A model generated the notes under the pieces. The model did no database searches. It saw only the letters and a list, made by a program, of their open reading frames with translations, and was not told where the DNA came from. From NCBI GenBank assembly GCA_005882045.1, contig VBHO01000182.1, positions 1 through 43,997 on the forward strand: DNA of 43,997 nt, read 5' to 3'. Position numbers and translations under genes: made by a program. The stretch comes from Chloroflexota bacterium (GTDB taxonomy: Bacteria > Chloroflexota > Dormibacteria > CF-121). Shown here in pieces: positions 1 through 43,997 of the stretch. How positions within the stretch are numbered: the first letter of the stretch is position 1; each line of letters begins with the position of its first letter.

Positions 1-686
<686 letters not shown>

Positions 687-690
<4 letters not shown>

Positions 691-2204
691 GCCAGACGAT
701 GACGAGCGAGCGCGGCCAAAAAACTGAGGCCAAGACGTACAAGAACTACATCGGCGGTCATTGGGTGGAGTCGAAGAGCGGCAAGACCTTCACCTCGACG
801 AACCCCGCGCACAAGGACCAGGTCCTGGGCGTGATGCAAGCGTCGAACGCGGACGATGTGAATGCCGCCATCGAAGCGGCCCAAAAAGCCTCGACCGGCT
901 GGCGGCACACGCCGGCGCCGGCGCGCGGCGAGATCATCCTCAAGGCCGCCCTGCTCCTCGAGGCGCGCAAGGCCGAGCTAGCGAGGCTGATGACCCAGGA
1001 GATGGGCAAGATCCTCAAAGAGGCGGGTGGTGACGTCCAGGAAGCGATCGACATGGGCAAGTATGCGGCCGGCCTCGGCCGGCATCCGCATGGCGAGACC
1101 GTGCCCTCCGAGCTGAAGAACAAGTGGGCGATGACGGTGCGCGTGCCGCTCGGGGTGGTCGCCTGTATCACGCCCTGGAACTTTCCGATGGCGATTCCCT
1201 CGTGGAAGATCTTTCCGGCGCTGATGGCGGGCAACGCGGTGGTGTTCAAGCCTGCCTCCGACACACCGATCGTGGCCACCAAGCTGGTGGAGATCCTCGA
1301 AGAGGCGGGCTTGCCAGGCGGCGTGCTCAACCTCGTCACCGGCAGCGGCAAGGACGTAGGCGACGTCCTGGTCAAGGATCCCCGGATCCAGGGCATCTCG
1401 TTCACCGGGTCGACCGACGCCGGCCGGCACATCGCCGAGATCGCCGGCCGCAACTTGAAGCGGCTCGGTCTCGAGCTCGGTGGAAAGAACGCGATCGTCG
1501 TCCTCGATGACGCCGACCTGCCGCTGGCCGTTGACGGCGCGCTCTGGGCCGCCTTCGGGACCTCGGGCCAGCGCTGCACGGCCGCCTCGCGTCTGATCGT
1601 CGACCGCAAGGTCGCGGTCGATTTCGTCGACCTGCTCCAGGAGCGGGCCGCCAAGATGAAGGTCGGGGACGGCCTGCAGGCGGACACCGACATGGGGCCG
1701 GTGATCAACGAGGCCGCGCTCAAGAAGGTGCACGAGTACACCGAGATCGGTAAGAAGGAACATGCCCGTCTGGTGCACGGCGGCGACTTCGCGGGGAGCG
1801 AGGGCTGGTTCTACCGGCCGACGATTTTCGCCGACGGTAAGAAGGACATGCGGATGGCCCAGGAGGAGATCTTCGGTCCCTCGACGCTGGTGCTGCCGGT
1901 GAACAACCTCGAGGAAGCGCTCGAGGTCGCCAACTCGACGCAGTACGGGCTCTCCATGTCGATCTACACCAACGACCTGCGCAAGGCCTTTCACGCCATG
2001 GATGAGATGCAGTCGGGGATCGTGTACGTCAACGCGCCTACCATCGGCGCTGAGATCCAGCTGCCCTTCGGCGGCGTGAAGAACACCGGTAACGGGCATC
2101 GCGAGGCCGGCACCGTGGCCCTCGACGAGTTCACCGAGTGGAAAACGATTTACGTCGACTACAGTGGCCGGCTGCAGCGCGCCCAGATCGATACGGGGGA
2201 ATAG
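687..2204 (+). CDS. gabD: NAD(P)-dependent succinate-semialdehyde/aldehyde dehydrogenase
   Basis: ALDH motifs 'CITPWNFPMAIPSWKIFPALMAGNAVVFKPAS', 'LELGGKNAIVVLDDAD', 'FGTSGQRCTA'; start chosen at ATG 687 (SD aggagg), internal to the listed ORF. Confidence 0.9.
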
Positions 2205-3031
2205 CAACCGCGGTCATTACGCCGAACGTCCAGTTCATCGACGTCGGGCAGCGGAGGGTCCGGTACCTCGACCAGGGATCGGGCCACCCGCTGCTGTTGT
2301 GTCATGGCTTCATCGGCTCGCTCGAAAACTTTCATACCTGGGGGCCGGCGTTCGGCGAGCATCGCCGAGTGTTGATTCCCGATCTCCCCGGATGCGGCGA
2401 GACATCGGCCGGCGATCCGCCCTTCACGGTGGCGTCGCACGCCGAGTTCCTTGCGGCGTTCGCGCAGCGGCTGGGACTCAAGGAGCACGATGTCGGCGGC
2501 ATCTGCCTGGGTGCGACCGTCGCCCTTGAATACGCCTCGCGGGTCCAGGATCGGATCTCGCGGCTCGTTCTACACACCCCGATCTATTCGCCAAAGACGT
2601 TACGGACGGCATTCAAGCGGCAGGTGGCGGCCTTCACCGCCGGCCCGGTCTTCTGGTGCGTCGACCGCCTGCGGCGGAATCGAACCGTGTCAGATCTCTA
2701 TAAGCGATTTCTGGTCGAAGGTCCGGGCGTCGATCCCTACGATGCGCAGGTGAACTTCGACAACCAGCAGCGTGCCGATGGGCGCGCCGCCCGGCAGTGG
2801 TTGCGCGACGGCATCACCCGCGACTATCGCGACTTCCTCAAAGGCTGGCGCAAGCCGGCCCTGGTCGTGGTGGCGGCCGATGACCGGACGGTCGACGTGA
2901 ACGCCATCCGCAATCTGCGCGATTTGATGCCGCAAGCCGAGATCCGGGTGATCGAATTGGCCGGGCACGGATGGACCCCAACCCTGATTGCGGCACAGGT
3001 CGAGGCCATTTCCGCGTTTCTCAAGGCGTGA
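2138..3031 (+). CDS. Alpha/beta hydrolase fold protein (start uncertain)
   Basis: 'VRYLDQGSGHPLLLCHGFIGSLENFHTWGPAF...RVLIPDLPGCGET', 'GGICLGATVALEYASR', C-terminal 'ELAGHGWTPTL'. The only canonical start is ATG 2138, which overlaps gabD by 67 nt. Confidence 0.8.
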   Translation: MENDLRRLQWPAAARPDRYGGIATAVITPNVQFIDVGQRRVRYLDQGSGHPLLLCHGFIGSLENFHTWGPAFGEHRRVLIPDLPGCGETSAGDPPFTVASHAEFLAAFAQRLGLKEHDVGGICLGATVALEYASRVQDRISRLVLHTPIYSPKTLRTAFKRQVAAFTAGPVFWCVDRLRRNRTVSDLYKRFLVEGPGVDPYDAQVNFDNQQRADGRAARQWLRDGITRDYRDFLKGWRKPALVVVAADDRTVDVNAIRNLRDLMPQAEIRVIELAGHGWTPTLIAAQVEAISAFLKA

Positions 3032-3939
3032 GCGACCAGGAGTTCAACACCGCCGGGCTGAAGCCCTGGGGCGGGCTGCAACCACCGGCTGCCGGCGCGG
3101 CACCAGACGTCCGCATCCTCGGGGTGCCGATGGATCGGGGGTCCTTCTATCGCCCGGGTGCCGCAAAAGCGCCGGCGGCGTTGCGAAAGCTCTCCGCCAT
3201 CTTCGCGCCCGTCAGCGAGCACGCCGAGCTGTTCGATACGGTCACCGTTCAGGACGACGGCGATCTAACGCTGATCGACGGTGACATGGGCGTCAATGTC
3301 GATGCCGTCGCTAAGGCAATCGAGAAGACGCCGGCGGGCACGCTGCCGATCGTCCTCGGCGGCGACCACACGACGGCGAGCCCGACGCTGATCGCGCAGC
3401 AACGCCGCCTCAACGGCCGGCTGAGCATCCTCTATATCGACGCGCACCCGGATCTGAATGATTCCTCTCGCCATTCGCGGTGGTCGAACGGCTGCGCCTT
3501 GCGCCGAGGCCTCGAGATGGGGCAGATCGATCCCAGGAAGGTCACGCTGCTGGGTTGCCGCGACTACGACTGGGAAGAGGTGGAGTTCATCCGAAAGATG
3601 GGGATCACGCTGGTCACGGCCGCCACCGCGCACCGCTGGACCGGGAGTCAGCTCGCCGACGAGATCGGCTCCCGGATTGGCGGCGATGCCCTCCACATCT
3701 CGCTGGACATCGACTCGCTCGATCCATCGATCGCCCCTGGGACCGGCGTCCCCTCGGCCGGAGGGCTGACCTCGCGCGAGCTGCTCGACTTCCTTCGCCA
3801 GCTCCGCGGCGTGCGGCTCGCCGGGCTCGACGTCGATGAAGTCGCGCCGCCGCTCGACCTTGGCCACGTCACCAGCCTGGCCGCGCTCAAATTCATCTTC
3901 GAGTACATCGGGATGGTGAAGCTCGGAACAACGTCCTGA
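3028..3939 (+). CDS. Arginase/agmatinase/formiminoglutamase (ureohydrolase) family protein
   Basis: Metal-binding motifs GGDHT, 'IDAHPDLND', 'SLDIDSLDPSIAPGTGVPSAGGLTSRE'; GTG start at 3028 overlaps the upstream stop. Confidence 0.87.
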   Translation: MSDQEFNTAGLKPWGGLQPPAAGAAPDVRILGVPMDRGSFYRPGAAKAPAALRKLSAIFAPVSEHAELFDTVTVQDDGDLTLIDGDMGVNVDAVAKAIEKTPAGTLPIVLGGDHTTASPTLIAQQRRLNGRLSILYIDAHPDLNDSSRHSRWSNGCALRRGLEMGQIDPRKVTLLGCRDYDWEEVEFIRKMGITLVTAATAHRWTGSQLADEIGSRIGGDALHISLDIDSLDPSIAPGTGVPSAGGLTSRELLDFLRQLRGVRLAGLDVDEVAPPLDLGHVTSLAALKFIFEYIGMVKLGTTS

Positions 3940-3961
3940 TGTAGCCATCGTCGGCGCCGGC

Positions 3962-5062
3962 GTGATGGGCTGCAGCCTGGCCTATTACCTGGCCCGCGCC
4001 GGACGCCGGGTGGTCGTCATCGATCGAGGCCGGATCGGTCAGGGCGCGACCGCGGCCTGCGCCGGCGGCGTTCGGGCGCAGTTCTCCACCGAGGTCAACA
4101 TCCGCATCGGGATGGAGGCGAAGCGCGTGCTCGCAAATTTCGTCGAGGAGACCGGCCAGACGGCGGACTTTCGCCAGGTCGGCTACCTCTTCTTATTGAC
4201 GACCGATGATGAGCGGCGGCGCTTCGCCGATAACGTTCGACTCCAGCGCCGGCTCGGCATGGAGGACGTCGTCGAACTCACGCCCGCCGATGCGCGCGAC
4301 ATGGTGCCGGGACTTCGCACCGATGATCTTTGCGGCGCGACTTTCTGCCCGAGCGACGGGCTCGCCGGCCCGAACGAGGTGACCTACGGCTACGCCAATG
4401 CTGCGCGACGCCTCGGCGCCGTCATCCGCGAAAACACGCCGCTCGACGGATTTATCACGGCGGGTGGAACCGTGCGCGGTATCAGGACGGGTGCGAGCGA
4501 GATCGCCTGCGCCGACACTGTGATCTGTGCCGGCCCCTGGTCGGCGCCGGTGGGCACGATGCTCGACCTGGCGGTCCCCATCGAGCCCTCCCCTCGCCAG
4601 GTCTTTGTGACGGAGCCCTTCGACGGGATCGGCCGTAGGAGTCCGATGACGATCGACTTTCACACCTCCTTCTATTTCCACCCGGAGGGAGAGGGCGTGC
4701 TGTTCGGCATGAGCGATCCCGCCACGCCGCCGGGCGACGACACCAGCGTCGATTGGCCATTTCTCGACCGCATCACCGCGGTCGCCGAGCGACGCTGGCC
4801 ACCGCTGCTCGACGCGCGCGTCAAGTCCGCCTGGGCCGGGCTTTACGAGAACACGCCGGATTTCCAGCCCCTGGTCGGTCCGCTGGAGCCGGGACTGTGG
4901 ATCGCGGCCGGGTTTTCCGGCCACGGATTCATGATGGCGCCGGTGATCGGCCGCTGGCTGGCGGCCTGGATGAGTGACGGGGCGCCGACTGCCGAGCTGC
5001 GGGCCTTTGCCCCGGATCGCTTCGCCGCCGGCGGCCTGCAGCCCGAGCGGAACGTGATCTAA
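3962..5062 (+). CDS. FAD-dependent oxidoreductase, DAO (glycine/D-amino acid oxidase) family; N-terminus lacks a canonical start codon
   Basis: Rossmann sequence 'DVAIVGAGVMGCSLAYYLARAGRRVVVIDRG' begins at about 3938, upstream of the first GTG (3962); C-terminal 'WAGLYENTPDFQPLVGPL...AAGFSGHGFMMAPVIG'. Confidence 0.85.
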   Translation: MMGCSLAYYLARAGRRVVVIDRGRIGQGATAACAGGVRAQFSTEVNIRIGMEAKRVLANFVEETGQTADFRQVGYLFLLTTDDERRRFADNVRLQRRLGMEDVVELTPADARDMVPGLRTDDLCGATFCPSDGLAGPNEVTYGYANAARRLGAVIRENTPLDGFITAGGTVRGIRTGASEIACADTVICAGPWSAPVGTMLDLAVPIEPSPRQVFVTEPFDGIGRRSPMTIDFHTSFYFHPEGEGVLFGMSDPATPPGDDTSVDWPFLDRITAVAERRWPPLLDARVKSAWAGLYENTPDFQPLVGPLEPGLWIAAGFSGHGFMMAPVIGRWLAAWMSDGAPTAELRAFAPDRFAAGGLQPERNVI

Positions 5063-5931
5063 TGGGCCTCGCCTTGCGCCGCGCGGTCCTTCTCCTCGTC
5101 CTTGGCGGCGCCTTGAGTGCCTGCGACGTCCCGGCAGTCGCCGTCTCCGAGCCGGCAGCGGCCGTGGTCGACGGTCACGAGATTTCGATGAAGACCTACC
5201 AGGCACGCCTCGGGGTCAGCCGTCAACGCGACCCCTTCGCGGGCATTCCGGAGGCGATCCCGAGTCCCGCGCCCACGCAGCGGCTCGAAGACTTCACGAT
5301 CGAGCAGCTGGTGCGCGAGGAGATCGTGCGTCAGGAAGCCGCGCAGCGTGGCATCTCTGTCAGTGACCGTGCCGTGCAGTCCCGCATCGATGCGCTGCGG
5401 GCTCATGCCGGTGCCGCCGCCTTCAGCGCGGCGCTGAGCCGCAACGGGTTCACCACCGACAGCTTCCGCGCGTACGAGCGCGTCTTGTTAACCGAAGTCG
5501 CGCTGGTGCAGGCGATGGCCAGGGACCGCGCCGGGTCGGCGGCCCAGGAGCTGAAGTCCGGTCACCCGTTCGCCGCCGTCGCGGCACGCTGGAGCGATGA
5601 TACGGGGACCTTCTCTCGGGGCGGCGATGCCGGCTGGTTGCGGCCGGCCGAGATCCCGGAACCCGCACTCGCGGCGGCGGTGCAGTCACTCGCGGCCGGG
5701 AGTGTGACCGGCATCATCGAGACGAATCGCGGCGAGGTGATCGCCACCGTGCTCGAGCGGCGCGCCGATCAGCTCCATCTCGCGGTCATCCTTGTCCTGG
5801 CGCCCGTCGTCGACCTCTTCGGCCCGATGGGCACGCCCACGTGGTTCACGAAGTCGATCGATGATCGCGAGGCGGCGCTTCGCCGCGCCGGAAAGATCGA
5901 TGTCAGGGTCGCCCGCCATGCCGGGGGCTGA
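5062..5931 (+). CDS. Lipoprotein peptidyl-prolyl isomerase, SurA/PpiC-type
   Basis: Lipobox 'LGGALSAC'; SurA-N-like region; parvulin-like 'FAAVAARWSDDTGTFSRGGDAGWLRPAEIPEPALAAAVQSLAAGSVTGII'. Confidence 0.75.
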   Translation: MGLALRRAVLLLVLGGALSACDVPAVAVSEPAAAVVDGHEISMKTYQARLGVSRQRDPFAGIPEAIPSPAPTQRLEDFTIEQLVREEIVRQEAAQRGISVSDRAVQSRIDALRAHAGAAAFSAALSRNGFTTDSFRAYERVLLTEVALVQAMARDRAGSAAQELKSGHPFAAVAARWSDDTGTFSRGGDAGWLRPAEIPEPALAAAVQSLAAGSVTGIIETNRGEVIATVLERRADQLHLAVILVLAPVVDLFGPMGTPTWFTKSIDDREAALRRAGKIDVRVARHAGG

Positions 5932-6511
5932 GGGCGAACGCTGGCGCGTTTTTCTGGCGATCGAGATTCCGGACGCCGTTCGCCAAGCGCTGAGCGAACC
6001 GCTCGAGGCACTTCAGCCGCTTCATGAGTCGATTCGGATCAATCCGACCGAGCAGATGCATCTGACGCTGCATTTCCTCGGTCACCTGCCTCGCCCGGTC
6101 GTCGAGGCGCTGCCATCGGACCTGGCCGGCGTCGTATCACGAGATCATCGCTTTGGCCTGATGGCGCAAGGCGTTGGTGCATTTCCGGCGATAACTCGAC
6201 CGCGGGTGCTCTGGGCCGGCATTACGGGAGCCGATCTGCCCAGGTTGAAGGCGTTGCAGGCGGAGTTGGGCGGCGCGCTGCGTACCGCGGGCGTGACCGT
6301 CGACGGCGAGCGCTTCCACCCCCACCTCACCCTGGGCCGCGTCCGCCGGCCGCTCAGGGCGCCGGAGCGCGCCGTGCTCCGCGAATGGTCCACTCGATGG
6401 GACGCGGCGACCTTCGGCGAGGTTCCCGTCGATCGGGTGCGGCTGATGCGTAGCCAGCTGGGCGGCGGACCGCCACGCTACACGACGCTGACGACGTTCG
6501 ATCTACAATAG
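5918..6511 (+). CDS. thpR: RNA 2',3'-cyclic phosphodiesterase (LigT/ThpR family)
   Basis: Two HxTx motifs: 'MHLTLHFLGHL' and 'FHPHLTLGRVRR'; start at ATG 5918. Confidence 0.88.
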   Translation: MPGAEGERWRVFLAIEIPDAVRQALSEPLEALQPLHESIRINPTEQMHLTLHFLGHLPRPVVEALPSDLAGVVSRDHRFGLMAQGVGAFPAITRPRVLWAGITGADLPRLKALQAELGGALRTAGVTVDGERFHPHLTLGRVRRPLRAPERAVLREWSTRWDAATFGEVPVDRVRLMRSQLGGGPPRYTTLTTFDLQ

Positions 6512-6525
6512 GGCCTCTCCGCGAT

Positions 6526-6599
6526 GCGCCCATAGCTCAGCCTGGATAGAGCACCGGGCTACGGACCCGGGTGCGGGGGTTCAAATCCTCCTGGGCGCA
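6526..6599 (+). tRNA. tRNA-Arg (ACG)
   Basis: Acceptor GCGCCCA/TGGGCGC, anticodon stem CCGGG-CTACGGA-CCCGG (anticodon ACG), T arm GGGGGTTCAAATCCTCC. Confidence 0.95.
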
Positions 6600-6653
6600 T
6601 TTTCTTCACCACCAACGCGCCGCGCGGCGGAACCGCGCTTATGATTCGTCGCG

Positions 6654-7706
6654 ATGCCGCGCGCGATTCGCACCGACATCGTCCAACCGGACGGCCGGCA
6701 TGTCCATCTCTACGGCGATTTCGCCCCGGCACCCGCCGGCTACCAGGCACCGGCAATGCCCAATGGCGTCTACGAGCGGCGCTGGAATCCGCTGCGTCGC
6801 GAATGGGTGCTAGTCGCGGCCTCGCGCCAGGCGCGGACGTTCTTACCGGAGCGGGCGGACTGCCCGCTCTGCCCGTCGCGCCCCGGGCACTCGACCGAGA
6901 TTCCCGCCGCCGCCTATGAGGCCGCCGTTTTCGAGAACCGCTTTCCGGCGATGGTGCCCTGGCCGCCAGCGGGCGGTAGCTGCGAAGTCGTCGTCTACAC
7001 CGACGTGCACGATGGATCGTTCGCGACGCTCCCCACTGCGCGGCTCGAGCGACTGGCCGAGGTGTGGACCGATCGCTATCGGGACCTGAGCGCCCGGCGG
7101 GGCATCAGGTATGTCTACATCTTCGAGAACCGCGGCGAACAGGTCGGGGTCACGCTGCACCACCCCCACGGGCAGATTTACGCCTATCCATTCATGCCGC
7201 CGGTGCCGGCCGCCGAGCTGGCGCGGCGCGGCGGTGCATGCCTGCACTGCGAGCTGGTCGCCGACGAGCTGAAAGCACGGCATCGCGTTCTGATCAACGA
7301 GGGCGGCGTGGTCGCGTACGTCCCGGGGTACGCCCGATGGCCGTACGAGGTTCACCTGTCACCGCGCGCGCATCGAGCGGCGCTCCCCGATCTCTCGCCG
7401 CCGGCGCGCCTGGCGCTGCTCCACGCGATGCAGCGGATAACGCGCGCCTACGACCGCCTGTTCGAGGTGCCGATGCCCTACATGATGGCGATGCATCAGT
7501 CGCCGGCCGAGCTGAGCGAGCAGGCGCATTTGCACATCGAGTTCTATCCGATCATGCGGGAGCACGGAAAGCTGAAGTACCTGGCGGGTTCGGAATCGGG
7601 CGCCGGGGTCTTCATCAACGACACCCTGGCGGAGGAATCCGCCGAGCGGCTCCGTGCCTTGCTCGACGAGGCGCAGCCGTCGCCGGCGGCCGGCGGCCGG
7701 CCGTAG
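6654..7706 (+). CDS. galT: Galactose-1-phosphate uridylyltransferase
   Basis: 'CPLCPSRPGHSTEIP', catalytic 'TLHHPHGQIYAYPFMPP', C-terminal 'HLHIEFYPIMREHGKLKYLAGSESGAGVFIND'. Confidence 0.92.
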   Translation: MPRAIRTDIVQPDGRHVHLYGDFAPAPAGYQAPAMPNGVYERRWNPLRREWVLVAASRQARTFLPERADCPLCPSRPGHSTEIPAAAYEAAVFENRFPAMVPWPPAGGSCEVVVYTDVHDGSFATLPTARLERLAEVWTDRYRDLSARRGIRYVYIFENRGEQVGVTLHHPHGQIYAYPFMPPVPAAELARRGGACLHCELVADELKARHRVLINEGGVVAYVPGYARWPYEVHLSPRAHRAALPDLSPPARLALLHAMQRITRAYDRLFEVPMPYMMAMHQSPAELSEQAHLHIEFYPIMREHGKLKYLAGSESGAGVFINDTLAEESAERLRALLDEAQPSPAAGGRP

Positions 7707-7735
7707 GGAAGGGGAGTCGCCGGCGTTATTTTCGT

Positions 7736-8110
7736 ATGGATCTGCTGCGGGGGTTCCTGACCCTTTTTGCCCTGCTCAACGCCGCCTCCTGGGCGGCGCT
7801 GGCTGCCGCGTGGGCGCTCCGGCCGAACTGGTCCGAGCGGCTTCCGATGCAGCTGGGCACGCACGAGCGCTACCGGAAGGCAGCCCCGATCTGGGCCCGG
7901 CTGGCGGTCGCGCTGACCGGCTTCTGGACGCTAGCGGCGGGGCTCTATCTCACGGCCGGCCATAACACGGCGCCCCTGATCGTCATCGCCCTCTTCACGG
8001 TAGCGGCGGCCTGCTTGATCGTGGCAATCGGCGCGGCGGCGGCCGTCTATCGCGCGCTCAAGCCCGAACCATTACCGGTCACGCTGGAGGGCGGCCAGCA
8101 GGCGCTCTAA
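7736..8110 (+). CDS. Small integral membrane protein, function unknown
   Basis: About three hydrophobic segments: 'GFLTLFALLNAASWAALAAAWAL', 'RLAVALTGFWTLAAGLYLTA', 'LIVIALFTVAAACLIVAIGAAAAVYRAL'. Confidence 0.6.
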   Translation: MDLLRGFLTLFALLNAASWAALAAAWALRPNWSERLPMQLGTHERYRKAAPIWARLAVALTGFWTLAAGLYLTAGHNTAPLIVIALFTVAAACLIVAIGAAAAVYRALKPEPLPVTLEGGQQAL

Positions 8111-8275
8111 GCGACCGACCGCCTCGTTCAGGTCCCGGCTGATCGAAGCGAGTTCCGTCGCCGCGCCTGCGTGAAGGTCGCCCAACCGGGCCAGCTCCGA
8201 GAGCCGATAGCCGGCGCCCATCACGGTGTTCTTCAGCCGGCGGAGCTGCTCCTCGGTCGGCGGCAGCTCAGCCAT
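8072..8275 (-). CDS. Small protein of unknown function (MAELPPTEEQL...), coupled to psuG
   Basis: ATG at 8275 overlaps the psuG stop (ATGGCTGA on the minus strand); predicted helical 67 aa. Confidence 0.5.
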   Translation of the reverse strand: MAELPPTEEQLRRLKNTVMGAGYRLSELARLGDLHAGAATELASISRDLNEAVGRLERLLAALQRDR

Positions 8276-9170
8276 GGGCGGGAGCTGCCACCTGAAGGCG
8301 AACAAGGGCGACGGCCAGCGCGCCAGCCAGGGCGGCGTTTTGTTCCAGCAGGGCGACATTGGCCTGGATCACCCGATCCCCGAGTCGGGCCTGCAGCCGG
8401 CTCAACTCCGCCGGGGTTCGATCCGGCCCTCGAACCGGCGCTGACTCGTCCGCGCCTAACTCGGCCATCGGGATTGCCAGGTCACCGGGGAGCGGCTGAC
8501 TCACGACCGCGCCCGCGCCTTCCAGCTCCCAGTGAGCCCGCAGGATCGAGGCCAGCTCGTCGATGGTGTCGGCTCGCAACGGCAGTCGAAGGCCGGCCGA
8601 CGTTGCCAGGAACCCGGCCAGCAGCGACGACCGCCAGCCGATAACTGGCACGCCGAGCGTCTCGAGGCGCTCGAGTGTGGCTCCCGCGTCGAGCGTCGAC
8701 TTGGGGCCAGCGCAGATGACGCAGACCGCGCGCCGGCTCAACTCGACCAGGTCCGCAGACACGTCCTGACCATCGCGCCCCGGGTGGACGCCGCCGATGC
8801 CGCCGGTGCTGACCACCGCGATGCCTACCAGCGCGGCGGCCGCGATGGTGGCGGCCACCGTCGTGCCGCCAAAACCTGGATTTAAGACAGCGGCTCCGAG
8901 GTTCCAGGGTGAGACTTTGACAGCGTCGGCGCGCGCCCCGAGCGTCGCGCAATCATCGAGCGAGAGACCCACACGGAGCGCGCCGTCGAAAACCGCGACC
9001 ACGGCGGGCGTCGCCCCAGCCTCGGCGCAGGCCACCCACTGCCGGCGCACGGCGTCTATGGCGGCGGTTTTTGGTAGACCGTGCGTGATCACCGCCGACT
9101 CCAGGGCAACGATTGGCTTCCCCGTCTCGATCGCATGCTCCAGGTCCGCCGAAAGCGTCAACGAGGCCAC
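8268..9170 (-). CDS. psuG: Pseudouridine-5'-phosphate glycosidase
   Basis: 'IVALESAVITHGLP', 'GGTTVAATIAAAALVGIAVVSTGGIGGVHPG', 'DVSADLVELSRRAVCVICAGPKSTLDAGATLERLETLGVPVIGW'. Confidence 0.93.
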   Translation of the reverse strand: MASLTLSADLEHAIETGKPIVALESAVITHGLPKTAAIDAVRRQWVACAEAGATPAVVAVFDGALRVGLSLDDCATLGARADAVKVSPWNLGAAVLNPGFGGTTVAATIAAAALVGIAVVSTGGIGGVHPGRDGQDVSADLVELSRRAVCVICAGPKSTLDAGATLERLETLGVPVIGWRSSLLAGFLATSAGLRLPLRADTIDELASILRAHWELEGAGAVVSQPLPGDLAIPMAELGADESAPVRGPDRTPAELSRLQARLGDRVIQANVALLEQNAALAGALAVALVRLQVAAPAHG

Positions 9171-9204
9171 GTGCCGATCTTACGTCGGTATATTCATTGG
9201 GCCT

Positions 9205-9286
9205 GCGGGCGTAGCCGAATTGGTACAGGCGCACGGCTTAGGACCGTGTGGCGTAAGCCATAAGGGTTCGAGTCCCTTCGCCCGCA
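9205..9286 (+). tRNA. tRNA-Leu (TAG)
   Basis: Acceptor GCGGGCG/CGCCCGC, anticodon arm CACGG-CTTAGGA-CCGTG (anticodon TAG), class II variable arm, T arm AGGGTTCGAGTCCCT. Confidence 0.95.
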
Positions 9287-9342
9287 GTCCTGGGCCATTC
9301 GGCCAATGGCGAATCAGGGGCGAACTGGTAGCGTAAATCACC

Positions 9343-10764
9343 GTGGCAGCCGTGAAGGTCGATACCGAGCGCAAGCCTGGTTCGCAGGTCGTCCTCTCGG
9401 TGGAGGTCGACGCCGACCAGGTTTCGCGTTCGATTGACCAGGCGTACAGCCGGCTGGCGCCGCGCGTGCGTATTGCCGGCTTCCGACCAGGCAAGGCGCC
9501 GCGACCGATGGTCGAACGCGAGATCGGCTGGTCGACCCTGCGCCAGGAAGCCCTTGACCTGATCCTTCCGACCGCGTACAACTCGGCGCTCGACGAAGCT
9601 GGGCTGGACCCGATCGATGTGCCCCGCGTCGAGGTGCAGCAGTTCGACCGCGGCCAACCGATGAAGTTCACGGCCACAGTGTCGATCAAGCCAGAAATCA
9701 CGCTGAAGGATTACAACGACATTCGCGTTCCGCGGCCGCAGACCGAGATTGGCGATCACGATGTGGACGAAGCCATCGAGCGGCTGCGCAACCGTTACGC
9801 CGAATTGCATGCGGTCGAGCGGCCGGTGCAGGCCGGTGATTTTCTGACGGTCGACACCCACATCGTCAAATCGGGCGCGGTCCTGATCGGCGAAAGTCAG
9901 ACGGACGCCCAGCTCGAGGTCGACAAGGAACGACTGATTCCCGGCCTGAGTGAGGGTCTCATCGGTCAGGTGCAGGGCGAGACCCGCGATATCCGCCTGA
10001 CGCTTCCCGCGGACTACCCAAAGAAGGATCTCGCCGGATCTGACGTCGTTTTTCGCATCACCGTGAAGTCGATCAAGGAACGCCGACTGCCGCCAGCCGA
10101 TGAGCTCCCGCAACTGATGACGCCGAGCGAGGCCGCGCCGGGCACGCCCGCACGGCAAACCCTCGAGGAGCTTCGGCACGACATCCGCGAAGAACTGCAG
10201 GATGCCGCCAGCCGGGGCGACGAGCAGCGGTTCGAGAACGATGTCCTCAAGGCCCTCGAAGAGCGGATGGAAGTCGAGGTTCCCGAGGCGCTGATCGAGC
10301 GCGAAGTCAACCGGCGCGTGCGCGAGCTGGAGGGCCGGCTCGAGGAGCAAGGCCTCAAGATGGACCGCTATCTGCAGTACACCAACACCTCGCTCGACGT
10401 CCTCCAAGCGGAGCAGCGTCCCCAGGCGGTGCAGAAGGTCCGGCTCGAGCTCGCGCTCGAAACCGTGGCCGAGCGCGAGGGCCTGACGGTTTCCGACGCG
10501 GAGGTGGAAGAGGCGGTGACCAACGCGCTGGCTGAGGAGGATCACGCCGGGCACCGACACGGTGATCTCCGTACCGCCGACCCGGTGCGGGCCTACTTTC
10601 GGCACCAGCTTTTGATGCGAAAGACCATTGACTTTTTAAGTGCGGTAGCGTCGCCAGAATCTTCGGATACAATGGAGCCGCCTCCAGCCGCGAAGGAGCT
10701 CGAAGGCGCGGGGAAGTCGGCGTCGCGCGGGGAGCAAAAGCCCAAAGGGAAGAAGCAACGCTGA
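9343..10764 (+). CDS. tig: Trigger factor
   Basis: N-terminal 'FRPGKAPRPMVEREIG', FKBP-like central domain, position directly upstream of clpP-clpX. Confidence 0.92.
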   Translation: MAAVKVDTERKPGSQVVLSVEVDADQVSRSIDQAYSRLAPRVRIAGFRPGKAPRPMVEREIGWSTLRQEALDLILPTAYNSALDEAGLDPIDVPRVEVQQFDRGQPMKFTATVSIKPEITLKDYNDIRVPRPQTEIGDHDVDEAIERLRNRYAELHAVERPVQAGDFLTVDTHIVKSGAVLIGESQTDAQLEVDKERLIPGLSEGLIGQVQGETRDIRLTLPADYPKKDLAGSDVVFRITVKSIKERRLPPADELPQLMTPSEAAPGTPARQTLEELRHDIREELQDAASRGDEQRFENDVLKALEERMEVEVPEALIEREVNRRVRELEGRLEEQGLKMDRYLQYTNTSLDVLQAEQRPQAVQKVRLELALETVAEREGLTVSDAEVEEAVTNALAEEDHAGHRHGDLRTADPVRAYFRHQLLMRKTIDFLSAVASPESSDTMEPPPAAKELEGAGKSASRGEQKPKGKKQR

Positions 10765-10846
10765 TCGAACTGCGTATTCAAAAGTGAGTATGCAGGCGAC
10801 TGGATTGTAAGAGTTGGACCCTATAATGGCGACAGGAGAGCCTCGC

Positions 10847-11577
10847 ATGAATTTCGAACGGCTCAGCCGGCGTCCCGAAGCCCTGATTCCCATGGTCATC
10901 GAGACCACCAACCGCGGGGAGCGAGCCTTCGACATCTACTCTCGGCTGCTCAAGGACCGCATCATCTTCATCGGCACGCCGATCGACGACCAGGTGGCCA
11001 ACGTCGTCATGGCGCAGCTGCTGTTCCTCGCCTCAGAGGACCCCGACAAGGACATCAACATTTACATCAACAGCCCCGGCGGCGTCGTCACCGCGGGCCT
11101 GGCGATTTACGACACCATGCGCTATGTCAGCCCGCGCGTCTCGACCGTCTGCATGGGGCTGGCCGCCAGCATGGCCACCGTCCTGCTCGCGGGCGGGACC
11201 AAGGGCATGCGCTTCGCGCTGCCCAACACCCGCATCCTCATCCATCAGCCGTCGGGCGGCTTCCAGGGCCAGGCGAGCGACATCCAGATCCACGCGCAGG
11301 AGATCCTGCGCATCCGCAAAACGCTCAATGACATCCTGTCGTCGCACACCGGCCAGCCGATCGAGAAGATCGAGCGCGACACGGAGCGCGACTTCTTCAT
11401 GAGCGCCGACGAAGCCAAGACCTACGGCATCATCGACGACATCATCGTGAGCACCGCGCGCGACGTCGACGGCGCCGTGGCCAAGGACGGCCGCCTCGAG
11501 CTGAGCACCGCCGGCAGCAGCCGGCCGGAGCCGCGTCTCCAGCCCGAACCCGAACGAGAAGGACCCAAGACATCCCG

Positions 11578-11581
<4 letters not shown>
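10847..11581 (+). CDS. clpP: ATP-dependent Clp protease proteolytic subunit
   Basis: '[25 protein letters not shown]', '[37 protein letters not shown]'. Start at ATG 10847 with AGGAG; in-frame alternatives at 10826 and 10814. Confidence 0.95.
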
Positions 11582-12849
<1,268 letters not shown>

Positions 12850-12859
12850 GGACCAGCGT

Positions 12860-15295
12860 TTGTCCGAGGTGACCGGCGGGCCGGCCACCCTCCAACTGCC
12901 CCTCCTTCCCCTTAAGAACGTCGTCCTCTTCCCCCACATGATCGTGCCTCTCTACGTGGGGCGGGAGCGCTCGATCGACGCGCTCGAGGATGCGATGACC
13001 CGCGGCAAGCAGGTCTTTCTCTGCACCCAGCGGCGGGCCGACTGCGAGGACCCGAAGGAAGCCGACCTCTACCGGGTCGGGGTCCTGGGCGACGTCGTGC
13101 AAATGCTCAAGCTGCCCGACAGCACGATCAAAGTGCTGGTCGAGGGCTCATCGCGGGCCGTCATCGAACGCTTCATCCAGGTCGAGCCGCACCTGCGGGT
13201 CGAGGTGTCCCTGCTCGAGGAGGATGTCGAGGCGTCGCCGGAACTCGAGGCCCTGATGCGAGGCGTCGTCGATCTCTTCGATCGCTACGTCGAGCTCGAC
13301 AAGAAGGTTCCGCCGGAGGTCAACCTCACGGTCCGGGGCGTCGAGGATGCCGGCCGCCTGGCGGACATCGTCGCCTCCAACCTGGGCATCGCGGTGACCG
13401 ATAAGCAGGACGTACTGGAGACCTTCCAGATGCAGGCCAGGCTGGAGAAGCTCTCCAGCGTGCTGCAGCGCGAGATCGAAATCCTGGACATGGACCGGAC
13501 CATCCGCCAGCGCGTGCGGCAGCAGATCGACCGGCGGCAGAAAGAGTTCTACCTCAAGGAGCAGATGCGCGTCATCCAGGAAGAGCTGGGTGGGGAAGAG
13601 ACGCACCTCAGCGAGCTCGACGAGCTGCGCGAGAAGCTACGGGCCCTCGACCTCGCGGAGGCGGTCGAGGAACGCCTGCTGAAAGATGTCGAGCGGCTCG
13701 AGCGCATGCCACCCGGTTCGCCCGAGATCTCCGTGCTGCACAACTACCTCGACCTGGTCGTCTCCCTGCCGTGGCAGGAGTCGAGTGACGACATCACCGA
13801 CCTGCGCGCCGCCGAGAAGGTTCTCGACGAGGATCATCACGGCCTGCGAAAGATCAAGGAACGCATCCTCGAGTTCCTGGCGGTGCGGCAACTGACGAAG
13901 TCGCCCAAGGGGCCGATCCTATGCTTCATCGGGCCGCCGGGCGTGGGCAAGACCAGCCTCGGCCGCTCGATCGCGCGGGCGCTTAACCGCAAGTTCGTGC
14001 GCGTCTCGCTGGGCGGCGTGGGTGACGAGGCCGAGATCCGCGGTCACCGCCGAACCTATGTGGGCTCGATGCCGGGACGGATCATCAAGGGACTGCGCGA
14101 GGCGGGTACCCGTAACCCGGTGTTCTTGCTCGACGAGATCGACAAGATGTCATCGGATTTCCGTGGCGACCCGGCCTCGGCGATGCTCGAGGTCCTCGAC
14201 CCGGAACAGAACAAGCACTTTTCCGATCACTTCCTGGAGATTCCTTTCGATCTTTCGGAGGTCCTGTTCATTACCACCGCCAACGTCTTCTACTCGATTC
14301 CGCGCCCGCTCCTGGATCGCATGGAGGTGATCAACCTGCCCGGCTACACCGCCGAGGAAAAGATGGTGATCGCCCGCGAGTTCCTGGTGCCCAAGCAACT
14401 GCAGGACCATGGCCTGACCAGCCAGCACATCGAGATCACCAAGCCCGCGCTGGCCACGATCATTAGCCGCTATACGAGCGAGGCCGGTGTTCGCAACCTG
14501 GAACGATCAATTGCCAGTGTCTGCCGCAAGGTCGCCCGCGACGTCGTCAAAGGCAAGACGCGGAAGATGACGGTTCCGCCCAACCGGCTGGACGATCTCC
14601 TGGGTCCGCCGCGCTACAAACCCGACGAAGGCCACAAGGAGCCGTTGATCGGGGTGGCCAACGGGCTCGCCTGGACCGAGGTCGGCGGGGTGCTGCTCAC
14701 CATCGAGGTGATCACCATGCCCGGGAAGGGCAACCTGAACCTGACCGGGCAGATGGGTGACGTGATGCAGGAATCGGCTCGCGCCGCACTGTCCTATGCG
14801 CGATCGAATGCCGAGGCGCTGGGCATTCCGGTCGATTTCCGCGACAAGCTCGACCTGCATATCCACATCCCGAAGGGCGCCATCCCCAAAGACGGGCCCT
14901 CGGCCGGGATCTCGATGGCGCTCGCCATCATATCGGCGCTGGCCCAGCGGCCGATCCGCTCCGACGTTGCGCTGACAGGCGAGATCACCCTGCGCGGGCG
15001 CATCCTACCGATCGGTGGGCTCAAGGAGAAAGTTCTCGCCGCTCACCGGATCGGCATCCACACCATCCTCCTACCGGAGGACAACCAGCCCGACGTCGCC
15101 GATATCCCCGCCGACATTCGCAAACGGCTGACCTTCAAATTCGTCAAGACCATGGACGAGGTGATCGCGCTGGCGCTGCTACCGCGATCCGACGCCATCC
15201 TGTTGCCCGCGATCGCCGAGCCGGCCGCGGTCGACGAAGTGGCGGCGGCCAATGCCGAGGATCCTATGCAGCCGTCGAGCCAGCCCTCGCTCTAA
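12860..15295 (+). CDS. lon: ATP-dependent protease Lon
   Basis: LAN domain, Walker A '[18 protein letters not shown]', catalytic '[15 protein letters not shown]' and downstream Lys motif '[10 protein letters not shown]'; TTG start. Confidence 0.97.
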
Positions 15296-15302
15296 CTAAA
15301 GC

Positions 15303-15427
15303 GCACACTTGCGGCTCGAGCGGCTCGCGGCGCACTCGGACGTAAGACGAGTGTCCTCGTTTGCTCGCACGAGCCGCCTCAGCCGCGTGTGCTAATACGC
15401 GCGAAAGCGCGGCGGCCTGAAGGCCGC
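15303..15427. other. Structured intergenic element between lon and valS: nested long hairpin plus two compact hairpins (possible ncRNA, leader or terminator complex)
   Basis: Nested arms: 15303-15316/15381-15392 (gcacacttgcggct / agccgcgtgtgc), 15320-15327/15370-15377 (gcggctcg/cgagccgc), 15333-15338/15348-15353 (cactcg/cgagtg). Then cgcgc-GAAA-gcgcg (15398-15411) and gcggcc-TGAA-ggccgc (15412-15427). Confidence 0.6.
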
Positions 15428-15443
15428 TAAGCCCGTAAACTAG

Positions 15444-18056
15444 GTGGCCACGATGGAGACGCGTTATGACCCCAAGATCGTCGAGCAGCGCTGGTATGAC
15501 ACCTGGGACGAGCGCGGCTACTTCAAGCCACGCGAGAGCCTGACCGGCAAAACCTTCACGATCTCGATGCCGCCGCCGAACATCACCGGCGAGCTGCACA
15601 TGGGGCACGCCATGTACACGCTGCAGGACGTCTTGATCCGCTGGCATCGCATGCTCGGCGATGCGGCGCTCTGGGTGCCGGGGACCGATCATGCCGCGAT
15701 CGCCACCCAGAACGTGCTGGAGAAACAGCTCGCCAAGAAGGGCACGTCGAAAGAGCAGATCGGGCGCGCCGCATGGGACAAGCTCGTCCAGGAGTGGTAC
15801 GACACCACCGGCCACACCATCCTGCAGCAGATGCGGCGACTCGGCTTCTCGGCGGACTGGACGCGCATCCACTTCACCATGGATCCAACCTACGTCGAGG
15901 CGATCCGCTACGTTTTCGTGCGGCTCTGGAAAGAGGGGCTCATCTATCGCGGGCCGCGGATCGTCAACTGGTGTCCACATGACCAGAGCGCGATCTCGGA
16001 CCTCGAGGTCGAGTACGAAGAGACGGACGGTCACCTCTATTACCTCGACTACCCGGTCGACGGCGGCGGAGTGATCTCGGTCGCGACGGCGCGCCCGGAG
16101 ACGATGGTGGGGGACACGGCGGTCGCCGTCCATCCCGATGACTGGCGCTACAAGGACATGATCGGGAAGTCGGTGACGCTGCCGATCGTGCACCGACGCG
16201 TGCCGATCGTCGCCGACGAAGCGGTGGACCAGGAGTTCGGCACCGGCGCCGTCAAGGTGACGCCCGGGCACGACGTCACCGATTACGAGATCGGCGAGCG
16301 CCATCACCTCGAGGTCCGCACCATCCTGCACCTCGACGGTCGGATGAATATCCCGGAGGTCCCCGAGCTGGATGGCTTGCCGGTGCCCAAGGCGCGCGAA
16401 CGCATCGTGGAAATGCTGCGGGCGGAAGGCGCGCTGCAGAAAATCGAGCCCTACCGCCACTCCGTCGGTCACTGCGACCGGTGTGGTGCCGTCATCGAGC
16501 CGCTCGTCTCCGCCCAATGGTGGGTCAAGATGAAACCACTGGCAGGGGCGGCGATCGCCGTGGCGGAGACCGGTGACCTCCGCTTCCATCCCGAGCGTTG
16601 GCGCGAGCAGTACCTGCGCTGGATGCACAACATCCGCGACTGGAACATCTCACGCCAGCTCTGGTTGGGCCATCGCATCCCGGTCTGGACCTGCGCCAAC
16701 GGTCACGCCATCGCCTATCTGAAGGACCCGAAGGAATGCGAGCAGTGCGGCGACCGGCATCTCACCCAGGACCCCGACGTGCTCGACACCTGGTTCTCGT
16801 CATCGCTGTGGCCGTTCGTCACCCTGGGTTGGCCCGATGACACCGAGGACCTGCGCCGCTTCTATCCCACCCAGGTGCTGGATTCGGGTCGGGACATCCT
16901 CTATCTCTGGATCGCCCGGATGGTGTTCATGAGCCTGCATTTCCTGAACGTGGTGCCGTTCTCGGACGTGCTGATTCACACCAACGTGCTGGCCTCGGAT
17001 GGCCGGCGCATGAGCAAGTCGCTCGGGACGGGGGTCGATCCGCTCGATCTCATCGACCGGTACGGCGCCGACGCCACCCGCGCCTGGGCTGCCTATTTCG
17101 GAACCAGCGGGCAGGACCTCCGTTTTTCAAAAGAGAAGATCAAGGCCTACCAGCTGTTCGCCAACAAGCTGTGGAATGCCACGCGCCTGCTGGTCGCGAA
17201 GCTCCCCGAGGATGCGGCGCCCTTGCCGATCGACGAGGCGGAACTCGAGCCGGCCGACACCTGGATCCTGGGGCGATTGAGTGCGGTGACGCGGCTGGTC
17301 ACGTCGTCCTTCGAGCGCCTCGAGTTTGGTCCGGCCATCGACGGCCTCTACGACTTTGCCTGGAAAGAGGTGGCCGACGACTACCTCGAACTGATCAAGC
17401 CACGGCTACAGGCCGGCGATACGTCCACCGCAACCGCGCTGTCGGTCGCGATCCACGTGCTGGAGACGATCCTCCGTCTGCTGCATCCGATCATGCCGTT
17501 CGTTACCGAGGAGCTGTGGCAGCGGCTGCCACATGAAGGCGAGACCATCATGTATGCGCCCTGGCCGCTGGCCGACGAGACGATCGAAGACCCCAAGCTG
17601 ATGGACGAGATGGCCCACCTGCTGGAGGTGGTGCGGGCGGTACGCAACCTCCGCCACACCGCCGATCCGCGCGTCCGCCGCCAGCCGGCCGAGATCAGCT
17701 CGCCCCGACCGTTGCTGACCGAGCCGATCGGCCGGCGTTACCTGGCTACCCTGGCCCAGCTCGAGCTCAATGGCAAGCTCGTCGAGGGTACACCCCAGGC
17801 GGTGGTCGTGGTCGGCCCGACCACGGTGCGCCTGGGCCTGCCGGCAGACGGCGGCTCGGAGGCCCAGCGACTCCGTGGCGAACTGCTGAAGAAGCAGAAC
17901 GAGATCGTGTTCCTCGAGGGCAAGTTGAATAACCCGGACTTCACCGGCAAGGCGCCACACACGGTGGTGGAGCGGGAGCGGGCCCGCCTGCTGCAGGCCC
18001 AGCAGGCGGCGGAACGGCTACGGGGCCTTTTGGGCGAAACGCCCGAATTAGGGTAA
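15444..18056 (+). CDS. valS: Valyl-tRNA synthetase
   Basis: HIGH-like 'PPPNITGELHMGHAM', KMSKS 'GRRMSKSLGTGVDPLDLI', C-terminal coiled coil. Confidence 0.97.
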   Translation: MATMETRYDPKIVEQRWYDTWDERGYFKPRESLTGKTFTISMPPPNITGELHMGHAMYTLQDVLIRWHRMLGDAALWVPGTDHAAIATQNVLEKQLAKKGTSKEQIGRAAWDKLVQEWYDTTGHTILQQMRRLGFSADWTRIHFTMDPTYVEAIRYVFVRLWKEGLIYRGPRIVNWCPHDQSAISDLEVEYEETDGHLYYLDYPVDGGGVISVATARPETMVGDTAVAVHPDDWRYKDMIGKSVTLPIVHRRVPIVADEAVDQEFGTGAVKVTPGHDVTDYEIGERHHLEVRTILHLDGRMNIPEVPELDGLPVPKARERIVEMLRAEGALQKIEPYRHSVGHCDRCGAVIEPLVSAQWWVKMKPLAGAAIAVAETGDLRFHPERWREQYLRWMHNIRDWNISRQLWLGHRIPVWTCANGHAIAYLKDPKECEQCGDRHLTQDPDVLDTWFSSSLWPFVTLGWPDDTEDLRRFYPTQVLDSGRDILYLWIARMVFMSLHFLNVVPFSDVLIHTNVLASDGRRMSKSLGTGVDPLDLIDRYGADATRAWAAYFGTSGQDLRFSKEKIKAYQLFANKLWNATRLLVAKLPEDAAPLPIDEAELEPADTWILGRLSAVTRLVTSSFERLEFGPAIDGLYDFAWKEVADDYLELIKPRLQAGDTSTATALSVAIHVLETILRLLHPIMPFVTEELWQRLPHEGETIMYAPWPLADETIEDPKLMDEMAHLLEVVRAVRNLRHTADPRVRRQPAEISSPRPLLTEPIGRRYLATLAQLELNGKLVEGTPQAVVVVGPTTVRLGLPADGGSEAQRLRGELLKKQNEIVFLEGKLNNPDFTGKAPHTVVERERARLLQAQQAAERLRGLLGETPELG

Positions 18057-18095
18057 GGTAGCGGAGTCAAATTCCGTGACTGCTGAGGAGGCGCA

Positions 18096-18566
18096 TTGCC
18101 CAACCTATCGTCGTTAAAACCGCTGCTGTTCATCGTGATCTTCTACCTGCTGGTCTTCTGGCTCAGCCTTTCTTACTGGGCGTTCCGGGATGCCCGGGAG
18201 CGCTCGAACAGCGTGGTCTTTCACGTCTTCGCCACCGGCCTGTCGCTCGTGCTGCCCATCTTCGGGCTGTTCATCTACATGATCATCCGGCCGCCGCTGA
18301 CGATGGCGGAACGCCGGGCGCTCGAGCTGGAGACGCAAGCGCTCTCGGAGCCGGGCGGTCCCGCGCGCGAGCTGCGCCCCTGCCCCAGCTGTGGCGAGCC
18401 GATCGATTCGCAGTACGTGCTGTGCCCGCACTGCAAGACGCAGTTCAGTAAACTCTGCCCGCGGTGCAACAAGCAGCTCAAACTCGGATGGAGCGTGTGC
18501 CCCTATTGCGCCGAAGAGGTCCCGCTCCAGGGATCGGTCTCAGCAACGCCGCGCATCGCGCGATAG
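18096..18566 (+). CDS. Membrane-anchored double zinc-ribbon protein
   Basis: Two N-terminal TM segments; four CxxC pairs 'CPSCGEPIDSQYVLCPHCKTQFSKLCPRCNKQLKLGWSVCPYC'; TTG start with SD gaggagg. Confidence 0.75.
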   Translation: MPNLSSLKPLLFIVIFYLLVFWLSLSYWAFRDARERSNSVVFHVFATGLSLVLPIFGLFIYMIIRPPLTMAERRALELETQALSEPGGPARELRPCPSCGEPIDSQYVLCPHCKTQFSKLCPRCNKQLKLGWSVCPYCAEEVPLQGSVSATPRIAR

Positions 18567-18610
18567 CGTCGCTCGTCGTGCGGGCCCGCTGACCTGCTAA
18601 CACAGTAGAC

Positions 18611-20173
18611 ATGCCGTTAGCACTGCAGGCGCTGCTCCCGTTCAGCGCGCTGCTGGGCGCCGCCGCGATCGTGCGACGGCGACCTCGCCGCCGGGGCAAC
18701 GGTTGGATTGCGGCCGGCGCCACCGGGCTCGCCGCGGTCATCGCCCTGGTGGAGCTGCTTCGCCTTTCTCCCGGCGAGCACGTCGACGTTCCCTACCTGA
18801 CCACCTTTCCTTACGCCGATCTCGCGATCCGCCTCGATGGGCTCTCGCTCGCCTTCGCCACGATCACACTGATCACGTCGGCCCTGCTGATGCTCGCGAG
18901 GCAGCGGGTGCGCGGCGACCGCCGGGACCCGTGGGCCGCCTGGTTGCTCACGAGCGCGGCAACCTGCGCCGTGATCTTCGCCGACGACCTCCTTCTGGTC
19001 TACATCGCGCTCCAGCTCCTGACGCTGGCATGGAGCGGCGCGCTCGATGAAGCGTCGCCGCGCCGGCGAGGCCTTCGCCTGGTAGTCCAGGTCGCCGACA
19101 TCGGCCTGCTGCTGGCGGCGGCGAGCGCGATCCAATCGGTGGGAACGAGCGCCTTCTCCGGCGTGCCCTCCGACACCTTCGGGCTGGCGCCGTTTGTGCT
19201 CGTCCTGCTGCCGGTCATGGTCCGGATCGGCGCGCTCACCCACATTTGGGGAGGGCCGAAGGCGGCGGTGTCGTTCGAGCCCGCAATCGCGTGGATTGCC
19301 CCCGCCGGATACCTCCTGCTGCGCTTACTGGCGCTGATGGGCGGGCGACTCCCGGACCGGCCGACCGCGGTTTCGCTGTTCGCCGTGGGCGTGCTCGGCG
19401 CGCTGGTCTTCGTGGGTATGGCGCTCTTCGAGCAGGCCGGACCGCGGGTCGCGGGACTGCTGCTGGCGGCGCAGGCCAGCCTCGCGATCGCGCTCTCGAC
19501 CGGGGACCAACCGTTATTGACGGTAGCCAGCACCTGGTTCTGGCTCCTGCTGGTCCCGCTCGCCGGCCTGGCCGGCATTCACCGCCGCGATGGATCGCCG
19601 CCTGAAGCCCTCACCCTTTTGGGGCTCGCGATGGTTCCCGGGAGCGTCGCCTTCGTGGGACTGTGGCTCGCCGGTTTGGCGCTGAACGCTCGCGGACTGC
19701 TGCTCGCGATGATTCCGGTCGGCCTGGTCGTGGTGCTGGCGGTGATCGCGGCCCTCCGTCACGTGACCGTACGGCGACCCAGCCAGCTCGACGTCGCGAC
19801 CGCCTGGGCGGGGGTGCTCCTGCTGGTCGCCGCCTTTCCCATCATCGCGATCGGCACGCTGGTCGTGCCCGCCGCGGCGACCGTCCGCCTGGTTCCCCGG
19901 GGGATGATCTCGGTCAGCCTCTTCGGGCTCGCCACCGATTTTGGGGCGTGGCCCGCGCTCGCGGTGTCGGTGGTGGTCGGCATCATGGTCGGCCTCGCGG
20001 GCTGGCGCCTCCATGGGCGCCTCCCGTTGCGCGCGCGGGGCGCCGACGGGGGTCTGCGATTTCCATCACTGGTGCCGGTGCGGCCCGGGCGGCCCACATT
20101 GCCGGCCTGGAGTCAATTTGTGCTCTGGGGGGCGTTCGCCGCCGTCGTGGGCGCGGTCGCGGTTCGGCCATGA
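18611..20173 (+). CDS. Polytopic membrane protein, divergent NuoL/NuoM/Mrp antiporter-like subunit
   Basis: 'IRLDGLSLAFATITLITSALLMLARQ...WLLTSAATCAVIFADDLLLVYIALQLLTLAWSGAL' resembles proton-conducting antiporter-like subunits; ~14 hydrophobic segments. Confidence 0.55.
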   Translation: MPLALQALLPFSALLGAAAIVRRRPRRRGNGWIAAGATGLAAVIALVELLRLSPGEHVDVPYLTTFPYADLAIRLDGLSLAFATITLITSALLMLARQRVRGDRRDPWAAWLLTSAATCAVIFADDLLLVYIALQLLTLAWSGALDEASPRRRGLRLVVQVADIGLLLAAASAIQSVGTSAFSGVPSDTFGLAPFVLVLLPVMVRIGALTHIWGGPKAAVSFEPAIAWIAPAGYLLLRLLALMGGRLPDRPTAVSLFAVGVLGALVFVGMALFEQAGPRVAGLLLAAQASLAIALSTGDQPLLTVASTWFWLLLVPLAGLAGIHRRDGSPPEALTLLGLAMVPGSVAFVGLWLAGLALNARGLLLAMIPVGLVVVLAVIAALRHVTVRRPSQLDVATAWAGVLLLVAAFPIIAIGTLVVPAAATVRLVPRGMISVSLFGLATDFGAWPALAVSVVVGIMVGLAGWRLHGRLPLRARGADGGLRFPSLVPVRPGRPTLPAWSQFVLWGAFAAVVGAVAVRP

Positions 20174-21716
20174 TCCTCTACCTGCCGGCGGCCCTGTTCG
20201 CCGTCAGCCTGCTGGCAGCCTATGGCACCGTTGGCCGGCAACGACAGGCGGCGACGATTGGGGCGCTGCTGGCGGCCGCCCGAGTCTCACCGCCTGGGCC
20301 ATCGGTCCCATCGTGGCGACGCTGCTCCTGCCGCGCCATGGCGCGCGCGCCCGCTCGAGCTTCGAGGGGCTGACCCGCCGCGTGATCACGATCGTCGGCG
20401 CGCTGCTGGTCGGGGTTATCCTGGCATCTCGCTTGCCGCTCGGCGAGAACCCCGTCCTGCTCAGCGCCGTGCCCTGGGCCCTCGGCGCTCTGGGCGCGGC
20501 CTGGTTCATCAGTCCCATCGACCAACCCGAGCGGCTGCAAGGCCAGGCGCTGATGGTGGCGGCGACGGCTGCGATCCTCCTGGTCGCGGTCTCAGCGGGG
20601 CCGCTGACGGCGGCGCTGGCCGGGGCGATGGCGCTCACGCCGATCGCGGGCGAGCACTGGCGTCTGCCCGGCCGGTTTCGACCGGCGTTGAGTGCGCTAC
20701 TGCTCCTCCTCGCCGCGGCGGCGGCGCTGCTCGCGGCCGTCGCTCCCGTGAGCGTCGTCCTCGTCCTCTTTGACATCGGGCTGAATGTCAACAGCCTGGT
20801 GCTGCTGGGCGCGGCGATCCTCCTGGTCGCGGGGGCGGCCGCCACCCCGATTGGCATCGAGTGGGCGGCCGCGCTCGGTATCCTGGCCGTCACGGCGGTC
20901 GCGCCTGCTCTACGATGGGCGGCGCTCGCGGGGTTGATCGCGGTTGCCACGACCCTCGATCGGCGTGGCGAACGTGCCGCCTGGCTGGCGGCCGGGGCCC
21001 TCGCGATCACCTCCGTGCTCCCGCCCTTGGCCGCGCCCTCATGGAGTGCTCGGGTGCAGGTGGTCGCGCTCGCCGCCGGCCTGGCCCTGATGCTCTTCGC
21101 GGCCCGCGCGGCGACGCTGCGCGTACTCGTCCTGCCGACGACGGCGCTGGTTGTGATGGTGGCGCTCGCTTCGGTCAACGTCGCGGGACTGGTCCGCTTC
21201 CAGTGGATCGCCGCGGTCGGCGCACTGCTGCTCGTCGCGCGCGCCGCGCTGACCTGGTTGCTTCCGGACACCAGTGGGCGCGAGGTCGTTCGCGACGGCT
21301 TGGTCGCCGCGCTCCTGCTGCTGGCGGTCAGCGCCCGCGACGCCCTCGGTCTCGGCGCGCTCGCGGCGGTGCTGCTCCTGATCGACGTGGCCGTCGTTCG
21401 CATCGATGACGTCCCATCGGCTTCCTCCCGATGGTCGCGGCTGGTCGTGCTGGCACGCTCCAACTGGCCAGCATCGATCACCTTCGCCGCCGCCACCCTC
21501 ACCGTGATCGCCGCCCTCCAGGCGGGGCTGGCGCTCGGTTTGCTCGCGGCGGCCTTGCTCGCGGCGCTGCAGCTGGCGCCGCTTGTTGATCGCCATGCCG
21601 CCCCACCCGCGCCGCTTCGGCCGCGGTCGGCGTTGCGGTGGGTGGGCCCAGCCCTGTCAGTCGGCTGCGGCATCGCCCCGGCCCTCGTGCTGCGGATGAT
21701 CCAACTGGCCCGTTGA
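20170..21716 (+). CDS. Polytopic membrane protein partner; apparent frameshift at about 20275-20285
   Basis: ATGA overlap with the previous gene; N-terminus 'MILYLPAALFAVSLLAAYGTVGRQRQAATIGALLAAA' in frame 1, continuation 'SLTAWAIGPIVATLLLPRHGARARSSFEGL...' in frame 3. Confidence 0.55.
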
Positions 21717-22351
21717 CCATTCTGCTGGCGTCGACCTCGGCGCGACGCATCGACATCCTGACGCGGTCAGGCATCGCGTTTCGCGCCATCGCACCTGGCA
21801 TCGACGAGCGGCCGCCTGTGCCGCTGGGACCGCTGCGCTTCGTGGCCTGGGCGGCGCGAGCGAAAGCGGAGGCGGTCGCGGCGAAGGCGGCGGGTCGTGT
21901 CGTCGTGGCCGCCGACACCGAGGTCGTCCTGCATGGCCGGATCTTCGGAAAGCCAGAGGATGGCGCGGAGGCCGCCGCCTTCTTGCGCGCACTGTCGGGC
22001 AAGACCCACCAGGTCTACACCGGGGTCCATGTGATCGATGGGCGCTCCGGGAGACGAGCGCGGGGCATTTCGCGGACGCATGTCACTATGCGTGAACTTT
22101 CGGCGCGCGAGATCGACACGTACGTACGAAGCGGTGAACCGCAGGATAAGGCGGGTGCCTACGCTATACAGGGCGAGGGCCGGCGCCTGATCGCTTCGAT
22201 CCGCGGGCCCTACGACAACGTCGTCGGGATGCCGATGCGCCTGCTGACGCGGTTGCTGGGCGAATGCGGGGTCCCGGTTCCGGCGACCAATCCGGATGAA
22301 TTGCAGCAAACGTCTCACCAGCGTCCATTGGCTAACCGGCCTCACCGCTAG
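21713..22351 (+). CDS. maf: Maf-like nucleotide pyrophosphatase
   Basis: TTG start; 'LLASTSARRIDILTRSGI', 'VVAADTEVVLHGRIFGKPEDGAEAAAFLRALSGKTHQVYTGV', 'DKAGAYAIQGEG', 'YDNVVGMPM'. Confidence 0.9.
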   Translation: MTILLASTSARRIDILTRSGIAFRAIAPGIDERPPVPLGPLRFVAWAARAKAEAVAAKAAGRVVVAADTEVVLHGRIFGKPEDGAEAAAFLRALSGKTHQVYTGVHVIDGRSGRRARGISRTHVTMRELSAREIDTYVRSGEPQDKAGAYAIQGEGRRLIASIRGPYDNVVGMPMRLLTRLLGECGVPVPATNPDELQQTSHQRPLANRPHR

Positions 22352-23648
22352 CCTCTTGCTGCTCAGCTCCGCGTTGTTGACGGCCTGCGGGCCGGGCGAG
22401 GCCTCGCGGCTGGTCGTCACCCAGAGCAGCGATGTCCCAAGTGGCTCCGACCACAAGGGCCACCTCGCACCGGGGGTGCTCATCGGCATCACGCTGTCGA
22501 TCCGCAACACGGGAGCCGGCGCGGCCCGTGGCGTCACGGTCGAGGACGTGCTGCCGGCGGGCTTTCGCTATTACGAACTCACGACGCTGGGCGGCAACGC
22601 GATCCGCACTGGAAATAGTGACCCCGCGGCGGAGGGCAATCCGGTTTGGGGCACGTGGACGATTCCTGCCGGCAACGGCAATACGGTGAGCGCGCTGATC
22701 CTCAGCTTCAGGGTGCAGGCTGCCGTCAAGCCCGGCGACTACCAGAACAAGGTCAAAATCAGTACCTCGCTGGCCTCGGACGCCTCGCAGGGCGATCCGG
22801 TGGCCCTGGTCGTCGAGCCTCGCCCAGCCCTGACGGTCGCGGCGGCCGCGGCCACCGCCCAGGTGACAACCGGCGGCATGGCCACCTACGTCGTTTCCGT
22901 CAGCAACGTCGGGTCGGCCGTGGCCAAGAGCGTGGTGGTCTCGGTGAGTCTCGCGCCCGGCTTTCTCTACACCACGACGACCGGGTATGAAGGCAACAGT
23001 GTGCGGGTCGCCACCGTCGACCCGCCCGGCAACAGCTTGCTGCCGGTCTGGTCCTCCTGGGATATCCCGGGAGCGGTGAATGGGGCGGCCGGACTCCTGC
23101 GCCTGACCTTCCAGGCACGGGTGCTGGCCGCCGTGGTGCCGGGACTCTACAACCTGACGGTCGCGGTGACCAGCGCCAAAGATGTACCCCCGCAGACGAT
23201 CGGCAACACGGCCCCGGTGGCCGTCGGCAAAGGGACGACCATCCCGATCACGATGACGGTCTCCCCGACCGCGCCCTATGCCGCCCAGAACGGAACCGTG
23301 AGCTACGTGATTACGGTCGAGAACGACAGCACCGACGCGGCAAAAGGGGTGACCGTTACGGACACCCTGCCGCTGGGCTTTGCCTTCCAGTCCACCAACA
23401 GCATCGTGATCAACGGGCAAAATGCCGGGTCGCGCCTGCAGCCGGCTGCTGGATCGGCGACGCCGCAGTGGGGACCGTTCACGCTCCCGGGTGGCGGCTT
23501 CAACGGCTCGACCCTGGTGATCACCTTCACGGCCAAAGTCGCCGGGGCTTCGCTCGGGCCGCACGCCAACGTGGTCTCGGGCAATAGCAGCAACGCCCAG
23601 ATCGCCGGCGCCTCAGACCAGGCCCCCGTGATCGTCACCGCCAGCTAA
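22296..23648 (+). CDS. Lipoprotein with about three DUF11-like Ig repeats
   Basis: Lipobox 'SSALLTAC'; three repeats of the type 'NTGAGAARGVTVEDVLPAGFRYYE', 'NVGSAVAKSVVVSVSLAPGFLY', 'NDSTDAAKGVTVTDTLPLGFAF'. Confidence 0.75.
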   Translation: MNCSKRLTSVHWLTGLTASLLLLSSALLTACGPGEASRLVVTQSSDVPSGSDHKGHLAPGVLIGITLSIRNTGAGAARGVTVEDVLPAGFRYYELTTLGGNAIRTGNSDPAAEGNPVWGTWTIPAGNGNTVSALILSFRVQAAVKPGDYQNKVKISTSLASDASQGDPVALVVEPRPALTVAAAAATAQVTTGGMATYVVSVSNVGSAVAKSVVVSVSLAPGFLYTTTTGYEGNSVRVATVDPPGNSLLPVWSSWDIPGAVNGAAGLLRLTFQARVLAAVVPGLYNLTVAVTSAKDVPPQTIGNTAPVAVGKGTTIPITMTVSPTAPYAAQNGTVSYVITVENDSTDAAKGVTVTDTLPLGFAFQSTNSIVINGQNAGSRLQPAAGSATPQWGPFTLPGGGFNGSTLVITFTAKVAGASLGPHANVVSGNSSNAQIAGASDQAPVIVTAS

Positions 23649-23696
23649 CATGCGCTTCCGCTTTGGTCGACCGTCGCGTTTGGGAGAATAACCACA

Positions 23697-24362
23697 GTGT
23701 CAAAAACGCAGCGGGAGCTGAAGGCGCTCCGCCAGCAGCAGCGCGAGGAAGCCGCCGCGCGCCAGCGCGCGCGCGACCGTCGCAACCTGTTCATCATCGC
23801 CGGCGTGATTGGTGCGGCCGCCGTCGCCATCCTGCTGGTCGCCCTCGCCCTCAACCAGGCCTCGAAGCAGTCGAACGCGAGCCGGCTCCCATTTCAGACG
23901 GTGAGCGGGACCATCGGCACGCAGGTTGCGGACGAGGGAACGCCGTCGCACATCGATCCGTCGACCCAATGGAGCTACAAGTTCTACCCGCCGACCTCGG
24001 GCCCGCACTACTCGGTGGCGGGAAGCGCCCCCGTCCCCTGGGGAACTGTCGACAATCTGGTCGAGGGCCAATTCGTGCACGACCTCGAGCACGGTGGGAT
24101 CGTGGTCCTCTACAACTGCCCCAGCGGCAGCGACTGCACCAGCCTGAAGAACTCGTTGACAAACTACGTCCAGAAGCTGGCGCCGCTGGAGCCGACCTAC
24201 AGCGAGGCGAAGGTCGTCATGACCCCCTACAGCCGCGGGATGCAGAAGAAAATCGCCTTAGTCGCCTGGCATTACATCGAGTTCCTGGATTCGTATGACC
24301 AGAACGCGATCACCCAGTTCTACGAGAACCACGTTGATCAGGGACCCGAGGCGGTGCCGTGA
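23697..24362 (+). CDS. DUF3105-family membrane-anchored protein
   Basis: Single TM after a charged N-terminus, then 'YPPTSGPHYSVAGSAPVPWGTVDNLVEGQFVHDLEHGGIVVLYNC', typical of DUF3105. Confidence 0.78.
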   Translation: MSKTQRELKALRQQQREEAAARQRARDRRNLFIIAGVIGAAAVAILLVALALNQASKQSNASRLPFQTVSGTIGTQVADEGTPSHIDPSTQWSYKFYPPTSGPHYSVAGSAPVPWGTVDNLVEGQFVHDLEHGGIVVLYNCPSGSDCTSLKNSLTNYVQKLAPLEPTYSEAKVVMTPYSRGMQKKIALVAWHYIEFLDSYDQNAITQFYENHVDQGPEAVP

Positions 24363-24397
24363 TAGACTACGGAGTCGCGCCCGGGGGCGCTATAGCC

Positions 24398-24823
24398 ATG
24401 TTTGCCATCGTTGCCACCAGCGGAAAGCAGTTCAGGGTCTCAGAAGGCGATCGCATCCTGGTCGACCGGGTGCCGGCTGAGGTCGGTCAAACCGTGCGTC
24501 TCGACTCGGTCCTGCTGGTCGGCGGCGAGGACAAGCCGATGGTCGGTACCCCGTTCGTCTCCGGCGCGGCCGTCGAGGCGACGGTGGTCGCGCATCGGTC
24601 GGGTGACAAGATCATCGTCTTCAAATTCGAGGCGCGCAAGCGCAAGCGGCGCAAGACCGGGCACCGGCAACAGCTGTCGGAGCTGCGAATCGGCGCCATC
24701 CGGGCGCCCGGCGGAAAGGGCGCGGCGGGACCGGCGGCGGGCGAGCGGCCCGTAACGGCCGAGCGACCGGCGAGCAAGCCCCGCCGAACCAAAGCGAGCG
24801 CGGAAACGACCAAGCAGGAGTAA
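24398..24823 (+). CDS. rplU: 50S ribosomal protein L21 with basic/Ala-rich C-terminal extension
   Basis: 'MFAIVATSGKQFRVSEGDRILVDRVPAEVGQTVRLDSVLLVGGEDKPMVG', 'KFEARKRKRRKTGHRQQ'. Confidence 0.93.
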   Translation: MFAIVATSGKQFRVSEGDRILVDRVPAEVGQTVRLDSVLLVGGEDKPMVGTPFVSGAAVEATVVAHRSGDKIIVFKFEARKRKRRKTGHRQQLSELRIGAIRAPGGKGAAGPAAGERPVTAERPASKPRRTKASAETTKQE

Positions 24824-24826
24824 GCC

Positions 24827-25087
24827 ATGGCACACAAGAAAGGCGCAGGCAGCTCACGAAACGGACGCGATAGCGTTGGCCAGCGGCTGGGCATGAAGAC
24901 GGGAGCGGGCCAGGCGGTCAATGCCGGCACGATCCTGCTTCGCCAGCGAGGGACGGCGATCTTTCCGGGGACCAACGTCGGGATGGGGCGCGACCACACG
25001 CTCTTTGCTCTGGTCGATGGGGTCGTTCGCTTCGAGCGCACCGGTCACGGGCGTAAGAAAGTCTCGGTCCTGGCCGAAGCCGTATAG
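24827..25087 (+). CDS. rpmA: 50S ribosomal protein L27
   Basis: '[43 protein letters not shown]'. Confidence 0.97.
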
Positions 25088-27080
<1,993 letters not shown>

Positions 27081-27093
27081 CGCCGGATCCGGG

Positions 27094-27184
27094 TCCACGC
27101 CGGGGCTCGCTACTGACACGCTCGCCTTTCCACACCGGGGCTCGCTACTGACACGCTCGCCTTTCCACACCGGGGCTCGCTATT
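27094..27184. repeat. Dispersed 35-bp intergenic repeat, site B (about 2.6 tandem copies)
   Basis: Period of 35 bp: tgacacgctcgcctttccacaccggggctcgctac begins at 27114 and again at 27149. Confidence 0.9.
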
Positions 27185-27199
27185 GGGATAATTAGAAAG

Positions 27200-27640
27200 G
27201 TGACTCCCCTTCAGCTCAGCCGGCTTATCGCGGATGCGGCGGAAGAGAAGAAGGCGCGGGGCATCGTGCGGCTGGATATCCGCCAGAAGAGCTCGATCGC
27301 GGATTATTTCGTGATCTGCGAGGGAGACACAGACCGCCAGGTGCGAGCCATCACCGACTCGATCATCGAGGCCTGCAAGGCGAAAGGCGTGCGGCCATTG
27401 CGCACCGCCGGCTACGAGGATGGGTCGTGGGTCGTCCTCGACTACGCCAGCGTCATCGTCCACGTCTTCCTCCCGGGTGAGCGTTCGTATTACGACCTCG
27501 AGTCCCTCTGGAAGGCGCCGGCCCGAAAGGGGGCCGTGGCCAGCAGCGGAAACGGGTCGAAGAAGGCGCCGGCGAAAGAACGCGCCCGCCCCGCCAAGAA
27601 GCCGGCGCGGCCGGCCAAGCGGCGCATCCGCTCCGCCTGA
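27200..27640 (+). CDS. rsfS: Ribosomal silencing factor RsfS, with a Lys/Ala/Arg-rich C-terminal tail
   Basis: 'KARGIVRLDIRQKSSIADYFVICEGDTDRQVRAITDSI', 'GYEDGSWVVLDYASVIVHVFLPGERSYYDLESLW'. Confidence 0.93.
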   Translation: MTPLQLSRLIADAAEEKKARGIVRLDIRQKSSIADYFVICEGDTDRQVRAITDSIIEACKAKGVRPLRTAGYEDGSWVVLDYASVIVHVFLPGERSYYDLESLWKAPARKGAVASSGNGSKKAPAKERARPAKKPARPAKRRIRSA

Positions 27641-27642
27641 GG

Positions 27643-27721
27643 GCCGCCCCCACCCTTTCCCTCCCCCGCGAGCGGGGGAGGGAAACGAAAAGCCTGCCCG
27701 TGAGCGGGGGAGGGAAATGAA
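27643..27721. repeat. REP-like G/C palindrome, copy 2 (with an extra half copy)
   Basis: gccgcccccaccctttccctcccccgcgagcgggggagggaaacgaaaagcctgcccgtgagcgggggagggaa. Confidence 0.75.
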
Positions 27722-27804
27722 GTTGTGCGCCATGTCTGAAGCTAACCCCTAACCCTGTGGGATAATGTCGGCGGCCGCCCTCCCTTAGGGCGCAGCGCAC
27801 GAAC

Positions 27805-29430
27805 ATGGGCCCGAAGACACCAGTCGCCCCGCCCCACCCCCACGTCACGGTCGACGATGTGTGGCGCGGCGCCCTACCGGAAGGCACACAGCTGGTGGCC
27901 GGGAACGCTGGAACCCGCCGGGAGGTGGTCTGGTGCACGACGCTGCGAGCCCGGCAGCCGGCCTTCACGCCGCTGCGCGGGGGCGAGCTGCTCCTGATCG
28001 ATCCCCAGGTGCTAACGGCGGTCGACCCCAGGCTCACGCTCGCCCGTCTGCTGGAATCGCTCGCGGGGCAGGGGGTGGCAGGGGCCGCGGTCCTCGGTCG
28101 CGTCTCGCCCGAGGCGCGTCGGGCGGCCGAGGCGCACGCCTTGCCGCTGTTCGCGTTGCCGCCGGCCTTGCCGCTCGACCAGGTCGAACAGCAGGTGTTG
28201 CGCTACATCGTCGACCAGCGGGCCGAGCTCCACGAACGCGCCCAGGACCTGCACCGGCAGCTAAGCGAGCTGGCGCTGGCCGGACGTGGGCTGCCGGCGC
28301 TGCTGGCTCGGCTCCACGAGCTGACCGGTGTGCCGGTGGTGCTCGAGCGCGACTCGGGCCTTGACTATGTCGGCGCGGGCCGCCTCGCCGACAGTGCTGC
28401 CGCGTTGATCGCGCAGGAGCGTCCCGCCCTGGAGGAGTGGTTGCGCGAGGTTCCCCTCAGCGCCTTCGATCCGCCGGTCACGCTGCGGCCGCTGGCGCAC
28501 GGCCAGACCCGCCTGATCGCGCCCATCCTGGTGCAGGGGAGCATCGCCGGCTTCCTCTCACTGCTCGGCTCCGACGGCGAGCTGGGGGAGACGCACCGGC
28601 TGGCGGTCGGGCGCGCGGCGCACGCCTGCGCCATCGAGCTGGTTCGCGCCCGGGCAGCGCGTGATGCCCGCGACGAGGTCGAGGAAGAGCTGCTTGACGT
28701 GCTGACCGCCGGCCGGCCCGGCACGCACCAGGCGGCCCGCGAACGCGCCAAGCGCAAGGGCTTCGACGTGGATGCGAATTACCTGGTGATCGCGGCCGAG
28801 CCGGTGGAGCGCGGACTCGCGCCCCGGATCCGGGCTGCCTGGGAGCGTCAGCTGGCCACCATGAGGCTCACCGCGCTGGTGCGGGAGCGCGGTGAGGCGA
28901 CGCTGGCCCTCGTGAGCCTAGCCGGGCGGCGTGCTCCCGACCCGCGATCGGTGGTGGATCACCTGCACCGTGCCGCCCGTGCCTCCGCCAATACGCCCGT
29001 GGCGCTCGGCTATGGCGGTGTCCGCTCCGGCGCGAGCGAGGTGGCGGCGGGCGCCAGGGAGGCGGAGCAAGCGCTGACCATGGGGCGCCGCCTCTTTGGT
29101 CCGGATAGCGCGACCGCCTTCAACGACCTCGGCCTCTATCGACTGCTCTACGCGTTGCAGCCGCTGCCCGAGATGCGGGCCTTTCGCGACGATGCGCTGG
29201 CGCGACTGCGGGCGAAGGATCGGGCCGGTGTGCTGCTGCAGACGCTCGGGGCGTACCTGGCGACCAACGGGAGCCCGACGGACGCGGCGGACCGCCTTCA
29301 CTTGCATCGCAACACCGTGCTCTATCGACTCGGGCGGATCGAGGACCTCCTCGGTGTCGACCTGCGCAATGCCGAAGTCCGGCTGTCGCTGCACCTGGCG
29401 TTGAAGATCGGTGACGTCCTGGAGCCGTAG
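27805..29430 (+). CDS. PucR/CdaR-family transcriptional regulator
   Basis: N-terminal PucR-like domain; C-terminal HTH 'TLGAYLATNGSPTDAADRLHLHRNTVLYRLGRIEDLLGVDLRNAEVRLSLHLALKI'. Confidence 0.87.
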   Translation: MGPKTPVAPPHPHVTVDDVWRGALPEGTQLVAGNAGTRREVVWCTTLRARQPAFTPLRGGELLLIDPQVLTAVDPRLTLARLLESLAGQGVAGAAVLGRVSPEARRAAEAHALPLFALPPALPLDQVEQQVLRYIVDQRAELHERAQDLHRQLSELALAGRGLPALLARLHELTGVPVVLERDSGLDYVGAGRLADSAAALIAQERPALEEWLREVPLSAFDPPVTLRPLAHGQTRLIAPILVQGSIAGFLSLLGSDGELGETHRLAVGRAAHACAIELVRARAARDARDEVEEELLDVLTAGRPGTHQAARERAKRKGFDVDANYLVIAAEPVERGLAPRIRAAWERQLATMRLTALVRERGEATLALVSLAGRRAPDPRSVVDHLHRAARASANTPVALGYGGVRSGASEVAAGAREAEQALTMGRRLFGPDSATAFNDLGLYRLLYALQPLPEMRAFRDDALARLRAKDRAGVLLQTLGAYLATNGSPTDAADRLHLHRNTVLYRLGRIEDLLGVDLRNAEVRLSLHLALKIGDVLEP

Positions 29431-29454
29431 CGCGCGCTCACGACCGCGAGGGGC

Positions 29455-29486
29455 TTGACATTGACCCAAGGTCAAGGTTCTAGCCT
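29455..29486 (+). promoter_or_regulatory. Predicted MerR-type promoter/operator
   Basis: -35 TTGACA (29455-29460), 20-bp spacer carrying perfect dyad TTGACC-CAA-GGTCAA (29461-29475), -10 TAGCCT (29481-29486), ATG at 29494. Confidence 0.7.
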
Positions 29487-29493
29487 TTGGCGT

Positions 29494-30453
29494 ATGAACG
29501 TACTGACCAACCACGCGACACGCACCGCGGTTTCCGTTACCGGCTTGCGCAAGGCATACGGGGAGAAGGTCGTCCTCGACGGCGTCGCCCTCACCATCGG
29601 CGAAGGTGAAGTCTTCGCATTGCTGGGGCCGAACGGAGCCGGCAAGACCACGATCGTACGGATACTCTCCACCCTGATCCCGGCGGACGCCGGCACGGCC
29701 ACCGTCATGGGGTTCGACCTCCGCCGCGACGCCGGCGCGGTGCGTGGGGTGATCGGGGTCACGGGGCAGTTCTCCGCAGTCGACGACCTGCTGAGCGGTG
29801 AAGAGAACCTCCTCCTGATGGGGCGCCTGCTGCATCTGCCGGCGGATGGGCGGCGGGCGCGGGCCGTCGAGCTGCTGGAGCGCTTCGACCTCGTCGAGGC
29901 GGCTCGGCAGACGCCGGCCACCTATTCCGGTGGAATGAAGCGGCGCCTCGACCTCGCGATGACCCTGATGGGGAGGCCACGGCTGATCTTCCTCGATGAG
30001 CCCACCACCGGCCTTGACCCACGGAGCCGCCACACCATGTGGCAGATCATCCGCGACCTTGTCGGCGAGGGCGTCACGATCTTGCTGACCACCCAGTACC
30101 TCGAGGAGGCCGACCACCTCGCCGACCGGATCGCTGTGCTGGACCATGGCCGCATCGTCGCGGAGGGCCCGCCGGAGGAGCTGAAGCGGCGCATTCCCGG
30201 TGCGCACTTCCGACTGCGCTTCGCCGATGCCGCTTCGCTCGACAAGGCTGCGCGAGAGCTCCGCGAGGGCACGCGCGAGGACGAAGATCTGGTACTGCGG
30301 GTACCGAACGAGGGTGGGATCCGATCGCTGCGCAACGTGCTCGCCCGCCTCGGCGACGACGTCGCCGTGGAGGACGTGTCCATTCACACACCGGACCTTG
30401 ACGACGTGTTCTTTGCCGTAACCGGCGATGCTTCCAGGGAGAACAACTCATGA
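29494..30453 (+). CDS. ABC transporter ATP-binding protein, DrrA (daunorubicin resistance)-like
   Basis: Walker A 'GPNGAGKTT', 'SGGMKRRLDLAMTLMGRPRLIFLDEPTTGLDPRSR', 'TTQYLEEADHLADRIAVLDHGRIVAEG'. Confidence 0.92.
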   Translation: MNVLTNHATRTAVSVTGLRKAYGEKVVLDGVALTIGEGEVFALLGPNGAGKTTIVRILSTLIPADAGTATVMGFDLRRDAGAVRGVIGVTGQFSAVDDLLSGEENLLLMGRLLHLPADGRRARAVELLERFDLVEAARQTPATYSGGMKRRLDLAMTLMGRPRLIFLDEPTTGLDPRSRHTMWQIIRDLVGEGVTILLTTQYLEEADHLADRIAVLDHGRIVAEGPPEELKRRIPGAHFRLRFADAASLDKAARELREGTREDEDLVLRVPNEGGIRSLRNVLARLGDDVAVEDVSIHTPDLDDVFFAVTGDASRENNS

Positions 30454-31211
30454 CCGGCTTGACCTTCGCCGCCCAGGACTCCGCCACCATGCTGGGGCGG
30501 GAAATCAAGCACAGCATCCGACTCCTCCGGTTGCTGATCGTGAGCGCGATCGTCGTGCCGGTCGTCATGCTGTTGTTGTTCGACTACATCCTCGGTGGGA
30601 CGATCGGCCACGGGCTTGGTGACGCGGCGCGAGGGGCCCCGTATGTCGACTTTCTCGTGCCCGGCATCCTCATCATGGCGGTGGCAGGAAGCTGCGGGCC
30701 TACGGCGATCAACGTCACCATGGACATGACCGGTGGCTTTGTCGACCGGATCCGTACGATGGCCGTCTCTCGCGGTGCTCTCCTGGCCGGACATGTCGGC
30801 GGCAGCCTCCTGCGCATGCTGGTCGCGACCGCCGCGGTGACCGGGGTGGCGCTCCTGGTCGGCTTCAGGCCAACGGCGTCAGTCGCGGACTGGTTCGCCG
30901 TCGTCGGAATCGTCGCGGCGTTCTCGTTTGCGCTGGCATGGTTGTCCGCGGCGATCGGGCTGATGACCAGGAGCGTCGCCGCGGCGAACGGCTTGACCCT
31001 ACCCCTGTCGTTCCTGCTGCCATTCCTGTCCAGCACCTTCGTGCCGACCGCGACGATGCCCGCCGGTGTGCGCTGGTTCGCTGAGCAGCAGCGCTCCTCA
31101 CCGGCGCGCCGGTCGGCAACACCCCTTACGTGGCACTGGCCTGGTGCGCGGCGATCGCGCTGGTCTCCTACCTGTGGGCCCAGGCCGCGTTCCGCCGAGG
31201 TACCCGACTGA
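30450..31211 (+). CDS. ABC transporter permease, DrrB-like; apparent C-terminal frameshift/deletion
   Basis: ABC-2 sequence 'PYVDFLVPGILIMAVAGSCGPTAINVTMDMTGGFVDRIRTMAVSRGALLAGHV'. Past about 31091 the expected end 'ALLTGAPVGNTPYVALAWCAAIALVSYLWAQAAFRRGTRLT*' is in another frame (to 31216). Confidence 0.82.
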   Translation: MTGLTFAAQDSATMLGREIKHSIRLLRLLIVSAIVVPVVMLLLFDYILGGTIGHGLGDAARGAPYVDFLVPGILIMAVAGSCGPTAINVTMDMTGGFVDRIRTMAVSRGALLAGHVGGSLLRMLVATAAVTGVALLVGFRPTASVADWFAVVGIVAAFSFALAWLSAAIGLMTRSVAAANGLTLPLSFLLPFLSSTFVPTATMPAGVRWFAEQQRSSPARRSATPLTWHWPGARRSRWSPTCGPRPRSAEVPD

Positions 31212-31226
31212 CATGATCTAAAGCGC

Positions 31227-31976
31227 ATGATCACCATCGGCCAGCTCGCCGCCTACGCCGGCGTGACGATCAAGGCCGTCCGCCATTACCACAAGCGTGG
31301 CCTGCTCGAGGAGCCGCCGCGTGACGCATCGGGCTACCGGCGGTACACCGCCCAGCATGCCATCGACCTGGTGAAGATCAAAACGCTGGCCGAGGCCGGC
31401 GTGCCGCTGGCTCGCATCAAGGCGCTCTTCGTGGCGCAGCCCGATCAGTTTGGCGCGGCGATGGCCGAGATCGACCGCAACTTGCAGGAGCGGGCGCGGG
31501 AGCTCCGTCGCACCCGCCAGCGGATCGCCCGGCTCAGCGCCGGTGACCGCCTGTTCGTTTCCGCAGCTGTCGCCGACTACCTCGACCGGCTCCGCGAACT
31601 TGGCGTGAGTCAGCGGGGGGTACAGATGGAGCGCGACGGCTGGATCCTGCTCCAGTCAGTCTCGCCGAAGGCGGCCTCCATCTGGTTTGCCGACAAGCTT
31701 CACGCGATCGACGATCCGGAGTTCGTTGCCATCTACCTCGAGTACGACGCGGCGTTCGACAGGTCCCCGGACGACCCGCGCCTCTACGCCCTGGCTGACC
31801 GCGCCCAGCGCTGGATCGCCGGCCAGCCCAGCAGGCTCAAGCGCGCAGAGGGGTCGACACCGGACCCGACCATCGCAAAGCTGGTCGCGACGTCCGTCGG
31901 TATGTCGTCGCCGGCCTGGGACCGGCTAACCGAGATCGGCAAGGAGCGCATGGCGGGCGGCACGTCCAGCCAGTAG
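31227..31976 (+). CDS. MerR-family transcriptional regulator
   Basis: 'MITIGQLAAYAGVTIKAVRHYHKRGLLEEPPRDASGYRRYTAQHAIDLVKIKTLAEAGVPLARIKAL'. Confidence 0.93.
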   Translation: MITIGQLAAYAGVTIKAVRHYHKRGLLEEPPRDASGYRRYTAQHAIDLVKIKTLAEAGVPLARIKALFVAQPDQFGAAMAEIDRNLQERARELRRTRQRIARLSAGDRLFVSAAVADYLDRLRELGVSQRGVQMERDGWILLQSVSPKAASIWFADKLHAIDDPEFVAIYLEYDAAFDRSPDDPRLYALADRAQRWIAGQPSRLKRAEGSTPDPTIAKLVATSVGMSSPAWDRLTEIGKERMAGGTSSQ

Positions 31977-31992
31977 GACGGTTGGCGCGGGT

Positions 31993-32106
31993 GCTACTGA
32001 CGCGCTCACCTTTCCACACCGGGGCTCGCTACTGACGCGCTCGCCGTTCCACTTATCACGCGGCCCTTTCCACACCGGGGCCGCTTATGACCGGGGCTCG
32101 CTATTG
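31993..32106. repeat. Dispersed 35-bp intergenic repeat, site C (about 3 diverged copies)
   Basis: tgacgcgctcacctttccacaccggggctcgctac ... ccctttccacaccggggccgcttatgaccggggctcgctattg. Confidence 0.88.
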
Positions 32107-32865
32107 CGGTCGGGTCCGAATCACGTCCGGGATCCGCGATACCGACGGTATCGGGCCGACGACCGGCGCCGGTCCGGCACCGAGCGCCGAGAGCACGGCA
32201 GCGGCGATCGCCGCGTGGCCCTGGTCGTTCGGATGGAACCAGTCGGTGCGACCCAGGTAGCTCGAACCCCCATCGGTGCCATGGAAGTCGTTGACGGCGT
32301 AGAAGCCGTTCAGCGTGATGAAGGTCGCGCCGTGCCGCTCGCAGGTTTGCACGATGATGTCATCGATCGCGGACGACGGCAGCCAGCTGCCAATACAGAG
32401 GACGCGCGTCCGCGGGCTCGAGACGCCGCTCACGATCGCCTCGTACTGCGCCGCGAACGTGTCAAGAGGGGTGTTGAATCCAACGTCGTTGGTGCCGAGC
32501 TCGATGGTGACGAGCGCCGGGTGGGCCGCCTGGACGGCGCTGAGCTGCGGCAACGCCCAGGCCGCTTTCGCGCCGCTGCGCGCCACCAGGTTCAGCGTCA
32601 TGCCGAGCTTGTCCGCGACCAGCGCGGGAAAGGTCCCGTCCTGGGCGGTGGCAAAACGGCCGGCGCTGATGCTGTCACCGAGAGCGACATAGACCTTGCC
32701 CTGCAAGCCCTGGCTATCGGTGCCAGCGTGCACGCCAAGCACCTCGCTGGGGGCCATCACCGGGCCTTTCGTGCCCGGCTCGCCAACCGCGAGAAATAGG
32801 ATCACGATCCAAATGAAATATGTCACGACCCTCGGGGTGCGCGACGGCAATGCCGTTGACCCCAT
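32101..32865 (-). CDS. SGNH/GDSL hydrolase with N-terminal TM/signal segment
   Basis: 'VYVALGDSISAGRF', 'VTIELGTNDVGF', 'DWFHPNDQGHAAIA'; start at ATG 32865 is an estimate. Confidence 0.85.
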   Translation of the reverse strand: MGSTALPSRTPRVVTYFIWIVILFLAVGEPGTKGPVMAPSEVLGVHAGTDSQGLQGKVYVALGDSISAGRFATAQDGTFPALVADKLGMTLNLVARSGAKAAWALPQLSAVQAAHPALVTIELGTNDVGFNTPLDTFAAQYEAIVSGVSSPRTRVLCIGSWLPSSAIDDIIVQTCERHGATFITLNGFYAVNDFHGTDGGSSYLGRTDWFHPNDQGHAAIAAAVLSALGAGPAPVVGPIPSVSRIPDVIRTRPQ

Positions 32866-32928
32866 CCTCCTGCCCCTATTCTGCCAGCCAGGCCGGACTG
32901 GCGCCCGCCGCAAACGTCGGACACGGCG

Positions 32929-33969
32929 CTAGACCAGTCCCGACTCCAGCGTGGTGACCATTTCGGCCAGCGCCCGGACGGCCCAGTTTGGACGCTCGGT
33001 CATGCCAAACAGTTGGAGGCGCGCCTCGGCGAGATGCTCTGCCGCCTGGCGGCGGCAAATCGCCTGCGCGCTGGACTGGGTGATGATGGCGCGGGCGGTC
33101 TCCATCTCGGTGGTCGTGAACCTGGCGCGCGTGAGCAGCGATCGCAGCACACGCCGGTTGCCCGCGGCGCCGCCCTTCAGCGCGACCAGCGTCGGCAGCG
33201 TCTTCTTGCCGTTCTTCAGGTCGCTGCCCATCGGCTTGCCGGTCTGACTGGTCGACCCCCATACGCCGAGGATGTCATCGATCACCTGAAATGCAATCCC
33301 CAGGTGGTAGCCGAACTTGCCCGCTTTGTCCAATGCCGCGTCACCGACGCCCGCGGCCAGGCCACCCAGCCGCGCGGCGCACTCGAAGAGCGCGGCGGTC
33401 TTGAGCCCCACCATCTCCATGTACTCGTCGACCGAGACGTCGACCCGCTGCTCGAACTGCAGGTCGAGCACCTGGCCGCGGCAGAGCGCGAGCATCGACT
33501 CGGTCAGCAATAAGAGCGCCGGCCGCGTGCGCTCCACGTAGCGTGCCGGCAGCAGATCGACCACTGCCCGGGTGACGAGCGCCTCCAGCGCCGCGCCGGC
33601 GTTGATCGCCTGTCCCTGGCCCCAAACCTTCCAGACGGACGGCCGTCCGCGGCGCAGCTCGTCACCGTCCTGGACGTCGTCGAAGACCAGCGAGAAGTTG
33701 TGCGCGAGCTCGACGGCCACCGCCGCCCACAGCGCATCGGCGTAGCGTTTCCCGAACGCCTCGCAGGTGAGCAGCGCGATGTTCGCCCGAAGGCGCTTGC
33801 CGGGGCGCTCGCCCGCTTTCCGCAGGCCGAGGTGGTACTGGACCATCTCGGTCAGCAGCGCGCTCTGGCTGGATCCGACCCGCTGCGAGAGACGCGACAG
33901 CTCGCGGTCCAGGGCCTGGTTCATCGCCTGCAACCGGTCGGTGCGGCTGGCAAAGGTCTTGGTCTTCAT
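32929..33969 (-). CDS. Polyprenyl (probably geranylgeranyl) diphosphate synthase
   Basis: FARM 'HNFSLVFDDVQDGDELRRGRPSVWKVWG', SARM 'FQVIDDILGVWGSTSQTGKPMGSDLKNGKKTLP'; start at ATG 33969. Confidence 0.92.
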   Translation of the reverse strand: MKTKTFASRTDRLQAMNQALDRELSRLSQRVGSSQSALLTEMVQYHLGLRKAGERPGKRLRANIALLTCEAFGKRYADALWAAVAVELAHNFSLVFDDVQDGDELRRGRPSVWKVWGQGQAINAGAALEALVTRAVVDLLPARYVERTRPALLLLTESMLALCRGQVLDLQFEQRVDVSVDEYMEMVGLKTAALFECAARLGGLAAGVGDAALDKAGKFGYHLGIAFQVIDDILGVWGSTSQTGKPMGSDLKNGKKTLPTLVALKGGAAGNRRVLRSLLTRARFTTTEMETARAIITQSSAQAICRRQAAEHLAEARLQLFGMTERPNWAVRALAEMVTTLESGLV

Positions 33970-34017
33970 ACCCCCCACCCCGACCCTCCCCCGCAAGGGG
34001 GGAGGGAGAAAAAGAAA
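33970..34017. repeat. REP-like G/C palindrome, copy 3
   Basis: accccccaccccgaccctcccccgcaaggggggagggagaaaaag, nearly identical to copy 1; abuts the GGPP synthase start codon. Confidence 0.75.
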
Positions 34018-34024
34018 GGTGTTT

Positions 34025-35074
34025 TCATCGGACTTCGACAGGAGGGGTGGTCTTGAGGGCCGCGATGGTGGGAGCGCCCGCACAGAACATGGCGACTCGC
34101 AGCTGCCAGGCGAAGCCCTCGAGCAAGCGCCGCACGGACTCTTCGCCTTCCGAGGCGGCGGCGAGCACGGCGTGGGCGAAGCCGGTCAGGTCCGCGCCGA
34201 GCCCGAGCGCCTTGGCGGCGTCGAGCCCGTGCTTCAGTCCGCCGCTCGCGATCAGCGGTAGGTGGGGAGCGGCGCGGTGGGTCGCGATCAGCGCCTCCGA
34301 CGTGGGGATGCCCCACTCGGAAAAGGCGAGCGCCAGCTCGACTTCCTCGGGACGCTCGCGGCGAAAGGCCTCCACCCGGGCGAAGCTGGTGCCCCCGAGG
34401 CCGGCCACGTCGATGGCGGCCACGCCCGCGTCTGCCAGCAGCGCCGCGGTTCGCTCCGAAATACCGCAGCCAACCTCCTTGACGATCACCGGAACGGGGA
34501 GCTCGCGGCAGAGGGTCCCGATCTTGTCGATCAGCCCCCGGAAGTTGTGGTCGCCTTCGGGCTGGAGCGCCTCCTGCAGCGGATTGAGATGCAGCACCAG
34601 CGCGTCCGCGCCGATCATCTCGATCGCTTCCAGGGCCTGCTCCCGACGCATGCCGTAGTTCAGCTGGACCGCGCCCAGGTTGGCGAACAGCAGGACATCG
34701 GGGGCGACGCTGCGCACCTGGTAGGTGGCGCGCAGGTCCTTGTGCGTGATCCCCGCCCGCTGCGAGCCGACGCCGAAGGCGATCCCGACCGATTGCGCGA
34801 CCAGCGCCAGGCGGCGGTTGATGTCGCCGGCGGCGTGGGCGCCACCGGTCATGCTCGAGATCAGGAACGGCAGCTTGAGGGGTTTGCCCAGGAAGCTGGT
34901 CGTCATGTCGATCGCGTCGAGGTCAAGCTCGGGAAGCGCTTCGTGGCTGAAGGCGTAGCGCTCGAAGCCGGCGCTGCGTGTGGACTGCACCGAGGCTTCC
35001 AGTGACAGGCGCAGGTGCTCGAGCTTGCGCTGGGCGATCTTTGAAAGCGGGTGCCCGTTGGCGTCGAGGGCCAT
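34025..35074 (-). CDS. fni: Isopentenyl-diphosphate delta-isomerase, type 2 (FMN-dependent)
   Basis: 'RKLEHLRLSLEASVQ', 'FLGKPLKLPFLISSMTGG', 'GSQRAG', 'LHLNPLQEALQPEGDHNFRG', 'VPVIVKEVGCGIS'. Confidence 0.94.
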   Translation of the reverse strand: MALDANGHPLSKIAQRKLEHLRLSLEASVQSTRSAGFERYAFSHEALPELDLDAIDMTTSFLGKPLKLPFLISSMTGGAHAAGDINRRLALVAQSVGIAFGVGSQRAGITHKDLRATYQVRSVAPDVLLFANLGAVQLNYGMRREQALEAIEMIGADALVLHLNPLQEALQPEGDHNFRGLIDKIGTLCRELPVPVIVKEVGCGISERTAALLADAGVAAIDVAGLGGTSFARVEAFRRERPEEVELALAFSEWGIPTSEALIATHRAAPHLPLIASGGLKHGLDAAKALGLGADLTGFAHAVLAAASEGEESVRRLLEGFAWQLRVAMFCAGAPTIAALKTTPPVEVR

Positions 35075-35077
35075 GAC

Positions 35078-37501
35078 CTAACCCGCCGCCGCCACATCGG
35101 GCGGAGTTGGGTGTTCGTCGTGCACGTCGGCCTCGAGGGCATCCGGGTTTTCCGCCTGGCGCTTGCGCATCATCTGGATGAAGTAGTCGACGATGATCGG
35201 GTCGAACTGCGTGCCCTTACCCGCCTCGAGCTGGGCGAGCGCGAACTCCGGCGTGCGCCGCTGCCGGTAAGGCCGGGTCGACGTCATCGCGTGGTAGGCG
35301 TCGCAGACCGACACGATGCGCGCGTGCAAGGGGATGTTCTGGCCCGCGAGCCCGTCCGGGTAGCCGCTGCCGTCGTACCACTCGTGATGGTGCAGCACGA
35401 CGTTGAGGATTTGCCGGAAGGCCTTGATCGGCTGCAGGATGCGCGCCCCCAAGATGGGGTGCATACGCATGATCAGTTTCTCGTCTTCATCGAGCTTGCC
35501 TTCCTTGAGCAGCACTTTGTCGACCACGCCGATCTTGCCCACGTCGTGGAGGATCGCGGCCAGACGCAGCTGGTTCTTGTGCGCCGGCGACAGCTGCAGC
35601 ATGTCGCCCAGGTCTTCGGCGAGCTTGGCGACCGACTGCGAATGGCCACTGGTGTACGGGTCCTTGGCGTCGATCGAAGCCGCTAGCGCGTTGAGGGCTT
35701 CCAGCGTCGCTTCGCTGTTGGGCGACAGCATGCCCTCGGCGAGCTCTTCCAGGTGGCTCGAGTTGGCGATCTGGCCGAGGCGCTTTTCGAGGGTCGCCAC
35801 CATTCCCGGTCCGACCGTGTCGGCGCTCGCCAGCTGGGCGACGACCTCGCTCAAAACCGAGTCGAGCGCGGCGACGCTCTCCAGCTCGCAGGCGCCGCAG
35901 ATGCAGTTGCGGCCGCGCTTCTTCGCCATGTACATGGCAAGGTCGGCGCGGTTCAGGAGCTCGTCGCGGTTCTTGGCGTCGACGGGATAGGTCGCCCAGC
36001 CAACCGACGCGGTCAGCGGCGCGAAGATGGTCTTCGGGTTGTACATGAAGACTTTCGCCAACGTGTCGCAGATTTCCTGGGCGCGGATGGGCGCCGTCTG
36101 AATGTCGACCCCGGGGAGAATGGCGACGAACTCCTCGCCGCCGTATCGGGTGACCGTGTCCTCGCGGCGCATCGTCGACGAGATGGTGCGCGCCGCCGCC
36201 TTGAGCGCGACGTCACCGGCGGCGTGGCCGAAGCTGTCGTTGTAGACCTTGAACCGGTCGAGGTCGATCATCATCACCGTGATCGACCCGCCCGTCTCCT
36301 TGGTTTTCTCGAGCTCCTCGTCGAACCTGGTGTGGAAATAGCGGTGGTTGGGCAGCCCGGTCACCGAGTCGGTGACGGAGAGTTTCTGTGCCTGGTCGAG
36401 GGCATGCGCATTGCGCATCGCGATGCCGGCGCGTTCGGCGAAGGTCAGCATCAGCTCCTGCTCGGTTTGGCGCAGTGGCTCGACGCGGTTCTGGAAGCCG
36501 ATGATCATATCCGCGATCGCCCGCGCCCCGTGGAAGACCGGGACACGGTACCAGAGCCCGGCCGGCAACGGCTTGGGGTTGTCGGGCAGCACGATGTTCG
36601 GGTCGCTGAGCGGGATGACCTGCTCGCCCATCGCCGGCGTCAGCGACAGCCGCGCGCCGGTCATGTCGACGCCCGCGTACTGCGTCTTGAGCTCGGGGCT
36701 CCAGTCGATGTACAGCGTCGAGGCGGCGGGCGCGGACTCATCCTGACCGATCAGGGGCGGCATCTGGACCTGGAGCAAGAAGGCATCCGCGTTGAGCAGC
36801 GCCCGGCCTTTCTCGGCGGCGAGCAGGCAGGTCTGCTCGAACTCGAGGTCGCGGTTGAGCTCGACGGTCACCTCGGACAACGAGGCGTGCGCCCGTTCCA
36901 ACTCCTCCTCCAGCGCTCGCTCCGCTCGCCGGGCGCGGTCGCCGACGAAGCCGACGAAGATGCCGGTGATGGCGACGAAGCCGGTACGCATCGCCAGGTT
37001 GGTAAGCGCGCTCAGCGCCAGGGAGGTGCCCGCGACCGTGTTGTCGTAGTAGACGACGGCCGTGTAGCTGAGGGCGATGGTGAGGACGGCGACGATGGCG
37101 GCCAGACCGCCGAATCGCACCGCCGTCGTGACCGTCACCACGAAATAGGCGAGAAAGAAGGGCGACTCCAGGCCGCCGGTGACCGCCACGCCGCCGGTCA
37201 CGAGCAGGGTGTCGCCGATGGCCGAGATGTAGCCGCTGGTCAGCCATCCGGGTTTACGCGGAAGGATGATGACGAGCAACGTCAGGTTGTAGATCGCGCC
37301 CAGGCCGATCAAAGCCAGCAAGGTCACGAGCGATTGATGGCTCAAGCTCGATGACAGGAAAGGAAGGGCGCCCAGGGAGACGAGAATCGCGAGCCAGCGA
37401 ACCCAGATGATGCGGCGCTCCATCTCCATCGCCGAGGCGTCCGGCTTCCCGGCCTGTGCCGGCTTGCGTGCACCCAGCTTGAGGTTGATGGCGCTGCTCA
37501 T
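35078..37501 (-). CDS. Membrane-bound GAF-GGDEF-HD-GYP bifunctional c-di-GMP enzyme
   Basis: N-terminal ~5-6 TM; GGDEF 'RREDTVTRYGGEEFVAIL' with RxxD I-site; HD-GYP 'LAAILHDVGKIGVVDKVLLKEG...HHHEWYDGSGYPDGLAGQNIP'. Confidence 0.92.
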   Translation of the reverse strand: MSSAINLKLGARKPAQAGKPDASAMEMERRIIWVRWLAILVSLGALPFLSSSLSHQSLVTLLALIGLGAIYNLTLLVIILPRKPGWLTSGYISAIGDTLLVTGGVAVTGGLESPFFLAYFVVTVTTAVRFGGLAAIVAVLTIALSYTAVVYYDNTVAGTSLALSALTNLAMRTGFVAITGIFVGFVGDRARRAERALEEELERAHASLSEVTVELNRDLEFEQTCLLAAEKGRALLNADAFLLQVQMPPLIGQDESAPAASTLYIDWSPELKTQYAGVDMTGARLSLTPAMGEQVIPLSDPNIVLPDNPKPLPAGLWYRVPVFHGARAIADMIIGFQNRVEPLRQTEQELMLTFAERAGIAMRNAHALDQAQKLSVTDSVTGLPNHRYFHTRFDEELEKTKETGGSITVMMIDLDRFKVYNDSFGHAAGDVALKAAARTISSTMRREDTVTRYGGEEFVAILPGVDIQTAPIRAQEICDTLAKVFMYNPKTIFAPLTASVGWATYPVDAKNRDELLNRADLAMYMAKKRGRNCICGACELESVAALDSVLSEVVAQLASADTVGPGMVATLEKRLGQIANSSHLEELAEGMLSPNSEATLEALNALAASIDAKDPYTSGHSQSVAKLAEDLGDMLQLSPAHKNQLRLAAILHDVGKIGVVDKVLLKEGKLDEDEKLIMRMHPILGARILQPIKAFRQILNVVLHHHEWYDGSGYPDGLAGQNIPLHARIVSVCDAYHAMTSTRPYRQRRTPEFALAQLEAGKGTQFDPIIVDYFIQMMRKRQAENPDALEADVHDEHPTPPDVAAAG

Positions 37502-37510
37502 GGTTTCGAC

Positions 37511-38419
37511 TCAGCCCGCCCTCAGCAGGCGATCCGAGCGGGGCTTGGCACGCGGGACTTCGTAGAAGTCGAGGAGCACCTGGGTGCTGTCGACCAGGTG
37601 GCTCAAGAATTGCTGGGTGATGCCGGTGCGACGCTCGCGGGCAATCGCCTTCTTGAGCTGTTCGAACTCCTCCTCCATTAGATGATGTACGGCGACGCGC
37701 GCGCTCTCGAGCGTGCGCTCGCCTGGCGCGCCGAAGATCAGGTCCACCGAGTTGAATCGCCCCTGCGCCGCCTCGCGCTCGTGCGTGCGCAGGTCGTTCG
37801 CCAGCCGCACCACGCGCGAGGCCTGGCAGATGTGGCCGAAGATTCGGTTCTTGAGCTCTTGCGAGACATCCTGGTAGGAAAAGGCAAGGATCGACACCTG
37901 GACGATCGGGAAGGAGCTGCTGTACATGCCATTCGCCAGGTAGGCGTCAAGGGTGACGCGCTCCTTGTGCTTGAGCCAGTGGTTCTCCTGGAGCATGGTC
38001 CAGATCGACTTCTCCCAGACCAGCCGTCGCATCGCGGTCCATTCTTCGGGGACTTCGTCCTCGCGGAACTGCTCCTCGATCTTGCGTGTGACCGTGGCGT
38101 TGACGAGGGGCATCTGGCTGAGGTCGCGGTTGGGCCAGAGCAGAAAGTTCTGGCACACGCGCCGGTAATCGGCAAGGTCGAGCTCGGGATGTTCTTCTTC
38201 CAGGTAGTCGTCGATGTAGACGATGTAGGCCATGGTGCGGGCCAGCGTCAGCGCCTGCTCGAAGCTGGCACTGGGGTGGAGGAGGACGGCGGCGCGGCAG
38301 ACCTCACCCAGCATGTCGTCGCCACGCGGGTTGGCATCGACGAGATGGCGGATGACCGCGCCCTCGTCACCCTGCGCCAGCAGGTTCTCCTTGAGCTTAT
38401 TAATGCGCCGATCTAGCAT
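37511..38419 (-). CDS. Class I terpene synthase-like protein (diterpene synthase candidate)
   Basis: 'YIVYIDDYLEEEH' (DDxxE motif at 38198-38212) and 'LANDLRTHEREAAQG' matching NSE/DTE consensus (37772-37798); ATG 38419. Confidence 0.82.
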   Translation of the reverse strand: MLDRRINKLKENLLAQGDEGAVIRHLVDANPRGDDMLGEVCRAAVLLHPSASFEQALTLARTMAYIVYIDDYLEEEHPELDLADYRRVCQNFLLWPNRDLSQMPLVNATVTRKIEEQFREDEVPEEWTAMRRLVWEKSIWTMLQENHWLKHKERVTLDAYLANGMYSSSFPIVQVSILAFSYQDVSQELKNRIFGHICQASRVVRLANDLRTHEREAAQGRFNSVDLIFGAPGERTLESARVAVHHLMEEEFEQLKKAIARERRTGITQQFLSHLVDSTQVLLDFYEVPRAKPRSDRLLRAG

Positions 38420-39908
38420 GTTCGCTCCTCGCCAGCAGGATTCGCGCGGAAAGGACCGCCGACCGGACAACCTGGGTTGGCCCGTAGAGCGTCTTGCCGA
38501 CCCACATAGGAATGACGGGCTCTCCCTCGGTTTCATTCAGGTAGGCGGCAGCCCGGTTCAGCTGCTCCTTCAGGCCCGCCCGGAACTCGGCCGGCGCGAG
38601 CATCAGGGCCTGAACCGCGTAGGCGGTTTCTTCCGGGGTCCCGCCTGAGAACCATCCCCAGGAGCCGTCCTTTCGCTGGCTATCGCGCAACCAGCTAAAC
38701 GCCTGCACGCAGGCGTCGGGTGCCGACGCGGTGAGCGCGAAGACGGCGTGGGCGGTGGCATAGAAGGGGGAACCATGCCACTTGTCGACCCAATGGTCGC
38801 CGTCTACGCGCGCATCACGCAGGTACTTGACGACTTTCTGCGCGATCACATACTGGCGAGGGAAGGGCGGCACGACCTGGAGCACCTCCAGGACGTGGGC
38901 ATTCGCGGTGACGGAGGCATCCCGCTCGAGCGGGAAGGTAAAGAAGAAGTTCACGCCCTCGAACGGCCGCAGGGGGCCGGCCGAGATCGGATACCCGTAG
39001 CGGTGCAGGACGCTGAGCGTGAGGGCGGTGTCGTCGGCATCCGCCCGAAGGCCCTCCCGCGAGACGCCGACCCCGTCGTCGGTGAGGGACTGGGCGAGGT
39101 AGCGCAACAGCGGCGACGATTCGGCGGGCCGGTGGTCGGCCCGGGCCAGGTTGTAGAGCACCCAGGCGATCTCGAAGACTTCAAAGGGCGCGACTGTCGG
39201 AATGCTGCCATCACCGCGGTTGCGGAGCAGCAGGGCGAGGTACTCGTTGGCCTGCTCGTCGCGGGTCTTGAGCAGGAAATACGCCGTCGCCGACGGCGAG
39301 TTGGCAAACGAGCCGTTGGGGGAGAGCTGGGCCCGGGCGGCCTCGACGTCGAGCCGGTTGCCCAGGTATTCCAGCGAGTGCAGCAAGGGCGTCTTGACGT
39401 TGTAGATGAGCCGCGGCGGGATGTGGCCGATCTTCGCGTCGCGCTGGGCGGAGATCCCCATGAAGCGCTCGAAGGGGAGGGGGAGTCCGCGGACCTTGGC
39501 CTCATCGAGCAAGGCGGGGAGGACGAGTTCGAAGCCGGCCATGTCGGGGCCGGTCTGCCAGTTGCCGGTGTCCTCGTAGAGGAAGCGCAGTGCCTTGGTC
39601 CGCGCCCGGTGGACGACTCCATCCTGGAGGTTTTGCGGCAGGTCGGCGAGCGCCACCAGGGCGCTCAGGGTGGAGACCAGCTTGTCTTTTGGAATCGGCA
39701 GGGTCGTACCGAAGCTGCCGTCGGCGTTCTGGCTGCGCAGGAGCCAGGCGAGCGTCTGGGGATAGGCCAGCGCGTTGGGATCGTCGGGCTGGCGCAGGCG
39801 GGCGACGAAAGCCGTGTCATAGGCGGCGGCGGAGATCGCTCCCTGCTGGAGCGACGCGAGCAGCTCGCGGGTGGCCGCCGGGAGGGGCATTGCCGGCTGC
39901 GGCAGCAC
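38400..39908 (-). CDS. Class II diterpene cyclase-like protein (copalyl/kolavenyl/halimadienyl diphosphate synthase-type)
   Basis: DxDD motif 'LRADADDTAL' (39030-39041); repeats 'LLRSQNADGSFG' and 'SQRKDGSWGWFSGGTPEETAYAVQAL'; overlaps the class I gene by 20 nt; start GTG 39908 or ATG 39890. Confidence 0.87.
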   Translation of the reverse strand: MLPQPAMPLPAATRELLASLQQGAISAAAYDTAFVARLRQPDDPNALAYPQTLAWLLRSQNADGSFGTTLPIPKDKLVSTLSALVALADLPQNLQDGVVHRARTKALRFLYEDTGNWQTGPDMAGFELVLPALLDEAKVRGLPLPFERFMGISAQRDAKIGHIPPRLIYNVKTPLLHSLEYLGNRLDVEAARAQLSPNGSFANSPSATAYFLLKTRDEQANEYLALLLRNRGDGSIPTVAPFEVFEIAWVLYNLARADHRPAESSPLLRYLAQSLTDDGVGVSREGLRADADDTALTLSVLHRYGYPISAGPLRPFEGVNFFFTFPLERDASVTANAHVLEVLQVVPPFPRQYVIAQKVVKYLRDARVDGDHWVDKWHGSPFYATAHAVFALTASAPDACVQAFSWLRDSQRKDGSWGWFSGGTPEETAYAVQALMLAPAEFRAGLKEQLNRAAAYLNETEGEPVIPMWVGKTLYGPTQVVRSAVLSARILLARSEHARSAH

Positions 39909-40160
39909 TTCCCGGATCGCGGAGTGAACGTCGTTGATTTCCGTAGTCGCGACCCCCTTGGATGGCGCTAGATCGAGCGTCTAGGGGGAGGCTACTGCCG
40001 TCCTATTGCGGGAGACGTTTCGGCTGCGCACCGGGTTGTCAGGCTGGCGCGCGTCACGGACGCGTCGTATTCGTCACAGGCCAATGACCCGGGAAAGTGG
40101 CCGCGGTCCGAGGCGTTGTCACGATACGGGCCTACGGGACGAGCCCGGAAAGAGGGACGG

Positions 40161-41420
40161 GTGTTTCGGCCGAGGGTGTTATCGGGCGGGCTGGACCGGC
40201 GCGCCAGCACCATGGTGCTGGTTCATGGCGCCTATACGGCGGCCAACCTGCTGGCCGGGGCGTTCCTCTCGATCTTTCTCTGGCGGGCCAGCCACGACCT
40301 GGTGCCGATCGCCCTCTACAGCGGCTTGAGCGCGCTCATGATTCCCGCCGCCTTCGTCGCCAACGGGTTGATCTGGCGGGGGATGGGTGCGGGTGCCTCG
40401 ATCCGGCTGGGCCTCTTCGGCGGCGGCTTCTCCTACCTGGTGATCCTGATGCTGGGAAACGACGCCCCGCACTGGGTCGTGGTCCTGGGCCTCCTCCGAG
40501 GTGTCGCCGAAGGCTTTTACTGGTCGGGCTTTCACCTGGTCACGTACGACACGACGTCAGACCGGGACCGCGACCGATACTTCGGCGCCCAGGCCACGGC
40601 GAGCCTGTTCCTGACCGCCACCCTCCCGCCGGCGGCGGGCGCGATCATCGTGGCGGGCGCCCGCGTGGGTGGGACCTACCGTGGCTATCAATTGGTCTTT
40701 GCCCTGTCTGCCGTGGTCCTGATGGCCGCCATGGTGCTGGCCGGTCAGCTGCCGTCCTCCGCGCGCCAGCGCCTATCGCTTCGCCGGGTCGCCACCCTGG
40801 CGCGGCGTAATCCGGACTGGCGCTGGGTGACCCGAGCCCGGCTGGCCGATGGCTTCACCGGTAGCTTGATCGGGCTGGTGCTGACGATTCTGATGTTCCT
40901 CGTGCTGAAGAACGAGCAGCAGGTGGGCAACTTCAACGGCTTGATGGGCCTGCTGGGTGTCGGCATCAGCCTGGGGCTGGCCGCCTTCATGAAGCCCAAG
41001 CACCGGATCGCGTGCGCCCTCGTCGGCGGCGCGCTGCTGGTGCTCTCCACCTTCTTATTGCCGCTCTACCTTTCGGCCTGGGCGATCGTCGGCTTCGGCT
41101 TGCTGCGCGCGATCGGTGGCCCACTCCATGGCAACGCGCTGGCGCCGGTGGCGTTGCAGGTGATCGACCGGGATCCGGCGCCGAAGGTCATGCGCTACGA
41201 CTACATCGTCCACCAGGAGCTGTGCCTGGGGATCGGGCGGGTGGTGAGCATCGGCTGCTTCCTGCTGCTTGCCGCCCCCATGAACCAGATGCTGCTCGCC
41301 CGCATCGTCGTCGTCGTCGCGGGGGCTGCCCCGCTCCTGATCTGGGCCGCCTTCGCCCGCATCCCGGGCGTCGCGCCCCTCGCGCAGCCCGACACGCGGG
41401 CGCTGCCGGCCGCCGCTTAG
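40161..41420 (+). CDS. MFS transporter
   Basis: About 12 hydrophobic segments: 'GLLRGVAEGFYWSGFHLVTYDTTSDRDRDRYFGAQATA', 'IVGFGLLRAIGGPLHGNALAP'; GTG 40161 preferred. Confidence 0.75.
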   Translation: MFRPRVLSGGLDRRASTMVLVHGAYTAANLLAGAFLSIFLWRASHDLVPIALYSGLSALMIPAAFVANGLIWRGMGAGASIRLGLFGGGFSYLVILMLGNDAPHWVVVLGLLRGVAEGFYWSGFHLVTYDTTSDRDRDRYFGAQATASLFLTATLPPAAGAIIVAGARVGGTYRGYQLVFALSAVVLMAAMVLAGQLPSSARQRLSLRRVATLARRNPDWRWVTRARLADGFTGSLIGLVLTILMFLVLKNEQQVGNFNGLMGLLGVGISLGLAAFMKPKHRIACALVGGALLVLSTFLLPLYLSAWAIVGFGLLRAIGGPLHGNALAPVALQVIDRDPAPKVMRYDYIVHQELCLGIGRVVSIGCFLLLAAPMNQMLLARIVVVVAGAAPLLIWAAFARIPGVAPLAQPDTRALPAAA

Positions 41421-41481
41421 CTGGCCAGGACGACCCGCCGTTAGTCGGTTTGTAAGGTTGGTGGCGTAACGAGTCCAACAC

Positions 41482-41501
41482 AACGGGACAGGAGTCCCGT
41501 T
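41482..41501. other. Perfect 8-bp hairpin upstream of pilin-like gene
   Basis: aacgggac-agga-gtcccgtt, no downstream T-tract. Confidence 0.5.
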
Positions 41502-41591
41502 CACGGCCCTTCATCGACACGCGGGTCGTAATCGGCGGGGCGTTTATAGGTATAGAGGGCGCACAGGCCGAGGCCTCAGCCCAGGAAAAAT

Positions 41592-41840
41592 ATGATCCAG
41601 TGGTTGCGCGATCGCGTAGGCTCGCAGGGCCAGTCGATGGTCGAGTTTGCGCTCATCCTCGTCCTGGTCGCCTGCGTTGCGATCGCCACGATCATGGTGA
41701 CCGGCAACCAGCTCGAATTGACGTTTGAGGACATCCAGGAAGCTGTCGTCAACCCCGGTGATGCCGGAGCGACGAGTCCGTACACGTGTCCGGGCGGCAC
41801 CACGGCCGTTTTGCACGGGCACAAGTACCACTGTCAGTGA
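41592..41840 (+). CDS. Flp/TadE-like pilin-type small protein
   Basis: 'RVGSQGQSMVEFALILVLVACVAIATIMVTGNQ': prepilin-like G|QSMVE with Glu at +5 and hydrophobic helix; SD aggaaaaatATG. Confidence 0.7.
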   Translation: MIQWLRDRVGSQGQSMVEFALILVLVACVAIATIMVTGNQLELTFEDIQEAVVNPGDAGATSPYTCPGGTTAVLHGHKYHCQ

Positions 41841-41879
41841 TGGCTACCGCTCCCAAGCCCCGGTCAGCCTGACCGTTGG

Positions 41880-41952
41880 TGGAGCGAAAGAGACTCGAAC
41901 TCTCGACCTCCGCAATGCGAGTGCGGCGCTCTGCCAGCTGAGCTATCGCCCC
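41880..41952 (-). tRNA. tRNA-Ala (CGC)
   Basis: Minus strand GGGGCGATAGCTCAGCTGGCAGAGCGCCGCACTCGCATTGCGGAGGTCGAGAGTTCGAGTCTCTTTCGCTCC; anticodon loop CTCGCAT. Confidence 0.95.
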
Positions 41953-42106
41953 GGGGGATTATACGTTCAGGCCATGCGCCAGTTAGCCGTTTGAGCTGGT
42001 CGCCGGCCAGACCGAAACCGGGCGATCGATGATGGTCGGGTCCCATTCGAAGGCTTTAGCTGATCGAGCTTGTTTCATTCTCATGAGGCGGGCATAGACT
42101 AGCCAT

Positions 42107-43997
42107 ATGGCGCAATTCCGGCCCGACCAGACCCCGCCCCCGCAGGCGCCCAAGACTCCACGCCAGACCGGCTCCTGGCTGCGGCTGGCCCTACTGGCCG
42201 GCCTGAGCCTGTACCTGGTCATCCTGACCGCCCCGCTCGTCAGCAAACTGGGCGGACCGGCGCGGGTTGACCTGAGCTACTCGCAGGTCGTGACCCAGGT
42301 TGAGAACGGCAACGTCGGCGACATCACCATCCAGGGCCAGTCCGCGCAGGGTGACCTCAAGGTCGCGGTGGCCAACAACGGGGTCACCAACACCCAGTTC
42401 ACCGCTACCGTCCCCGACAACGTCGGGTTGACCGATCCCACGTTCTTTCCGCTGCTGAAGAGCCACAACGTCGCGACCACGGTCAAGCAGGACACCGGCG
42501 GCATCGGCAGCCTTTTGCTCACGTTCCTTCCATTCCTCGCCCTGATCGCGATCTGGATCTGGTTCGTGCGGCGGTCGGGCCAGGCGGCGCAGGGCATCTT
42601 CAGCTTTGGCCGCAGCCGCGCCCGCCTGCAGGACCCGAGCACGCCCAAGACGACCTTCCACGATGTCGCCGGCGTCGAACAGGCCCAGTTCGAGCTGCAG
42701 GAAATGGTCGATTTCTTGCGCGATCCGGGGAAGTTTCAGAAGCTGGGCGGCCGGATGCCCAAGGGCGTCTTACTGATCGGCCCTCCCGGCACCGGCAAGA
42801 CGCTGCTGGCCCGGGCCATCGCGGGTGAGGCCGGCGTGCCGTTCTTCAGTATCTCGGCCTCGGAGTTCGTCGAGATGTTCGTCGGCGTCGGCGCTTCGCG
42901 TGTTCGCAGCCTCTTCGAAGATGCCAAGAAGCACTCGCCGTCGGTGATCTTCGTCGACGAGCTTGACGCCGTCGGACGCCAGCGCGGCGCCGGCCTTGGC
43001 GGCGGCAACGACGAGCGCGAGCAGACGTTGAACCAGTTGCTGGTCGAAATGGACGGCTTCGACCAGCGCGAGGCCGTGGTGGTGGTCGCCGCATCCAACC
43101 GCGCCGACGTCCTCGACCCGGCGCTGCTCCGCCCCGGCCGCTTTGACCGGCGGGTCGTCGTCGACCGGCCCGACCGTCGCGGCCGAGCCGCGATTTTGAA
43201 AGTGCATACGCGCAGCGTGCCGCTGGATCCGGATGTCGACCTCGAAATCATCGCGCGCTCCACCCCCGGCCTGGTGGGTGCCGACCTCGCCAACCTGGTC
43301 AACGAAGCCGCCCTGCACGCCTCGCGCACCAACCGGACGACGGTTGCCATGGAGGATTTCGAGGAATCGTTCGACCGGGTGGTTCTCGGCTCCGAGCGCA
43401 AGATCTATCTGAGCGAGGCCGAGCGCCGCGTGATTGCCTACCACGAGTCCGGCCACGCGCTCGTCGCCTGGTACCAGCCGCAGTCCGATCCGGTCCACAA
43501 GATCACGATCGTGCCGCGCGGCATGGCGCTGGGTGTCACCCAATCGATTCCGACCGACGACCGGCACAACCTGTCACAGGAGTATCTGGAGGCCCGGATC
43601 GCGATGGCACTCGGCGGGCGGGCGGCCGAGCAGCTCGGCCTTGGCTCGATCACGACCGGCGCCCAGAACGACCTCGAGACCGCGACCGAGCTGGCTCGAC
43701 ACATGGTCGTCAGCTGGGGGATGAGCAAGAAGATGGGACTTTTCTCCTTCGACGACTCGCCGCAGGCGGTCTTCCTGGGCCGTGAGCTGGCCGGCACCCC
43801 GCACATCAGCCAGCGCACGGCCGCGATCATCGACGAGGAAGTGACCCGGCTGCTCAGCGAGGGCTACCAGGCGGCGGAGAGCATCCTGACCGCGAACCGT
43901 GCGAAGCTCGATATGCTGGCCACCGCCCTGTTGCAGGAGGAAGTTCTGGACGAAGACCAGATCGCGCGGCTGATCGGACCGCGCGCCCTCGAAGGCG
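42107..43997 (+). CDS. ftsH: ATP-dependent zinc metalloprotease FtsH (3' truncated by window edge)
   Basis: '[43 protein letters not shown]', SRH region, '[13 protein letters not shown]'. Not in the ORF track because it runs off the end. Confidence 0.97.

Follow-up and report, generated by a model that had tools for sequence, protein, structure and literature searches.

The purpose of diterpenes in free-living bacteria is largely open. Among the described systems closest to the locus studied here are the tuberculosinol pathway of M. tuberculosis (Rv3377c/Rv3378c), whose class II enzyme Rv3377c has been solved as 6vpt (PMC9814783), the kolavelool cluster of Herpetosiphon (Haur_2145/2146) and the gibberellin operon of rhizobia, which contains CPS, KS, IDI, GGPPS and P450s. 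One survey, covering 964 bacterial type II synthases, describes their biosynthetic neighbours, with no mention in its main text of neighbouring kinases, regulators or signalling (PMC9814783). On the signalling side, the rpfF-rpfC-rpfG layout of the DSF system brings together a signal synthase, a membrane sensor and an HD-GYP output (PMC5391125), and the sensor RegB, whose known ligand is ubiquinone, carries the quinone motif GGxxNPF (PMC8191878). In a search of open-access journal papers, we found none linking diterpene cyclases to sensor kinases or c-di-GMP.

Results

A predicted c-di-GMP enzyme lies inside a diterpene operon

The window, meaning the whole stretch of DNA analysed, is an entire 44-kb contig from a 3.2-Mb assembly (91% complete) of a soil bacterium belonging to an uncultured Chloroflexota family. 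Six minus-strand genes lie between 39908 and 32101, overlapping or with short gaps, in the order class II cyclase, class I synthase, GGDEF/HD-GYP protein, type 2 IPP isomerase, polyprenyl synthase and GDSL hydrolase. The features of the locus are as follows.

38400..39908, minus strand: class II diterpene cyclase, 502 aa, with DxDD (D290/D292/D293), the LHS His (His177) and DxxxxE (D122-E127)
37511..38419, minus strand: class I terpene synthase, 302 aa, with D70D71xxE and N208D209xxT212xxxE216 (profile match, AlphaFold, Foldseek)
35078..37501, minus strand: membrane sensor-GGDEF-HD-GYP protein, 807 aa (profile matches)
36827..37441, minus strand: type A sensor domain of this protein, residues 21-225, a helical membrane domain distantly RegB/PrrB/ActS-like
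35906..36376, minus strand: GGDEF domain, GGEEF and RxxD I-site intact
35198..35683, minus strand: HD-GYP domain, HD and HHExxDGSGYP motifs intact
34025..35074, minus strand: type 2 isopentenyl-diphosphate isomerase, 349 aa (TIGR02151)
32929..33969, minus strand: polyprenyl (probably GGPP) synthase, 346 aa (PF00348)
32101..32865, minus strand: GDSL hydrolase, 254 aa, which closes the conserved unit (profile match, conservation)
39909..40115, no strand: divergent intergenic region with blocks conserved in same-genus relatives, a probable shared promoter region
40116..41420, plus strand: divergent MFS transporter, a family-conserved neighbour and exporter candidate; start uncertain

The initial annotation had described positions 32929-39908 as a compact one-strand operon of four contiguous enzymes. 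The compactness holds, as the cyclase and class I genes overlap by 20 bp and the next gaps measure 9 bp (class I to the 807-aa gene) and 3 bp (807-aa gene to isomerase), but the contiguity does not: the 807-aa gene (37501-35078), absent from that first reading, separates the class I gene from the isomerase and takes up a third of the positions described. The conserved unit also reaches past it, to the GDSL hydrolase (32865-32101) on one side and the divergent MFS gene (40116-41420), matching Pfam MFS_1 at threshold only, on the other. Profile searches found no P450 beside the operon, as had been noted. The most likely starts are ATG 38419 for the class I gene (302 aa, with the overlap) and ATG 33969 rather than GTG 34083 for the prenyltransferase. 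An Rfam scan returned neither a c-di-GMP riboswitch nor another element near the operon, and only three tRNAs in the window.

The four enzymes form a predicted, well-supported diterpene pathway

The assignment of the first gene to the class II cyclases through its DADD motif was borne out by the sequence, which matches 6vpt, its closest solved relative, over residues 14-493 (phmmer, 223 bits, E 5e-65), and D290, D292 and D293 are invariant in 10 family members. Membership thus relies on the DxDD motif and the full-length match, with GGPP the predicted substrate; along its whole length the protein resembles bacterial and plant class II diterpene cyclases. Squalene-hopene cyclases matched it weakly (23-34 bits) and in the C-terminal half only, so that it does not side with the triterpene cyclases and a hopanoid reading was ruled out. 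The LHS/PNV positions were rejected as a guide to the product: His177 is invariant in the family, but the Asn position varies (T, N, V, D, M), and Tpn2, a clerodane synthase, also has the His (PMC9814783).

The second gene had been called a class I synthase on its DDYLE and NDLRTHERE motifs. Both are present (Terpene_syn_C_2, E 3e-16), and among 17 homologues from several phyla D70, N208 and D209 are invariant and D71 and E216 nearly so. The sequence is remote, with weak matches to plant synthases, and a BLAST search of plasmid records, including rhizobial genes in the kaurene-synthase position, gave zero matches. The N-terminal 100 residues are unlike terpene synthases in sequence, and here the fold was settled by the AlphaFold model (pLDDT 82), a class I terpene synthase alpha-domain. 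In Foldseek, its best match was Sat1646 (E 8e-7), by entry title a class I pimarane-type diterpene synthase, with TM of about 0.7-0.78 to class I synthases and the (E)-biformene synthase LrdC, labdane-type by its product name, near the top of the list. On this model, the cyclase's partner belongs to the canonical class I alpha-fold enzymes, not to the cis-prenyltransferase-like ones.

Both supply enzymes proposed earlier were recovered, the type 2 IPP isomerase with 407.9 bits against a TIGR02151 cut-off of 281.3 (its gene is present in 18/18 family genomes) and the prenyltransferase as a polyprenyl synthetase by PF00348, whose product is probably C20 (GGPP) from gene context and family resemblance. 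As the genome also encodes the MEP pathway (IspG) and one further polyprenyl synthase outside the operon, the two operon genes look dedicated. Sequence, fold and conservation together give good support to the complete route first suggested, from IPP/DMAPP to GGPP, a bicyclic diphosphate and a diterpene; what that proposal had overlooked is the c-di-GMP enzyme embedded in it.

The embedded protein combines an N-terminal membrane domain with GGDEF and HD-GYP domains whose catalytic signatures are all intact, together with an RxxD inhibitory site, and is predicted from these residues to make and break c-di-GMP. Its type A sensor matched no Pfam model above threshold, and Foldseek with a model of the sensor gave no usable match (best E 1.1). 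Nine of the 15 members of the sensor family match NF033792 (ActS/PrrB/RegB), with the window's domain well below the curated cut-off (25.9 vs 350 bits). It bears a GGxxSPF motif resembling that of RegB. Homologues that have no cyclase share this motif; it was therefore rejected as a pointer to diterpene sensing and is no argument for a diterpene ligand.

The gene order is conserved throughout the family

The search for the same gene order in related genomes, proposed with the initial annotation, found it kept wherever contigs allow in the 18 family genomes: divergent MFS, cyclase, class I, GGDEF/HD-GYP, isomerase, prenyl synthase and GDSL, flanked by obg/nadD/PucR-like genes on one side and ftsH on the other. 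The cyclase was found in 14/14 other same-genus and 3/3 same-family genomes examined, whereas 43 genomes of sister families in the class gave only weak squalene-cyclase-like matches. In draft genomes, frameshifts or contig ends interrupt some of the copies. The order spans 4 genera, and relatives down to 62% cyclase identity keep it, which argues that the operon is more than chance. Those relatives that have names are Chloroflexi MAGs with the label CF_, obtained from a single soil depth series, presumably the Angelo grassland soil genomes.

Signalling genes adjoin class II cyclases across phyla

We gathered class II loci by cyclase similarity alone and annotated their neighbours by profile searches, obtaining 80 named loci and 32 out-of-family loci from 400 Chloroflexota genomes, two partly overlapping sets. 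Clustering the cyclases at 60% identity gave 46 clusters, which are not fully independent and derive from crude gene calls. A signalling gene (kinase, receiver, GGDEF, EAL or HD-GYP, on the same strand) was present within three genes in 27/46 clusters and immediately adjacent in 22/46, as compared with 2/215 genes farther out in the same loci, a background taken from the flanks. Even if 5% of a genome's genes served signalling, the binomial probability would be 4e-17 for the 22 adjacent cases and 3e-12 for the 27 within three genes. Of the 32 out-of-family cyclase loci in the 400-genome sample, 25 have a signalling gene. None was found near rhizobial cyclases, those of Streptomyces and most actinobacteria, or in five f15 loci.

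Results showed that the output varies while the terpene enzymes stay, from GGDEF-HD-GYP to GGDEF-EAL, histidine kinase with receiver, and histidine kinase with receiver-HD-GYP. For example, Bacillota MAGs (L095, L131, L132) have the cyclase followed by a sensor-GGDEF-HD-GYP gene and a prenyl synthase, Rubrobacter has a cyclase followed by GGDEF-EAL (L097, from the cultured R. marinus) or with sensor-GGDEF-HD-GYP downstream (L110), two loci (G094, G223) have cyclase, class I, membrane sensor kinase and receiver-HD-GYP, and other Chloroflexota have class I, cyclase, receiver, sensor kinase and GGDEF-EAL (L098, L099). Anaerolineae loci contain a cis-prenyltransferase-like enzyme, the cyclase, a PAS kinase with a different membrane domain and a receiver; GNAT/FemAB and ICMT-like genes also adjoin the cyclase or the cis-prenyltransferase-like gene there. 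Genomes that are probably Herpetosiphon (L187-L190) carry a hybrid kinase, a receiver, the cyclase and a cis-prenyltransferase-like gene. Most of the outputs serve c-di-GMP turnover or phosphorelay, stand-alone receivers among them, and lack a DNA-binding domain.

The Anaerolineae sensor is unrelated to that of the window (hhalign probability 1.5%), which rules out one sensor fold for all loci, so that the cyclase is not tied to one kind of receptor fold. Four genomes in which no cyclase was detected have type B kinases, in one of them (G379) beside a cis-prenyltransferase-like gene; the type B sensor can thus do without a cyclase.

Sensor and cyclase tend to travel together

In the 400 Chloroflexota genomes, sensor matches below 1e-30 all lay in cyclase-carrying genomes and the best in a cyclase-less genome reached 8e-26, a comparison that leans towards cyclase-carrying genomes because the search model was trained on cyclase-linked members. 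For this reason, we built a sensor tree to which homologues from the background were added. It joins the window family to cyclase-linked proteins of Bacillota (support 96/90), and placing the window sensor with stand-alone sensor-GGDEF-HD-GYP proteins from the same class was rejected (AU p 4e-7). A single clade of cyclase-linked sensors was not recovered, and constraining one was not rejected (p 0.395). System types mapped on the cyclase tree, which does not resolve the window family next to Bacillota, required 12 changes against 29.5 in shuffles, a figure helped by near-copies. Together, the sensor grouping and the few changes of system type suggest that cyclase and signalling gene tend to travel together.

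Discussion

Our tentative proposal is that a diterpenoid made by the operon is coupled to c-di-GMP in a DSF-like manner, being sensed by the adjacent membrane protein; the unit may thus be a diterpenoid signal module, DSF-like in layout. A sensed diterpenoid, whether a signal or a monitored metabolite, is favoured because the constant synthases and the membrane sensor mirror rpfF-rpfC-rpfG. Moreover, outputs devoid of DNA-binding domains suit signal reception better than plain gene regulation.

Starting from the genes and their motifs, the modelled class I fold, the conserved order and the recurrence beside signalling genes, we infer for this best explanation a product, its binding as ligand, a direction of control and export. 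The isomerase and the prenyl synthase would supply GGPP, which the class II enzyme would protonate and cyclise to a bicyclic diphosphate of the labdane or a related type; this would in turn be ionised by the class I enzyme and converted to a diterpene hydrocarbon or alcohol, and the GDSL enzyme and the MFS protein may modify and export it. The sensor domain could then detect either the lipophilic product itself or a state that this product reflects, and set c-di-GMP synthesis against hydrolysis. Operation would resemble that of DSF, which has a signal synthase, a membrane receptor and an HD-GYP output, except that one protein would here be both receptor and output. In its broader form, possible if somewhat doubtful, the idea is a widespread terpenoid counterpart of DSF in Chloroflexota, Bacillota and Rubrobacter, where the diterpene pair makes the ligand of a membrane receptor of the same operon and the output is c-di-GMP or a phosphorelay.

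The main rival, itself doubtful, holds that the sensor reads quinone redox, oxygen or membrane state as RegB does and governs production of a defensive or protective diterpenoid that is not a signal. The motif evidence cannot decide this point; the distant relationship to ActS/PrrB/RegB, with ubiquinone as the RegB ligand, and the fact that regulators commonly adjoin biosynthetic genes speak for such a sensor, but the outputs are mostly c-di-GMP enzymes and stand-alone receivers instead of transcription factors, and the linkage survives changes of both sensor and output type. We consider it unlikely that the diterpenoid is a membrane lipid or building block (hopanoid-like, or a prenylated head group) in a membrane whose composition the sensor monitors. 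This would fit a chromosomal unit found in every family genome seen, set between housekeeping obg, nadD and ftsH and not in a mobile cluster, as well as the GDSL hydrolase and the Anaerolineae GNAT/FemAB and ICMT-like genes; however, an unattached hydrocarbon or alcohol is what a class I enzyme is expected to yield, and the window operon has no lipid-attachment gene. Finally, that the pathway is an ordinary one with the GGDEF/HD-GYP gene as a chance passenger is very improbable: stand-alone homologues without a cyclase do occur in sister families of the class, but they form the different clade separated by the AU test, the two that were aligned have degenerate HD-GYP motifs, and in Chloroflexota, Bacillota and Rubrobacter signalling genes adjoin the cyclase far more often than the background rate would give.

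What is new, to our knowledge, is the coupling between a diterpene pathway and a membrane c-di-GMP enzyme, which recurs in several phyla; the window's enzymes themselves are of known kinds. The link between cyclase and sensor points to a concrete, testable function for bacterial diterpenes, as a signal or a sensed metabolite, and its presence in several phyla suggests a terpene that either acts as a signal or is closely bound to one. In the former case, the terpene would represent a bacterial autoinducer of a new chemical class, for which a receptor has already been named, in parallel to the diterpenoid hormones of plants. A function would also be suggested for many cyclase genes so far listed just as parts of biosynthetic clusters, and for a soil family that has not been cultured.

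Comparison with known systems

The Herpetosiphon and M. tuberculosis pairs, cited as precedents in the initial annotation, are apt for the cyclase, Rv3377c being its closest solved relative over the whole length, but not for its partner: the cis-prenyltransferase-like Haur_2146/Rv3378c type adjoins other Chloroflexota cyclases, not that of the window, which pairs with a class I synthase and an embedded c-di-GMP enzyme. In the alignment Rv3377c also lacks the LHS His corresponding to His177. The difference in partner rules out membership in the tuberculosinol pathway. Haur_2145/2146 is likewise a Chloroflexota class II pair, and Herpetosiphon-like loci also lie beside kinase and receiver genes, but its cyclase falls in another clade of the tree, its partner is of the other type and it has no fused c-di-GMP enzyme.

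The rhizobial gibberellin operon (L049) shares the core order cyclase, class I, isomerase, plus GGPPS. Unlike the window operon, it has P450s, ferredoxin and SDR/oxidoreductase genes, and it has no signalling gene; its class I sequences have no BLAST match to that of the window. With no P450s in the window operon, membership in the gibberellin pathway was ruled out.

RegB/PrrB/ActS are redox kinases with a distantly similar membrane sensor (GGxxNPF, against GGxxSPF in the window), whereas the window's output is GGDEF/HD-GYP. With DSF, the window shares an adjacent membrane sensor and an HD-GYP output, here fused in one protein; the layout is matched most closely by L160/L161, with separate histidine kinase and receiver-HD-GYP, and G094/G223 match rpfF-rpfC-rpfG in layout, a direct structural parallel. 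The synthase in DSF is RpfF, of the crotonase family, in contrast to the terpene cyclase pair and the sensor, RegB-like by sequence, of the window. As its synthases are terpene cyclases and not RpfF, the window may work like DSF without being a member of that system.

Genes beside the diterpene operon and elsewhere in the window

In nine relatives, those whose contig spans the junction, the PucR-like gene directly adjoins the GDSL hydrolase gene that ends the diterpene operon. In the window, the two are separated by the first of the following features:

29455-31976, plus strand: DrrA/DrrB-like ABC exporter and MerR-type regulator
18611-20173: long ORF (520 aa)
20204-21673: long ORF (489 aa), on the strand opposite to the 520-aa ORF

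Considering the uninterrupted arrangement in the relatives, the exporter/MerR segment therefore looks like an insertion, seen in the window's genome only. The two long ORFs gave no Pfam match.

Related sensors and cyclases at other loci

Type A sensor-GGDEF-HD-GYP proteins also occur as stand-alone proteins without a cyclase (L211-L221 and L227, sister family f3), and the HD-GYP motif is degenerate in both of those aligned (L211 and L214). In G379 (L193, 2104-4184), a cis-prenyltransferase-like gene is preceded by a FemAB/GNAT gene and followed by a type B sensor kinase and a receiver, with no class II cyclase between it and these flanking genes. In G070, which has seven type B sensor matches, a cis-prenyltransferase-like gene, one for a B12-binding radical SAM protein and one for a type B sensor stand side by side (L202, 914-4485).

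On a contig labelled Thaumarchaeota (L107), which could be misbinned, a class II cyclase gene precedes two others, one encoding a PEP-utilising mobile-domain protein and the next a 375-aa protein of unknown identity. Finally, GNAT-like and ICMT-like (isoprenylcysteine methyltransferase family) genes lie upstream in Anaerolineae cyclase clusters (L101, 7444-9986), where they may act in tailoring of the product.
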